A stretch of 64,000 bases of DNA from Gemmatimonas sp. (GTDB taxonomy: Bacteria > Gemmatimonadota > Gemmatimonadetes > Gemmatimonadales > Gemmatimonadaceae): the NCBI GenBank assembly GCA_011390885.1, contig JAABRO010000009.1, forward strand, positions 1 to 64,000, read 5' to 3'. Shown here piece after piece: positions 1 through 64,000 of the stretch. The notes under the pieces are model-generated. The model ran no database searches and was not told the origin of the DNA. It was given only the letters and a program-made list of their open reading frames with translations. Position 1 is the first letter of the stretch, and every line of letters starts with the position of its first letter. A program made the position numbers and the translations under genes.

Positions 1-54
1 CAGGTCGTGCACCAGCAGCAGCCGGTCGACCTGGGCGTCGGGGGAGTATGTCAT
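1..54 (-). CDS. N-terminus of an unidentified gene, cut by the window edge
   Basis: An ATG at 54 on the minus strand opens a frame that runs off the window after 18 codons (begins MTYSPDAQVDRLLLVHDL). It lies 28 bp downstream of the lpd stop and on the same strand, so it may be the next gene of the same transcript. No Shine-Dalgarno sequence is evident. Too little is visible to name a family. Confidence 0.5.
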   Translation of the reverse strand, partial: MTYSPDAQVDRLLLVHDL

Positions 55-82
55 GGGCAACGCAGCGAGCCGAAGCGCGTCC

Positions 83-1486
83 TCAGGCGTGCAGCAGCTT
101 GCCCATGCTGTCGAGCACCGCTTCCGCCACCGCCTCGCTGAGCGTGGGGTGCGCGTGCACCGCGAGGTCGATCTCCTCGACGGTGAACTCGTTCGCGCGC
201 GCCACCACCAGCTCGTGAATGATCTCCGTGGCGTTCGGGCCGATGATGTGGGCGCCGAGGATTTCGCCGTGCTTCTTGCCTCGAATGATCTTCACGAAGC
301 CGTCGGTCTCGCCGCTGGTGCGCGCGCGGCCGTTGGCCGAGAAGGGGAACTTGCCCACCACGTACTCGAGCTTCTGCTCCTTGCAGGCCTGTTCGGTGAG
401 GCCGACCGAGGCCACCTCGGGGGAGCAGTAGGTGCAGCTCGGGATGTTGCCGTAGTCCACCGGGTGCGCGTGCTCGCCGCCCAGCATGTCGGCCAGCACG
501 TGCCCCTCGCGCGAGCCCTTGTGCGCGAGCATCTGGTTGCCGGCCACATCGCCGATCGCGTAGTAGCCTGGGACGCTCGTCTCGAACTTCTCGTTGATCT
601 TCACGAAGCCGCGATCGGTGGTCTTGATGCCGAGCGTCTCGAGGCCGATGCCCTCGATGTTCGGCGCGCGACCCGCGGCCACGAGCACATGCTCCACCTC
701 GAGCGTCTCGGCCTTGCCGTTCTCCTCCACGGTGAGCGACACGCCGGTCTTGCCCACCTTCACGCCCTGCAGCTTGGCGGAGACGCGCACGTCGATCTTG
801 CGCTTCTTGAACGCGCGCTGGAGCTCCTTGCTCACGTCCTCGTCCTCGATGGGGAGCAGGCGCGGCGCGACCTCGATGAGAGTGACCTCGGTGCCGAAGG
901 CGTTGAAGACGTCCGCGAACTCGCATCCCACGGCACCGGCGCCCACGATGGCGAGCGACTTGGGCGTCTTGTCGAGCACGAGCACGTCGTCGCTCGAAAG
1001 GATGCGCTTGCCGTCGAGCGCGAGGCCGGCCTGCGGCAGCCCCTTCACGCGCGAGCCGGTGGCGATCACGAGGGCCTTCTTCGCCTCGTGCGTCTCCACC
1101 TTGCCGTCCTCGGTCTTCACTTCCACGCGCTTGCCGGCCTTGAGCGTGCCGGTGCCGCGGATCCAGGCCACCTTGTTCTTCTTGAGCAGGAACTCGACGC
1201 CCTTGCTGTTCTGCTGGCTGACGGCGCGCGAGCGCTTCATGGCCGGCGCGTAGTCGAAGGCAAGCTCGCCAGTGGTGATGCCGTGCTCGGCCGCCTTGCG
1301 CACCTTGTTGGCCACGTGGGCGCTCTCGAGCAGCGCCTTGGCGGGGATGCACCCCCAGATGACGCACGTGCCGCCGAGCGCCTCGCGCTCGATGACGGCG
1401 GCGGTGAGTCCGAGTTGTGCGCAGCGGATCGCGCAGACATAACCGGCGGGTCCACCGCCGAGCACGATGACGTCGTAAGCAGCCAT
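83..1486 (-). CDS. lpdA: dihydrolipoamide dehydrogenase (E3)
   Basis: FAD-dependent E3 (467 aa) that reoxidises dihydrolipoyl groups of the pyruvate dehydrogenase complex and of GcvH, using NAD+. The N-terminal FAD-binding motif GGGPAGY is at residues 11-16. The redox-active disulfide is C41 and C46 in GGTCVIWGC. A second GxGxxG motif (VGAGAVGCEFA) binds NAD, and the C-terminal HAHPTLSEA holds the catalytic His-Glu pair. The start at 1486 is chosen because MAAYDVIVLGGG is the usual E3 N-terminus; a further in-frame start at 1552 would only add non-homologous residues. It sits on the same strand as pdhABC but is separated from them by two protease genes. Family assignment is secure. Confidence 0.95.
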   Translation of the reverse strand: MAAYDVIVLGGGPAGYVCAIRCAQLGLTAAVIEREALGGTCVIWGCIPAKALLESAHVANKVRKAAEHGITTGELAFDYAPAMKRSRAVSQQNSKGVEFLLKKNKVAWIRGTGTLKAGKRVEVKTEDGKVETHEAKKALVIATGSRVKGLPQAGLALDGKRILSSDDVLVLDKTPKSLAIVGAGAVGCEFADVFNAFGTEVTLIEVAPRLLPIEDEDVSKELQRAFKKRKIDVRVSAKLQGVKVGKTGVSLTVEENGKAETLEVEHVLVAAGRAPNIEGIGLETLGIKTTDRGFVKINEKFETSVPGYYAIGDVAGNQMLAHKGSREGHVLADMLGGEHAHPVDYGNIPSCTYCSPEVASVGLTEQACKEQKLEYVVGKFPFSANGRARTSGETDGFVKIIRGKKHGEILGAHIIGPNATEIIHELVVARANEFTVEEIDLAVHAHPTLSEAVAEAVLDSMGKLLHA

Positions 1487-1500
1487 GCGAAGAGTCGGGT

Positions 1501-1522
1501 CAGGGAGTGAAGGAACTCCCTG
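1501..1522 (-). promoter_or_regulatory. hairpin in the lpd leader
   Basis: A perfect 8-bp inverted repeat (CAGGGAGT / ACTCCCTG, 6-nt loop) ends 14 bp upstream of the lpd ATG. It could be an operator or a leader RNA hairpin. No function is known. Confidence 0.4.
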
Positions 1523-1553
1523 AAAAGTACCGGCGGTACACGCCGGGACCAAC

Positions 1554-1588
1554 CGGGCGGGACGGCGCGATCGCGCCCATCCCGCCCG
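1554..1588 (-). terminator. terminator-like hairpin after the 1380-aa metalloprotease gene
   Basis: A 9-bp stem, CGGGCGGGA with TCCCGCCCG, encloses a second 14-bp palindrome (GGCGCGATCGCGCC). It begins 6 bp past the protease stop codon on the minus strand. There is no clear U-tract. The same stem core recurs in two other intergenic hairpins of the window (59237-59259 and 61991-62025). Confidence 0.55.
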
Positions 1589-1594
1589 CCCGAC

Positions 1595-4500
1595 TCAGCG
1601 CGGCGGGAGCGTGCGCGTGAGGGAGCGCAGTCCGTTGGAGAAGACCACCTCCACGCCGCTGCCGCCGGGGGCCACGAACGTGCCGCCGGAGCGCCGCAGC
1701 AGCGCCACCACCTGGCCGCTGGCGGCATCGCGCACCATGGCCATGGGCCAGGCGGCGTCGTCCCACGAGAGCCGCGCCTGCGCGCCGCTGCGGGTGAGCT
1801 GCTCGCCCGGCGCGCTCACATCGGCGCGTCCGTCATCGGCGCGCACGATGGCCGGCGCGCCCGTCGCGGCGGCTCGACTCGCGGCGAGCCGCGAGGCCAT
1901 CGCCGCGCTCGCCGTGCGCACCGCGGCGGCCCGGCTACCTGCAACCACCGCGACGCTCGCGAGGCGCGTCTCCGTGAACCCGTCGAGCGGCACCGCGAAG
2001 GCGAAGCCCTGCGACTCGCCATCGTGGTCGATGGCGTCCGGGTCGAAGGTGAAGCCGGTGATCGCGCGTCCTGCCTCGTCGCGCAGCTCGAGCCGGTAGC
2101 GTCCCGGCCTCGGGGCCACCACGGGGCGCGTGACCACGCGCAGGGCGGGCTCGAGGATCACCTCGCCCCGATGCACGCGCCCCCACACCAGCAGCGCGGG
2201 CTGCGCGGTGGCGCCGAAGCCGGCCACCATGCCCCCGGTCCCGCGATACGACATCACGCCGGTCCAGGTGTAGTCGCTGATCCACTGCGTGTTGCAGTAG
2301 CCCATGATGTCGGTGACCGAGGCCGCGACGAGGGCACCCGTGGAGGGGTTCCACCCCACGTTTCCGATCGCGCCGCCGGCGTGCGGATAGTTCGAATCGA
2401 CGTTGCCGGAGCCGCAGGCGGCCACATGCGAGCGCCCGAAGTTGTGGCCCAGCTCGTGCGCGGTGACGCGATTGGCGCTGCCCGGCTTGTCCCATCCGAG
2501 GCCGGCACGCCCGGGCACGTAGGCGAAGCCCGCGATGCCGCTGCTGTACGACGTGGCCACCACGCCGTAGTAGTGCGCGCTGCTGCCGTCGGCGATGCGG
2601 AGCGCGTTCATCTCGTTGAGCAGGGTGAGCCAGGCGCCGTTGCCGTCACCGGACTGCAGCTCCGGCGCGTTCGTGGTGTAGGTGGCGCGCACCGAGGCCG
2701 ACACCGCCGCGAGCGGGAACATGTTGCGCGTCATGGAGAGGAACGTGCCTTCGAGGTTGCCGGAGGTCACGTTGCCGGTGAGGTTGTTGGCGCTCTGCTG
2801 CACCGGCACGAACACCACGTTGAAGGGCGCCACGGGGCGCACGTCGAGTGCCTGCGTGCCGGTGCGCGGCCACACGTTGTCGCTGTCGTCGCTCTCGGCC
2901 ACGGTGTTCGTGGGATCGACGTCCACGAGAATTCGAAGCCCCGGGCGCATGTCGCTCGCCGTGAGCGTGGCGTTCCACGAGTTGCCCAGCGTGCCCTCGG
3001 CCACGGATTGCGGCACGCTGGCGCCGGGCGCGTTGATGGTGAACGTCCGGAAGATCGAGGGCCCGTCGTACAGCCGCACGCGGACGCTCGGCTGCAGCGT
3101 GTTGCTCCCCGAGGCGGTCACGAACACGCGCAGCAGCGCCGAGCGTCCCGCGACGAGCGGCACATCGCCGGCAAAGCGCTGGATGGCCTGCGTGACGTAG
3201 GCGCCCTCGAGCACGAGGTTCGGGTCGAGCGAGCCGCCCGGCGCGTATGTCACGGTGCGTGCGGTGGTGCCGCCGGCGGTGACGGTGGCACTCTGCGAGG
3301 CGCTCGACGGCGAATAGGCGGTGCCGCCCACCGCCACCGGGGCGGCGGCGATGGTGTAGCTACCCACGGCGAGATTGGAGAGCGTACGCGTTGCGCCCAC
3401 GCTTTCCGAGTAGCCGCCGGGCCCCGTCACCGTGACCGGGGCCGTCGTGCCCGCCGGAAGGCCGGTGATGGTGATGGCGAGTGCGCCCTGGTTCGCGGTG
3501 TAGGTCACCGACGCGGAGCGGACCTCACCGGCCCCGAGGGAGACGGCCTGCGCCGCGGGCGTGACCACGTATTGCGTGCCGAGGTGCGTGACGCCGGCAG
3601 CGGCGATGGTGTACGACCCCGCCGACAGCCCGGTGAGCGTCTCGCTGCCGGTCAGGGAGCGCGAATAGCCGCCCGGGCCGGATACCGAGACGGCGGCCGA
3701 CGCGCCGGCCGGCAATCCTGAGACCGTCACGGTGAGCGCCGTGCTCACGGCGGCATACGTGACGGTGTGTGCGGCGACGGCGCCCGCCGAGACGGTGAGT
3801 GTGCGCTGCGGGGGCGTCGGGGCCCAGAGGGTGCCGTTCGCGGTGACCGCGCTGGCGACCACCGAGTAGAAGCCGGGCGCGAGCTGGGTGAGGGCGCCGC
3901 CGCTCGGCACCTGCCGCGAGAAGCCGTTCGCGCCGGTCACGGTGATGGAGGCCGAGACGCCGGCCGGCAACCCGCTCAGGCCGATGGTGAGCTTGCCGGT
4001 GGTCGCGGCGTAGGTGATGGTCACCTCGCGCTCCTGACCGGGCTCGATGGTGACCTGCCGCGTGGCCGGCGTGGCCGCGAAGTCGAATCCGTCGTGACTG
4101 ACTGCCTGCGCGGTGAGCGTGTAGCTGCCCGGCTTCATGTTGAAGAGCACCGCGCTTCCCTGCACGGTGGTGGAGAAACCGGCCGGCCCGGTCACGAGCA
4201 CGGAGCCGTTCGCAGCCGTCGGCAGGCCGCCGATCGTGATCGCGAGGCTCGACGCCGTCGTCTCGGTATAGGCCACCGTTTTGCGACTCGAGGTGCGCGC
4301 CGTCACCGCGATCGACTGCGTGGGCACGGTGGGTGCATACTCGGCGGAGCCGGCGAAGACGCTGCCGGCCGCGATGGTGTAGGTGCCCGGCGTGAGTGCG
4401 GTGAGCGTGTCGGTTTCGCTGACCGCCGCCTGGAAGCCGAACGGTCCGGTCACGGTGACGGGGGCCGCGATCCCGTCGGGCAGCCCGGTGACATCGACCA

Positions 4501-5737
4501 CGAGCTCGCCGTAGCCGCCCTCGTATACGAACTCGGCCGGTGCGGCCACGAGCGAGGCGCTGACCGTGACCGTTCGCGTGCGCGGCGTGGTGGAGAAGAC
4601 CACGCCCTGCACGGTGCGATCGGCCGCGGTGAGCTGGTAGCTGCCCGGCACGAGATCGGTGAGCGTCTCGGTGCCCGTGAGGGTGCGAGTGAAGCCACCG
4701 GGGCCGGTGACGGCCACGGAGCCCTCCGTGCCGCCGGGGAGGCCGGAGACGCTGACGGCCAGCGCGCCGGTGACGAGACCATACGTGAAGCTGAGCGTGC
4801 GCTGCTGCACCCCCGTGAAGACGACGTCGCGGTAGGTCGCGTCGGGATCGTACGAGAAGCCGCCGAAGCGCACGCGGGCCGCGGTGGCGGCGTACAGCCC
4901 CAGACCAAGCCCGGTGAGCGTGCGCGTCGTGTTCACCTGCTCGCGGAAGCCCTCAGGTCCGGTGAGCTGGATGCCGGCCTCGGCGCCGTTGGGCAGGCCC
5001 GCCACATTGACGGTCAGCGTTCCCATCGCCCGCTCGAACGCGAACGTCGTCGTCGCCGTCTGCTCGGGCTCGAGCTGGACGACCTGCCGGTCGGGGCGCG
5101 CCTCGAAGCGACCGTCGGTGGTCTCGACCGGGTCCGTGGCGAGCTGATACGGGCCGGCGGCGAGTCCGCGCACGGTGTCGCGCGTGAGCGCGGTGCGCGT
5201 GACCCCGGCGCTGTCGGTGATGCGCACGGGGGCGCGCGCATAGTCGGGCAGGCCGCTGGCGACGAGCACGAGCGACGCGCCCTCGGCGCGGTACCGGATG
5301 GTGACGACGGGGGTGGACTGCCCGGCCGTGAGCGTGACGGTCTGGGTGGCGGGGAGTGGCTGCCAGGAGACGCCCGACACGACAATCGGCTGCGCGGACA
5401 CCTCGTAGCTGCCCAGCGGCAGGCCATCGAGGCGACTGGAGGCGGAGGCGGTGCGCACGACCGTGCCGCCGCGCACCGTGACGACCGGCGTGCCACCGGC
5501 CGGTCGATCGAGCAACTCGAGCTGCAGGGACGCCGTGGTCGGTGTCGGCGGCGTCGGGTCGGGCGCTGGCGCGACCGGCGGCGTGGGTGAGACCGGGTCG
5601 GGCGCCGTGTCACCGGCGGCGCAGGCGCTGGCGAACAACGCCAGCGCAAGCGTCAGGAGCCCGCGCCGATTGGCGCGACGAACGAAGGGCTCAGCCCCGA
5701 AGGCGGGGCGAACTCGGGCGATGGACGAGGATCGCAT
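1595..5737 (-). CDS. secreted lipoprotein metalloprotease (metzincin-like) with nine beta-rich repeats
   Basis: Predicted lipid-anchored secreted zinc protease of 1380 aa. A basic N-terminus and hydrophobic stretch end in a lipobox (LFASAC, Cys39), followed by a Pro/Thr linker. From about residue 69 to 825 there are nine divergent copies of an ~84-residue unit with the pattern GLPxG...VTGPxGF...TLTxLxPGSYT; these look like surface beta-sandwich repeats. A CARDB-like segment with TNTVAESDDSDNVWP follows near residue 950. The metzincin zinc site HELGHNFGRSH is at 1094-1104, and DIMGYC downstream may be the Met-turn. A C-terminal beta-rich domain ends the protein. The neighbouring gene at 5870-8377 is a paralogue. 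Substrate unknown; protease activity is inferred from the motif. Confidence 0.8.
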   Translation of the reverse strand: MRSSSIARVRPAFGAEPFVRRANRRGLLTLALALFASACAAGDTAPDPVSPTPPVAPAPDPTPPTPTTASLQLELLDRPAGGTPVVTVRGGTVVRTASASSRLDGLPLGSYEVSAQPIVVSGVSWQPLPATQTVTLTAGQSTPVVTIRYRAEGASLVLVASGLPDYARAPVRITDSAGVTRTALTRDTVRGLAAGPYQLATDPVETTDGRFEARPDRQVVQLEPEQTATTTFAFERAMGTLTVNVAGLPNGAEAGIQLTGPEGFREQVNTTRTLTGLGLGLYAATAARVRFGGFSYDPDATYRDVVFTGVQQRTLSFTYGLVTGALAVSVSGLPGGTEGSVAVTGPGGFTRTLTGTETLTDLVPGSYQLTAADRTVQGVVFSTTPRTRTVTVSASLVAAPAEFVYEGGYGELVVDVTGLPDGIAAPVTVTGPFGFQAAVSETDTLTALTPGTYTIAAGSVFAGSAEYAPTVPTQSIAVTARTSSRKTVAYTETTASSLAITIGGLPTAANGSVLVTGPAGFSTTVQGSAVLFNMKPGSYTLTAQAVSHDGFDFAATPATRQVTIEPGQEREVTITYAATTGKLTIGLSGLPAGVSASITVTGANGFSRQVPSGGALTQLAPGFYSVVASAVTANGTLWAPTPPQRTLTVSAGAVAAHTVTYAAVSTALTVTVSGLPAGASAAVSVSGPGGYSRSLTGSETLTGLSAGSYTIAAAGVTHLGTQYVVTPAAQAVSLGAGEVRSASVTYTANQGALAITITGLPAGTTAPVTVTGPGGYSESVGATRTLSNLAVGSYTIAAAPVAVGGTAYSPSSASQSATVTAGGTTARTVTYAPGGSLDPNLVLEGAYVTQAIQRFAGDVPLVAGRSALLRVFVTASGSNTLQPSVRVRLYDGPSIFRTFTINAPGASVPQSVAEGTLGNSWNATLTASDMRPGLRILVDVDPTNTVAESDDSDNVWPRTGTQALDVRPVAPFNVVFVPVQQSANNLTGNVTSGNLEGTFLSMTRNMFPLAAVSASVRATYTTNAPELQSGDGNGAWLTLLNEMNALRIADGSSAHYYGVVATSYSSGIAGFAYVPGRAGLGWDKPGSANRVTAHELGHNFGRSHVAACGSGNVDSNYPHAGGAIGNVGWNPSTGALVAASVTDIMGYCNTQWISDYTWTGVMSYRGTGGMVAGFGATAQPALLVWGRVHRGEVILEPALRVVTRPVVAPRPGRYRLELRDEAGRAITGFTFDPDAIDHDGESQGFAFAVPLDGFTETRLASVAVVAGSRAAAVRTASAAMASRLAASRAAATGAPAIVRADDGRADVSAPGEQLTRSGAQARLSWDDAAWPMAMVRDAASGQVVALLRRSGGTFVAPGGSGVEVVFSNGLRSLTRTLPPR

Positions 5738-5869
5738 ACCGGAATAAGACGACCCGAATCGCCATCAGGAACGGATAAATTCCGGTGCTACATGAAAAAC
5801 GAATGAAGTCTTGCCACGAGTGTGACGGCCGCCGCAAATCCGTTGGTGACCTGGCCCCCGATCGTCGGA

Positions 5870-8377
5870 TCACCGCACCGACAGGCGCTGCACGCGGGAT
5901 CGCACGCCATCGCTGAACACGACCTCGACGTCCCCGCGCGGCATCGCGACCTCGCCGCCGGAGGCGCGCAGGATGGAGAGCACCCGCCCGGTCGCCGCGT
6001 CGCGCACGAGGGCGCCGGCCACGCGCGCATCGTTCCACGTGACACGTGCGCGCGACGCGGAACCACGCGCGAGACGCGCATCGTCGCCAAGCGCGCGCGC
6101 GGCGAGCGCGGCGGACTGGATCGCATCGCGACGGCGCGTCGTGCCGGCGAGCGGTGAGCGCACGTCGTGCACGCGCAGCGATGCGAGCTGCTCGTGCTGC
6201 GCGGCCGACAGCGGCAACGTGACGGCGAACGCGCGCGCGCTGCCCGGCGCGTGGTCCACGAGCGAGGCACCCGTGATGGTGGAGGCGAGCACACGGCCAC
6301 TCGCATCGAGTGCGTCGACGCGCAGCTGCACGTCGGCGGCATCGCTGTCGTCGGCACCGCGGTGGCCGCCGCGCACGAAGAAGCTTGGCTCGAGGCGCAC
6401 GCGCCCGTTCTCCATCGTGCCCCACACGAGCACGCCGTCAGTGCCCGCGTCGGTCCACATGGCCGCGCTGCGCTCGGCCGCGTTGGGCGTGCCGCTGCGG
6501 TACGCGAGGACGCCCGTCCAGTTGTACGCGCTGATCCACTGGTTGCCGCAGTAGCCCATGAGGTCGGTGGCGTTCGGGGCCACGGGGCGATTCTGCGGAG
6601 CATTCCAGCCCCACGCGCCGATCGCGCCACCCGGAGTGGGATACTCGGGGTCGGCGTTGCCGACGTTGCCGCACGGCGCATGGCGTCGGCCGAAGTTGTG
6701 GCCCCACTCGTGGGCGGCCACTCCGTTGCCGCTCGGCTGGTAGTCCCATCCGATGGCCGCACGCCCCGGCACGTAGCCGTAGCCGGCGATGCCGCTCGTG
6801 TAGTCCACCTTCACCACGCCGTAGAAATATTCGTTGGCTCCGGTGCGCTCGAGCGCCTGGAGCGCCCGCATCTCGGCGAGCAGCGCCAGCCACGCGCCGT
6901 TGCCGTCGTTCGACTGCAGCGCGGCCACGTTGGCGGTATATGGCTCACGCACGCGCACATCGGCCTGGGCGATCGGCAACAGCTGTTGCGCGACGCTGGT
7001 GAACTGGTCCTTGTTCGCGTCGGTGACGTTGCCCTGCAGGTTGGTGGCCGCGTTCACCACGGGCACGAGCACCGCGTGCCACGTGCCGACGGGGATCACG
7101 GTGACGGCGCGCGGCTCACCGTTGCGCGGCCAGACGTTGTCGCTCGGGTCGGTGTCGGCGGTGATGGTGCCCTCGGGGTCGGCCACCACCTTGAACCGCA
7201 GATCCGGCACGATGCGGTCGGCGCCGAGGGAGAGGTTCCAGCTGCGCGTGATGTTCCCCTGGTCCACCGCGGTGTCCACGCCGGCCGAGGGAGCCGGAAT
7301 GTCCAGCGTCTCCCGTTCGGTCGTGCCTTCGTAGAGCGTGACGCGCACGGTGGGGCGCCACGTGTTGGGTTCGCTCGCGCGCAGGAAGACGCGCAGCACC
7401 GCCTCGCGGCCGGCCACGAGCGGAGTCGAGCCGTCGTAGGCCTGCACGGCCTGCGTGATGTAGGCGCCGTCGACGGCCACGTTGGCGAGCACCGGCACGG
7501 CGGTGTAGGCGACCGTCACGCGGCTGGTGGCACCGGTGGACACATTGATGGACTGCGAGCCGGCGGCCGGCGTCCACCGCAGCCCGGGCTGCGAGAGCGA
7601 CGTGGCGGTGAGCCGCCAGGGGCCGGCGGGCAGGTCGGGAAACACGCCGGGGCCGTTGCGCGAGTAGCTGATGTTTCCCTGCGTCACGGTGAAGCGTGGC
7701 ACGATGCCGGAATCGAGGCCGGGGGCCGTGACCTCGAGCGCGCCGCTGGTGACGACGTAGGGAATGCTGGCCAGCACCGTATCGCCGGGGAGGACGGCGC
7801 GCTCCTGCGGCGGACCGACGGGCGACCAGAGGTAATCGCTCGCGCTGACCTGCAGTCCCTGCACGCGCCAGGTGCCCGTGGTGGACGTCACGAAGGGCGC
7901 GCCAGCCGTGGCCGGGTAGCTCGTGCCGTCGGGCGCCGTGAAGCGCACGCTGGCCTGCGTGCTCGGCGGGAGTCCGATCGCTTCCGCCGTGAGAATGATC
8001 TGGGCGGCGGCGTACTGGACCGTTTCCGACACCGTCGTGCCCGCGATGACCGTGACGTCGTACGTCTCGCGGAAGGGCACCCAGCGCCCGATGCCGGGCG
8101 CACTCGGCGAGGTGGGGCGCACCGTGACGAGCCCCGCCGGCAGGTTGCGAATGGTGTCGCCCGCGGAAACGGAGCGCGTGCTGCCGTTGGCCGCGGTGAG
8201 CTCGAAGGCGGGCACGAGGCCCGTGGGCAGGCCGCTGATGCTGAGCACCAGTCCGCCGGTCGTGGGCGGCACGTTGGGCTCGGTGCCTCCCTCCCCACCA
8301 CCGCAGGCCACGAGCCAGAGCGCGGCACCAGCCGCGAGGAGGGCGCGTGTCGGACGCGCGGAAAACGACCAGGTCAT
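5870..8377 (-). CDS. secreted lipoprotein metalloprotease (metzincin-like), paralogue of the downstream gene
   Basis: An 835-aa relative of the 1380-aa protein encoded just downstream. The N-terminus has a signal peptide ending LWLVACGGG (lipobox Cys25) and a short Gly/Glu linker. Only three copies of the ~84-residue repeat are present (about residues 40-290), against nine in the paralogue. The CARDB-like region (EGTITADTDPSDNVWPR) is near 405. The zinc site HEWGHNFGRRH is at 556-566 and is followed by TDLMGYCGNQWIS, matching the paralogue. The two genes are 132 bp apart on the same strand, consistent with tandem duplication followed by repeat expansion. Probably exported and lipid-anchored; target unknown. 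Confidence 0.78.
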   Translation of the reverse strand: MTWSFSARPTRALLAAGAALWLVACGGGEGGTEPNVPPTTGGLVLSISGLPTGLVPAFELTAANGSTRSVSAGDTIRNLPAGLVTVRPTSPSAPGIGRWVPFRETYDVTVIAGTTVSETVQYAAAQIILTAEAIGLPPSTQASVRFTAPDGTSYPATAGAPFVTSTTGTWRVQGLQVSASDYLWSPVGPPQERAVLPGDTVLASIPYVVTSGALEVTAPGLDSGIVPRFTVTQGNISYSRNGPGVFPDLPAGPWRLTATSLSQPGLRWTPAAGSQSINVSTGATSRVTVAYTAVPVLANVAVDGAYITQAVQAYDGSTPLVAGREAVLRVFLRASEPNTWRPTVRVTLYEGTTERETLDIPAPSAGVDTAVDQGNITRSWNLSLGADRIVPDLRFKVVADPEGTITADTDPSDNVWPRNGEPRAVTVIPVGTWHAVLVPVVNAATNLQGNVTDANKDQFTSVAQQLLPIAQADVRVREPYTANVAALQSNDGNGAWLALLAEMRALQALERTGANEYFYGVVKVDYTSGIAGYGYVPGRAAIGWDYQPSGNGVAAHEWGHNFGRRHAPCGNVGNADPEYPTPGGAIGAWGWNAPQNRPVAPNATDLMGYCGNQWISAYNWTGVLAYRSGTPNAAERSAAMWTDAGTDGVLVWGTMENGRVRLEPSFFVRGGHRGADDSDAADVQLRVDALDASGRVLASTITGASLVDHAPGSARAFAVTLPLSAAQHEQLASLRVHDVRSPLAGTTRRRDAIQSAALAARALGDDARLARGSASRARVTWNDARVAGALVRDAATGRVLSILRASGGEVAMPRGDVEVVFSDGVRSRVQRLSVR

Positions 8378-8486
8378 GCGGTGGCACTCACGGGGAGGGT
8401 CGTGCCCGCGCGAGGCGCCGCGCAGGTGCGACGAGAAACGAGATGACGTTCTCAGTGCATAACCTGCGCGGCGCCCCGAAGTTCCG

Positions 8487-9851
8487 TCAATAGAGCATGA
8501 GGTACGGATGCTCGAGCAGGTGCCGCACGGTCTGCAGGAAGCGGGCGCCGACCGCTCCGTCGATCACACGATGGTCGCAGCTCAAGGTCACGCGCATGCG
8601 GGGCGCGGGCAGGAACTGCGTGCCGTCCCACACGGGCTTGGTCTCGGTCGCGCCCACTGCCAGGATGGCCGCTTCGGGCGGGTTGATGATCGCCGTGAAC
8701 TGGTCGATCCCGAACATGCCGAGGTTGCTCACCGAGAACGTGGAACCGGTGTACTCCTCGGGCTTGAGCTTGCGCTCGCGCGCGCGGCCGGCGAGCTCGC
8801 GCGCTTCGCGGCCGATGGCGCCCAGCCCCTTGCGGTCGGCGTCGCGGATCACGGGGACGATGAGTCCGTCGTCGGTGGCCACGGCCATGCCGAGGTGGAC
8901 GCGCGCGTGGTAGCGAATGGTGTCGCCGAGCCAGTGTGCGTTGCACTCGGGGTGCTTGGCGAGCGCCATGGCGACCGCCTTCATGACCACGTCGTTCACC
9001 GACACCTTGAACGCATCGCCGCTGGCGGCCATCTGCTCGCGCAGGGCGGCCACGGCCGTCATGTCGATTTCGGCGGTGAGGTAGAAGGTGGGCACGGGCC
9101 CGATCGACTCGGCGAGGCGCCGCGCGATCGTCTTGCGCATCTGCGTGAGCGGCACGTCGCGCGCATCGCCGTCGATCGCCATGCCAGGCGCGACGGGAAT
9201 CGCGGCGGGCTTGCCGCCCGACTTGGCGGCGGGGCGTTCGGCGGCGCGCGTGTCGGCCGGCGCGGGGGCCGCGGCCGCACTGACCGGTGCCGCCGTGGAC
9301 GCGACACCGCTGGCCGCGGCGGCCTCGACGTCGCGGCGGATGACGCGGCCACCGGGGCCGGAGCCCTGGACCTGCGACAGGGCCACGCCCTGCTCGCTGG
9401 CCATGCGGCGCGCGAGCGGCGAGGCCTTCACGCGGCCACCGTCCGTGACGGCGCCCGCGGCCGCGGCCGCGGGCGCGGCCGGTGCGGCGGGCGCCGGCGT
9501 CGGTGCGACGGCAGCAGGTGCTGCGGCGGCGGCTGCGGCGGGCGCGGATGCGGACGCTGCAGGCTCACTCGGAGCGGTCCCGGCGCCGCCGAGCATCGCG
9601 GAGATGTCTTCGTCCTTGCCGGCGATCACGCCGATGAGCTGCCCCACCGGCGCGGTGGTGTCCTCACCGATGAGCCGCTTGCGCAGCACGCCGTCACCGC
9701 GCGCGACGAGCTCCATGATCGCCTTGTCGGTCTCGACTTCGGCAAGCACGTCTCCGTTCGCGACGGTGTCCCCTTCGTTCTTCAGCCACTTCGCCAGGCG
9801 CCCCTCCTCCATCGTCGGGGAGAGCGCCTCCATCATCACTTTCGTTGCCAT
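8487..9851 (-). CDS. pdhC: pyruvate dehydrogenase E2, dihydrolipoamide acetyltransferase
   Basis: E2 core of the pyruvate dehydrogenase complex (454 aa); it transfers acetyl from its lipoyl arm to CoA. One N-terminal lipoyl domain carries the lipoylated lysine K43 in EVETDKAIMEL. A long Ala/Pro linker follows, then a peripheral-subunit-binding domain (SPLARRMASEQGV ... GPGGRVIRRDVE), then the catalytic domain with the active-site CDHRVIDGAVGARF near the C-terminus. The start at 9851 gives the canonical MATKVMMEALSPTMEEG. It lies 14 bp after pdhB and is the third gene of pdhA-pdhB-pdhC. Confidence 0.96.
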   Translation of the reverse strand: MATKVMMEALSPTMEEGRLAKWLKNEGDTVANGDVLAEVETDKAIMELVARGDGVLRKRLIGEDTTAPVGQLIGVIAGKDEDISAMLGGAGTAPSEPAASASAPAAAAAAAPAAVAPTPAPAAPAAPAAAAAGAVTDGGRVKASPLARRMASEQGVALSQVQGSGPGGRVIRRDVEAAAASGVASTAAPVSAAAAPAPADTRAAERPAAKSGGKPAAIPVAPGMAIDGDARDVPLTQMRKTIARRLAESIGPVPTFYLTAEIDMTAVAALREQMAASGDAFKVSVNDVVMKAVAMALAKHPECNAHWLGDTIRYHARVHLGMAVATDDGLIVPVIRDADRKGLGAIGREARELAGRARERKLKPEEYTGSTFSVSNLGMFGIDQFTAIINPPEAAILAVGATETKPVWDGTQFLPAPRMRVTLSCDHRVIDGAVGARFLQTVRHLLEHPYLMLY

Positions 9852-9865
9852 GCGTGGGGTTCCGG

Positions 9866-10849
9866 TCAGCGGTCGAGGTAGAGGACCTGTCGCACGGCCG
9901 CGATCGTCTTGGGGACGTCGGGCTTGGCGGCCTTCTCGAGATTCTTGGCGTAGGGCATCGGCACGTCGGCCTGGTGCACACGCAGCACGGGGGCGTCGAG
10001 GTGATCGAAGCAGGTGCGCTGCACGTAGTCCACCACCTGCGCGCCCACGCCGCACAGCTCCCACCCTTCTTCCACCACGACCGCGCGGTTCGTCTTGCGC
10101 ACCGACTCGGCGATCGCGTCCACGTCCATGGGACGCACGGTGCGCAGGTCGAGCACGTCGCAGCGGATGCCGTCCTTCGCGAGCTGGTCGGCGGCCTGCA
10201 GCGCCACCAGCACCATCTTGCCGTGCGTGATGAGCGTGACGTGGTCACCCTCGCGCTTGAGGTCGGCTTTGCCGATCGGGATCACGTACTCCTCGTCGGG
10301 GACCTCGCCCTTCGTGTTGTAGAGCATCTCGCCTTCGAGGAAGCACACCGGGTTGTCGTCGCGGATGGCGGCCTTGAGCAGCCCCTTCGCGTCGTACGGC
10401 GTGCCGGGCACGACCACCTTGAGGCCGGGAATGTGCGCCAGCCACGACTCCCAGGCCTGCGAGTGCTGCGCCGCGAGCTGCAGCGCCGCGCCATTGGGGC
10501 CGCGGAACACCATCGGCATGTTGAACTGGCCGCCCGTCATGTAGAGCATCTTCGCGGCGGCGTTCACGACCTGGTCGATCGCGAGCAGCGCGAAGTTCCA
10601 CGTCATGAACTCGATGACGGGACGCAGCCCGACCATCGCGGCCCCCACGCCCACGCCGGCGAAGCCGAGCTCCGTGATCGGCGTGTCCACCACGCGCTGC
10701 TCGCCGAACTCCTGCAGCAGCCCCTTCGACACCTTGTACGCGCCCTGATACACCGCGACTTCCTCGCCCATGAGGAACACGCGGTCGTCGCGCTGCATCT
10801 CTTCCCGGAGCGCCTGGTTCAGCGCTTCACGATACGTAATGACCGGCAT
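9866..10849 (-). CDS. pdhB: pyruvate dehydrogenase E1 component, beta subunit
   Basis: Beta subunit (327 aa) of the thiamine-diphosphate E1 that decarboxylates pyruvate. It begins MPVITYREALNQALREEM, shows the conserved FLMGEEVAVYQGAYKVSKG, and has the C-terminal transketolase-like half with VLDLRTVRPMD. Length is standard for the family. It is 6 bp from pdhA and 14 bp from pdhC, so the three genes are almost certainly one transcript. Confidence 0.96.
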   Translation of the reverse strand: MPVITYREALNQALREEMQRDDRVFLMGEEVAVYQGAYKVSKGLLQEFGEQRVVDTPITELGFAGVGVGAAMVGLRPVIEFMTWNFALLAIDQVVNAAAKMLYMTGGQFNMPMVFRGPNGAALQLAAQHSQAWESWLAHIPGLKVVVPGTPYDAKGLLKAAIRDDNPVCFLEGEMLYNTKGEVPDEEYVIPIGKADLKREGDHVTLITHGKMVLVALQAADQLAKDGIRCDVLDLRTVRPMDVDAIAESVRKTNRAVVVEEGWELCGVGAQVVDYVQRTCFDHLDAPVLRVHQADVPMPYAKNLEKAAKPDVPKTIAAVRQVLYLDR

Positions 10850-10855
10850 GGGGGA

Positions 10856-11935
10856 TCAGTCGGAGGTGGTGTCCACGAGCACATCCTCGAACAGCGCCTC
10901 GATCGGCGGCTCGGGGCTGTTCTCGGCGAAGTCGATGGAGCCCTGCACGATGGCCTTGATCTCATCGTCCATCGTCGTCCAGTCGGCTTCGGTCAGGTCG
11001 CCGTCCTCTTCCATGCGGGACTTGAGCAGCGCGATCGGGTCGCGCTTGAGGTACGACTCGAGTTCTTCCTTGGTGCGGTACGTGCCGCTCACGGCATCGG
11101 ACATGGAGTGGCCCATGAACCGGTACGTGCGGATCTCGAGCAGCGTGGGCATGGACTCGGTGCGCGCACGCGCGATCGCGCGTCCCGCCGCATCGCGCAC
11201 CGCGAACACGTCCTGCCCGTCCACCATCTCGCGCGGCATGTCGTAGCTCGCGCCGCGCTTGTAGATGTCGTTGATCGCGGACGCGCGCTCGACGGCGGTG
11301 CCCATGCCGTAGCGGTTGTTCTCGATCACGAAGAGGCACGGCAGCTTCCAGAGGCCGGCCATGTTGAGCGCCTCGTGGAAGGCCCCGTTGTTCACGGCCG
11401 CCTCGCCCATGAAGCACACGATCACCTGGTCGCCGCCGCGGTACTTGATGGCGAAGCCCACACCGGCCGCGATGGGAATGTGCCCCCCCACGATGCCGTG
11501 GCCGCCGAGGAAGCCGAGCGCCTTGTCGAACAGGTGCATCGAGCCGCCCTTGCCGCGCACGCAGCCGTCGATGCGGCCGAAGAGCTCGGCCATGAGCGCA
11601 TTGGGCGCCATGCCGCGCGCGAGCGCCTGCCCGTGGTCGCGGTACGTCGTGATGATGTAGTCGTCGGGACGGAGCTGCGAGATGATGCCGGTACTCACCG
11701 CCTCCTGTCCGATGTACAGGTGGCAGAAGCCGCCGATGCGCCCGATGGCGTACATCTCGGCCGTGCGCTCCTCGAAGCGGCGCTGGAGGAGCATGGAGTA
11801 CAGCAGCTCGCGATGCAGCGCGCGTCGGTCGGCGGGCGACGGTGCCGGCGCGGTGCTCGCGGCCGGGGTCGCCGCCGATTCCGCGGGCGCGGTCGCGGCG
11901 GCGCCGCGGCGCCGGGTGGACTTGGTGGTGGTCAT
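10856..11935 (-). CDS. pdhA: pyruvate dehydrogenase E1 component, alpha subunit
   Basis: Thiamine-diphosphate-binding alpha subunit (359 aa) partnering PdhB. The first ~45 residues are an Ala/Pro/Thr-rich extension. The E1-alpha core starts at LHRELLYSMLLQRRFEERT, and the phosphorylation-loop-like region YRTKEELESYLKRDP is present. The thiamine motif reads CFMGEAAVNNG at about 174-184: E178 occupies the place of the usual Asp of GDG, a metal ligand in most relatives. The start at 11935 is the only ATG near the family N-terminus. It lies 62 bp after lipA and may share its transcript. Confidence 0.94.
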   Translation of the reverse strand: MTTTKSTRRRGAAATAPAESAATPAASTAPAPSPADRRALHRELLYSMLLQRRFEERTAEMYAIGRIGGFCHLYIGQEAVSTGIISQLRPDDYIITTYRDHGQALARGMAPNALMAELFGRIDGCVRGKGGSMHLFDKALGFLGGHGIVGGHIPIAAGVGFAIKYRGGDQVIVCFMGEAAVNNGAFHEALNMAGLWKLPCLFVIENNRYGMGTAVERASAINDIYKRGASYDMPREMVDGQDVFAVRDAAGRAIARARTESMPTLLEIRTYRFMGHSMSDAVSGTYRTKEELESYLKRDPIALLKSRMEEDGDLTEADWTTMDDEIKAIVQGSIDFAENSPEPPIEALFEDVLVDTTSD

Positions 11936-11996
11936 GACGATGGGGGAGTGGCGATCGCGTCGTCGCGGTCGGGGGCGCGCGAGTGGCGGGGTCGCG

Positions 11997-12905
11997 TCAG
12001 ACGCCGGCGGCCTGGACCTGCTCCCACGCGTGGTAGCTCGACCGCACCAGCGGCCCGCTCTCCACGTGCTTGAAGCCCATGTCCATGCCGACTTCACGGA
12101 ACCAGCGGAACTCGTCGGGGGTGACGAAGCGGTCGAGCGCGATGTGCCCGTCCGACGGCCGCAGGTACTGGCCGAGCGTGAGGATGTCGACGTCGACGGC
12201 GCGCAGGTCGCGCATCACCTCGACGACTTCCTCGTTCGTCTCGCCCATGCCCAGGATGATCCCCGTCTTGGTGGGAATGTCCGGGGCGATGCGCTTGGCG
12301 AGCCGGAAGATCTCCATCACGCGATGGTACTTCCCGCCGGGGCGGGCCTTCTTGTACAGGCGCGGGACGGTTTCGGTGTTGTGATTGTAGATCTCGGGAC
12401 GGGCCTCGAGCACGGCGCGAATGGAGTTCTCGTTGCCCTGGAAGTCGGGCACGAGCACCTCCACCGAGCAGCCGGGGAGCCGCTGGTGAATCTGCCGGAT
12501 GGTCTCGGCGAAGATGTACGCGCCGAAGTCGGGGAGGTCGTCACGATCGACCGACGTGATGACCGCGTGCTGCAGTCCCAGCTTCGCGACGGCCTCGCCG
12601 ACGCGCGCGGGCTCCTCGATGTCGTAGGCGGGCGGACGGCCGTGCGACACGGCGCAGTACGCGCAGTTGCGCGTGCACACGTCGCCGAGGATCATGAACG
12701 TGGCGGTGCCGTGCTCCCAGCATTCGCCGATGTTCGGGCAGTGCGCTTCCTGACAGACAGTGTGGAGGTTGAGCTCCTTCATCATCTGCGTGAGGCGCAG
12801 GTACGTCGGTCCGCCGGGCGCCTTGACCTTGAGCCAGGACGGCTTGCGTTCGGGCAGGGGATCGCGACGGTGGCGTCCCATGATCTGGTAGAGCTGCTCG
12901 GCCAT
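11997..12905 (-). CDS. lipA: lipoyl synthase
   Basis: Radical-SAM enzyme (302 aa) that inserts two sulfurs into protein-bound octanoyl groups to make lipoyl. The auxiliary cluster cysteines are C51, C56 and C62 (CQEAHCPNIGEC); the radical-SAM cluster is C77, C81, C84 (CTRNCAYC). The C-terminal RSSY at 288-291 supplies the serine that ligates the auxiliary cluster. The start at 12905 (MAEQLYQIMGRHRRD) is preferred over one at 12962 by family alignment. It heads the pdhABC gene group, whose E2 it would lipoylate. Confidence 0.96.
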   Translation of the reverse strand: MAEQLYQIMGRHRRDPLPERKPSWLKVKAPGGPTYLRLTQMMKELNLHTVCQEAHCPNIGECWEHGTATFMILGDVCTRNCAYCAVSHGRPPAYDIEEPARVGEAVAKLGLQHAVITSVDRDDLPDFGAYIFAETIRQIHQRLPGCSVEVLVPDFQGNENSIRAVLEARPEIYNHNTETVPRLYKKARPGGKYHRVMEIFRLAKRIAPDIPTKTGIILGMGETNEEVVEVMRDLRAVDVDILTLGQYLRPSDGHIALDRFVTPDEFRWFREVGMDMGFKHVESGPLVRSSYHAWEQVQAAGV

Positions 12906-13136
12906 GACAGTCGATCGGCGAAGGGTCGTTCGGGGACGCTCGGACAGCGAGCGAGAGGGCAAGCTACAGTCGGGACCATCGGCCAGCCAGAAGGGCTAAC
13001 CGCTTACCCGGCTTTCGGAAGTTATCGGGTGTCGCGCCACTGGCCGGCGGCCGCGCGAAACCTGATCGGCGCGCGGCTCGTACGAGTGCATGGCGCCGCG
13101 ATTCGCGTGGCGCCGTCACCCTGAGGAACTCGGCAC

Positions 13137-13361
13137 ATGTTGCGCACCATCTTCGTGGTCGGCGCCCTGGCGTTGGCGGGGCTCGTGGCGCTGAAGCTCG
13201 TCTTCGGCCTGATGGGACCGCTCGTCGCGCTGCTGTTCTGGATCGCGGGGCTGGCGCTCAAGGTGGCCGTGCTCGGTCTCGTGGGCTACGTGGTGATCCG
13301 GATCATCAGCCCGTCCACGGCGCAGCGCCTCAAGGAACGCTGGGGCGGCGCGCGCTCCTGA
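13137..13361 (+). CDS. small two-helix membrane protein, unknown
   Basis: A 74-aa protein that is hydrophobic from residue 4 to about 56 (two likely membrane helices, FVVGALALAGLVALKLVFGL and the run from LVALLFWIAGL), with a basic tail KERWGGARS. I recognise no family. The start follows GAGGAACTCGGCAC, a reasonable Shine-Dalgarno. It is divergent from lipA across 231 bp and converges on the glycosyltransferase gene, leaving 14 bp between them. Confidence 0.65.
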   Translation: MLRTIFVVGALALAGLVALKLVFGLMGPLVALLFWIAGLALKVAVLGLVGYVVIRIISPSTAQRLKERWGGARS

Positions 13362-13375
13362 GCGCCGGCCGGCCG

Positions 13376-15109
13376 TCAGTCGTTCGTTGACGGCGGCGGC
13401 TCGCGGTCCGGAGCGGCATCCGTCGCTCCGTCCGACTCACCGCCGCTTCCGGCACCACCGCCACTGCCGCCGCGCCGCCGACCGCCGCGGCGGCCCCGAC
13501 GGCTCCGGCGACGCCGGCTGGCCTCGTCGGCACCGGCATCGTCCGAGCCGGCGTCCTCCGAGCCCGCCTCGGCTCCGCCGGCATCCTCGTCCGCGCCGGA
13601 CGCCTCATCGCTCCGCGCGCGTCGGCGGGGCGCGTCCGGATCGCGCGGGGCGCGCTCCTGCCCCTCCTCCTGCTCGGCAGCCGCGTCGCCCTGCGAGCTC
13701 TCGAGGGGTTCGCCCGCCTCGCCGCGCTTCCGGCGGCTGCGCCGAGCCCGACGACGCTTGCGCGGACGCCCGTCGGCGTCCAGGCTCTCCTCACCGGAGG
13801 CATCCTCGCCTTCGGACAGCGCGCCGGTGGGGGCGAACTCCTCCGTGGAGGACTCCGCCGCCAGCGTGTCCTCGGCTCCCTCCTCGCCCGGCGCGCGCGT
13901 GCCGTCCGCCGAACGGCTGCCGCGGCGACTGCGCCGCCGCTTGCGGGCGCCACGCTCGCTGCCTTCGGGCACCTCGGCACCGCCGGCGCTGAGCTCCGCG
14001 CTGGGCGTTCCGTCTGCTGCCGCCATTGGCTCCGCGCGCTCGGTCTCGTCGGCCGCGCCGAGGCTGACACCAGCCGCCGGTGCCGCTTCCCCTCGCGGCT
14101 TCTTCGCACGCCGCTCGCCGCGCTCCGGGCGGTCCGGACGCTCGGCCCGCTCCGGGCGCTCGCCGCGCTCCGCACGCTCGCCGCGCCCCGCACGCTCACC
14201 ACGTTCCGGACGCGCCCCGCGCTCGCGGCGACCACGGCGCTCGCCGGCCTCGGCCGTGCTCGCGGCGGCGGCCTCCGGGCGCCGCTCCGGCCGCTCGGGG
14301 CGTTCCGTCTCCGCGACCTCAGGCGTCTCGGCCACCTCCGCCGGCGCCTCCACGGTGCGCGCAATGACCTTCACGGCAATGCGCTGGCCGCGATGGCCCC
14401 ACCCCCACTTCGCCAGCGCGATCGCGTCGGGCCAGCCGAGGCGCCGCGTATCGCGCACGCGCACACCGAAGGTGGGCGTGACGGGGATCGTCTCCACGCG
14501 CCGAGCGTGCGGCGCGGCGCGCAGCAGGAAGTCGGCCTGCGCCGCCCACCCCTCGCCGGCGGCCACGGGCGCGTCACCGCTCGCCTTGAGCAGGTCACGC
14601 AGCACGGCAATGCGCGCCAGGCGGAACGACGATGTCAGGTCGCGCACGTCGGTGATGCCGACGAACGGACGCAGCACCCAGCGCGATGCCGTGAAGAGGC
14701 GACGCACCGGCACCGGCGCGTCACCCACGGAGGCACGCTCGCCGATGATCAGGTCGGCACCGCCCTCGAAGCGTCGCAGGAACTCGGGCACGAGCGCCGG
14801 CGGGTCGGTGAAGTCGCCCTGCATGAGCAGCAGGCCGTCACGACGCGGATAGCGCGTGGTGCGCGAAACGTGGCGCACGATCGCGTCAATGGCACCGCCG
14901 GTGCCGAGGCGACGCGAGCCGCGCAGCACCGTGAGTGGCAGCACGCGGGCGTACGGCGCCAGGATGTCGGCCGTCTCGTCGGTGCTCGCGTCGTCGTAGA
15001 CCACCACCTCGTACTCGCGCGACACGTCGCCCAGTACGGTGCGCAGGCGCCACAGCAGGACGCCGATCGTGGTTGCTTCGTTGTACGCGGGAATGCCGAT
15101 GTAGAGCAC
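13376..15109 (-). CDS. family 2 glycosyltransferase with a long charged low-complexity tail
   Basis: The first ~245 residues of this 577-aa protein are a GT-A glycosyltransferase: IGIPAYNEATTIGVLLWRLR, VVVYDDASTDETADIL and LLLMQGDFTDPPALVPEFL, resembling polyprenyl-phosphate sugar transferases of the DPM1 type. From about 250 to 577 the protein is Arg/Glu/Gly/Ser-rich, with many RPERGER-like units and RRRSRR clusters, and no predicted fold. The GTG at 15109 is chosen because the fold starts immediately (VLYIGIPAYNEA); no in-frame ATG lies nearby upstream. No membrane anchor is visible. The tail resembles those of RNA-binding proteins more than those of glycosyltransferases. Confidence 0.78.
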   Translation of the reverse strand: MLYIGIPAYNEATTIGVLLWRLRTVLGDVSREYEVVVYDDASTDETADILAPYARVLPLTVLRGSRRLGTGGAIDAIVRHVSRTTRYPRRDGLLLMQGDFTDPPALVPEFLRRFEGGADLIIGERASVGDAPVPVRRLFTASRWVLRPFVGITDVRDLTSSFRLARIAVLRDLLKASGDAPVAAGEGWAAQADFLLRAAPHARRVETIPVTPTFGVRVRDTRRLGWPDAIALAKWGWGHRGQRIAVKVIARTVEAPAEVAETPEVAETERPERPERRPEAAAASTAEAGERRGRRERGARPERGERAGRGERAERGERPERAERPDRPERGERRAKKPRGEAAPAAGVSLGAADETERAEPMAAADGTPSAELSAGGAEVPEGSERGARKRRRSRRGSRSADGTRAPGEEGAEDTLAAESSTEEFAPTGALSEGEDASGEESLDADGRPRKRRRARRSRRKRGEAGEPLESSQGDAAAEQEEGQERAPRDPDAPRRRARSDEASGADEDAGGAEAGSEDAGSDDAGADEASRRRRSRRGRRGGRRRGGSGGGAGSGGESDGATDAAPDREPPPSTND

Positions 15110-15136
15110 GCAGGACGGGGCACGGGACGGACGGGG

Positions 15137-15168
15137 TTGACGCGGAGCATCCCCGCGCGTCCGATAAT
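15137..15168 (+). promoter_or_regulatory. possible promoter for the 243-aa protein gene
   Basis: TTGACG (15137-15142) and GATAAT (15163-15168) lie 71-102 bp upstream of the start at 15239. The 20-bp spacer is longer than ideal, so this is a weak candidate. It is the only AT-rich spot in the divergent region 15110-15238. Confidence 0.3.
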
Positions 15169-15238
15169 AACAGGTCGGCGGGCGGCGCGGGTTCTCCCCG
15201 GCCGTCCGCGGGGTCTTCAGCCACGCGGGAGGTGTCCC

Positions 15239-15970
15239 ATGATGCTGGCGAATGTGCGGGCCCGGTTGGGCCGGGAGGATGCGCAGCTCGTGCTGCGCCT
15301 GCTGACAGGGGAGCGTCCGGAGTCGGCGCGCCACGCCGAGGCCACGCTGGCCGATCGCGGGCTCGACCCCCTGCTCGACGAGCCGGAGTTGCTCCAGGCG
15401 CTCATCGCGGCAAGGCAGTCGGCGCACGCCTCGCTCCCCCTGTTCTGCTATGTGGTCGTGCGCCACGCCCTGCGCCGCCTTGGCTCCGACGACCGGCAGC
15501 TGGCCGACTACGTGGCCAGCGTGCTGCTGCACTTCGGGCTGCGCGAGCGGGCCCGACGGCTCGCGGACACCGATGACGAGGTGTACGACACGCTCGCGCG
15601 CATCGCCGAGGACGTGGACAGCGCCGATCCCCATCGCGCCTTCCTCGCCCGCGCGCACCTGGGCAACTACGCCCTGTGGCTCAGCGGTCTCTTCCCCGAT
15701 CACATCGAGCACCGGCGCTACCGGCGCGGCGGCCCCGACCTGGGGTACTACGAGGAGATGGGACGCCGCGGGTTTCGCCTCGCGGCCGGGCACCGGCTGG
15801 CCGAGCGGCACGGACTGGCGCCGCTGTACGGGGCGGCCGCGGAGGCCTTTCCGCAGCTTCGGCGGGCGCTGAACGCCGTGAGTGACTCCCTGCTGTTCAA
15901 GCACGTGCACACCCCGGAGCGTCTCATGCGGCAGGTCCGCGATGCCTTCCCCGACGATCGTGTGAGCTGA
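15239..15970 (+). CDS. hypothetical soluble alpha-helical protein
   Basis: A 243-aa protein starting MMLANVRARLGREDAQLVL behind a good Shine-Dalgarno (GGAGGTG). It is predicted largely helical and has neither signal peptide nor membrane segment. Conserved-looking blocks include LPLFCYVVVRHALRRLG, DRQLADYVASVLLHFGLRER and GPDLGYYEEMGRRGFRLAAG. I do not recognise the family. It is divergent from the glycosyltransferase gene, and 164 bp separate it from the next gene. Confidence 0.72.
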   Translation: MMLANVRARLGREDAQLVLRLLTGERPESARHAEATLADRGLDPLLDEPELLQALIAARQSAHASLPLFCYVVVRHALRRLGSDDRQLADYVASVLLHFGLRERARRLADTDDEVYDTLARIAEDVDSADPHRAFLARAHLGNYALWLSGLFPDHIEHRRYRRGGPDLGYYEEMGRRGFRLAAGHRLAERHGLAPLYGAAAEAFPQLRRALNAVSDSLLFKHVHTPERLMRQVRDAFPDDRVS

Positions 15971-16015
15971 GGCGGGGTAGGAAGCGGTGAGGCCGGCGGG
16001 TGGCGCGCTCGCGTC

Positions 16016-16041
16016 TTGCGCGCGCGTGTTGCGCGCGCGTG
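16016..16041. repeat. 13-bp direct repeat, alternating CG
   Basis: Two perfect copies of TTGCGCGCGCGTG, followed by a partial third, lie in the gap 15971-16134. The alternating purine-pyrimidine runs could favour Z-DNA. No function is evident. Confidence 0.5.
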
Positions 16042-16134
16042 TTGCGGCACCCCCGATCCTCGCGCTAACCTGCGCCTCGCGCCGTGATCCTCGGCGCCTG
16101 CCGCCGGCCACCTCGACCGTTCACCCGTCCCCGC

Positions 16135-16710
16135 ATGTTCGAACAGCTCCGTGACGCGTTGCGCGGCCTCGGGCGCGACGCCGGCCCTGCCGACCGTCGC
16201 TCCGCCATGGCCAGCATGAAGGAGGCGCTCGTGCACGCGCGTCTCGCGCTGCAGGACCTGCGGGACGGCATTGCCGTGACCGAGCGACGTCTGGCTGCCG
16301 AGCAGGCCGAGCTTGCCACGGCCACGCGTCGACGCGGCCTCGCGGCACAGATCGACGACGCCGAGACGGTGGCGGTTGCCGACCGGTTCGTGGAGCAGCA
16401 TGCCGAGCGCGTGCGCGTGCTCGAGCAGAAGCGGGCGGCGCAGCTCGACGAACTCGCCCTCGCCGAGCGCGAATACGACGCGATGTCGCGCGAACTCAAG
16501 CGCGCCATGGCGGGGCTGCCGCTCGGCGGCGGTGACGCGCACGAGGCCGCGGCCATGCGCGAGGTGGAGGAGGCGCTCGGCGAGCGTGAGGCCACGGCCA
16601 ACTCGGCCGAGCTCGACGCGATGGCGCGGGCGCAGGCGCGTGCGGCGCGCGAAGCCGGCGCGGCGGAACGGCTCGCCGCCCTCAAACGGCAGCTCGGCAA
16701 GGAGCCGTGA
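16135..16710 (+). CDS. coiled-coil protein, translationally coupled to an outer-membrane protein
   Basis: A 191-aa, highly charged, Ala/Glu/Arg-rich protein predicted as long coiled coil throughout (for example LALQDLRDGIAVTERRLAAE and RVRVLEQKRAAQLDELALAE). No signal peptide or membrane segment. The pattern is reminiscent of PspA-like or periplasmic chaperone coiled coils, but no signature motif supports a family name. Start at 16135 (MFEQLRDALRGLG) is preferred over a GTG at 16084. The stop overlaps the GTG start of the next gene by four bases, so the two products are probably made together. Confidence 0.72.
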   Translation: MFEQLRDALRGLGRDAGPADRRSAMASMKEALVHARLALQDLRDGIAVTERRLAAEQAELATATRRRGLAAQIDDAETVAVADRFVEQHAERVRVLEQKRAAQLDELALAEREYDAMSRELKRAMAGLPLGGGDAHEAAAMREVEEALGEREATANSAELDAMARAQARAAREAGAAERLAALKRQLGKEP

Positions 16711-18476
16711 CCGTCCGCCTCGGCGCTCGCGGCCGGGGCGGCCGAAGGCTCGCGCTGGTGGGGGGAGTGTGTGCGTCGGTGTCGTTCGTGCCGGCGCTGC
16801 GCGCGCAGGATCCGCCGGCGCCGCCGGCACCGCGTGTGCCCGTGACCTGCAGCGGGCAGACGGTGTCCAACATCGTGGTGCTCACGCAGCCCCCCTACAC
16901 CGACAAGCTGCCGGCGTCGCTCGACTTCGTGCGTCGCGCCATGGTGGAGCTGCACGCGAACACGCGCGATGAGGTGGTGCGGCGCTTCATGCTGTTCGGG
17001 GTCGGCGATACCTGCACCGAAATCGCCCGACAGGAGTCGGAGCGCATTTTGCGCGTGCAGCCGTTTCTCGTGGACGCCAGGGTGCGCGCGTTCGATGACG
17101 GCGCCGGCGGCGTGGAGCTCGAGGTCGAGACCCGCGACGAATTCTCGGTCGTGGGCGACGTGCGCATCAACGGTCAGTCGCCGATGTTCCGCGGCCTCAC
17201 GCTCGGCGAGAGCAACCTTGCCGGGCGCGGCGTGTATGCGGCCGCGCAGTGGCGGGACGGGCTCGCGTACGACGACCTCGTCGGCGTGCGGTTCGTGGAC
17301 CACCAGTTCCTCGGGCAGCGCAACGTGGCGCGGCTCTTCGCGACGCGCGCGCCGCTCGGGCACGAGTTCGGCGGCGAGGTGCTGCGCCCCTACTACACCG
17401 ACCTCCAGCAGGTGGCGTGGCGCGTCGGCTACGGCGGCACGCGCGACTTCGTACGCTTCGTGCGAGGCGCGGACGAGGGCACGGCGGTCGCGCTGCGCCG
17501 TACCTTCGGCGACATCGGCGCGGTGTGGCGCGTCGGTGAACCGGGGCGGCTCAGGCTCGTGGGCGCGTCGCTCACGCGCGAACGCAGCGAGGTGGACTCG
17601 CGTCCGGTGTTCCTCACGCGCGAAGGATTTCGCGACGACTCGCTGGCCGCGTCGTTCCCGTCGATGTATCGCCCCGCCGACGTGACGCGCTTCAACGCCC
17701 TGCTGGGTGTGCGTCGGCTGTCGTTCATGCGCGTGGAAGGGTTCGACGCGCTCACGGGTGTGCAGGACGTGCCGGTGGGCCTGCAGGGCGCGCTCATGGT
17801 GGGGCGATCGGTGCCGCTCTTCGGCAGCCGCGACAACGACTGGTTCGTGCGCCATGGCCTCTACGCCGGTGTGGGCAGTCCGCGCTCGTTCGTGGGCGTG
17901 GAGACGATTTCCGAGGCGCGGCGCAATGACGACGGCGCCTGGGACGGCATCATGTCGAGCGGACGTCTCGCGTGGTACTACAAGCCATGGCGCAACCAGC
18001 TCACTACGGCCTCCCTCGACTGGGGGGCCGGCTGGAGCGTGCGCGTACCGTACCAGCTGTCCTTCGCGGACCCGATGGGCGGGCTGATCGGATATCGCCG
18101 GTCACGTCTGGCCGGCGCGCACCGCGCGGTGATGCGGCTCGAGCAGCGCTGGCTTCCGTCGCCGCGCACCACGATCGGCGACCTCGGGTTCGCCTTCTTC
18201 GCCGACGTGGGGCGCCTCTGGGCGGGGGACGTGCCGTACGCGATGGACTCGCCAGTGCGCGCCACCGTCGGGGTGGGCATTCTCGCCGCGGTGCCGCGGC
18301 GCTCGCGCCGCCTCTGGCGGGTCGACTTCGGCTTCCCGCTCGGCGGCGACCCGAACGGCGCCTTCGAGGTGCGTTTCCGTGGCGCCGACTTCACGCGCAT
18401 CTTCAGCCGCGAGTCGCGTGACGTGGAACAGGCGCGCGAGCGATCGCTGCCGCGCAGCCTGTTCACGTGGCCCTGA
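16707..18476 (+). CDS. outer-membrane beta-barrel protein with N-terminal POTRA-like region
   Basis: A 589-aa exported protein. Residues 1-32 form a signal peptide (GGRRLALVGGVCASVSFV, cleavage near ALRAQ). Residues ~45-160 contain a POTRA-like segment (IARQESERILRVQPFLVDAR ... VELEVETRDEFSVVGDVRI). The rest has the alternating aromatic/polar pattern of a barrel (LRPYYTDLQQVAWRVGYGGT; SSGRLAWYYKPWRNQLTTAS). It resembles the BamA/TamA/patatin-barrel group, but I see no patatin or other enzymatic domain. The GTG start at 16707 overlaps the stop of the coiled-coil gene (GTGA), indicating translational coupling. It may insert or export lipids or proteins; the substrate is unknown. Confidence 0.78.
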   Translation: MTVRLGARGRGGRRLALVGGVCASVSFVPALRAQDPPAPPAPRVPVTCSGQTVSNIVVLTQPPYTDKLPASLDFVRRAMVELHANTRDEVVRRFMLFGVGDTCTEIARQESERILRVQPFLVDARVRAFDDGAGGVELEVETRDEFSVVGDVRINGQSPMFRGLTLGESNLAGRGVYAAAQWRDGLAYDDLVGVRFVDHQFLGQRNVARLFATRAPLGHEFGGEVLRPYYTDLQQVAWRVGYGGTRDFVRFVRGADEGTAVALRRTFGDIGAVWRVGEPGRLRLVGASLTRERSEVDSRPVFLTREGFRDDSLAASFPSMYRPADVTRFNALLGVRRLSFMRVEGFDALTGVQDVPVGLQGALMVGRSVPLFGSRDNDWFVRHGLYAGVGSPRSFVGVETISEARRNDDGAWDGIMSSGRLAWYYKPWRNQLTTASLDWGAGWSVRVPYQLSFADPMGGLIGYRRSRLAGAHRAVMRLEQRWLPSPRTTIGDLGFAFFADVGRLWAGDVPYAMDSPVRATVGVGILAAVPRRSRRLWRVDFGFPLGGDPNGAFEVRFRGADFTRIFSRESRDVEQARERSLPRSLFTWP

Positions 18477-18485
18477 CGGCGGGCG

Positions 18486-20036
18486 CTACTTCACGCCCAC
18501 CATCATGCGACGGATCGGCACGATGAGTGCGCCGAGAATCGCCGTGGCGACGAACAGCGAAACCGTCGTGGCCGTGAAGAGCGCGGGCATCTGTTCGAGC
18601 CTCTCCGGATCGACGTTTCCGCCCACCAGGCCACCAATGAGGTTGCCCAGCGCGGACGCAAGGAACCAGATGCCCATCATCTGTCCCACGAACTTGCGCG
18701 GCGACAGCTTGGTCATGGACGACAGCCCCACCGGACTGAGGCACAGCTCGCCGAGCGTCTGGAAGAAGTAGCTGGCCACGAGCCACCACGGCGAGACGAG
18801 CAGGGTGCCGCCGCTGGCGACGACCTTGTTCGCGGCGAAGATCATGAGGAAGAACCCGATGCCGGCCAGCAGCAGGCCGAGCGCGAACTTGGTCGGGCTG
18901 GAGAGGTCGATGCCGCGCTTGCCCAGGCCGGCCCACAGTGCGGCGAAGAGCGGCGCGCAGAGGATGATGAAGGCCGAGTTCACGGACTGGAACCACGTGG
19001 CGGGGATGGTGAAGCCGCCGAGTTCGCGATTGGTGAAGTCGCGGGCGAACAGGTTGAGCGACGTGGGCGCCTGCTCGAACGCCGACCAGAAGACGGCCGC
19101 GAAGATGAACAGCACGACGATCACGGCGACGCGCTTCTTCTCGTCGGGCGCGAGGTTGCCGGCCGCGAACACGTAGGCGAAGAAGCCGAGCGCGAGTCCC
19201 ACGAGCACGAAGGTCATGTAGCCACCGATCACCTGCGCATCGAGCGCGACCACGCCGGTGGCCGCGAGCACGAAGAGCAGCGCGATCACGGCGAGGCCGG
19301 CGTAGAGCGCCGTCTTCACCTGGCGCTCCTGCTGCGCCTGCAGCGCGGCGTCCGGGTTGCGCGAGGGAAGCAGGCCGATGGGCCCGAGTGTCTTGCCGGC
19401 CGAGAGCCAGTACACGAACAGGCCGGCGGCCATGCCCACGCCGGCGGCGCCAAAGCCCCAGTGCCAACCCACGGTCTCACCGAGGAATCCGGTCACGAGT
19501 TGCCCGGTGAAGGCGCCGACGTTGATGCCCATGTAGAAGATCGAGAAGCCGGCGTCGCGCCGCGCCCCGCCTTCCGGATACAGGTCGCCCACGATGGCCG
19601 AGATGTTCGGCTTGAGCAGCCCGGTCCCGAGGACGATCAGCACCAGCCCGAGGAAGAAGGCGATCTTGCCGACGCCCGCGCCTGCCATGCCGGACAGCCC
19701 GATCGACAGGTGGCCGGCGGTGATGAGCACGGCGCCGATGAAGATGGCGCGCCGCAGCCCGAGGAGCCGGTCGGCGATCCAGCCGCCCGGCAGCGACGCC
19801 ACGTACACGAACGCGCCGTAGATGCCGACGATCGCCGACGCCTGGCCGCGGTCGAAGCCGAAGCCGCCATCGGCGAGGGCGGCGGCCATGAACAGCACGA
19901 GCAGGGGGCGCAGCCCGTAGAACGAGAAGCGCTCCCACATCTCCGTGAAGAAGAGCGTGGCGAGGCCGCGCGGCTGTCCGAAAAAGCGGGTGTCGTTGAC
20001 GTACGGCGAGGCGTCGGTAGCGGGATCCCTGGACAT
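18486..20036 (-). CDS. POT/PTR2-family proton-coupled peptide transporter
   Basis: Inner-membrane di/tripeptide:H+ symporter of 516 aa with about 14 hydrophobic segments. The family signature is near the N-terminus, FFTEMWERFSFYGLRPLL (the ExxERFxYY-type proton/peptide motif reads EMWERFSFYG). A second conserved stretch is GLLKPNISAIVGDLYPEGG with the following FSIFYMGINVGAF. The start at 20036 overlaps the oppF stop by one base. This makes it the last gene of the opp operon, so ABC and proton-driven peptide import are probably co-expressed. Confidence 0.9.
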   Translation of the reverse strand: MSRDPATDASPYVNDTRFFGQPRGLATLFFTEMWERFSFYGLRPLLVLFMAAALADGGFGFDRGQASAIVGIYGAFVYVASLPGGWIADRLLGLRRAIFIGAVLITAGHLSIGLSGMAGAGVGKIAFFLGLVLIVLGTGLLKPNISAIVGDLYPEGGARRDAGFSIFYMGINVGAFTGQLVTGFLGETVGWHWGFGAAGVGMAAGLFVYWLSAGKTLGPIGLLPSRNPDAALQAQQERQVKTALYAGLAVIALLFVLAATGVVALDAQVIGGYMTFVLVGLALGFFAYVFAAGNLAPDEKKRVAVIVVLFIFAAVFWSAFEQAPTSLNLFARDFTNRELGGFTIPATWFQSVNSAFIILCAPLFAALWAGLGKRGIDLSSPTKFALGLLLAGIGFFLMIFAANKVVASGGTLLVSPWWLVASYFFQTLGELCLSPVGLSSMTKLSPRKFVGQMMGIWFLASALGNLIGGLVGGNVDPERLEQMPALFTATTVSLFVATAILGALIVPIRRMMVGVK

Positions 20037-21057
20037 CAGGCGGGGGCGAGGGGAGGGGGAAGGGGCGTCGTGACATCCACATGGTGGCACGCCACCCAGT
20101 GACCGGGCGACTTTTCGGCCAGCACCGGCACGTCGCGCGTGCAGCGCGCGTCCTTCGCCGGATGCTGGCAGCGGGGGTGAAACACGCAGCCGCTCGGCGG
20201 GTTCGCCGGTGACGGCGGATCGCCGGCGAGCACGATGCGTCGCGGCGCGCGGCCGGGCTTCGGCACGGGCACCGCGGACAGCAGCGCCTGCGTGTACGGC
20301 ATGCGCGGCTCGGCGAAGAGCGCGGCGCGCGGGGCCAGCTCCACGATGCGGCCGAGGTACATCACGGCCACGCGATCGGCCATGTGCGACACGACGGCGA
20401 GGTCGTGCGCGATGAACAGGTACGCGAGCCCCCGGTCACGCTGCAGGTCGCGCAGCAGGTTCACCACCTGCGCCTGCACGCTCACGTCGAGCGCGGAGAC
20501 CGGTTCGTCGCACACGATGAACTTCGGTGCCACGGCGAGCGCGCGCGCGATGCCCACGCGCTGCCGCTGGCCACCGGAGAACTCGTGCGGATAGCGGCTC
20601 GCATGCTCGGCGCGCAGCCCGACTTCCTCGAGCAACTGCGCCACGCGGCGGTCCGCCTCCGCGCCCTGCGCGAGCTCGTGCACGAGCAGTCCCTCGCGAA
20701 TGGCCGCACCGATCGTGAGCCGAGGGTTGAGCGAGCCGAACGGGTCCTGGAAGACGATCTGCATGTGCCGTCGCAGCCGCCGCAGCGGCTCGCGGTCGAG
20801 GGCGAGCAGGTCCTGTCCGTCGAACCGCACGCTGCCGCGGGTGGGCTCGATGAGGCGCAGGATCGCGCGGCCGGTGGTCGTCTTGCCGCAGCCCGATTCT
20901 CCCACGAGCGCCAGCGTCTCGCCCGCGTGCAGCGTGAACGACACGCCGTCCACGGCGCGAATGAACTGCGACGGCGAGCGCCACCAGCTGCCCTGCACCG
21001 GATAGTGCTTGGCGAGGTCGCGCACCTCGAGCAGCGGCGTGGCGCCTGACGACACGC

Positions 21058-21061
<4 letters not shown>
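20036..21061 (-). CDS. oppF: oligopeptide ABC importer ATP-binding subunit (OppF-like)
   Basis: 341-aa ATPase. Walker A is [14 protein letters not shown], the ABC signature [15 protein letters not shown], Walker [15 protein letters not shown]. The C-terminal Opp/Dpp-specific extension contains [18 protein letters not shown]. The start at 21061 ([20 protein letters not shown]) overlaps the oppD stop as ATGA. It pairs with the preceding ATPase under the OppB/OppC permeases. Confidence 0.93.
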
Positions 21062-22043
<982 letters not shown>

Positions 22044-22047
<4 letters not shown>

Positions 22048-22874
22048 GCGGCAACCTGCCTCGGGGAAAGCGCCTCGCGCAAGGCATCGCCGAGCGCGTT
22101 GCAGGCGAGCACCACGGTCACGATCGCCACGCCGGGAAACACGGTGAGCCACCAGCGCGCGCCGCCGGGGGTGAAGCCGTCGGCGAGGATCGTGCCCCAG
22201 CTGGCCTGCGGTGGCTGCACGCCGAGCCCGAGAAAGGAGAGCCCTGCCTCGAGCGCGATCGTGTGCGCCACGGCGAGCGTGGCGGTGACCACGAGCGTGG
22301 GCCACACGTGCGGCACCACGTGACGGAGCAGGATGCGCGCCTCGCGCACGCCCGTCGCGCGCGCCGCCAGCACGAACTCGCGCTCGCGAAGCGCGCGCAC
22401 GTCGCCGCGCACGAGGCGCGCCACGTCGTACCAGCCGGTGAGTCCGAGCAGGAGCACCAGCGAGCCGTTGGGCAGCGCGCCCCAGAGCGCGGCGACGACC
22501 AGCAGCACGAGCAGCCGCGGCACCGAGAGCGCCACGTCGAGCAATCGCATGCAGACGGTGTCCACCCGCCCGCCGATCCAGCCGGCGAACGCGCCGTAGG
22601 CCGCGCCCAGGCTCGTGGAGAGCGCCACGCTCAACAGCGCGATGGCGAGCGAGATGCGCGCGCCGTGCAGCACTCGGCTGAGCACGTCGCGCCCGAGGGA
22701 ATCCGTGCCGAACGGATGCGCCAGCGAGGGCGGCATGCTGGCGATGATCCCGTCGGTCGGAATCGCGTTGGGGGGCACCGAGACGATCCAGGGTGCGCCC
22801 ACCGCGGCAGCGGACAGCAGCACCAGGCTGGCGAGCGGCAGCGCGAGGCGCCGCCGGTCGGTGCGCGACGTCAT
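22044..22874 (-). CDS. oppC: oligopeptide ABC importer permease (OppC-like)
   Basis: 276-aa inner-membrane permease with an N-terminal helix and about six membrane segments. It has the typical [19 protein letters not shown] near the N-terminus and the EAA loop [19 protein letters not shown]. The start at 22874 ([19 protein letters not shown]) overlaps the oppB stop (ATGA). Confidence 0.93.
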
Positions 22875-23860
22875 GCCCGCACCCGCGGATCGGCCAGGCG
22901 CAGCAGTCCGTCCACCAGCAGGCTGCCGATCACCGTCATCGCGCTGCCGGTCACGACGGCGGCCGTGACGAACTCGTAGTCGCGCGCGCCCACGGCCTGC
23001 ACCGTCGTGTAGCCCATGCCGGGCCACGCGAAGACGCGCTCCACGAAGACGGCGCCGCTCACGAGCGACGGGAACACGAGGCCGGCCACACCGAGCACCG
23101 GCACCAGCGACGTGCGCCATGCGTGCCATCGCACACCGCGCTCGGCGAGTCCCTTGGCGCGCGCCGTCCGCACGAACGGCTCGCGCCATGCTTCGAGCAT
23201 GCTGCTGCGCTGAAAGCGCGCGAACACGGAGACGCCGAGCAGCGACAGCGTCAGCCACGGCAGCACGAAGTGCGCGAGCCGGTCCCGCACCTGCGCCCTG
23301 AACGGCAGGTAGTCGTAGTCGGCGCTCACGAGGCCGGTGGCCGGCAGCCAGTCGAGTCCGTGCGCGAACAGCTGCAGCAGCAGCATGGCCAGCCAGAACT
23401 CGGGGAGCGAGTACAGCACGAGCGTCGTGGCGGAGACCGCCTGGTCTCCCGTCGAGCCCGCGCGCGTGCCCTGCCATGCGCCAAGGAGCATGCCGCCGGC
23501 GAGGCTGGTGAGCAGGGCGATGCCCATGAGCGCGAGCGTGCGCGGCAGCACGTTGACGAGCACGTCGGCCACGGGCCGCTCGGCGAGCGTCGACCAGCCG
23601 AGGTTGCCGCGCGCCACGTTGCCGAGCCAGCGCACGTACTGCGTGGCGAGCGGTGCGTCGAGGGCGCGTTCCGCGCGCCAGGCGGCGCGCGCCTCCGCCG
23701 GAATCGGCAGCTCGTCGATCTGGGTCGCGTACGGATCACCGGGCGCGAGGCGCAGCAGGATGAACGCGGCCGTGGCTGCCCCCCACACCACGAACAGCGC
23801 CTGCAGGATCCGGCGCAGCGCGCGCCAGCGGCGCGAGGCGCCCGACTCGCTCGCGCTCAC
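22871..23860 (-). CDS. oppB: oligopeptide ABC importer permease (OppB-like)
   Basis: 329-aa inner-membrane permease. The N-terminal helix is LQALFVVWGAATAAFILLRL, followed by the family LAPGDPY. Further membrane segments include LMGIALLTSLAGGMLLGAW and VLYSLPEFWLAMLLLQLFA. The EAA-type loop KGLAERGVRWHAWRTSLVPV is near residue 220. The GTG start at 23860 lies 5 bp past the oppA stop; longer in-frame extensions are antisense-like to oppA. Confidence 0.92.
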   Translation of the reverse strand: MSASESGASRRWRALRRILQALFVVWGAATAAFILLRLAPGDPYATQIDELPIPAEARAAWRAERALDAPLATQYVRWLGNVARGNLGWSTLAERPVADVLVNVLPRTLALMGIALLTSLAGGMLLGAWQGTRAGSTGDQAVSATTLVLYSLPEFWLAMLLLQLFAHGLDWLPATGLVSADYDYLPFRAQVRDRLAHFVLPWLTLSLLGVSVFARFQRSSMLEAWREPFVRTARAKGLAERGVRWHAWRTSLVPVLGVAGLVFPSLVSGAVFVERVFAWPGMGYTTVQAVGARDYEFVTAAVVTGSAMTVIGSLLVDGLLRLADPRVRA

Positions 23861-23865
23861 CGGGC

Positions 23866-25578
23866 TCAGGGGGTGGTGCGCAGTCCGATGCGATCGCGAT
23901 CGATGCGCTGATCGGCGGGGATGCGCCACTCGGCAACCCCGTGCCACCAGCCGAGCGGCGACAGCGTGCCCACATCGATGCGCGCATGCACACCCGCCGG
24001 AAAGCGATCCTCGACGAGCCAGATGGCGGGCGCATCGTCGATGATGGCCTGTACGGCGCGCTGCAGCGTGCGATCGCGCACGACGGGGTCGAAGGTGAGC
24101 AGCGTGGAGTCCACGTTCGCGTCCGCGACCGGGCTGGTGTACGCCGCATAGTTGCTGCCGTCGGCGTCGAGGCCGAGCGACGTCCACACCTGGCGCAGTC
24201 CAACGAGCCCTGGCGACAGGTTCCATCCGTTCATGACGGCGTCGAAACGGCGTGCCTCGAGTCGTTCGACGAGGGCATTCACCTCGAGTCGTTGCAGCAC
24301 CAGTTCGGCGCCGACCGCGCGCCACTGGTCCTGGAGCAGCACGGCCATGCGATTGCGATTCTCGCTCGTGCCGGGCACGAGCACTTCGAGGCGGAGGCGC
24401 GTGCCGTCCTTCATGCGGACGCCGTCTGCGCCCACGGTGGTCCAGCCGGCCGAGTCGAGCAGCGCCCGCGCGGCCGCCGTGTCGAAGGCGAGAGGCCGGA
24501 TCGTGGCGCCCTCGGGCAGGGCGCGACGCGGCACCGGCCCGAGCGCGGGCTGTCCGATCGTGTCGAACACCGCGCGCACGATGCGCTCGTTGTCCGTGGC
24601 GTGCGCAAGCGCACGCCGCACGCGCACATCGCCGAGAATGGGGTGCGGGGCGCGCGAGCCGCCGGGTGCGCGCAGGTTGAACGTCATGAGCTGGTAGCGC
24701 AGCGACGGGTACACGTGCACGCGCACCTGCGGCGTGTTGGCGGCCTGCTCGAGGCTCTGCACCATGAGCGGGGCCACGAAGTCGCTCTCGCCCGTGAACA
24801 GCTTCACGATGGCGGAGCCCGTCTCGGGCACCACCTCGTAGATCACCCGGTCGAGGGACGGACGTCCGCGGTAGTTGGCCGTGTCGGCGAGCATTTCGAT
24901 GCGGCCATCGGCGCTCCATCGCACGAACCGGAAGCGACCGGTGCCGACCGGAGCGCGGCTGAGCGGCGAGGCGGCGAGGTTGGCCGGATCGGCGTCCTGC
25001 AGCCGGTGCGCCGGCATCACGTACATGTGGTGCACGGCGTCGTACAGCTGCTGCGGCGCGCGGCGCTTGAACCAGAACACCGCCGTGGCCGAATCACGCA
25101 CGCTCACGGAGTCGATGTTGGCGAGCAGCGGCGCCGTGCCGGAGAGCACGCGCGGGTCGGTGTACAGGGCGAAGGTGCGGCGCACATCGTCGGCGATCAC
25201 GGGGGCGCCGTCGTGCCAGCGCGCGCGCGCATCGAGGGTGAAGGCGATGGACATGGAGTCGTCGGCCCACTGCCAGCCGCTCGCCAGACGCGGCGTGAAG
25301 CTGCGCTCGTCCATGACGTCGAGCGCGGGGCCGATGTCTGCCAGCCGGTCGTACACGACTTCCGCCACCGCCTGCTCGTGCTCACTGCGCACGAGCGGCG
25401 TCATCAGCGTCTTGGGGTCGCCGATGAGCGCCACGAACACCGTGCCGCCGGGCGCGTCGGCCTCGCCGGCCGTTGCCGGCCGCTCCGTGTCACCACCGCA
25501 GCCCCACAGCGCGGCCCCCGCGAGGAGCGCGGTGGCGAGCGGCAGGCGACGAGTTCGTGACGGTCGATGTGCGGTCAT
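23866..25578 (-). CDS. oppA: peptide-binding lipoprotein of the Opp/Dpp ABC importer (SBP family 5)
   Basis: 570-aa receptor. The signal peptide ends in a lipobox at Cys27 (AGAALWGC). The family-5 fold follows: DPKTLMTPLVRSEHEQAVAE, FTPRLASGWQWADDSMSIAF, ARWHDGAPVIADDVRRTF, and the C-terminal YAAYTSPVADANVDSTLL. It opens a run of overlapping genes (oppA-B-C-D-F-POT) on the minus strand. With secreted proteases elsewhere in the window, peptides are the likely ligands, but this family also binds nickel, sugars and other solutes. Confidence 0.9.
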   Translation of the reverse strand: MTAHRPSRTRRLPLATALLAGAALWGCGGDTERPATAGEADAPGGTVFVALIGDPKTLMTPLVRSEHEQAVAEVVYDRLADIGPALDVMDERSFTPRLASGWQWADDSMSIAFTLDARARWHDGAPVIADDVRRTFALYTDPRVLSGTAPLLANIDSVSVRDSATAVFWFKRRAPQQLYDAVHHMYVMPAHRLQDADPANLAASPLSRAPVGTGRFRFVRWSADGRIEMLADTANYRGRPSLDRVIYEVVPETGSAIVKLFTGESDFVAPLMVQSLEQAANTPQVRVHVYPSLRYQLMTFNLRAPGGSRAPHPILGDVRVRRALAHATDNERIVRAVFDTIGQPALGPVPRRALPEGATIRPLAFDTAAARALLDSAGWTTVGADGVRMKDGTRLRLEVLVPGTSENRNRMAVLLQDQWRAVGAELVLQRLEVNALVERLEARRFDAVMNGWNLSPGLVGLRQVWTSLGLDADGSNYAAYTSPVADANVDSTLLTFDPVVRDRTLQRAVQAIIDDAPAIWLVEDRFPAGVHARIDVGTLSPLGWWHGVAEWRIPADQRIDRDRIGLRTTP

Positions 25579-25632
25579 GAGGCGGGCGGACGCGAGGTGG
25601 GCGGGTGACAGGCGAACGATGTGACACCAACC

Positions 25633-26472
25633 TCAACGACGCCAGAGCCACGACGTCGTCACCAGTGTTTCGTGATGCGCCGCACGCGTCGCTGCGAAGG
25701 CCCGCTGCTCGTCGGGGGTCGGTGCCCACATGTCTCGTGCACGCTCCGCGTGGAACGCCGCGTGCAAGGCGTCGATCACCCGCGAGGCGGTGATGGCCGG
25801 ATCGAACTCGACGAGGCCCGCGGCATGCGGTGGCTGATCGGCGGCACGGCCGGACCCGCGGAAGGGCGCCAGCGCCGCCTGCTCGTCGTGCAGCAGGATG
25901 GCGCCGTGCTGCAGGTAGGCGGCCGGCGACCGCCAGACGGCGCTGCCGGCCACCTTGCGGCCGGCCACGGCCAGCTCTCCGGCCGCCGGTGCCGCGAAGC
26001 ATGCGGGCCCCTCCGGCCCGACCGGCGGTGCGGCCGACTCGGCGATCGACTCCACCGGCACGCCGAGCCGGCGGAGGGCGTCCGCGAGCCGCGCGTTCAC
26101 CGCGTCGTAGGCCACGCGCCAGGACACGGGGCGAGCCAGCGGCAGCACCACGCTGTACGTGACCTCCGGACCGTGCAGCAGCGCCCGCCCCCCCGTGGGG
26201 CGACGCACCACGTCGTAGCCGGCCGCCCGAATCGCCGCGACATCCCACGCCTCGCGCACCGGCTCGTTCCGGCCGAAGCTGATCGACGGTTGCGTCCAGC
26301 CGTAGGTGCGCAGCACCGCGAGGCCCGAATCGCCCGCCAGGTCGAGCAGCGCCAGGTCGGTGGCCATGTTGCCGGCCGCGGTGTCCGACCCGGATTCGAG
26401 CACCTGCCAGCGGTCGGGCCACATGGCCGAGTTGGCGGAATCGGTTCGTCGCGAGGGGCTCGGCACGATCAT
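25633..26472 (-). CDS. lipM: octanoyltransferase LipM-like (lipoate-protein ligase A family)
   Basis: 279-aa member of the biotin/lipoate ligase fold. RRPTGGRALLHGPEVTYSVV is the substrate-binding motif, and AVAGRKVAGSA carries the conserved lysine. Upstream of it, ACFAAPAAGELAVAGRKVAG contains a cysteine in the position and context of the catalytic Cys of Bacillus LipM; E. coli LplA lacks it. I therefore favour octanoyl-ACP:GcvH transfer over lipoate scavenging. Two starts are possible: 26472 (MIVPSPSRR) and 26424 (MWPDRWQVLE, closer to the family N-terminus). It is divergent from gcvP and lies 54 bp upstream of oppA. Confidence 0.85.
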   Translation of the reverse strand: MIVPSPSRRTDSANSAMWPDRWQVLESGSDTAAGNMATDLALLDLAGDSGLAVLRTYGWTQPSISFGRNEPVREAWDVAAIRAAGYDVVRRPTGGRALLHGPEVTYSVVLPLARPVSWRVAYDAVNARLADALRRLGVPVESIAESAAPPVGPEGPACFAAPAAGELAVAGRKVAGSAVWRSPAAYLQHGAILLHDEQAALAPFRGSGRAADQPPHAAGLVEFDPAITASRVIDALHAAFHAERARDMWAPTPDEQRAFAATRAAHHETLVTTSWLWRR

Positions 26473-26598
26473 TAACTTATCGGTGTTGACCTGCGGACGA
26501 TCCGTCCGTTCCGGTCGGCCCGTCACACCCGGTTTGCGCGCAAATCGGTTTCCCGCATCGTGCATCTGCCGGGCCGAGCCCGGCTTTCGAGGATCGTC

Positions 26599-29487
<2,889 letters not shown>

Positions 29488-29503
29488 CGCCCGCTCCGAA
29501 GCG

Positions 29504-29523
29504 GTTGCGGCAAGAACCGCAAC
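29504..29523 (+). terminator. hairpin after gcvP
   Basis: A 7-bp perfect stem, GTTGCGG with CCGCAAC, with a 6-nt loop starts 17 bp after the gcvP stop. There is no U-tract. It abuts the much larger inverted repeat at 29519-29662, so either could terminate gcvP. Confidence 0.4.
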
Positions 29524-29662
29524 GGCAACTGAGCGTTGGAAGAGGAAGAGAAAGAAATGAAGGGAGGAAGGGGAGGTCTCAGGCGAGCGGAATCCGCGCA
29601 TGAGACCTCCCCTTTCTCCCTTCAGTTCGTCTTCACTTCTTTCAAGTCTCGGTTGCCGTTCC
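29519..29662. repeat. long imperfect inverted repeat with polypurine arm
   Basis: Left arm 29519-29581 and right arm 29601-29662 (62-63 nt) are imperfect reverse complements around a 19-nt centre (29582-29600). The innermost 24 bp, ending in GGGGAGGTCTCA, match with one mismatch. The outer ~38 bp match at roughly 70-75%, including GGCAAC near the far end. The left arm is almost all purine on the plus strand from 29538 to 29577. It lies between the convergent gcvP and gcvH genes and could act as a two-way terminator or be a remnant of a small mobile palindromic element. Confidence 0.75.
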
Positions 29663-29704
29663 GCTCGTGTCGCGTTGCCGCTCGACGGCTGAACCGACCC
29701 GCGC

Positions 29705-30088
29705 TCAGCCCACCAGCGCCTGGTACTCGACCGCGCTCATGAGGCCGGCGTCGCCGCCCGCATCGAGCTTCACCTTGATCATCCAGCCACCGCCGTACGG
29801 GTCACTGTTCACGAGCGCCGGCTCGCCGTCGAGCGCGCCGTTCACCTCGAGCACCTCGCCGGTCACCGGCATGAACAGCTCGGAGACGGCCTTGACGGCC
29901 TCGACGGTGCCGAACACGTCGTGCGCGTTGAAGCGGGCACCCGCCTTGGGCAGGTCCACGTAGACGATGTCGCCGAGTTCGCCCTGCGCGAAGTCGGTGA
30001 TGCCGATGAGCACGACGCCGTCGTCCGCGGTGGACTTCACGTACTCGTGCTCCTTGGTGTAGCGCAGGTCGGCGGGGATGTTCGACAC
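29705..30088 (-). CDS. gcvH: glycine cleavage system H protein, likely translated from an internal GTG
   Basis: 127-aa lipoyl carrier that shuttles the aminomethyl group between GcvP and GcvT. It reads VSNIPADLRYTKEHEYVK at the N-terminus, the standard H-protein beginning. The lipoylated lysine lies in GTVEAVKAVSELF, and the C-terminal DPYGGGWMIKVKL is typical. The GTG at 30088 is preceded by GGAG at the ideal 8-nt spacing. The frame is open upstream into coaE with no stop, so a CoaE-GcvH fusion is also possible. This protein is the expected octanoyl acceptor of the LipM-like enzyme encoded nearby. Confidence 0.88.
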   Translation of the reverse strand: MSNIPADLRYTKEHEYVKSTADDGVVLIGITDFAQGELGDIVYVDLPKAGARFNAHDVFGTVEAVKAVSELFMPVTGEVLEVNGALDGEPALVNSDPYGGGWMIKVKLDAGGDAGLMSAVEYQALVG

Positions 30089-30721
30089 GGGTCGGGCTCC
30101 GTCAGGGGTGTTGTGGAGGGGCCGGAAGCGCGCCAGCATGGCGCGCCACACGTCGTCCACCCGCGCCGCCAGGGCGTCACGGGAGCCGTCGTTCTCGACG
30201 ATCCAGGTGGCCCGGGCACGCTTCGGGGCGACAGCGGCCTGCGAGGACATCATCGCCCGTGCGTCGCGTTCCGGCAAGCCACGATCGTGCATCAGCCGCG
30301 CCAGCCGCACCGGGTCGGGCGCATCCACGAACACGATCGCGTCGAACTGATCGGCGAGGCCGGCCTCGAAGAGCAGCGGGATCTCGTCCACCAGCACCGC
30401 CACGCCTTCCGCTTCCGCGGCGCGCGCCCGCTCGGCGCGCAGCCGCGCCACCTCGGGGTGCACGATGGCGTTCAAGGCCGCCAGCGCCTCCGGGTCGCCG
30501 AACACCCGGGCACGCAGCGCCGCGCGGTCGAGGTGGCCGTCCATGCGCAGCACATCGGCGCCGAAACGGGCCACGATCGCGGCGAGTGCCGGCGTGCCGG
30601 GCTCCACCGCCTCGCGCGCCAGCACGTCGGCGTCGATGACGCACGCGCCGTGCGAAGCGAGCAGTCGCGCCACCGACGACTTGCCGCTCGCGATGTTGCC
30701 GGTGAGGCCAAGGCGGATCAT
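29705..30721 (-). CDS. coaE: dephospho-CoA kinase, reading frame continuous with gcvH
   Basis: The first ~205 of 338 codons encode dephospho-CoA kinase, the last step of CoA synthesis. The P-loop is GLTGNIASGKSSVA at residues 6-19, the CoA-site motif is DADVLAREAVEPG, and the lid-side region is VDEIPLLFEAGLADQFD. At about residue 206 the sequence passes through HNTPDGARPV straight into GcvH without a stop. An extra C in the CCCC run just before this point would create a TGA that ends CoaE, so this may be a natural fusion, a shared frame with internal gcvH initiation, or a one-base sequence error. No fusion of this type is familiar to me. Confidence 0.85.
   Translation of the reverse strand: MIRLGLTGNIASGKSSVARLLASHGACVIDADVLAREAVEPGTPALAAIVARFGADVLRMDGHLDRAALRARVFGDPEALAALNAIVHPEVARLRAERARAAEAEGVAVLVDEIPLLFEAGLADQFDAIVFVDAPDPVRLARLMHDRGLPERDARAMMSSQAAVAPKRARATWIVENDGSRDALAARVDDVWRAMLARFRPLHNTPDGARPVSNIPADLRYTKEHEYVKSTADDGVVLIGITDFAQGELGDIVYVDLPKAGARFNAHDVFGTVEAVKAVSELFMPVTGEVLEVNGALDGEPALVNSDPYGGGWMIKVKLDAGGDAGLMSAVEYQALVG
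30097..30100 (-). promoter_or_regulatory. ribosome binding site inside coaE frame, decides gcvH start
   Basis: GGAG on the minus strand, 8 nt before the GTG at 30088. It supports independent initiation of gcvH although the upstream frame has no stop. Confidence 0.55.
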
Positions 30722-30784
30722 GTGGGGAATGATACCGCGCGCGCCGCCGGGGCGAGGCAGGCCGCTGACCCCGGAGAAATGGAC

Positions 30785-30818
30785 GCGGGGCCACCGGCTT
30801 GATCGCCGACGGCCCCGC
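30785..30818 (-). terminator. terminator-like hairpin downstream of the AraC-like gene
   Basis: An 8-bp stem GCGGGGCC / GGCCCCGC encloses an inner CGGC/GCCG stem. It starts 24 bp past the stop at 30842 in the minus direction, and a short CCATTTC run follows. It lies between the AraC-like gene and coaE. Confidence 0.55.
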
Positions 30819-30841
30819 TGGACGAGAACGGACCGGGAGGC

Positions 30842-31657
30842 TTACGCCGCCGCGGCTTCGTCTTCGTCGTGTTCGCCGATGAGGTCGTCGCGGCGCCGGT
30901 CGCGCGTGACGAGCAGTTCCTGGATCACCCACGCCGCACCGCCCTTGAGGCGGATCTGGTGCGGCGTGCAGCCGAGGTAGCGCTGGCAGGTGTTGCGGAA
31001 GGCGCTGCCCGACGGGAAGTCGAGCGCGCTCGCCACGCCGTCGGCGCTGCGCGAGCCGTCCTCGAGCATGCTGGCGGCCACCACGAGACGCCCCCACGTG
31101 AGGAGCTGGTGCGGGGGCGGCAGCTGCGCGCCCTCGAGGCGCTTGGAGAGCAGCCGGCGCGAGACGGCGATCATGCGCGCGAGGCCATCGGGCGTGAGCC
31201 GTTCGTGCGCCCGGGTGACCGAGAGCATGACGGCATCACGCACCACCGAACGCAGGCCGGCGAGATGCGGGCGGAGCAGGCTCGACACGCTGCGCGCTTC
31301 GGCCTGGTCGAGCAGGGCCCCGAGCTGGGCGGGCGAATCGGACTCGTCGGCCACGATGAGCACGTCGATGCCGCAGCGGCCGGCGTCGAACATGTCGCGG
31401 GCGCGCTCACGCGTGAGGTCGACGTAGGCCACGAGCGCGGCACGCGGCACGCGCACACGGAGCTGCCGCACCCGCTCGAAGTCGGCGCGGCCGTCCACGT
31501 AGAGGTCGAAGACCACCACGTTGATCGGGCCACGCTCGCACGCGCGAGTGAGCGAGGTCCAGTCGTCGCACGGCACGAACCGATAACGGTCGCGCGCCGC
31601 CTGACGCAGGCGCGCCGAACGGGTTTCGTGCGCCAGCAGCGTTGCAATCACACCCAT
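30842..31657 (-). CDS. AraC-type transcriptional regulator with a receiver-like N-terminal domain
   Basis: 271-aa regulator. The C-terminal half has two helix-turn-helix units in the AraC arrangement: LARMIAVSRRLLSKRLEG and ADGVASALDFPSGSAFRNT, followed by CQRYLGCTPHQIRLKGG. The N-terminal ~125 residues (GPINVVVFDLYVDGRADFER ... YVDLTRERARDMFDAG ... DVLIVADE) look like a degenerate response-regulator fold without a clear phospho-acceptor. The start at 31657 (MGVIATLLAHETRSARLRQA) is preferred; a frame to 31774 adds only Pro/Arg-rich residues. The acidic tail is EHDEDEAAAA. Target genes are unknown. Confidence 0.82.
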   Translation of the reverse strand: MGVIATLLAHETRSARLRQAARDRYRFVPCDDWTSLTRACERGPINVVVFDLYVDGRADFERVRQLRVRVPRAALVAYVDLTRERARDMFDAGRCGIDVLIVADESDSPAQLGALLDQAEARSVSSLLRPHLAGLRSVVRDAVMLSVTRAHERLTPDGLARMIAVSRRLLSKRLEGAQLPPPHQLLTWGRLVVAASMLEDGSRSADGVASALDFPSGSAFRNTCQRYLGCTPHQIRLKGGAAWVIQELLVTRDRRRDDLIGEHDEDEAAAA

Positions 31658-31798
31658 GGCACAGGCCGGGAGGAACGGGGAATCGTGAGCAGCATCGTGG
31701 GGGAGACGCAGGACCCCGGGGCGGCGTAACGGACAGTCACACGGCCGGCCACCGTGAAAAACGCGACGCGGCACCGGATGGCCGGGCAGCGTCGCGCG

Positions 31799-31828
31799 CG
31801 ATGGCCCGCGATGGCCCGCGATCGCTCG
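31799..31828. repeat. 10-bp short tandem repeat downstream of tdk
   Basis: Two copies of CGATGGCCCG and a degenerate third (CGATCGCTCG) lie in the gap between tdk and the AraC-like gene. No function is apparent. Confidence 0.4.
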
Positions 31829-31849
31829 CGGTCGATGGCGTGCCCGTGA

Positions 31850-32461
31850 CTAGAGCAGCCGCCCCTGCGCGGCGTCCGCGCGTGGCACGATGTGACAGGC
31901 GCGGCAGCGCGCCTCGTACGAATCGGCCGCGCCCACCATGATGGTGGGGGATTCGTACGGTGCCGGCTTGCCGTCGATGAGCCGCTGGTTGCGGCTCGCG
32001 GCCGATCCGCACAGCACGCAGATCGCGTGCAGCTTGTCCACCGTTTCAGCCACCGCCATGAGCTGCGGCATGGCCCCGAAGGGCTCCCCGCGGAAGTCGG
32101 TGTCGGTGCCGGCGATGATCACGCGGCGGCCCCGCTCCGCCAGCGCCGTGGCCACGGCCACGATGCCGGCGTCGAGGAACTGCGCCTCGTCGATCGCGAT
32201 CACGTGCGCGGTGGGGTCGACCCGCTGCGCGATCTGCGCCGATGAATCGACCGGCACCGCTTCGAGCGTGCGCTGGTCATGGCTCGAGATGGCCCACAGC
32301 CCCGCGTAGCGATCGTCCAGGTGCGACTTGAACACCTGGACACGCTTGCGGGCGATGGTCGCGCGGCGCACGCGACGCATCAGTTCCTCCGACTTGCCGC
32401 TGAACATCACGCCGGCAATCACCTCGATCCAGCCGCCGGAGGCGTGGAACCCCGCGCTCAT
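31850..32461 (-). CDS. tdk: thymidine kinase
   Basis: 203-aa type II thymidine kinase of pyrimidine salvage (thymidine + ATP to dTMP). The P-loop is [17 protein letters not shown] at residues 17-33, and [13 protein letters not shown] carries the Mg-binding DEAQF motif. Two zinc-binding CxxC pairs are CVLC and CRAC, as in the family. Its ATG overlaps the stop of the upstream DEAD-box-like gene by four bases, so the two are co-translated. Together with the pyrimidine nucleoside phosphorylase at 60.2 kb it indicates thymidine salvage. Confidence 0.94.
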
Positions 32462-34605
32462 TCGCCGTCACGCTCCCGCGAACGGCGGAACGGCAGCGCC
32501 GGACGGTCGGCCCCGCGGCCGCCGCGCTCCTCGGGACGCGGACGCGCCGCGCGCGAGAGCTGCTCGCCGCGCGACGCCCACTCGCCGCGGGCTTCGGTGC
32601 GCTCGGACGGGCTGCGGTCGCCGAACTCGCGACGGGCCGCGTCGGCGCGGAACGGACGATCGCCGCCGCCGAAGGAGCGACCGCCGCCGCCGCCACCGAA
32701 CGACTTCCCGCCGCCGCCGAACGACTTGCCGCCACCGAACGACTTCCCGCCGCCGCCGAAGGGACGACCGCCGCCGCTGCGCGGACCGCGATCACCGCTC
32801 CCGCGCTCACCGCGCTCGGCACCGCCGCTACGCTCGAAGCTGCGCTCACCGCGCTCGGCACCACGCTCTCCGCCGCCGAAGCTGCGATCACCGCCGCGCG
32901 GCGGTCCACCACGCGCACCACCACGGCTCTCACCGCGCTCCTCCCACGGCTTGCCGCCGCGGGCCGCGCCACGATCGCCACCACGTTCGCGCGGCGGACC
33001 GCCGCGATTGCCACGGTCGAAGCCACCACGGCCGCCGCGATCTCCACCACGGTCGCCGCCGGTGCGGCCGAAGCCACCCCGCTCGCCGCCGCGCGCGCCG
33101 GCGAATCCGGCATGCCCACCCGCGCCACGATCATCGCGGCGCACGTGCAGCTGACGGCCGCGCAACGTGATGCCCGTGAGCTTGTCGATCACGGTGTCGG
33201 CCGCGTCGGTGGCGACCTCGACGAGCGCGTGCGACTCGAACAGGTCGATGCTGCCGATGCGATCGCCCGGCAGCCCCGACTCGCCGGCAATCGCGCCGAG
33301 CAGGTCGCCGGGGCGCACATTGTCGCGCTTGCCCACGTTGAAGAAGAGACGCGTGGTGCCGCTCGCGGCCGACGCCTCGGCGGCCGCCAGCGCGGCCGCG
33401 CGCACCGGCGCGGCGAACACGGCCCGCGTGCTGGCCGCATGCGAGTGCGCCAGGCGGAGCGAACGGCGCGCGTCGTCGAGCAGGCGCACCGCCGCGGCGG
33501 CCACCTGCACCGCGTCGAACTCGGCGAGCATCGGCGCGACGAGCGCGAGATCGGCCGCACCGACGACGGCCGGATCGGCCAGCGCCGCGCGCAGGGCCAC
33601 CTGGAGCTCGTCCGCCGGCGCCTTGGCGCGGGCATCGATCGTGGCCAGCGTGAGCGGACGCGCCGCCCCGCCGCTCGCCGCCGTCATGGCGGGCAGGTCG
33701 GTAGCCTCGATGAAGAACACGGCCTCGACGGGCTCGGCCGACATGGCAGCCGAGAGTGCCTCGCTGTTCGCCGGCACGCCCCAGCCGATCACGGCGGCGG
33801 CGTGCATGGCGGGTGCGCGACGCTCGACCTGCACGCGCTTGCCATCGACCGGGAGGCCGAGCTGCGCGAGCGCCTCGCGGGCATCGGCTTCGGCCACGGC
33901 CGACGGCGCGATGAGAGCGAGCGACGGCGGATCGCGGTCGTCGAGAAAGGTGCGCAGCGCGCCAGCGCGGCCTGCCGGCGCCACGAGCTGGTAGTGCGGC
34001 GTGACGTTGAACGTCACGGTGCTCGGCTTGATGAGCGGCGTGACGCGGCGCGCCTTGCGGAGGTGGCGTTCGAGGAAATCGTTCACGCGCGTGTCGTCTT
34101 CCGTCGCGCTGGCGGCCACGCGCACGCACGAGGCGGGCAGGTCGCCGAGCAGCGACTCGATCGCGTCGGTCGCGCCCTGGTCGGCCAGGAGTTCGTCGAG
34201 GCCGAGCAGCACGACGGCCTGCACGTCACTCACGGAGAGCGCCGAGGTGCGCCGCAGTGCCGAGAGGTCGGCGGGGGTGCCGATGGCCACGGCCACGGGA
34301 CCGAGCGCGAGCACGCGCGTGGCGCGGGGCACTGCCGTGACCGGGACCACACGAAGGGCCGGTGCCTCGAGCAGGCTCCGGGCTTCGGTGGCGGCGAGCT
34401 GCGTCGCCGCGCTGGAGGGGGTGATGACCAGGCAAGCCGGCGCCGAGGGCGCCCCGCCGTTGCGGCTCCGCTCCACACCGGGACGCAGTGCCGCCTGTAC
34501 CGTCCGCGGCTCCAGTGCGCCGAGGACCACCATGTGCTGGCTGCGCGTGCCGCCAGCCGCGCCGGACTCCCCGTCCGTCGCCGTTCCTACCCGTTCGTCA
34601 CCCAC
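32458..34605 (-). CDS. DEAD-box-derived protein lacking ATPase motifs, with DbpA-type RNA-binding domain and RGG tail
   Basis: A 715-aa protein. Residues ~30-400 follow the order of a DEAD-box helicase: a Q-motif-like [25 protein letters not shown] (motif Ia), [12 protein letters not shown] (Ib), [12 protein letters not shown] (II, DEAD changed to DELL) and VAASATEDD (III). The P-loop (AxxGxGKT) and the HRxGRTGR motif are absent, so ATP hydrolysis is unlikely. Residues ~415-490 are a well-kept DbpA/CsdA-type RNA-binding domain ([20 protein letters not shown]). The C-terminal ~220 residues are Arg/Gly-rich with RGG and GGGKSFGGG repeats. It probably binds RNA without unwinding it. The tdk start overlaps its stop. 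Confidence 0.8.
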
Positions 34606-34921
34606 GTCCCGCTCCCGTCAGTTGTAGAACAGCCAAGGCACGCATCCGCCCAACGGATGCGCGGAGAGCGGACGCCGCAGCGTGCGCTCCTCGATGTGCG
34701 GCCTGCACTCGGCAGGCCCGTGCGGTGCATCTCCTCCTGCCGACGCGCCCAGCGCGTGGCCACCGATGCACGATTGGCGCCTCCACTACCGGCGCATGTA
34801 ACTTGAGCCGCGTTTCGGCCCAAGCCTGAAAGCTAGTCGAGTCCCGCTCCACAGACCATGAGACATCCGCGACCGACCGCGATCCTCGCGAGCGGGGCGC
34901 GGATGCGAGCCCGTCGCCGCC
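34606..34921. other. 316-bp divergent intergenic region with two hairpins
   Basis: No gene seen. The region separates the DEAD-box-like gene (minus) from the aminotransferase gene (plus) and should hold both promoters, but no convincing -35/-10 pair stands out. Two perfect hairpins lie on the side of the DEAD-box-like gene: 34641-34661 (CGCATCCG / CGGATGCG) and 34700-34718 (GGCCTGC / GCAGGCC). In its transcript they would form a structured leader. Confidence 0.55.
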
Positions 34922-36115
34922 ATGTCGAGATCGTTCGTGCCGTCGCCCAACATCGCCCGCCTCAAGGAATCGGCCACGCTCGCGGTCGCCGCGAAGGCGC
35001 GCTCCCTCCGGGCGCAGGGCATTCCGGTGATCGACCTCGGGGCCGGGGAGCCGGACTTCGATACGCCCGCCTTCATTCGCGAGGCGGCCGCCGCGGCGGT
35101 CGAGGCGGGGGCCACCCGCTACACGGCCACCGAAGGCATTCCCGCGCTCCGTGAGGCGATCGCCGCCGATGCGAACCGCTTGCTCCCCGCCGGCGCGACG
35201 CCGTTCACGGCCGCCGAGGTGGTCGTCTCCAACGGCAGCAAGCAGTCGCTGTTCAATGCCTGCATGGCCTGCTTCGGGCCGGGCGACGAGGTGCTCGTGC
35301 CCACGCCGAGCTGGATGAGCTACTACGAGATGCTCGAGCTGGCGCGCGCCACCGCGGTGCCCGTGTTCGGGCACGCGGAGCGTGGCCTCAAGGTCACCGC
35401 CGAGGAGCTCGAGGCGGCCGCCACGCCGCGCACGCGCGGCGTGATGCTCAACTCGCCGTGCAATCCGACGGGCGCCGTGTACTCGCGCGAGGAGCTCGAA
35501 GCCATTCTGGCGCTGGCCGACCGGCACGGCTGGTGGGTGATCTCCGACGAGATCTACCTGCGCATCGCGTACGACGCGCCGGCCACGTCCGCGCTGCAAC
35601 TCGCGCCGGCGCGCGACCGGCTCATCCTGGTGAACGGGGTGGCGAAGGCGTACGCCATGACCGGCTGGCGCATCGGCTGGGCGATCGCGCCCGTGGCCGT
35701 CGCCAAGGCCATGACCTCGGTGCAGTCGCACACGACCTCCAACCCGGCGGCCGTCTCGCAGCACGCGGCGCTTGCCGCACTCACGCGCGTGGACGAGGCC
35801 AATGCGGCCATCGACACGATGGTGCGCGCCTTCCACAGCCGTCGTGACGCAGTGCTCGATGCCCTCGGTACGGCGCGCTCGCTGGCGGTGCATCCGGCGG
35901 GCGCGTTCTACCTGTACCTCGACGTGTCGAGTTTCGGGGGCGAGGATCCCGGGGCGAAGTTCGCGGCCGCGCTGCTGGACACGCACCAGGTGGCCGTGGT
36001 GCCGGGGAGCGCGTTCCTCACGCCGCACTGGATTCGCGCGTCGTACGCGACGACCGAAGCCATCGCCGTGGACGGCGTGCAGCGCATCGTGCGCCTGCTC
36101 ACTGCCGGCGCCTGA
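34922..36115 (+). CDS. class I pyridoxal-phosphate aminotransferase (aspartate aminotransferase-like)
   Basis: 397-aa fold-type I aminotransferase of the thermophilic/Rhizobium AspAT subgroup. It contains IDLGAGEPDFDTPAFIREAA, YTATEGIPALREAIA, the LNSPCNPTGAVYSREEL stretch and the DEIY Asp. The PLP lysine is K242 in GVAKAYAMTGWRIGW. A C-terminal substrate arginine falls in TPHWIRASYATT. It likely moves amino groups between aspartate and 2-oxoglutarate, though related enzymes accept prephenate or other amino acids. The RAM-domain gene follows 23 bp downstream and may sense an amino acid. Confidence 0.92.
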   Translation: MSRSFVPSPNIARLKESATLAVAAKARSLRAQGIPVIDLGAGEPDFDTPAFIREAAAAAVEAGATRYTATEGIPALREAIAADANRLLPAGATPFTAAEVVVSNGSKQSLFNACMACFGPGDEVLVPTPSWMSYYEMLELARATAVPVFGHAERGLKVTAEELEAAATPRTRGVMLNSPCNPTGAVYSREELEAILALADRHGWWVISDEIYLRIAYDAPATSALQLAPARDRLILVNGVAKAYAMTGWRIGWAIAPVAVAKAMTSVQSHTTSNPAAVSQHAALAALTRVDEANAAIDTMVRAFHSRRDAVLDALGTARSLAVHPAGAFYLYLDVSSFGGEDPGAKFAAALLDTHQVAVVPGSAFLTPHWIRASYATTEAIAVDGVQRIVRLLTAGA

Positions 36116-36138
36116 TTCCGACCGAGACGGAGCGACCC

Positions 36139-36417
36139 ATGATCACGACCATCGTCCTCATCCAGGCCGATCCCAGGAAGATCCGCGACTGCGCCGTCAC
36201 CCTTGCCGGCATCGACGGTGTCGCCGAGGTCTACTCGGTGTCGGGGGCGTGGGACCTCGTGGCGATCGTGCGCGTGCCCGACCTCGAGCGGATCGCCGAC
36301 GTGGTCACGCACGAGTTCGCGAAGGTGCCCGGCATCGAGCGCACGCAGACGCTCACCGCGTTCCGCGCGTACTCCAAGGGCGACCTCGAACAGGCCTGGG
36401 ACATCGGCGTGGAGTAG
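36139..36417 (+). CDS. stand-alone Lrp/AsnC effector-binding (RAM) domain protein
   Basis: 92 aa, consisting only of the RAM domain of Lrp/AsnC regulators: TTIVLIQADPRKIRDCAVTL, GVAEVYSVSGAWDLVAIVRV, LERIADVVTHEFAKVPGIER and TQTLTAFRAYSK. There is no DNA-binding helix-turn-helix and no room for one upstream. Such proteins oligomerise and bind amino acids and may regulate through partners. It sits behind an aminotransferase and is probably co-transcribed. Confidence 0.88.
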   Translation: MITTIVLIQADPRKIRDCAVTLAGIDGVAEVYSVSGAWDLVAIVRVPDLERIADVVTHEFAKVPGIERTQTLTAFRAYSKGDLEQAWDIGVE

Positions 36418-36448
36418 CACAGATCGGCATCGTCGAGGGCGGTGCCGG

Positions 36449-37450
36449 TCAGGTGTTGCAGCGGTTCCCCGTGAACTGGAATACTTCCCGCCAGGCCTCA
36501 CTCTCGTACCGCAGCACGAGCGTGTACAGGGCGGCGGGCCCGCTCTCCTGCGAGCCGAAGAACAGCTCCGGCACACCGTCAGCGTCCGTGTCGAGGTAGT
36601 CGAGGAGGCGAAGTCGGGGTGGGCTCTGCGGAACGCCGGTCGTGGAGTACGTGAACGTCGGACGGTAGTCGTAGGCCCCCCGGTCGAGCACGACGATGAG
36701 TTGCCGCGGACGCTCGCCGTAAACCTTCGCTTCGCGGGGCGGCGGCGTCGGGTCGTTGTACTCGAGGACCAGCGTCGACCCTCGGTTGATGCCGGTCGGC
36801 ACCTGCGTGACGCGGCGCTGATAGCGTGGCAGTTGCGTCGGCGAGATGCCGACCGTCGGCGCCACGAGCGTCCCGATGCGTCCGAGCAGCGTCGCGATCG
36901 CCGCGTCGTCGAGCGAGGGTTCGTGGGCCAAGGGTGGTCGCTCGCCGCTGGCGGCCAGGTGCACTCCCTCCGCGCCGTTCCCCGCGTTGGCGAAGGCGCG
37001 CGCCATCGGAATCACTGGCGAGCAGCGGAGGGAGTCGAGCGCGGGAACGCCTGGCTGCCACATGCCTCGGAACATGCGAACCGACCCAACCTCTCGCGCT
37101 TCCCGAAAGGCGTGCAGCGTGCGTCCGGCCTGCAGGTGCTCGGCGTCGACCCGTCGCCATCCGGGATCCGACAGCTGCAGCGAACGAATCCCTTCCGGAC
37201 CGACGGTCGCGATCGGGACGACGAGGCTACCGCTGCCGTCCGGAAGCACCCGGAAGAGGATGTTCGGGCGCGTGTCGAGCAGCAGGCTGTCACGCACCCA
37301 GCGGGCTGCCGCCGGATCGCTTGTGTACAGCCGCGCCGAGGCCGCGTCGCGGCTGCAGGCGATCGTCGCGACCGTCAGCACGGCCGCGAAGGTGGGGAAG
37401 GCAAGGCGGCGGTGAATGGCGCCTGGTCGGCGGGACGGGATAGCGGACAC
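36449..37450 (-). CDS. hypothetical lipoprotein
   Basis: About 333 aa. From the GTG at 37450 the N-terminus is a signal peptide with lipobox LTVATIACS, which is why this start is preferred; an ATG at 37570 adds an unlikely basic stretch and would overlap the divergent gene. The body shows no domain I recognise. Near the C-terminus LLDYLDTDADGVPELFFGSQ resembles a calcium-binding or VCBS-like loop, followed by YTLVLRYESEAWREVF. It converges on the RAM-domain gene and is divergent from the exported protein at 37569. Confidence 0.65.
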   Translation of the reverse strand: MSAIPSRRPGAIHRRLAFPTFAAVLTVATIACSRDAASARLYTSDPAAARWVRDSLLLDTRPNILFRVLPDGSGSLVVPIATVGPEGIRSLQLSDPGWRRVDAEHLQAGRTLHAFREAREVGSVRMFRGMWQPGVPALDSLRCSPVIPMARAFANAGNGAEGVHLAASGERPPLAHEPSLDDAAIATLLGRIGTLVAPTVGISPTQLPRYQRRVTQVPTGINRGSTLVLEYNDPTPPPREAKVYGERPRQLIVVLDRGAYDYRPTFTYSTTGVPQSPPRLRLLDYLDTDADGVPELFFGSQESGPAALYTLVLRYESEAWREVFQFTGNRCNT

Positions 37451-37568
37451 GAGCTGGGAACGGAGGGACACGGAGGTGCGGGACGACCAGGCGTAACTTC
37501 GCGGCTCGACGCGAGGGTCGCCACGCAACCGCACGGATCGCGCCTTCAACCCACGGGTAGGACGAGGC

Positions 37569-38516
37569 ATGCGCTCCCGGGCAAACCCACCGTCAATCCT
37601 CCTCGCCATCGCCGCGTCCGCGTGCCTGCACCTGATCTTGCCCGCGCCCCTGCTGGGGCAGCAGGCCACTGTCGCGCGATCGGCAGGGCCATCGATCAGT
37701 CTCACCGTGCGTCCGGCCCTGGGGGATCGCTTCTCCCTCGTGCTCGAGCAGGTGATCGAAGTCTCGCCGCTGCGGCGAGACCCCTGGGCCGGCACCCCGC
37801 CGGGGGTGGTCGCGAGCGGGGCCGCCGAGTCGACACGAGCGCCGGACATCGGGCCTCGCCGCACGACTGCCGTCGGCCGCGTCACGTCCATGCTCCTGTA
37901 CGGACACTCGTCAGTCGAATCGAGCGACGACTCGGGAGCGATCCTGCTCGCCACGCTCGACTCGCTGCGGATACGTGACCGAGGCGCCGGCGCGACTGTC
38001 TCGCAGTCCGTCCCCATCGATCCCTCGGTGCGGGTCTCTCGCGTGAAGGTGGCGCCGAACGGCGCGATGCGCCTGCTCGAGACGGCCGGTGCCGCAACCG
38101 CCATGGGACGCACACTCTCCGCGATGCCGGCCATGCTCCCGGACGGTTCGGTGAAGGTCGGCGAGACGTGGGCGCATGCCGTGGACATGCCCGCGCTCCC
38201 CTTCACGACGTATCGCACCGACGGCGTGCTGCAGGCCACCTTCCGCCTGGACAGTCTCACACGCGACGGCCGGGATGCATGGGTGTCGGTGAAGGGCACG
38301 CTGCACCGCGATGGATCCACCGCCGATCTCCCCGTCGGCACGCGCGTGATCACCGACGGATTCCTCGAGGGCACGCTGCGGGTCGACCGCGAACGCGGCT
38401 GGATCGTGGATGCCCGAACCACGGTCAGCTTGCGCAGCGACGTGGTGGCCACGGGCGACGGCACGCCACCCATGCACATCGGCATCCGGATCTCGCAGCG
38501 CATACGGCAGCGATAG
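37569..38516 (+). CDS. hypothetical exported protein
   Basis: 315 aa. A cleavable signal peptide occupies residues ~1-31 (ILLAIAASACLHLILPAPLL, cleavage near LLGQQA). The mature part is beta-rich with repeated strands (GAILLATLDSLRIRDRG; SLTRDGRDAWVSVKGTLHRD; GFLEGTLRVDRERGWIVDA) and resembles uncharacterised periplasmic proteins, but I cannot name a family. Its start is 118 bp from the divergent lipoprotein gene. Confidence 0.7.
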   Translation: MRSRANPPSILLAIAASACLHLILPAPLLGQQATVARSAGPSISLTVRPALGDRFSLVLEQVIEVSPLRRDPWAGTPPGVVASGAAESTRAPDIGPRRTTAVGRVTSMLLYGHSSVESSDDSGAILLATLDSLRIRDRGAGATVSQSVPIDPSVRVSRVKVAPNGAMRLLETAGAATAMGRTLSAMPAMLPDGSVKVGETWAHAVDMPALPFTTYRTDGVLQATFRLDSLTRDGRDAWVSVKGTLHRDGSTADLPVGTRVITDGFLEGTLRVDRERGWIVDARTTVSLRSDVVATGDGTPPMHIGIRISQRIRQR

Positions 38517-38597
38517 TGCGTCGTGGTCGGCCGGCGCGTCACCGACCGCGGTCCGTGCGCTAGCTTTCCCGCGTCCGATTCCCGACCGCCCTCCGTC

Positions 38598-39836
38598 ATG
38601 CGTCTCGTCCACCTCTCCGACCTGCACCTCGGCTTCCGCCAGTTCGCGCGCCAGACCCCGACAGGCGTGAACCAGCGGGAAGCCGATGTGGCCGATACCA
38701 CGAGCCGCGCCATCACCCAGGTGATCGCGTGCGCGCCCGATGTGGTGCTCGTGGGCGGGGACGTGTTCCACAGCGTGCGCCCGCCCAACACCGCGATCGT
38801 CGACGCCTTCCGGCTGTTCGGACGCCTGCGCGCGGCGCTCCCCGACGCGCTCGTCGTGATGATCGCCGGCAACCACGACGTGCCGCGCTCCAGCGATGCA
38901 GGGTGCATCCTGCAGCTCTTCGCCGAGCTCGGCATCCACGTCGTGCACCGCGGTCCCGAGCGCATCGACGATCCGACGCGCGACCTTGCCGTGCTGGCCG
39001 TGCCGTACGCCATGCCCGGCACGACGTCCGAGACGCCCGTCTACACCACCGATGCGCGCCGCCGCTACAACGTGCTGCTGCTGCACGACGAGGTGCGCGG
39101 CGTGGTGCCGGACGCCGCGCAGCCCGGCGACCGCCTCTACACGCCCATCGATCCGGTCGCGTTCGAGCAGGCGCCGTGGGATTACATCGGGCTCGGCCAC
39201 TATCACGTGTATCGGCCCATCGAAGCGCGACAGGCGGCCACGGGACGGCGCATTCCCACGTACTACAGCGGCTCGCTCGACTACACGAGCACCAACCCGT
39301 GGTCCGATGTGCGCGAAGAGGTCGTGCGCAACGGGGCCGTCGCCGGCGAAGGGAAGGGGTTCATCGAGCATGACCTCGCCACGGGCGCGCACCGGTTTCA
39401 TCCGGTGTCGGTGTCACGCCGGCTGCTCGACCTGCCGGCCATCGACGGCGCGAACCGCACCGCCAGCGACGTCGATGCGCTCATCGCGCGCGCACTCGCG
39501 CAGGCCGGCACCAGCATCGATGACGCGATCGTGCGCCTCGTGGTGAAGAACGTGTCGCGCCACGTCGTGCGCACGCTCGACTACGCGCCGCTGCGCGAGG
39601 CCAGGCGGCGCGCGCTGCACTTCCAGCTCGAGGCCCGCAAGCCCGACGTGCCGGAGGCGGCGGGGATCGCCTCGCCCGGTCGCCGCATCACGCTGCGCGA
39701 CCGGCTTGCCGAGCGCCTGCGCGAGCGACCGCTCGCGCCGGGGCTTGATCGCGACCGCCTCGTGGAGCTCGGCCTCGCGTACCTCGGGCGCGCCGAAGAG
39801 CAGGCCGCGGCCGCACTGCCCGTGGCGGAGGGCTGA
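38598..39836 (+). CDS. sbcD: SbcD nuclease subunit (Mre11 family)
   Basis: 412-aa Mn-dependent phosphoesterase subunit of the SbcCD double-strand-break processing complex. The metallophosphatase motifs appear in order: LVHLSDLHLGF (residues 3-13), LVGGDVFHSVRPP, MIAGNHDVPRSS, LLLHDEVRG, and IGLGHYHVYRPIE. The start at 38598 (MRLVHLSDLHLGF) is standard; a longer frame to 38523 lacks homology. sbcC follows after 2 bp. Confidence 0.95.
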   Translation: MRLVHLSDLHLGFRQFARQTPTGVNQREADVADTTSRAITQVIACAPDVVLVGGDVFHSVRPPNTAIVDAFRLFGRLRAALPDALVVMIAGNHDVPRSSDAGCILQLFAELGIHVVHRGPERIDDPTRDLAVLAVPYAMPGTTSETPVYTTDARRRYNVLLLHDEVRGVVPDAAQPGDRLYTPIDPVAFEQAPWDYIGLGHYHVYRPIEARQAATGRRIPTYYSGSLDYTSTNPWSDVREEVVRNGAVAGEGKGFIEHDLATGAHRFHPVSVSRRLLDLPAIDGANRTASDVDALIARALAQAGTSIDDAIVRLVVKNVSRHVVRTLDYAPLREARRRALHFQLEARKPDVPEAAGIASPGRRITLRDRLAERLRERPLAPGLDRDRLVELGLAYLGRAEEQAAAALPVAEG

Positions 39837-39838
39837 GC

Positions 39839-42304
39839 GTGCGGCTGCACTCGCTTGCGCTGCGCAACTTCCGCCAGCACGTCGACACCAGCATCCGATT
39901 TGCGCCCGGTCTGACCGGCATCATCGGGGCGAACGGTGCCGGCAAGTCCACCATTCTCGAGGCCATCGCCTGGGCGCTGTACGGCAACAGCGCGGCTCGC
40001 GGCACCCGCGACTCGATCCGCCACGCGCGCGCTCCCGAGGGCGCGCCCGTGCGTGTGGAGCTCGAGTTCGAACTCGGCGCGCATCGCTATCGCGTGGAGC
40101 GCACCCTGCGTGGTGCCGAGGTGTTCCTCGACGGCGGCACGACACCCATTGCCCGCACCATCAAGGGCGCCAACGAACTGCTGCAGCGGCGCCTTGGCAT
40201 GTCGCGCGCCGAGTTCTTCAATACGTACTTCACGGGGCAGAAGGAGCTCGACGTGATGGCGGCTCTCGGGCCGACCGATCGCGCGCGCTTCCTCGCCCGG
40301 GTGCTGGGCTACGACCGGCTCACGGCGGCGCAGGAACTGCTTCGCGAGCAGCGGCGCACGCTGATCGCCGAGCTCGCGGGGCTGCGCAGCGGCATGCCCG
40401 ATCCCGAGGTCGTCGCGCGTCGCGTCACCGAGGCCGAGACGCTCGTGGCGGACGCGCGCGAGCGGGCGCAGCGCGCCGGGTCGGTGCTCGAGGCTGCCAC
40501 CGCGCGGCTGCAGGCGATCGGTCCCGCGTGGGAGGCGATCGAGGCGGGGCGCGAACGCTGGCACGCGTTCGACACCGAGCGCCGGCTGGTGGCGCAGTCG
40601 CTCGAGGCTGCCGTGCACGACCACGAACGCGTGCAGCAGGAGCTCGCGGCGCTCGACGCCTCGCGCGCCGAGCTCGGGCCGCTGCTCGAGGTCGTGGCCA
40701 CGCTCCCGGAGCAGCGCGGTGCCCTCGACGCGATGGATGCGCTCGCCGCCGCCGATGGCGAACGCCGTGCGCTCGCCGAGCGGCTCGCCTCGTCGCGCGA
40801 GGAGCTGGCGCGGCTTACGGAGCGTCTCGACAAGCTCGAGAGCGCGCCCCAGCTCGACGTCGAGCAGCGCGCCGCGCTGGACGCCGCGCGACGCGCGCTG
40901 GCGACGACCGAGGCCTCGCTCGACGACGCGCGCACCACATGGGCCCGCGATCGGCAGGAGGCCGAGACGCGCTTCGACGCACTGCGCACGCAGCGGGAGG
41001 AGCTCGCGGCGCAGCAGGCCACGCTCGAGGGACTCGGCGAGGACAGTCCGTGCCCCACCTGTGCGCGCCCGCTTGGCGCGTCCTATCGCGGCGTGCTGGC
41101 GCTCATCACGGAGCAGCTCGAAACGGTGCTCGTGGATGCGGCGTACTTCCGCAATCGCGTGCGGCAGCTGGCGGGCACGCCGGAGGCCGTCACGGCGCTC
41201 GAGGCGCGACGCGCGGCGCAGCAGCAGGACGTGAGCGCAGGCGAGCGTCGTGCCGCGCGCATTCACGCGGCGCTCCAGGAACGCGAGCAGCTGCGGCCGC
41301 AGCAGGCCACGCTGCGCCAGCGCACCGAGGAGGCGGCGCGGCGACTCGAGGCGCTGCCGGCAGGATACGACGCCGAAGCGCACCGTGCGCTGCGCGCCGA
41401 TGTGGCCCGCCGTGGCGAGGTGGCCACGCGCGTCGCACAGCTGCAGGGGGCGCTCGATCGCGTGGCCCCGCTCACGGTGCGGCGTGATGCGCTCGCGGCC
41501 GACGCGCAGGCGAAGCGCGCACGCCTGGAGTCGCTGGTCGCCTCGATCGGCACGCTCGACTTCGACGCGGCGCGCCATGCGGCACTGCGCGCCGAGCAGG
41601 CGGACGCTGCACGCGCGGTGCACCAGGCGGAGCTCGACGTGGCCGAGGCGCGCGGGGCCAGCGAGCGGGCGGAGCAGCAGCGCGAGCAGGCGCGCCGAGC
41701 ACACGCCGACCTGGCGACGCTGCAGGCGCGCGCCGCGCTGCTCGAGGGCGAACGCTCGCTGCACGATGAACTCGACGAGGCCTTTGGCGAGCTGCGCGCC
41801 GAGCTCAACGACCGGCTTCGTCCGGAGCTCTCGGAGCTGGCGAGCGGATTCCTCGAGGCGCTCACCGATGGGCGCTACGCCGCGCTCGAGCTCGACGACG
41901 ACTACGCGGTGCAGGTGCTCGAGGATGGACTGCCGAAGTCGGTGCTGTCGGGCGGAGAGGAGGATCTGTGCAACCTCGTGCTGCGGCTGGCGATCTCGCA
42001 GATGATCGCCGAGCGTGCAGGTCAGGAGTTCTCGCTGCTGATCCTCGATGAGGTGTTCGGTTCACTCGACGAGTCGCGGCGCGAGAACGTACTGGCGTTG
42101 CTGCGTCGCCTGCACGATCGTTTCGAGCAGGTGATGGTGATCACGCACATCGAAGACGTTCGCGAGGGGCTCGACCGGGTGCTCATGGTGACCTACGACG
42201 CGGAGCGCGGCACGAGTCGCGTGGAGGCGTCTGCCGGCGGTGCGGCGGGTGCCGAGGCGGCGGCGTGGACGACGGACCTCGATGCCGCGGAGGCGGTCGC
42301 GTGA
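39839..42304 (+). CDS. sbcC: SbcC ATPase (Rad50 family)
   Basis: 821-aa SMC-like ATPase partner of SbcD. Walker A GANGAGKST is at residues 30-38. A long coiled coil is interrupted by the zinc hook CPTC (C405, C408) of CPTCARPLG. The second coil leads to the ABC signature LSGGEEDL near 703 and Walker B LLILDEVFGSLD near 733. The GTG start at 39839 gives MRLHSLALRNFRQH, the usual beginning. The stop overlaps the GTG start of a GNAT gene. Confidence 0.95.
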   Translation: MRLHSLALRNFRQHVDTSIRFAPGLTGIIGANGAGKSTILEAIAWALYGNSAARGTRDSIRHARAPEGAPVRVELEFELGAHRYRVERTLRGAEVFLDGGTTPIARTIKGANELLQRRLGMSRAEFFNTYFTGQKELDVMAALGPTDRARFLARVLGYDRLTAAQELLREQRRTLIAELAGLRSGMPDPEVVARRVTEAETLVADARERAQRAGSVLEAATARLQAIGPAWEAIEAGRERWHAFDTERRLVAQSLEAAVHDHERVQQELAALDASRAELGPLLEVVATLPEQRGALDAMDALAAADGERRALAERLASSREELARLTERLDKLESAPQLDVEQRAALDAARRALATTEASLDDARTTWARDRQEAETRFDALRTQREELAAQQATLEGLGEDSPCPTCARPLGASYRGVLALITEQLETVLVDAAYFRNRVRQLAGTPEAVTALEARRAAQQQDVSAGERRAARIHAALQEREQLRPQQATLRQRTEEAARRLEALPAGYDAEAHRALRADVARRGEVATRVAQLQGALDRVAPLTVRRDALAADAQAKRARLESLVASIGTLDFDAARHAALRAEQADAARAVHQAELDVAEARGASERAEQQREQARRAHADLATLQARAALLEGERSLHDELDEAFGELRAELNDRLRPELSELASGFLEALTDGRYAALELDDDYAVQVLEDGLPKSVLSGGEEDLCNLVLRLAISQMIAERAGQEFSLLILDEVFGSLDESRRENVLALLRRLHDRFEQVMVITHIEDVREGLDRVLMVTYDAERGTSRVEASAGGAAGAEAAAWTTDLDAAEAVA

Positions 42305-43278
42305 CGGCCGCACCGCGCACGGCGCGCGTCCCCCGCCCGATCGAGGGGCCGCTGGCGCTCACGGAGGCCGACATCCCCGCATTGAACGTGGTGTTCAGCG
42401 ATGCGTTCAGCGATCGCTATCGCCGCGACGGCATGGCGGGCGTGCGCGTGCCGCCGCTCAATCCGCTCATCTGGCGGTATGCGATTGCCGGGGCGGGCGA
42501 GGGAGCCATGTGCTGGCGGGACGAGCGCCACCAGATCGTGGCGTTCAACATCGCGCATCACGCCGGCGTGGAGGGATGGATGGGGCCGCTGTGCGTGCGT
42601 CCCGATCAGCAGGGCGCGGGGCTCGGCACCACCATCGTGCGCGCCGGCATGTCGTGGCTGCGCCGGCAGGGCGCGCGCGTGATCGGACTCGAGACGATGC
42701 CACGCACGGTGGACAACATCGGCTTCTACTCCTCGCTCGGTTTCGTCCCCGGTGCGCTCACGATCACGCTCACCATGGAGGCGGCGACCGACGATCGGCC
42801 GTTGCAGCTGCTCTCGCGTCGCTCGCCACTCGAGCGCTCGGGCACGGTGGAGGCCTGTCGTGCCCTCACGGCCCGTCTGCTCCCCGGCTACGACTTCACG
42901 CGCGAGATCGACCTCACGGAACGCATGGCGCTCGGTGACACGGTGCTGCTGGGCGATCCGGCGGCGCCCTCAGGCTACGCGGTGTGTCACGCCGTACCGC
43001 TCGTGGAGGGGCGCGCGCGCGACGAGTTGCGTGTGCTCAAGCTCGTGCTCGAGCGGCGCTCCGACCTGCCGGCGCTCATGCGCGCCCTCGCGGATTTCGC
43101 GAAACGGGCCGGCACCGCGCGCGTGGCGGTGCGCATGCAGGGCGACTACGACGATGCGTATCGGGTGCTCATCGCGCTCGACGCACGCGTGCGATGGACC
43201 GACCTGCGCATGAGCGTGCACGGATGGAACGAGTACCCGCCCACGCAGGGCATGGTGCTGTCGAACTGGGAGATCTGA
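42301..43278 (+). CDS. GNAT-family acetyltransferase, probably two tandem domains
   Basis: 325 aa. The N-terminal domain has the acetyl-CoA motif VRPDQQGAGLGTTIVRAG and IGFYSSLGFVPG near residues 95-150. The C-terminal ~150 residues look like a second, degenerate GNAT domain (RMQGDYDDAYRVLIALDARV). The GTG start at 42301 overlaps the sbcC stop (GTGA), so it is translationally coupled to a DNA-repair operon. Its substrate is unknown. The usual reading is small-molecule or protein acetylation. Confidence 0.85.
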   Translation: MTAAPRTARVPRPIEGPLALTEADIPALNVVFSDAFSDRYRRDGMAGVRVPPLNPLIWRYAIAGAGEGAMCWRDERHQIVAFNIAHHAGVEGWMGPLCVRPDQQGAGLGTTIVRAGMSWLRRQGARVIGLETMPRTVDNIGFYSSLGFVPGALTITLTMEAATDDRPLQLLSRRSPLERSGTVEACRALTARLLPGYDFTREIDLTERMALGDTVLLGDPAAPSGYAVCHAVPLVEGRARDELRVLKLVLERRSDLPALMRALADFAKRAGTARVAVRMQGDYDDAYRVLIALDARVRWTDLRMSVHGWNEYPPTQGMVLSNWEI

Positions 43279-43315
43279 CGCACGGCCGCGCGACGCACTC
43301 CTCCGCGCGTGCGGC

Positions 43316-43510
43316 TCAGCGCTTCGACTTGACCTGCTGCACCACCGAGGGCTCGACCGGATCGGGCGTGTCACGCACCACGATGCGCCAGATCACGATG
43401 AAGACGCCGGCGGTCAGCAGCAGGTGCACCCAGCCGGGCGCGGTGCTCGTGAACGTCACCCAGGCCCAGCCCACGAGCATGGCGACGGCGGAGAGAATCC
43501 AGAGGTCCAT
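43316..43510 (-). CDS. small membrane protein, lmo0937/DUF5670-like
   Basis: 64 aa from the ATG at 43510 (MDLWILSAVAMLVGWAWV); a GTG at 43543 would add 11 residues. Two membrane helices and a basic tail (VVRDTPDPVEPSVVQQVKSK). The spacing of the helices, and the segment LLLTAGVFIVIWRIV, resemble the lmo0937 family of tiny envelope proteins. It converges on the GNAT gene. Confidence 0.65.
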   Translation of the reverse strand: MDLWILSAVAMLVGWAWVTFTSTAPGWVHLLLTAGVFIVIWRIVVRDTPDPVEPSVVQQVKSKR

Positions 43511-44035
43511 CGAACCCGGGGTGATGGCGTGATTGCGCGACACGGGACGCGTCAGGTAGCTTCCGGAAGATAGTCGACGAGGCGGTGCAGCGTCGACGTC
43601 ACCAACGGTTCGGGACGGAGAGATTTATTTCTTGAGCCGATAAGCTCTTGGAGTGGGCCTGACATACTGTGTGGACGCCATGCCCCAGTGCGGGGAAGGC
43701 GGAAGCGGGGTGAGGGTCTCATGATTTCCACTGGGCTTCAAGATCACCTCTTCGCTCCCGGTTTTGTCGCAACGGCTCCGCTTCGGCGGGGCCGTTGTCG
43801 TTTGCGAACCATCGCGTGAGGGCGTGGTGCCTTGGCGCGCGCTTGCCGGCCGCCCGACCCGGCAGCACAATCGGGGAGGGGCGCCCCGCACGCCGGGAAC
43901 GCGCGACCTGCTCCGGGGGTTTTCCACCACGTGGGCCGTGACCGGCCGGCTCACGGATGGCCCGCGGCACGCCACCGGCGCTCTGCCGCACCGACCGATC
44001 CCACCCGGATCGCCATTCTGAACTGGCCGGACCTG
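43511..44035. other. 525-bp region without a convincing gene
   Basis: This stretch precedes the pterin cluster. Short frames inside it lack coding character. It includes the window's most AT-rich patch, GAGATTTATTTCTTGAG near 43620-43636, and a strong UUCG hairpin at 43770-43797. From about 43630 to 43800 the sequence could be a small RNA or a long leader of the downstream genes, but I match it to no known RNA family (no tRNA T-loop, tmRNA, SRP or preQ1 pattern). Confidence 0.5.
43770..43797 (+). terminator. 12-bp stem with UUCG tetraloop
   Basis: CAACGGCTCCGC, TTCG, then GCGGGGCCGTTG form a 12-bp stem (one T-G pair) capped by a UUCG loop, followed by TCGTTTGCG. It looks like an intrinsic terminator or the 3' stem of a small RNA on the plus strand. 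It lies about 240 bp upstream of the pterin synthase gene. Confidence 0.6.
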
Positions 44036-44458
44036 ATGATGTCGATGCCCATGGTCACCGTGACCCGGCGGCTGCGCTTCAATGCGGCCCACCGGGTGCA
44101 CAATCCCGCCCTCTCCGACGAGGAGAACGCGCGGCTGTTCGGCAAGTGCAACAACCGCAACTGGCACGGGCACAACTACGTGCTGGAAGTGTCGCTGCGC
44201 GGGCCGATCGATCCGGTCACCGGCTACGTGATCGACCTGGGGCGGGTGCGCGACATCGTCGAGCGCGAAGTGATCGAGAAGACCGATCACCGCAACCTGA
44301 ATCTCGAAGTGGACTACCTGGCGGGTATCAACCCGACCTCGGAAAATATCGTCGTGGCCATGTGGCGCGTGCTGGAGCCGTCGTTGCGGCCGGCGCAGCT
44401 GCAGCGCCTCCGCCTCTGGGAAACCGAGAACAACTATGTCGAATATGACGGGGAGTGA
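44036..44458 (+). CDS. 6-pyruvoyl-tetrahydropterin synthase
   Basis: 140 aa. The product converts dihydroneopterin triphosphate to 6-pyruvoyl-tetrahydropterin. The zinc ligands are H19 (FNAAHR) and H44/H46 (RNWHGHNY). C38 in LFGKCNN and D84-H85 in KTDHRNLN have the same spacing as the Cys-Asp-His triad of the animal enzyme. The block [15 protein letters not shown] matches the animal-type PTPS far better than E. coli QueD. The start at 44036 gives [23 protein letters not shown] cyclohydrolase I follows after 4 bp. A role in queuosine synthesis cannot be excluded. Confidence 0.87.
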
Positions 44459-44462
44459 GCGC

Positions 44463-45122
44463 ATGATCCGGCCGAGCCGAGATCTCATCGACCCGGCGCT
44501 GCTCCGCGCCGCCACGGAACTCGACTCCGACGACCTGTCGGTGGACACCGACCGCATGCACGAGTTCGAGCACGTCGTGCGGCGCCAGCTCGAGCTGATC
44601 GGCGAAGATCCGGAGCGCGAAGGGCTGCTCAAGACTCCGAGCCGTGTGGCCAAGGCGCTGTCGTGGCTCACGCGCGGCTACGAGCTCGACCCCGCCGAGG
44701 TCATCGGCGACGCGCTGTTCGCGGAAAACCATGAGAACATGGTCATGGTGCGCGACATCGAGCTCTACTCCATGTGCGAGCACCACATGCTCCCCTTCTT
44801 CGGGCGCGCGCACGTGGCGTACATCCCGAACGGCAAGATCGTGGGGCTGTCCAAGATCCCGCGCGTGGTGGAAGTGTTCGCGCGGCGCCTGCAGGTGCAG
44901 GAGCGGCTCGGCGAGCAGGTGGCGGACGCGCTCGAGGACGTGCTCAAGCCCAAGGGCGTGGGCGTGGTCATCGAGGCGGTGCACCTCTGCATGATGATGC
45001 GCGGCGTGGAGAAGCAGAACTCGCGCACCATCACGTCGTCGCTGCGCGGCGTGTTCAAGGACGATGCGCGCACGCGCAGCGAGTTCCTGCGCCTCGCGCA
45101 CCCGAACGGGGCGGGGTATTGA
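44463..45122 (+). CDS. folE: GTP cyclohydrolase I
   Basis: 219 aa; converts GTP to dihydroneopterin triphosphate. Zinc ligands are C105, H108 ([11 protein letters not shown]) and C176 ([12 protein letters not shown]). [20 protein letters not shown] is the conserved core helix. The start at 44463 ([10 protein letters not shown]) follows GGGGAG at 8 nt; earlier in-frame ATGs at 44436 and 44445 overlap the upstream gene. Its product is the substrate of the adjacent pterin synthase. Confidence 0.95.
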
Positions 45123-45838
45123 GCGCCTCGCTCCACGGCAGGACCGCGGTCGTCACCGGGGCCTCGCGCGGGATCGGGCTTGCGGTGGCGGCGGCACTCA
45201 CGTCGGCCGGCGTGCGCACGTGGATGATCGCGCGCCACGCCGGCCGGCTGCACGAGGCGGCGCGGCAGCTCGGCAGCAACGCGTTCACGCACCCGTGCGA
45301 TGTGTCCGATGGGGAAGCGGTGTCGCGCGCGGCGTCCGTGATGAGCGAAGCGCTCGGTGGCGCGCCGGACATCCTCGTGAACAACGCCGGCCTCTTCCCG
45401 CTCGTGAGCGTGGAGGCCACGAGCCCCGAGGTGTTCGCCGAGACCATGAACGTGAACGTGGTGGCGCCGTTCCGTTTCGTGCGCGCCTTCGTGGGCGACA
45501 TGCGGGCGCGTGGCCACGGCCACATCGTGACCATCGGCAGCGTGGCCGACCGCAACGCCTTCCCGGAGAACGGTGCCTACGCCGCCAGCAAGACGGCGCA
45601 GCGCGCGTTCCACGAGGTGCTGCGGCAGGAGCTGCGCGGCAGCGGCGTGCGCGCCTCGCTCGTGAGCCCCGGCCCCACCGACACCGACATCTGGGACCCC
45701 GTCGATCCCGACAATCGCGAGGGTTTTCCGCCGCGTGCGCTCATGCTCCGCCCCGAGGATGTCGCCGACGCGGTGCTCTGGGCCGTGACGCGACCGACGC
45801 ACGTGAACATCGAGGAGCTGCGCCTCTCACGCAGTTGA
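45119..45838 (+). CDS. short-chain dehydrogenase/reductase, possibly a pterin reductase
   Basis: 239-aa SDR. The cofactor motif TGASRGIG is at residues 13-20, NNAG at 88-91, and the catalytic S141, Y154 (YAASK) and K158 are all present. The TTG start at 45119 overlaps the folE stop (TTGA) behind a purine-rich GGGGCGGGG. SDRs act on many substrates. The fixed position behind PTPS and GTP cyclohydrolase I suggests a sepiapterin-reductase-like step, but nothing in the sequence alone proves it. Confidence 0.85.
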
Positions 45839-45873
45839 TGTCCGCGCGTCACGTGCGCGCATAAGTTTCCCGC

Positions 45874-46563
45874 ATGCACGTGGATCTCGTCGAATCGCTG
45901 CGGTGCCCGCGCGGCCACGCCGATGGCTGGCTGGTCGCGACCGCCGATGTCGTCTCGGATCGGCGCATCGTGCGCGGCACTCTCGGCTGCCCGACGTGCG
46001 GCGCCGAGTGGCCGGTCGTCGAGGGTGAAGTCGCCCTCGACGCGGCAGCGCCTGCGGATCATGTCGGCGCGGCCACACCCACGGCAGGTCTCGACGCCGC
46101 GCGCCTCCCCACGGCCGGTGAAGAGGCGCTGCGGGCCGACGCGCTGCGCGCCGCCGCACTGCTCGACCTCAGGGACTCGCGGGGGGCCGTGGCGCTGCTC
46201 GGCGAGTCGGCGCGCCTCGCTGACGCCCTGGTCGAACTCACCGGCGTGCTGGTGCTTGCGGTCAATGCACCTGCTGGCGTGGCATTCGCGCATACGCGCC
46301 TTCGTGTGTCCGATGCGCTGCCGCTGGGCGTGGGCACGCTGCGCGGGGCGCACGTCGACGCCGCGCATGGCGCGGAAGACTGGCTCGCGAGCGCCGTGCG
46401 GGCGGTGGAGCAGGGCGGACGCATCGTGGCGCCCACGTCGGCCATGCTCCCCGGCGACCTGCGCGAACTCGCGCGCGACGACGCGGAGTGGGTGGCCGAG
46501 GTGCGCGTCGCGGCCAGCGGCCTGGTGCCGCTCAGGCGGGGCGGCGATCCGATGGCGCGCTGA
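45874..46563 (+). CDS. hypothetical protein with Trm112-like zinc-binding N-terminus
   Basis: 229 aa. Residues 1-55 carry a Trm112/zinc-ribbon-like segment, SLRCPRGH ... LGCPTCGAEWPVVEGEV. The remainder resembles a methyltransferase fold without a clear SAM-binding motif (LLDLRDSRGAVALLGESARL lacks the usual GxGxG), so it may be catalytically inactive. The reading frame is long and well bounded: it starts 35 bp after the SDR stop and ends 24 bp before the convergent regulator gene. Function unknown. Confidence 0.68.
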   Translation: MHVDLVESLRCPRGHADGWLVATADVVSDRRIVRGTLGCPTCGAEWPVVEGEVALDAAAPADHVGAATPTAGLDAARLPTAGEEALRADALRAAALLDLRDSRGAVALLGESARLADALVELTGVLVLAVNAPAGVAFAHTRLRVSDALPLGVGTLRGAHVDAAHGAEDWLASAVRAVEQGGRIVAPTSAMLPGDLRELARDDAEWVAEVRVAASGLVPLRRGGDPMAR

Positions 46564-46564
46564 G

Positions 46565-46587
46565 CGCCGGCACCGTCGGCGCCGGCG
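46565..46587. terminator. hairpin between convergent genes
   Basis: CGCCGGC and GCCGGCG form a 7-bp stem with a 9-nt loop, exactly filling the gap between the two convergent stop codons. It may terminate in both directions. There is no U-tract. Confidence 0.45.
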
Positions 46588-49500
46588 TCACCACGCGAGG
46601 GAGTCGTTGGCGAACCAGGGAATCTCGAGGCGCTCGCCGCGCCAGAGCTGCAGCGCACCGACGCGCACGGTGGTGCCGATCGACTGCCCGTCGATCATCA
46701 CGCGCAGCGGCTCGTCGAGCGGAATGCGACTCTGGCTGACCCGCACCACGCGACCATCGATCGCGAGGCCGCAGCGCCCGTCACGAAAGAGCTGCAGGCG
46801 GAAGGTGTGCCATTCACCATGCGTGACCGCCGCCTCGGGACCCTTGAGCGGTTCACCGGACCCGCCAACGATGAGCACGCCGTGTCGCATGGCGTCGCCG
46901 CCCTCGGCACGCGGAAATCGAAAGCCGCAGCGCCGCGGTGCGGCGAAGGCCCTGTGCTCGACCATCTCGACGCCGTCGCGACGCCCCTCCCAACTGGCCA
47001 GCGCCTGTGCGGGGGCAACCGGGGTCAACACGACGATGAGCGTCTGCCACATCGGCGCGTCGACCGGGATGCGCGCCCGCAGTTCGAGGCCGATTCCCTC
47101 GCGCGGGTCGGTGGCCGTCCAGCTCACGACTCCGCTCGTCAGGTGTCCATCCCCATTGGGCAGCAGGTGGCCCGTCTCGATCCGGGGCGGCGGTTCACCG
47201 AAATCCATCCATCGCGTCGTGTCGAGCGTTGCCCAGGACTCGGCGAGCACGAGCGTCTCGAACTGGCGCGGCACGATGCGCACGGTGGTGGTGTCGGCGC
47301 GCCAGCCGCCTGCGGACACGACGATGCGGGCTTCTCCGGGGCGCTGCGGCATCAGGCGCCCGCTCGGTGAAACCCGCGCGATCATCGTGTCGAGGGACTG
47401 CCATCGCAGGACGCCCGGTTTTCGGACCACGCCGCGCGCGTCCACGCCGACGGCGGTCAGCTGCATGAGGGCATCCATGGGTACGGCCTTACCTGGCGGC
47501 GAAATGTGTACCGCTGCGAGTTCAGTCTGTCTCCGCCGCGGGATGTCCCACGCCAGCAGGGCCGCATCCATGTCGATCCCGTGTCCGTTCCACAGCACCG
47601 GCACCTGGTGCTGTGGACGCTCCGTCTCGAAGGCGATCGTCGCATTCGCCCGTCCGTCCGCACCGATGGCCGTCCCCAGCGCGAAGCGTCCGTCCGGGGA
47701 GACGCTGTAGCCGTGCGCGCCACGATGCAGCACGCGCACGGCACCGGTGCTCACATTCAGCCGGGCGAGCACGCGATCGGCGCCGTCGAGCGCCTCACCT
47801 TCAACGATGAGCTCGTCGGTGTCAGACCAGGCGCGAGGCTGAGGCGCCTCTAAGGTGCCATTCGGCTCGAGACAGTGCGCAACCGCGCCATCCGCGGTAA
47901 TCCAGCACACCTCGGCTGCTCGTTCCGAGGTGTAATGCCGTCTCATGAAGGCGACCCGCGTACCGTCCGCGCTCCAGATTCCCAGCGCTTCCAGCTCCGG
48001 CGACTGCACGAGCGGCGTGACCACGCCGCTGGTTCGATCCAGGATACCGAGATCCTGCCGCGAGGTAAGCGTGTCCCACCGGCTCGTCGCGATGACCGCG
48101 CGGCTGCCGTCCGGTGAGAAGCTCGGGGTGTTGTCGTCACCGACCGCCTCGGCGATGCGCCGCAACTCGCCGGTGCTGAGCACGAGCGCCTCGAGTTCCA
48201 CACCAAGCCGCGCCCCGTGTCGCGTGCTGGCCACGATCAGCGTGTCGCCCAGGCGCGAGTACCAGGCGCTGAACGCCTGCAACAGGCGTCTGGTCGTGTC
48301 GGGGAGTCGCTCCTCCCGCACCTCGATGACATCCGCGCGTCGAAGCTCCTCGGACTCGAGCGCCACGCGCAGCAGCCGCAGTTCGTCGCCCACCCGCGCC
48401 GGCAGGTTGGCCACCGCATCCGGCGTGCGCTCCAGCGCGCCACTCCGTTGTCCCTGCACTGCAAGCATCACCGCGAGCAGTCCCACCACACCGATCGTGG
48501 CCGAACGCGCCGTGCTGGCCGCGCTGGTGCGCAGGCGCCACGGCAGGGCGCGCACCAGCGCCTGCCGCTCGGCGCGCTCGGTGTCCGCACCCAGCACGTC
48601 GGCGGCGAGGGCGAGCAGGGCGTTGCGGTCGCCCCCCGCGTGCGTGAGGCGCACCAGGCGCGCGAAGAGCAGCTGCACCTCGCGCGTGTCCCCCGCCTCG
48701 CGCCGATGGCGTGCCGCGCGCAGCAGCAGCGTGGGTGTTTCGACGCCGCTCCCCTCGAGCACCACCGCGGCCTGCCGATGGGCACGCGCGAGGCGGGCTG
48801 GCGCGGCCAGTTCGCGCGCCAGCTCCGCGATCTCGTCGTGGGCGATCGTCCAGCGCCCGTCCCGGTGCGAAAGTTGTCCGCGCGACTCCAGCTCCAGGAG
48901 CGCGGCGGCTCCCTCGTCGCCGAGCACACGCTGCGCTTCCACCGCCGACAGGTCCGAGCCGAGCACGGCCAGCAGCAGCAGGGTAGCCTGGTGCGCCTCG
49001 CTCACGGCCAGGAGGCGCTGGCGAATGGCGCTGCCGCCGGCCAGCGTGCGCTCGAGCGCGTCCGGGTCGAGGCAGCTCCAGCGGCGATCGACGAGTGACA
49101 GCGCCCCTTGCTCGATCGCCAGCTGCAGCGATTCGAGCACGAGCAGCGGTGAGCCGTCGGTGGAGGCGGCGAGGCGAGCGGCGAACGACTCCACCCACGC
49201 GGCCACCGGCAGCTCACCGAGACTCTCGACCAACGCGCCGATCTGGTCTTCCGTGAGCGGCGCGAGGCTGAACTGCGACACACGTGCGCCGTCGGTCTCG
49301 AGCCGCTCGGGCTGACGGCTCGTCGTGACCAGCAGGACGTGCTGCTCGCCGAGGCTGGCGGCGACACTGCCGAGCATGCCGCGCGACCCAGCGTCGGCCC
49401 AGTGCAGGTCGTCGATCAGGATGGCGATGGGCGCGTCATCGGCGACGGTGGCGATGAGCTCCTGCAGGGCGAAGGTGCGCCGCCGGAGTGCGTCATCGCC

Positions 49501-50670
49501 GGTCGATCGGTCGGGCGGCGCGTTCAGGTGCGCGCTGACGCCGGGGGCAAGCGCGACGAGCGCGCTGGCCGCCTCGGGCGAGATGCCGGCCGCCCCGCGA
49601 AGCCGGGCGAGCGCCAGTGTGAGCTCGGCCGCGAGGGCGTAGGGGATCTCGCGATTGGCCTGGAGCGCACGCACGCTCACCAGCCGCCCGCGTGCGGCAC
49701 GCAGCCGGCGCGCGAAGCCCTGGAGCAGGCGCGTCTTGCCCATACCGGGGCGGGCCCAGATGTGCACATGGACGGCGGCACCGCGCCGCGCGTTCTCCCA
49801 CCCCTTGAGCAGGTTGGCGAATTCGCGATCGCGGCCGATCAGTTCAGCCACGAGGCCATCGGGCGCCAGCTCGCGCTCCCGCCCCGATTCGCTGCGCACC
49901 AGCCGGATGGTGCCCAGGGTGGCCTTGTCCGCCGTCAGCTCTTCGCGGGCCAGCCACTGTTCGAGCTGTTCGACCTCGACGAGGGCCGAGATCCGGTCGT
50001 CCGCCGCGAGCAGCATCTCGAGCAGGAGTCGCCACGCGGCCTGCGCCGACGGCGTGAGGTCGCGGGCGCGTCGCGCGACCTGGACGGCGTCACGGGGGCG
50101 TCCCGCCGTCAGCAGCTCGTGGGCGCGCGCGTCGGCGGCCCGTGTGTACAACGACCGCAGCCGGTTGCGCTCGAGGTCCGCCCACTGCTCGAACTCGGCA
50201 CCGCCGGGCGCCGCGAAGCCCGGGAAGAAGTCCCCGGTATAGGCCGCCACGGCGTCGTCAGGTCGCGAGGCATCGAGCGCGGCGAGGAAGGCGTCACGGT
50301 CCGTGGCCACCCACGGCTCGAGGGTGAGCGTGTCACCCTTGGCGAGGAACGGATCGACGCCGAGCCGGCGCTTGATGTACCAGACCGTCTGCCGGAGGGT
50401 GTGTCGCGCCGCATCGCGCTCGACGTCGGCCCACAGCAGATCGATGAGCTGGTCGCGCGACGCGGAGCGACCGGGCGAGCAGGCGAGGAAGGCCAGCAGG
50501 GCCAGCGGCTTGCCGACGGCCAGCGGTTGCGCCCCGAGTGCCGCCGGTCCGGAGAGGCGGGCGCTACCGAGCAGCGTGAGCTCGGCGGCGGGAGGCGGGG
50601 AGGCGGAGGCGGCCTCCTCCGCGGTGCTGCGAGGCGGGAGGGACTCTGGCACGAGGCGGGGGTCGGGCAT
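46588..50670 (-). CDS. membrane-spanning BTAD transcriptional regulator with NTPase, beta-propeller and concanavalin-like domains
   Basis: 1360 aa. Residues ~30-110 form an OmpR/SARP winged helix (DQLIDLLWADVERDAARHTL, RQTVWYIKRRLG). Residues ~115-255 form a BTAD helical domain. An AAA/STAND NTPase follows, with Walker A ARPGMGKTR near 304-313 and Walker B ILIDDLHWAD near 415-424. One hydrophobic segment (IGVVGLLAVMLAV, about 722-738) looks like a membrane helix. After it come PD40/TolB-type beta-propeller repeats (PSFSPDGSRAVIAT; SVSPDGRFALGT), a Big2-like strand set, and a C-terminal concanavalin-like domain (~1150-1350). This suggests a one-protein sensor: outside propeller and lectin-like domain, inside DNA-binding module. 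Ligand and targets are unknown. Confidence 0.83.
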   Translation of the reverse strand: MPDPRLVPESLPPRSTAEEAASASPPPAAELTLLGSARLSGPAALGAQPLAVGKPLALLAFLACSPGRSASRDQLIDLLWADVERDAARHTLRQTVWYIKRRLGVDPFLAKGDTLTLEPWVATDRDAFLAALDASRPDDAVAAYTGDFFPGFAAPGGAEFEQWADLERNRLRSLYTRAADARAHELLTAGRPRDAVQVARRARDLTPSAQAAWRLLLEMLLAADDRISALVEVEQLEQWLAREELTADKATLGTIRLVRSESGRERELAPDGLVAELIGRDREFANLLKGWENARRGAAVHVHIWARPGMGKTRLLQGFARRLRAARGRLVSVRALQANREIPYALAAELTLALARLRGAAGISPEAASALVALAPGVSAHLNAPPDRSTGDDALRRRTFALQELIATVADDAPIAILIDDLHWADAGSRGMLGSVAASLGEQHVLLVTTSRQPERLETDGARVSQFSLAPLTEDQIGALVESLGELPVAAWVESFAARLAASTDGSPLLVLESLQLAIEQGALSLVDRRWSCLDPDALERTLAGGSAIRQRLLAVSEAHQATLLLLAVLGSDLSAVEAQRVLGDEGAAALLELESRGQLSHRDGRWTIAHDEIAELARELAAPARLARAHRQAAVVLEGSGVETPTLLLRAARHRREAGDTREVQLLFARLVRLTHAGGDRNALLALAADVLGADTERAERQALVRALPWRLRTSAASTARSATIGVVGLLAVMLAVQGQRSGALERTPDAVANLPARVGDELRLLRVALESEELRRADVIEVREERLPDTTRRLLQAFSAWYSRLGDTLIVASTRHGARLGVELEALVLSTGELRRIAEAVGDDNTPSFSPDGSRAVIATSRWDTLTSRQDLGILDRTSGVVTPLVQSPELEALGIWSADGTRVAFMRRHYTSERAAEVCWITADGAVAHCLEPNGTLEAPQPRAWSDTDELIVEGEALDGADRVLARLNVSTGAVRVLHRGAHGYSVSPDGRFALGTAIGADGRANATIAFETERPQHQVPVLWNGHGIDMDAALLAWDIPRRRQTELAAVHISPPGKAVPMDALMQLTAVGVDARGVVRKPGVLRWQSLDTMIARVSPSGRLMPQRPGEARIVVSAGGWRADTTTVRIVPRQFETLVLAESWATLDTTRWMDFGEPPPRIETGHLLPNGDGHLTSGVVSWTATDPREGIGLELRARIPVDAPMWQTLIVVLTPVAPAQALASWEGRRDGVEMVEHRAFAAPRRCGFRFPRAEGGDAMRHGVLIVGGSGEPLKGPEAAVTHGEWHTFRLQLFRDGRCGLAIDGRVVRVSQSRIPLDEPLRVMIDGQSIGTTVRVGALQLWRGERLEIPWFANDSLAW

Positions 50671-50809
50671 GGTCCAGCCAGGACCGGATTCGGCGCCCGT
50701 CAGCTTCGGCGGGGCACCGTCAGAACAGTATGCACACCCCCCGTCATCAGGCCGTCAAATGGTGCCCCGACCTTCTGACTCCGACCCGTTCCCATTACCG
50801 GACAACGAC

Positions 50810-52693
50810 TTACTCCGCATACAGCTGCTCGATCAAGTCCGCGTAGCTCTTCTCCACCACGCGCCGCTTCACGCTCAGCTTCGGTGTCAGCTCCCCCCGC
50901 TCGATGCTGAAGTCGTGCTCGAGCAGCCCGATCTTCTTGGGCGTTTCGTAGCTGCCCAGCCCCGTCAGCTCGCGCTTGACCTCCTTCTCCATCTTCGCCT
51001 GGATGGTCGGCATCTTGAGCAGCTCGGCCCGGCTCGTCCACACGATGTTCTGCTCGGCCGCCCACTTCTCCAGCTGGTCCCAGTTCGGCACGATGAGCAC
51101 GATCGGGAACTTCCGCTTGTCGCCGAGCATGACCGCCTGGCTCACGTACTTGTTCGTCTTCAGGCGGTTCTCGATCGGCTGCGGGGCCAGGTTCTTCCCA
51201 CCGGCCGTCACGATGATGTCCTTCTTGCGGTCGGTGATCTTGAGGAAGTCGTCCTCCAGCTCACCGATGTCCCCCGTGTGGAACCACCCCTCGCGATCGA
51301 TCGCCTCGGCGGTGGCTTCGGGGTTCCGGTAATAGCCCTTCATCACGTGCGGCCCGCGCGTGAGGATCTCGCCGTCGCTGGCGATTCGCACCTCCACGCC
51401 GACGAGCGGCTTGCCGACCGTGCCGATGCGGAAGTTGGCCACCGTGTTGGCCGAGATCACCGGCGACGTCTCCGTGAGGCCGTACCCCTCGAGGATCGTG
51501 AGGCCGGCGGAGTAGAAGAACTTGTTGATCTGCGGCGAAAGCGGCGCGCCACCGGAGATGAAGAAGCGCATGCGGCCACCGGTGCGCTCCTTGAGCTTCG
51601 AGAACACCAGCTTCTGCGCCAGCGCGTATTGCAGCGCGATCAGCCCCGACGGTTCGCGGCCGGCCAGCTTCTCGTCCGCCCAGCGCTCGCCCACGGCACG
51701 CGCCCAGAAGAAGATGCGCGCCTTGAGCCCGCCCGAGGCGACGGCGTTCTCGAGCACGCGCGCGTAGATCTTCTCGTACAGCCGCGGCACCGACATCATG
51801 AGCGTCGGGCTCACCTCCTGCATGTTGATCGGCACCGTGTCGATCGACTCGGCGTACGCGATCGTCACCCCGTTCGAGAACAGGTAGTACGCGCCCATGC
51901 GCTCGAAGATGTGACTGAGCGGCAGGAAGCTCAGCGCCACGTCGCCGCCCGCGAGCGGAATGCTCTGCTGCGTGGCGATGCAGTTCGAGTACACGTTGTC
52001 GTGCGTGAGCATGACCCCCTTGGGGTTGCCCGTCGTGCCCGAGGTGTAGATGAGCGTGAGCAGATGGTCGGGCTGCACGGCCAGCGCCTCCGCCTTGAAG
52101 CGGGCTGCCGCTTCCGGGCTGTCCTGCTTCGCCCCGATGGCCTCGAGGTCGCTGAGCGTCATGTCGCAGCCGTCGCCCTTCGTGGCGTCGAAGCCGATCA
52201 CCCACTGCACGCCCGGCAACTCGCTGCGAATGCCCGCGATCTTCTGCGCCTGGGCGGCGGTGGACACGAACAGCGCCTTCGCGCCCGAATCGTTCAGGAT
52301 GAACGGCACCTGCTCGGCCGGCAGCGTGGGGTATACCGGCACGTCCACCACCCCGGAGCAGATGCAGGCGTAGTCGGCCAGCGCCCACTCCGGTCGGTTC
52401 TCGGACAGGATGCCCACGCGGTCGCCGGTGGTGATGCCGAGCTGCTGCAATCCGAGCGCAATGCGACGGACGCGCTCGAGCGCGGTGCGGTGCGAGATCG
52501 GACGCCACGCGCCGCCCACCTTGTGCATGAACGCATTCGGCAGGTCGCGCGTCTCGATCGCCTTGAAGAAGAGCGCGTTCACCGTTCCCGGCGGCTCCTC
52601 GCGCGGCCCGCCGCTGGCGTACGTGTTGGGAGCGGGGATCGACGAAAGCGTGTTCGCGAGTGACGCGTAGGGACTGCCGACGGGAGCGGTCAT
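50810..52693 (-). CDS. long-chain fatty acid-CoA ligase (AMP-forming)
   Basis: 627-aa AMP-dependent synthetase that activates long-chain fatty acids as acyl-CoA. The phosphate-binding loop is YTSGTTGNPKGVMLTHDN, followed by ILEGYGLTETSPVISAN and the hinge/adenylate region GWFHTGDIGELEDDFLKITD with KKDIIVTAGGKN. The start at 52693 (MTAPVGSPYASLANTL) follows an ideal GGAGGAGG; the frame extends upstream to 52822 without homology. It resembles the FadD15/long-chain ACSL group. It lies 139 bp downstream of the regulator gene on the same strand. Confidence 0.92.
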   Translation of the reverse strand: MTAPVGSPYASLANTLSSIPAPNTYASGGPREEPPGTVNALFFKAIETRDLPNAFMHKVGGAWRPISHRTALERVRRIALGLQQLGITTGDRVGILSENRPEWALADYACICSGVVDVPVYPTLPAEQVPFILNDSGAKALFVSTAAQAQKIAGIRSELPGVQWVIGFDATKGDGCDMTLSDLEAIGAKQDSPEAAARFKAEALAVQPDHLLTLIYTSGTTGNPKGVMLTHDNVYSNCIATQQSIPLAGGDVALSFLPLSHIFERMGAYYLFSNGVTIAYAESIDTVPINMQEVSPTLMMSVPRLYEKIYARVLENAVASGGLKARIFFWARAVGERWADEKLAGREPSGLIALQYALAQKLVFSKLKERTGGRMRFFISGGAPLSPQINKFFYSAGLTILEGYGLTETSPVISANTVANFRIGTVGKPLVGVEVRIASDGEILTRGPHVMKGYYRNPEATAEAIDREGWFHTGDIGELEDDFLKITDRKKDIIVTAGGKNLAPQPIENRLKTNKYVSQAVMLGDKRKFPIVLIVPNWDQLEKWAAEQNIVWTSRAELLKMPTIQAKMEKEVKRELTGLGSYETPKKIGLLEHDFSIERGELTPKLSVKRRVVEKSYADLIEQLYAE

Positions 52694-52835
52694 CGCCTCC
52701 TCCGGGACGGAGTGGGAAGGCACATGCGGGATCGGCGTGCGACGGGGCGGGGGAACTCGGGCCACACGGGCACGCCTGCTGCGGGAATACTGGCCTGCGG
52801 TCGAGCTTGGCGCGAGGGCCACCTCGCGTCACGCA

Positions 52836-52853
52836 CACGGCCCACGGGCCGTG
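52836..52853 (-). terminator. hairpin downstream of the lipoprotein gene
   Basis: CACGGCCC and GGGCCGTG form an 8-bp inverted repeat separated by 2 bp, so the innermost pairs would open in RNA. It starts 4 bp past the stop codon at 52857. No U-tract. Confidence 0.4.
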
Positions 52854-52856
52854 CGA

Positions 52857-53723
52857 TCAGCGGCCGCCGGCGCCGCGGGTGGAGGCGGCCGACACCGGGA
52901 CGAGAATGCGGACGGGTGCCCCGCCCACCGGCCGGCCGCGCCGCCACACCGCGGCCTCCACCTCGACCGTGTCGCGCGCCACGCCGGCCGCCGGAAACTG
53001 CGTGGGACGCACGCGCACGCGACGCGAGGCCAGTCCGTTGCCGCTCGAGGTGTCCACCTGACTCGCGCGGCCGCGGTCATCCACGAGGAACACCGCTGCC
53101 GTCGTGTCGTTCCGCACGTTGGCCGGCGACACCACGGCGAAGCGCACGAGCCAGTCGGCGCTGTTCGCGAGGGCGTCCGTGGTCGAGTCCTTGTATTGCA
53201 GGCGCACTTCCACGGCCACGCTGTTCGAATCGGCCGACCCGATCGCCGCATCGGGCAGGAACGCCACGAGCGACGCCGAGTCGGTGCGGAACGCGGTGTC
53301 GGGCGCGTTGGTGATGCGCACTTGCGCCTGGATCTGCAGGGCGTTCGCGAAGCGGACCGCCACGTTGACCGGATTCGCCGTCGGTCGCCGCAGGGCGAGC
53401 AGGTGCCCCGTCACCGAGTCCACGAGCAGCGCGTCATCGCGCGACAGGAAGCGCACCGGTGCCTCCTCGATCACGTCGCCGGACACGTTGCGCAGGATCG
53501 CGCGCACAGGCTGCGCCACGCCGAGCGTGTCGCGCAACGAGTCGCCGACCGCCACGGCCGGGAACGCCAGTCGCGCCAGTTCGATCGACGCGGGCACGGC
53601 CGGATCGGAACCGAGGTCGGCACACGCGGCCGCGACACCTGCGGCTGCAGCCAGCAGCGCTCCGATCGTGACACGGGCAGCCGTGCGCAGGGCGCGCCCA
53701 CGCCTCGAGATCGGCTCCCTCAT
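52857..53723 (-). CDS. hypothetical lipoprotein in a ParA operon
   Basis: 288 aa. The signal peptide ends in a lipobox at Cys34 (AAAAGVAAACADLGSDP). The mature part is beta-rich and looks Ig-like or Big-like (VRAILRNVSGDVIEEAPVRF; NVAVRFANALQIQAQVRITN; DTVEVEAAVWRRGRPVGGA). The start at 53723 overlaps the parA stop as ATGA, so it is translationally coupled to a ParA ATPase. I know no function for this pairing. Confidence 0.7.
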   Translation of the reverse strand: MREPISRRGRALRTAARVTIGALLAAAAGVAAACADLGSDPAVPASIELARLAFPAVAVGDSLRDTLGVAQPVRAILRNVSGDVIEEAPVRFLSRDDALLVDSVTGHLLALRRPTANPVNVAVRFANALQIQAQVRITNAPDTAFRTDSASLVAFLPDAAIGSADSNSVAVEVRLQYKDSTTDALANSADWLVRFAVVSPANVRNDTTAAVFLVDDRGRASQVDTSSGNGLASRRVRVRPTQFPAAGVARDTVEVEAAVWRRGRPVGGAPVRILVPVSAASTRGAGGR

Positions 53724-54490
53724 CCGCCGAGCCGTTCGGCGAGCACCGTGGCGAGGTTCACGTACGCCTGCGCGGCCGCGTCGGCGGGCGTGCGCAGCAC
53801 CACCGGCTGGCCGGCCGCGAACGCGTCGGCGGTGGCCGGCGTGCGCGGAATGCGCGTGTCGAACACGAGGTGCGCCGGCAGGTGCTCGCGCACGTAGTGC
53901 ACGACCCGTTCGGTGGCCGGACTGCCGGCCTCGAACATGGTGAGCAGCAGCCCCTCGAGCACCAGTTCGTCGTTCTCCGACACCACGTCCTGGATCGCGC
54001 GCAGGATCTGCGGCGTGGTCTGCAGCGCGAGCGGCTCGCACTGCAGCGGCACCACCACGTGCTGGCTCGACGCCAGCACGCGCCGCGTGATCGCGCCGAG
54101 TCCGGGGGGCGTGTCCACGACCACCACGTGACAGCGCTCGCGTGCGGTGTCCAGCAGGTCGTCGAGCACGCGCGACCCGCCCACGCGGGTCTGGAAGTCG
54201 GTGTGGTCGGCGAGGTCGCTCACCGAGCCCGCCAGGATCACGCGCAGCCACGGCAGCGCGGTGGGAAGGATGACCTCGCGCAGCGCGGCGTCGCCACGCA
54301 GGTAGTCGTCGAACCCCACGGTGGGGTGTCCGCGGCGCAGTCCGACGCCGTAGCGCACCGCGCCCTGCGGGTCGGTGTCCACGAGCAGCGTCTTCAGGCC
54401 GCGGCGCGCGAACGCCGCCGCAAGATTCACCGCCGTGGTTGTCTTGCCGACCCCACCCTTCTGACTGACGACCGAGAGGACGCGCCCCAC
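53720..54490 (-). CDS. ParA/MinD-family ATPase, no ParB beside it
   Basis: 256 aa. The deviant Walker A VVSQKGGVGKTTTAVNLAAA starts at residue 6, then LLVDTDPQGAVRYGVGL and VVVDTPPGLGAITRRVL. Such ATPases move on DNA or membrane to place chromosomes, plasmids, chemoreceptors or other cargo. The GTG start at 54490 begins the fold immediately and lies directly after the stop of the TPR gene; the longer frame to 54586 is Arg/Thr-rich and unlikely. No parB, parS cluster or chromosome-origin gene is nearby, so a cargo-positioning role is more likely than chromosome partition. Confidence 0.88.
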   Translation of the reverse strand: MGRVLSVVSQKGGVGKTTTAVNLAAAFARRGLKTLLVDTDPQGAVRYGVGLRRGHPTVGFDDYLRGDAALREVILPTALPWLRVILAGSVSDLADHTDFQTRVGGSRVLDDLLDTARERCHVVVVDTPPGLGAITRRVLASSQHVVVPLQCEPLALQTTPQILRAIQDVVSENDELVLEGLLLTMFEAGSPATERVVHYVREHLPAHLVFDTRIPRTPATADAFAAGQPVVLRTPADAAAQAYVNLATVLAERLGG

Positions 54491-54491
54491 G

Positions 54492-55043
54492 CTACCGTCC
54501 GGGGCCCGGCTCCGCCGGCCCCGTGTTGCGATCGGTGAACGACGGATCGTCGTCCGGGTGCGCGTGCGTGTCCGCCCACGCGTCACGCGCGTGCGGCGCG
54601 AGGTCGTCCGGCCCCGGTGCCTCGCCGCTCAGCGCGGCCAGTGTGCGCTCCGCGTGCGCCACGAACGGCGCCGATTCGGCATCGCGCTTGGTGGTGCGCA
54701 GGAACGCCTCGAGGTGCGCGGCGCACCCGGCCGTCTCGGCACGCTTGAGCAGCAGGAAGGCGAGCCCGTAGTGCGCACCCGCCAGCGACGGCTCGATCTC
54801 GAGTGCTCGTCGGTAGTGCCGGATGGCCTCTTCGGGCTGCGCCGTCTTGCTGAACGCGATGGCGATGTTCTGCAGCACGCGCGGATCGTCCGGACGCTCG
54901 CGCAGCGCGAGGCGATACGAGGTGAGCGCGTTCGAATAATCGCCGCGCGCCTCGAGCTCGATCGCTTCGGCGAGATAGTTGGGGGCGCGGGAGGAACCGT
55001 CGCGCCCGGGAGTGCCGCCGGTGAGGCGGTGCCACCAGGACAT
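54492..55043 (-). CDS. TPR-repeat protein
   Basis: 183 aa with about three tetratricopeptide repeats between residues 22 and 130: YLAEAIELEARGDYSNALTS, PRVLQNIAIAFSKTAQPEEA and AGAHYGLAFLLLKRAE. There is no clear signal peptide, and the C-terminus is acidic and Pro-rich. It is first in a three-gene operon with parA (1 bp away) and the lipoprotein gene. TPRs usually bind other proteins, so it may link the ParA ATPase to its cargo. Confidence 0.82.
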   Translation of the reverse strand: MSWWHRLTGGTPGRDGSSRAPNYLAEAIELEARGDYSNALTSYRLALRERPDDPRVLQNIAIAFSKTAQPEEAIRHYRRALEIEPSLAGAHYGLAFLLLKRAETAGCAAHLEAFLRTTKRDAESAPFVAHAERTLAALSGEAPGPDDLAPHARDAWADTHAHPDDDPSFTDRNTGPAEPGPGR

Positions 55044-55146
55044 GCGATCGCGCGGGGTTCGGAGAGAAACGAAGGAGAGCTCGACGCAGGACGCCGACGC
55101 GGACCGCTCAAGCTACCCAGCCGTTCCCGCGGCTACAAGGCAACCG

Positions 55147-55169
55147 CCGCGGCCGCGGCGCGGCCGCGG
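55147..55169. repeat. 23-bp GC palindrome
   Basis: A perfect inverted repeat around one central base (CCGCGGCCGCG / CGCGGCCGCGG) in the 235-bp divergent region between the TPR and phosphoribosyltransferase genes. It could be an operator or just GC-rich palindromic sequence. Confidence 0.45.
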
Positions 55170-55278
55170 TGCGCCGCGTCACACGGCGCGCGACTGGCCG
55201 CGGTCCGGCAGGGTGAGTACACTCTCCCGGAGCGGGCGCGCCGTCGCGCCTCGTCGTCCCCGCACCTCGGAGCCGTAC

Positions 55279-55806
55279 ATGTCGCAGGCCACCTACCGTC
55301 CCGACCCCTCGCGCGGGGTGCTCATCGTGGACTGGCCGCTCTTCGGTGAGCTGTCGCGCGCGCTCGCGCTCAAGGTCGCCCGGGCCTACGAGCCCGATCT
55401 GGTGGTGGGCGTGGCCACCGCCGGTGTCGTGCCCGGCGCCGCCATTGCCGCGATCCTCGACCGCCCCTTCTACTCGATTCTCGTGAGCCGGCGCTTCAGC
55501 GCCGAGCGCATCCGCGACACGCCGGCCGTGTTCGGGGCGGCGCCGCCCGAGGTGCGCGGCAAGCGCGCGCTCATCGTGGACGAGACCTGCGGCTCGGGCG
55601 ACACGCTCCGGCTCGCCGTGGGCGCGCTCGTGAATGCGGGCGCCCGGGAAGTGCGCACCGCCGTGAGCTTCAAGACGGGCAGCTATGAGCCCGACTTTCA
55701 CGGGCTCGCCACCGAGGCCGCCATCGTGCTGCCCTGGGACCGCGAGGTGCTCGCCGGTCACGACCTGGTGCCCAACCCCAAGTACGCGGGACTGCTCCCG
55801 GACTGA
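55279..55806 (+). CDS. phosphoribosyltransferase-family protein
   Basis: 175 aa with the type I PRPP-binding motif RALIVDETCGSGDTLRLAV and an upstream substrate loop GVATAGVVPGAAIAAIL. This resembles xanthine/hypoxanthine or orotate-type phosphoribosyltransferases, but it lacks a specificity block I can name. The C-terminus DLVPNPKYAGLLPD is typical of the PRTase-like domain found in many actinobacterial and Gemmatimonadota proteins. The start at 55279 is the first ATG of the fold. It is divergent from the TPR gene. Confidence 0.8.
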   Translation: MSQATYRPDPSRGVLIVDWPLFGELSRALALKVARAYEPDLVVGVATAGVVPGAAIAAILDRPFYSILVSRRFSAERIRDTPAVFGAAPPEVRGKRALIVDETCGSGDTLRLAVGALVNAGAREVRTAVSFKTGSYEPDFHGLATEAAIVLPWDREVLAGHDLVPNPKYAGLLPD

Positions 55807-55820
55807 CGGCGGCGGCCCTC

Positions 55821-55874
55821 GGCGTCTCCGCAACGGCGTCTCCGCAACGGCGTCTCCGCAACGGCGTCTCCGCC
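55821..55874. repeat. 14-bp tandem repeat, 3.9 copies
   Basis: Perfect head-to-tail copies of GGCGTCTCCGCAAC fill the gap between the convergent phosphoribosyltransferase and V4R genes; the last copy is truncated to 12 bp. It is probably a slippage-prone minisatellite and may vary in copy number between strains. Confidence 0.8.
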
Positions 55875-55904
55875 ATCGCGCCGCCGCGTCCTCCCGCGGG
55901 GGGC

Positions 55905-56465
55905 TCAGCCCGTGGCCGCGCTCGCCGACGCCTGCTCGTACCCCACGCCGCGCTCCATCGCCTCGTAGACGTACTGCATCACGTCCACGCTTCCCACCAG
56001 GAAGCGGCAATGCACGTCGCCCGACGAGCGGCAGGCGACCTCGAGCACGGACAGCGGCGCATCGGCCACGCGTCCGAGGAAGCCGGCCAGCAGCCCGGTG
56101 CCCACATGGCACGCCGGGCCGGCCGCACCCGCCGACGGATCCGCCTCGGCCCACACGTCGGTGTCGATGGCCATGACCGCCTCACTGATCGCGTGCACGC
56201 GCACGCGCCCCCACCCGGCGGCCTCGAGGAACCCGGCCAGCACGTCGCCGAAGCGGTCGTCGGGCTGCAGCCCGGCCGGCAGTTCCCCGTTCGCCTCGAG
56301 CCACTGCTCGAAGGTGTCGAAGAGACCAACACCGGCCGCGTACCCTGCGTCGCGCATCGCCTGCACGGCGGCGGCATCGTGCGCCGCCGGCGCGCGCAGC
56401 ACGCCGAAGAACTCGGCCGGCATCGCCACCGTGCGGGGGCTCAGGAAAGGAAGCGTGCTCGTCAT
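55905..56465 (-). CDS. V4R-domain protein
   Basis: 186 aa. The C-terminal region has the V4R signature (C x4-5 G x2 C x F) in VLEVACRSSGDVHCRFLVGS and an upstream LEAAGWGRVRVHAISEAVMA with the alternating strand pattern. V4R domains bind small hydrophobic or bacteriochlorin-like molecules and also occur in regulators. The N-terminal ~75 residues (FFGVLRAPAAHDAAAVQAMR) match helical parts of the same family. It stands alone between convergent and tandem neighbours. Confidence 0.75.
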   Translation of the reverse strand: MTSTLPFLSPRTVAMPAEFFGVLRAPAAHDAAAVQAMRDAGYAAGVGLFDTFEQWLEANGELPAGLQPDDRFGDVLAGFLEAAGWGRVRVHAISEAVMAIDTDVWAEADPSAGAAGPACHVGTGLLAGFLGRVADAPLSVLEVACRSSGDVHCRFLVGSVDVMQYVYEAMERGVGYEQASASAATG

Positions 56466-56627
56466 GACGCGATCAATCGGCTGCGGGAAGGGCGATGGGC
56501 GCGGGAAGCCCGACGGTCGAATGGGTGACGCTCGCGAGGCGGCCGCGTCACGTCAAGCGCCCGCAGGCGTGCCGGGTGCGTGACAGAGCGGGCCACGGGC
56601 GGGTGCCGCCATGCGCACGGTGCCCGC

Positions 56628-58766
<2,139 letters not shown>

Positions 58767-58889
58767 TCAGGTGAGGTTCCGGAGAATAAGCGCTATCTTT
58801 CCAATGCGCCGCTCGCCGCGACCGGACGGTCGGGGAACGTGCCCCGATCCCGCGCGTGTCGGCGGTGCCCCATCCCGAGGAGGTTGCCC

Positions 58890-59222
58890 ATGTTCGAATC
58901 CAGTCGCCGCGATCGGCACCACGAATCAGAGAAGCTGCAGATCCTGGGCATCGGACTGCTGGTCGGCGCCGTGCTCGGCGCGGCCTCGGCGCTCCTGCTC
59001 GCGCCCGCCTCTGGTGAGGAGACGCGCCGCGCGCTCGTGAAGAAGGCGCGCAAGGCGTACGACGATGGCTCGGAGCTGCTCGAGGACACCTGGGAAGACG
59101 CCGAGCGGGCCGCCCGTCGCGCCGCCCGTGCCGGTCTCAAGCGCGCGCGCAGTCAGGCGGCGCGCCTGCGTGACCTGGGCGAGGAGACGCTGGAGAACGG
59201 CCGCAAGCGGCTGCGCGTCTGA
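58890..59222 (+). CDS. YtxH/DUF-like membrane-anchored protein
   Basis: 110 aa. One hydrophobic segment (ILGIGLLVGAVLGAASALLL, residues ~18-37) is followed by the YtxH-type APASGEETRRALVKKARKAY and an amphipathic, charged helix rich in Ala/Arg/Glu. The start follows CCGAGGAGG. YtxH proteins are small envelope-associated, often stress-related proteins of unknown mechanism. It is divergent from ligA. Confidence 0.8.
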   Translation: MFESSRRDRHHESEKLQILGIGLLVGAVLGAASALLLAPASGEETRRALVKKARKAYDDGSELLEDTWEDAERAARRAARAGLKRARSQAARLRDLGEETLENGRKRLRV

Positions 59223-59236
59223 TCCTGCACCGGTGA

Positions 59237-59259
59237 TCGGGCGGGAGCGTCCCGCCCGA
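59237..59259. terminator. strong hairpin between convergent genes
   Basis: TCGGGCGGGA, GCG, TCCCGCCCGA form a perfect 10-bp stem with a 3-nt loop. It lies 15 bp from either stop codon, between the convergent YtxH-like and TPR genes, and fits a two-way terminator. The same core GGGCGGGA/TCCCGCCC recurs at 1554-1588 and 61991-62025. Confidence 0.7.
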
Positions 59260-59273
59260 GCCACGGTCACCCC

Positions 59274-60146
59274 TCAGCGGAGCGCTCGCAGGTCGCGCTC
59301 CGCTTCGCGTTTGTAGGTCTCGTCGTTCGGGTCCTGCAGGGGCGCACGCAGCGCCGCCTCCAGCGCTCGGCGCGCGGCGACCTTGTCGCCGGCATCGCGG
59401 TACACCTGGCCGAGCGCCACGAGATGCACGGTGCGGTCGGGTTCCGCCGCGCACGCTGCCTCGAGCAGGCGCACCGCTTCCGCCCAGCTCGCCTCGTCGA
59501 ACACCTTTCCGCCCATGAACGTCTTCGCCACCGAGCGCATGAACCCGTTCAGGCGCATGATCTCCGCGTGCCACCGGCCCAGCACGTGCTGAGCGCCGGC
59601 GTGGTCGGGGTCGAGCGAGAGTGCGCGCAGGGCGGCTTCGCGAATGGCGATCGCGTACTTCGTGCGATCCCGTGCCGACACCGACAGCGCCTCGCGACCC
59701 AGCGCGCGCGAGACGTGGAAGTGCCCCTCGGCGTCGTCGGGCCGGAGGCTGGCGGCCTGCTTTGCCAGCGTACTGGCGCGAGCGAACGTGGTGCGGCGCC
59801 GTTTCGCGTCGGCGTCCACCTCGCCCACGTCGATGAGCGTGCGGGACGTGCGCCACAGCACGTCGTAGCGCGCCGGGGCCAGCGCGAGCGCCGACTCGTA
59901 GTGCACCAGCGCCGCACCGGCGCGACGGGCCGCGAACTCCCGGTCACCGGCCGCGAGCAGCGCGGTGACGTTGGAGTCGATGCTGGCGCCGCCGGGGCGA
60001 CTCGCCGCGGTGGCGGTGCTCGACACGCTCACCCGCACGTCACCTCCCGCCTGCGCCTGCAGGGTGGGTGTCGTCCAGCAGGCGGCGCCCACGAGCGCGC
60101 CCGTGACCCCGACCTGCCATCGCTTCGCGATTCCGCTGCTGCTCAT
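59274..60146 (-). CDS. exported TPR-repeat protein
   Basis: 290 aa. The N-terminus MSSSGIAKRWQVGVTGALVG leads to a Sec-type signal peptide (cleavage near TLQAQAGG). Several TPR units follow: ALVHYESALALAPARYDVLW, ASLRPDDAEGHFHVSRALGR, AALRALSLDPDHAGAQHVLG and AACAAEPDRTVHLVALGQVY. Length and TPR content suggest a periplasmic scaffold. No partner is known. The start at 60146 is preferred over a frame to 60191. Confidence 0.8.
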   Translation of the reverse strand: MSSSGIAKRWQVGVTGALVGAACWTTPTLQAQAGGDVRVSVSSTATAASRPGGASIDSNVTALLAAGDREFAARRAGAALVHYESALALAPARYDVLWRTSRTLIDVGEVDADAKRRRTTFARASTLAKQAASLRPDDAEGHFHVSRALGREALSVSARDRTKYAIAIREAALRALSLDPDHAGAQHVLGRWHAEIMRLNGFMRSVAKTFMGGKVFDEASWAEAVRLLEAACAAEPDRTVHLVALGQVYRDAGDKVAARRALEAALRAPLQDPNDETYKREAERDLRALR

Positions 60147-60226
60147 GCGCGCTCCCGCGTCGCTGGTGGGACGCGCGCGCCGACACGGCACACACGCCCG
60201 GAGCGCCCGGGCACCCCGGACACCCC

Positions 60227-61570
60227 ATGATCCCTATTCTGGCCCGCCCCCTCATCGAACGGAAGCGCGACGGTGGTCGCATCGGTTCCGGCGAATGGCG
60301 TCAGCTCATGGCCGCCTACGCCGCCGGCACCGTGCCCGACTACCAGATGGCCGCCCTGGCCATGGCCATCTTCTTCCGTGGACTCGACCGGGAGGAGACG
60401 GGCGCCCTCACAGACGCCATGCTCCGCTCGGGCGCAACACTCGACCTCGACCACCTCGGCACGCCGCGTCTCGACAAGCACAGCACCGGCGGCGTGGGCG
60501 ACAAGGTGTCGCTCGTGCTCGCCCCGCTGATCGCGAGTCTTGGCGTGGCCGTGCCCATGATGTCGGGGCGCGGCCTCGGTCATACGGGTGGTACCCTCGA
60601 CAAGCTCGAGTCGATCCCCGGCTTCCGCACGGGCCTCTCACTCGCCGAGGCCACGCGACAGCTCGAGACGCTCGGCTGCGCCCTCATCGGACAGACCGGC
60701 GAGATTGCGCCTGCCGATCGCAAGCTCTACGCGCTGCGCGACGCCACCGGCACGGTGGAGTGCATTCCGCTCATCGCCGCCAGCATCATGAGCAAGAAGC
60801 TGGCGGAGGGGCTCACGGGTCTCGTGCTCGACGTCAAGTTCGGCTCGGGGGCGTTCCTACCGGAGAAGGAGCGCGGCCTCGATTTGGCCCGTACCATGAT
60901 CGAACTCGGCGCCGACCACGGCTGCCCGGTGATCGCGCTGCTCACCGCCATGGATCGCCCGCTGGGGCGCGCCTGCGGCAACGCGGTGGAGGTGGAGGAG
61001 TCGATCATGGCGCTGCGCGGCGAGGGGCCGCCCGACCTCATGCGCGTGACGTATGCGCTCGGCGCCGAGATGCTGCTGCTGGCCGGCGTGGTGAAGGACC
61101 GCGACGAGGCGCGCCGCCGCATGGAAGTCGCCATCTCGAGCGGCAAGGCGGTCGAGCACTTCCAGCGCATCATCGAGGCCCAGGGGGGCGATCCGCGCGT
61201 GGTCGATGACCCCGGACTGCTCCCCGAGGCGCCGGAGTGCGAGGTGTTCGCGGCCCCGCGCGGCGGCGTGGTGGCCGAGGTGAAGCCCCGTGCCGTTGGG
61301 CACGGCATCATCGCGCTGGGCGGCGGACGCACGAAGGTGGACGATGTCGTCGATCCCGCCGTGGGCTTCGTGATCATGGCTCGGCCCGGCGACGTGGTGA
61401 AGGCCGGCGAGCCGCTGGCCACGATCTACGCCCGCGACGAGGCCGGCGTGGCCGCGGGGCGGGCCGCGCTGGCCGAGGCGATCGTGGTGGCCGACGAGGC
61501 ACCGCCGCCACTACCGCTCATCGCGAATCGCATCACCGAGGCGGGGGTGGAGGACTACCTCGAGGGGTGA
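60227..61570 (+). CDS. deoA: pyrimidine-nucleoside/thymidine phosphorylase
   Basis: 447 aa; phosphorolyses thymidine or uridine to the base and (deoxy)ribose 1-phosphate. LDKHSTGGVGDKVSLVLAP and SGRGLGHTGGTLDKLESIPG are the phosphate- and substrate-binding motifs. SIMSKKLAEGLTGLVLDVKF follows, and KFGSGAF marks the glycosyltransferase fold. The C-terminal lid contains VGHGIIALGGGRTKVDDVVD. With tdk at 31.9 kb it supports salvage of thymidine. Divergent from the TPR gene. Confidence 0.95.
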   Translation: MIPILARPLIERKRDGGRIGSGEWRQLMAAYAAGTVPDYQMAALAMAIFFRGLDREETGALTDAMLRSGATLDLDHLGTPRLDKHSTGGVGDKVSLVLAPLIASLGVAVPMMSGRGLGHTGGTLDKLESIPGFRTGLSLAEATRQLETLGCALIGQTGEIAPADRKLYALRDATGTVECIPLIAASIMSKKLAEGLTGLVLDVKFGSGAFLPEKERGLDLARTMIELGADHGCPVIALLTAMDRPLGRACGNAVEVEESIMALRGEGPPDLMRVTYALGAEMLLLAGVVKDRDEARRRMEVAISSGKAVEHFQRIIEAQGGDPRVVDDPGLLPEAPECEVFAAPRGGVVAEVKPRAVGHGIIALGGGRTKVDDVVDPAVGFVIMARPGDVVKAGEPLATIYARDEAGVAAGRAALAEAIVVADEAPPPLPLIANRITEAGVEDYLEG

Positions 61571-61726
61571 CGTGGTGCGGCGAGCGGCGCGAGGGGTGGC
61601 GCGGCTCCGGCGCAGTACGGGAACCGCACCCGAGCCCTCCCGTCTTCGTCTCCTCGTGGTTACTGTCCTACTCGTTCGACTCCCGGGCCTTCCCGGGTCA
61701 GACCGCCGGCCTCAACACCGCGTTCC

Positions 61727-61969
61727 ATGTCGCCCTCCCTGCTTCGCCTGCTCAGCCTCGTCTTCATGGTCGCCGCGCTCCCGCTGCTCGGCCTCTACGG
61801 ACTGCTGCTCATGATCTCCACGCCCAACGCCACGGGTGGCATGGAGCCGATCGTGGCGACGGTGTGCTACGTGGCCTTCACCGGCATCTTCGGCGCGCTC
61901 ACGGTCGTGGTGCTCAACTTCTCGCGCCAGCTCGCGCGCGAGGCCAAGGGCGAGTACACCACGCCGTAA
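61727..61969 (+). CDS. small two-helix membrane protein, unknown
   Basis: 80 aa: LLRLLSLVFMVAALPLLGLY and VATVCYVAFTGIFGALTVVV are two hydrophobic segments separated by a short loop, ending in a charged QLAREAKGEYTTP tail. I do not recognise the family. A strong terminator follows 21 bp after the stop. Confidence 0.65.
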   Translation: MSPSLLRLLSLVFMVAALPLLGLYGLLLMISTPNATGGMEPIVATVCYVAFTGIFGALTVVVLNFSRQLAREAKGEYTTP

Positions 61970-61990
61970 TCCCGGCGGGTGTGGCACGTG

Positions 61991-62025
61991 AAACGGGCGG
62001 GACTCGCAATGAGTCCCGCCCGTTT
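61991..62025 (+). terminator. intrinsic terminator with perfect 15-bp stem
   Basis: AAACGGGCGGGACTC, GCAAT, GAGTCCCGCCCGTTT form a perfect 15-bp stem and 5-nt loop ending in a short U run. It sits 21 bp after the small membrane protein gene. The sugar dehydrogenase stop is 89 bp away on the opposite strand, so it may serve both directions. It shares the GGGCGGGA core with the hairpins at 1554-1588 and 59237-59259. Confidence 0.85.
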
Positions 62026-62113
62026 GTCGTTGCGCCCACCGAGTGCGGTGCACGCGGCGCGTTGACGTGTGCAGCGTGGGCTGCTCCCGCCTTGTCACCT
62101 CTCGCGCTGCGGG

Positions 62114-63319
62114 CTACTGCACCGGCTCCATCCGCACGATCGTGCCCGGCCCGCCATTGCGGTCGAGTGCGAGGTACACGAAGCCGTCCGGTCCCTGCCG
62201 CACGTCGCGGATGCGCCCCACCACACCGCGCAGCAGCGTTTCCTCGCCCGCCTTCGCCGTGCCGTCGAGGCTCACGCGCGCCAGCTGCTCGCCGGCGAGC
62301 CCCCCCACGAACAGGTTGCCGCGCCACGCCGGGAACGCATCGCCGCTGTAGAGCAGCAGCCCCGACGTCGCGATGCTCGGCACCCAGTACGTCACCGGCT
62401 GCTCCATCCCGTCGCGCGCCGTCTCGCTCGTGATCGACGTGCCGCTGTAGTTGCGGCCATACGTGATCACCGGCCAGCCGTAGTTGCGGCCGGGGAGCAC
62501 CGCGTTGAGTTCGTCGCCGCCGCGCGGTCCGTGCTCCGTCTCCCACAGCGTGCCGCTGGTCGTATCGAACACCAGCCCCTGCGGATTGCGGTGTCCGTAC
62601 GACCAGATCTCCGGCAGCACACCGGGCTGGCCCACGAACGGGTTGTCCGCCGGCACGCCGCCATCGAGCGTGAGGCGCACGATCGTGCCCTGGTGGTTCG
62701 ACCGGTCCTGCGCCGGGTGCCGCTCGAGGTCGCCACTCGGCGACGCTCCGCGGTCACCCACCGACAGGAACAGGTGACCCGCGCCGTCGAACGCGATGCG
62801 TCCACCAAAGTGCTGGCCGGCCGTGCTGTTCGTCTGCGCCACGAACAGCTCCTGCACGTCCATCAGCGCGTCCCCCTCCAGGCGTCCGCGCACGAGCGCC
62901 GTGGTGGCGCGCCCGCCTCCGGTGGCCTTCGCATACGCGAGGTACACCAACCCGTTCGTGGCGAAGTCGGGGTGCAGCGCCACCTCGTGCAGGCCACCCT
63001 GTCCGTCGCTGTACACGGCGGGCACGCCGCTGATCGCCGCGGGCGACACCACGCCGTTCACCACACGGCGCAGCGTGCCCGCCTTCTCCGCCACCAGCAG
63101 CTCGCCGTTCGGAAGGAACGCCATGGAGAGCGGAAAGCGCAGGTCGTCGGCCACCGCGACCACGCGGAACGGCGCCGACGCCTCCGCCACAGAGACGGTG
63201 TCGCTGCCCCTCGCCAGGTTCGGCGCCGACGCGCCACACGCCGCCAGCCCGACGGCCGCCGCGACCAGCGCGACGGCTGCCCGCTGCGGCGGCCGTTCCA
63301 CGCCGGCACGCCACCTCAC
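62114..63319 (-). CDS. PQQ-type soluble aldose sugar dehydrogenase-like lipoprotein
   Basis: 401 aa. A lipobox at Cys28 (AVALVAAAVGLAAC) makes it a lipid-anchored periplasmic or surface protein. The six-bladed propeller has the family marks GQHFGGRIAFDGAGHLFLSV, AQDRSNHQGTIVRLTLDGG, YGHRNPQGLVFD and EHGPRGGDELNAVLPGRNYG. These match the sorbosone/YliI branch, which oxidises aldoses with PQQ. Whether PQQ is made by this cell is not visible here. The GTG start at 63319 overlaps the glutamate dehydrogenase stop. Confidence 0.88.
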   Translation of the reverse strand: MRWRAGVERPPQRAAVALVAAAVGLAACGASAPNLARGSDTVSVAEASAPFRVVAVADDLRFPLSMAFLPNGELLVAEKAGTLRRVVNGVVSPAAISGVPAVYSDGQGGLHEVALHPDFATNGLVYLAYAKATGGGRATTALVRGRLEGDALMDVQELFVAQTNSTAGQHFGGRIAFDGAGHLFLSVGDRGASPSGDLERHPAQDRSNHQGTIVRLTLDGGVPADNPFVGQPGVLPEIWSYGHRNPQGLVFDTTSGTLWETEHGPRGGDELNAVLPGRNYGWPVITYGRNYSGTSITSETARDGMEQPVTYWVPSIATSGLLLYSGDAFPAWRGNLFVGGLAGEQLARVSLDGTAKAGEETLLRGVVGRIRDVRQGPDGFVYLALDRNGGPGTIVRMEPVQ

Positions 63320-64000
63320 GGAAAGATTCCCCGCTCGTTGTACGCCGTGGCCACCTTCTGGATCGAGGTCGCGAGCGCCGCACTCCGGAAGTCCGCGTCC
63401 TTCTTCTTCGCGAACTCGCGCATCTGGTGGAACCCGGACACCATCGTCTCCTCGAGCCCGGAGTTCACGATGTCCACCTCGCTCGCGCCTACCGCCACCT
63501 GGTCGAACACGCGCTGGTTGAACGACGAGCCCGTGAGCTCCTCCACCGCGCGCAGCAGGCGCGCATTCGACGACGCCTCGAAGCGCTGCTCCATGCGGCC
63601 GAAGCGCACGTGCGAGAGGTTCTTGAGCCACTCGAAGTAGCTCACCGTGACACCACCGGAGTTCAGGAACAGGTCCGGCAGCACCATCACGCCGCGCTCG
63701 TTGAGCACCTGTCCGCCATCGGCCGTGGTGGGACCGTTCGCCCCCTCGGCCACGATCTTCGCCTGGATGCGTGGCGCGTTGTCGGCGGTGATCACGTTCT
63801 CCACCGCAGCCGGCACGAGAATGTCGCACGGCCACTCGAGACCGGCGAGCCCGTCGCTGCCCGTGAGCTTCTGCTCGGCCGGCAGGTCGAGCAGCGAGCC
63901 GCCGCCCATGCGATGCTGGTACGCCTGCTCGAAGTCGATGCCGCGCGCATCGTAGATCGCGCCTTCGCGTTCCACGATGCCCACGATCTTCGCGCCGTCT
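63316..64000 (-). CDS. glutamate dehydrogenase, C-terminal part (5' end outside the window)
   Basis: The last ~228 residues of an NAD(P)-dependent Glu/Leu/Phe/Val dehydrogenase are visible; the start lies beyond 64000. CDILVPAAVENVITADNAPR is the dinucleotide-domain signature and DLFLNSGGVTVSYFEWLKNL is the conserved family block. The protein interconverts glutamate and 2-oxoglutarate plus ammonia. Its stop overlaps the GTG of the sugar dehydrogenase. It fits the amino-acid theme of the window (aminotransferase, glycine decarboxylase, peptide import). Confidence 0.93.
   Translation of the reverse strand, partial: DGAKIVGIVEREGAIYDARGIDFEQAYQHRMGGGSLLDLPAEQKLTGSDGLAGLEWPCDILVPAAVENVITADNAPRIQAKIVAEGANGPTTADGGQVLNERGVMVLPDLFLNSGGVTVSYFEWLKNLSHVRFGRMEQRFEASSNARLLRAVEELTGSSFNQRVFDQVAVGASEVDIVNSGLEETMVSGFHQMREFAKKKDADFRSAALATSIQKVATAYNERGIFP

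Follow-up and report, generated by a model that had tools for sequence, protein, structure and literature searches.

A predicted transmembrane transcription regulator of Gemmatimonadota combining a SARP–STAND front half with a propeller and lectin-fold outer half

A single open reading frame, located on the minus strand at positions 46588–50670 of the window (the whole 64,000-nucleotide stretch of Gemmatimonas sp. DNA that was analysed) and starting with ATG, encodes a 1360-residue protein which is quite likely to be a one-component transmembrane transcription regulator. A signal from outside would switch its STAND NTPase and free its SARP domain, with the regulator's own promoter as a target. 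According to the predicted structures, the chain consists of a SARP part (winged helix and BTAD), a STAND NTPase, one helix, a propeller, a Big_2-like part and a concanavalin fold, in that order (Table 1). This layout had been proposed in the original prediction from the DNA letters, and it is borne out by the open reading frame analysis, by the Pfam, NCBIfam and PDB matches and by the predicted folds. The layout, the folds, the family conservation, the topology signals and the operator geometry were all computed, the folds being taken from two AlphaFold models (residues 28–760 and 745–1360) built on alignments of 23 family members.

Table 1. Features of the regulator locus, with positions in the window
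Feature	Positions	Strand	Basis
Regulator gene, 1360 aa plus stop	46588..50670	(-)	Open reading frame; full-length relatives
Candidate SARP operator and -10: TTGACGG-CCTG-ATGACGG (50758-50741), 8 bp, CATACT (50732-50727)	50727..50758	(-)	11-bp repeat in relatives; NANNNT at 8 bp
OmpR-type winged-helix DNA-binding domain, residues ~28-125	50296..50589	(-)	Trans_reg_C; AfsR/EmbR fold match
BTAD, residues ~126-262	49885..50295	(-)	PF03704 above cut-off; AfsR match
STAND NTPase with arm, residues ~263-710; AAA_16 core 49327-49845	48541..49884	(-)	AAA_16; MalT and 6mfv matches
Walker A ARPGMGKT, residues 306-313	49732..49755	(-)	G309, G311 and K312 invariant in 23 family members
Walker B region IAILIDDLHWAD, residues 415-426	49393..49428	(-)	D420, D421, H423, W424 and D426 invariant
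His-Asp 611-612, MHD-like STAND position (assignment inferred)	48835..48840	(-)	Invariant in 23 family members
Single predicted transmembrane helix, residues 717-742	48445..48522	(-)	Hydropathy, basic N-flank, predicted helix
TolB-like six-bladed propeller, residues 747-1045, extracytoplasmic (predicted)	47536..48432	(-)	PD40; TolB Z 22.4
Invariant Cys922 and Cys933, likely disulfide across a hairpin	47872..47907	(-)	Model; cysteine conservation
Big_2-like Ig domain, residues ~1050-1128	47287..47523	(-)	Big_2 weak here, stronger in relatives
Concanavalin/L-type-lectin fold, residues 1138-1348, with invariant Cys1248 and Cys1300	46627..47259	(-)	Emp46, ERGIC-53 and GH16 matches

The layout is not due to chance, since full-length relatives are present in many genomes; their occurrence in dozens of genomes rules out a chance reading frame or a chimera. 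About 25 such relatives, with 32–52% identity, are found among the matches listed for 148 genomes from its taxonomic family. Full or nearly full outer modules are further retrieved by a profile search in other orders and families of the phylum, and the best full-length matches listed in a scan of 84,980 species belong nearly all to Gemmatimonadota. Matches also occur in bins labelled otherwise, namely 'Kuenenia' (L044, a partial match) and 'bacterium' (L046); bins labelled outside the phylum may be mis-binned. The same domain order, which was to be sought in other genomes, was thus found over the full length, and the related genes considered possible in Gemmatimonadota do exist. Judged from these sequences, the layout is that of a conserved protein family across Gemmatimonadota; its restriction to the phylum applies to the matches listed, absence elsewhere being unproven.

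Several variants of the layout were observed. Short forms of 891 and 905 residues keep the SARP domain, the helix and the outer module and lack the STAND part. Another class, of about 1050 residues, keeps the SARP domain, the STAND part and the helix, followed by another kind of outer part, some 300 residues long. The same genome also encodes a soluble paralogue made of SARP and STAND, with neither the outer module nor the hydrophobic helix. In a tree of the front halves, the regulator and its two congeners form a fully supported group.

The N-terminal part shows the arrangement of a SARP of AfsR type, an OmpR-type winged helix followed by a BTAD. Trans_reg_C is matched at residues 55–107 with an E-value of 1e-5 and 25.9 bits, slightly below the Pfam cut-off of 26.2, while the BTAD family PF03704 reaches 29.1 bits in a genome-wide family scan, above its cut-off of 22.1, and is matched by 19 of the 23 family members. 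In the front-half model (pLDDT 88), 231 residues of the SARP part match AfsR as seen in its transcription complex (8k60, Z 16.8), EmbR being a further fold match. SARPs are indeed carriers of an OmpR-type winged helix (PMC10936776). The original prediction had likened the protein to CadC and ToxR with a different DNA-binding domain. This difference is smaller than proposed, as the winged helix is of OmpR type (PMC10936776; Trans_reg_C here), and what sets the protein apart is the addition of a BTAD and of a STAND switch.

The following NTPase is detected as AAA_16 at residues 276–448 (E 2e-18, Pfam). Its model matches the STAND protein 6mfv (Z 25.6) and MalT (8bob, Z 24.1), which identifies it as a STAND NTPase like those of AfsR and MalT. 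The GxGK, DD and HD motifs are invariant, and the same two structural matches support a winged-helix/arm region after the NTPase.

Residues 720–738 form the 19-mer with the highest Kyte–Doolittle hydropathy in the protein. On the GES scale they are only joint best and do not stand out in the single chain, so that the transmembrane call rests on family evidence. In the relatives, the helix is short and alanine-rich, which counts against the call. Its position has the highest mean hydropathy of the whole family alignment (1.81, minimum 1.21) with a letter agreement of only 43% in its columns, which means that hydrophobicity itself is conserved. Among 62 fetched reading frames with both halves (a few counted twice via overlapping loci), 54 have a 19-mer with a hydropathy of at least 1.6 between the halves. 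The mean net charge is +3.3 for the 12 residues before the segment versus +0.15 for the 12 residues after it, the N-terminal side being more positive in 54 of the 62 and less positive in 2. Following the positive-inside rule, this basic N-flank places the SARP–STAND half in the cytoplasm. AlphaFold, named beforehand as a check for a helix near 722–738, predicts at low confidence a continuous helix at 717–742, the last one of the front-half model. The paralogue without a helix provides a negative control for topology.

The cysteines bring another clue. In the 23 closest full-length members, cysteines 922, 933, 1248 and 1300 are invariant and all lie beyond the helix, with no invariant cysteine in the approximately 694 residues before it. 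In a wider set, Cys922 and Cys933 are almost always retained or lost as a pair, and the cysteine count after the helix is mostly even in distant members (0, 2 or 4). Such paired or even numbers are the pattern expected of disulfides in an oxidising compartment, and the outer domains are probably held by two of them. CadC likewise has a periplasmic pair, Cys208–Cys272 (PMC3096576), comparable to the pairs in the predicted outer half. A single crossing of the membrane, with SARP, BTAD and NTPase inside and the propeller and lectin fold outside, is supported by several independent lines of computation. The topology originally put forward finds its support in the conserved hydropathy, the charge bias, the compartment-specific cysteines, the soluble paralogue and the fold matches.

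The outer half was modelled with a pLDDT of 80.6. PD40 is detected with an E-value of 6e-7, residues 829–998 match TolB in NCBIfam and PDB sequence searches, and the fold match to TolB (Z 22.4) covers residues 747–1045. This match concerns the propeller only (TolB residues ~141–431): the N-terminal domain of TolB is absent, and the propeller is preceded by the membrane helix and STAND. Both proteins thus share a six-bladed PD40 propeller, but here it is part of a regulator, with no sign of a Pal or Tol function. The Big_2 match is weak in the regulator (E 0.27), as compared with 1.4e-4 to 1.8e-5 in relatives. Residues 1138–1348 match Emp46, ERGIC-53 and a GH16 beta-glucanase with Z of about 17 over some 190 residues, which corresponds to the concanavalin fold of L-type lectins, although the identity is about 10%. 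A modelled lectin fold alone is no proof of sugar binding. One protein (L146), in which the outer module is fused to a secreted-looking part, was discarded as a proof of export: no relative of its N-terminal part is present in 198 genomes, and it may lie on a chimeric contig.

A candidate operator, which goes beyond the original prediction, was found 87 bp upstream of the ATG. SARP targets are direct repeats with a spacing of 11 or 22 bp, the 3' one lying 8 bp from the -10 element (PMC10936776), and the box TTGACGG-CCTG-ATGACGG-8 bp-CATACT shares its geometry with the SARP boxes of Streptomyces. This arrangement is seen in 0.2–0.4% of dinucleotide shuffles of the upstream intergenic stretch. 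A TGACG repeat at 11 bp is present in 13 of 41 upstream regions of relatives (0 or 1 in shuffles); it is the commonest of all 5-mer/spacing combinations, the next best reaching 4, and relatives without it show other 11-bp repeats in some cases. A -10-like NANNNT hexamer follows at a distance of exactly 8 bp in 8 of these 13 regions, every other offset being found at most twice (binomial p 1.5e-9 for a 3.3% background, an optimistic value because the sequences are related). Over 843 kb of fetched neighbourhoods, the majority of boxes stand before the regulator and on its strand. The genome contains two perfect copies of TGACGG-N5-TGACGG, one before the regulator and one before the soluble paralogue, and one congener has a perfect box at the same two places. 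These box data support SARP-type DNA binding and autoregulation, and the conserved candidate site suggests that the regulator's own promoter is one target. A genome-wide regulon was rejected: boxes with one mismatch compare with backward-pattern controls as 42 versus 8 in the genome itself, and as 44 versus 24 and 44 versus 58 in two congeners. Given this inconsistent enrichment, no regulon beyond the regulator and its paralogue is claimed.

By the definitions that were tested, the protein is a large SARP, a STAND protein and, with a DNA-binding domain and, by hydropathy and charge, a membrane helix in one chain, a TTR; the combination itself was not found in the literature searched. Like the TTRs CadC and ToxR, it would have an OmpR-type winged helix inside, one helix and a sensor outside, all in one chain, but a BTAD and a STAND NTPase are added and the outer half is made of a TolB-type propeller, an Ig part and a lectin fold. 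It shares with AfsR and the large SARPs the ODB-BTAD-STAND order, the AfsR fold and the candidate operator, a direct repeat at 11 bp that is separated from the -10 by 8 bp. AfsR differs by its C-terminal TPR, no membrane part being described for it, where the present protein has a predicted membrane helix and outside sensor instead. The DNA-binding domain of MalT is C-terminal and of LuxR type. The regulator resembles MalT and other STAND regulators by its NTPase fold and its DDLHWAD Walker B region, and differs by its N-terminal SARP as DNA-binding domain and its sensor across the membrane. The main text of a 2023 TTR survey mentions neither SARP, BTAD nor Gemmatimonadota (PMC10269533), and a full-text search of open-access journal papers returned no protein of such layout.

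How could such a protein work? The SARP domain and the STAND NTPase would reside in the cytoplasm, helix 717–742 would cross the inner membrane, and the TolB-like propeller, Ig-like and lectin-like domains would face the periplasm. Binding or departure of an outside ligand (polymer, sugar or protein) could alter, via the helix, the nucleotide state or the oligomerisation of STAND and thereby release the SARP domain. The latter would then bind the 11-bp direct repeat TTGACGG-N4-ATGACGG, which a weak -10 follows after 8 bp, and recruit RNA polymerase, its own promoter being among the targets (autoregulation). In this scheme, we infer the ligand binding, the direction of signalling, the STAND gating, activation rather than repression and any further targets. 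An outside cue would probably be reported directly to a promoter by this single protein. A more complete version is tentative, being given slightly less than an even chance: a transmembrane STAND receptor, in which a ligand on the propeller–lectin part gates STAND via the helix and frees SARP at the promoter of its own gene, while relatives swap the outer module and one sister clade uses it for the control of pseudopilin gene arrays. Modularity counts for the transmembrane regulator, as illustrated by the SARP–helix–outer module forms without STAND and by the front halves with helix that carry another outer part of 300 residues.

The topology data would also suit an anchored protein with the propeller and lectin fold outside, cut near the helix by a protease on an outside cue so that SARP–STAND is freed into the cytoplasm, and the soluble paralogue tells that the same front half can exist unanchored. 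This proteolytic release looks nevertheless unlikely, with no recurrent protease gene beside the regulators; CadC/ToxR-type regulators, moreover, are described as acting from the membrane (PMC10269533).

Since the hydropathy of the segment is moderate, it could also be a buried helix of a wholly cytoplasmic protein, whose propeller–lectin part would read an internal ligand like the C-terminal sensors of soluble AfsR and MalT. Such a location is very improbable in view of the predominantly basic N-flank (54 of 62) and of the compartment-specific, paired cysteines; in addition, the paralogue devoid of the outer module is also devoid of the helix, and the short form retains the helix even without STAND. 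The outer half might otherwise serve as an adhesion or envelope anchor (to peptidoglycan, a lipoprotein or polysaccharide) which positions the regulator, the signal being a nucleotide state or a phosphorylation inside. TolB propellers do bind Pal (PDB entries) and a lectin fold suits polymers, but exchange of the outer part among relatives sharing the front half is more like that of swappable input domains. This does not weigh strongly against anchoring, which has at best a slim chance of being right.

The known SARP and STAND regulators are for the most part soluble, and their inputs are often not known. If true, signalling across the membrane by one helix would join CadC/ToxR-type signalling to an AfsR/MalT-type switch, in a regulator whose operator can be predicted. 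It would also offer a direct route to a STAND input, through the purified outer half, a ligand screen and the autoregulated promoter as readout, and might explain how outside polymers are coupled to transcription in Gemmatimonadota, a little-studied phylum.

Within the genus, the regulator is flanked by an acyl-CoA-synthetase-like (AMP-binding) gene on one side and a convergent small gene on the other. The neighbours differ further away: operon partners are conserved no further than the genus and some close relatives, and across the regulator loci no gene recurs nearby that would hint at a ligand. Seven regulators that form a clade of their own (100/100 support) lie within pseudopilin gene arrays, which is the case for none of 40 other regulator loci. 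As anecdotal observations, made with no control, secreted polymer-degrading genes adjoin some relatives, namely two GH29 fucosidases (L162), a GH127 (L183), a GH9 (L161) and an M1 peptidase (L045).

The regulators at L195, L196, L197, L198, L211, L212 and L213 (numbers denote loci fetched from the genomes) form one sister clade of the window regulator, with a support of 100/100. They are surrounded, in all seven genomes, by arrays of two to six pseudopilin genes of the prepilin-like type (GFTLxE), which were found at none of 40 regulator loci outside this clade. At one of the seven sister-clade loci, genes for an O-antigen-ligase-like protein and an AAA_22 ATPase lie close by as well.

A perfect TGACGG-N5-TGACGG box, the candidate SARP operator, precedes the window regulator. 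The window's own genome has just one more such box, at the start of a soluble paralogue, and the same arrangement is seen in the congener G024 (L249). At L170, the 11-bp box is also found 131 bp upstream of a divergent gene for a 937-residue fibronectin-III protein, adjoining the regulator and possibly its second target. Upstream of regulators from other clades, the 11-bp spacing is kept and the repeats differ, which suggests, from these sequences, that the operators have diverged between clades.

Features discussed in this part and their positions
Feature	Locus	Position	Strand	Remark
Soluble SARP-STAND paralogue	L248	5279-8650		1124 aa; own genome, C54
Outer module joined to another N-part	L146	2-2716
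11-bp box before fibronectin-III gene	L170	12550	+
Repeats at 11-bp spacing, other clades	L180, L188, L193, L197, L198	upstream regions		AGCGTCCA, CGTTAGG, TCACACG, CGTTA
Tandem full-length regulators	L184	1203-8584

Short forms without STAND (L143, L144, L148) join SARP and the membrane helix to the same outer module. Relatives of about 1050 residues (L049, L050, L052, L053, L054) keep the front half and helix and carry a different outer domain of 300 residues, most with a C-terminal cysteine pair. At L146, the outer module follows a secreted-looking, possibly TIM-barrel-like N-part having no relatives in 198 genomes; this contig is possibly chimeric.

Glycoside hydrolase genes adjoin the regulator at three single loci (GH29 at L162, GH127 at L183 and GH9 at L161). 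At L184, two full-length window-type regulators stand in tandem, the end of one coinciding with the beginning of the next.
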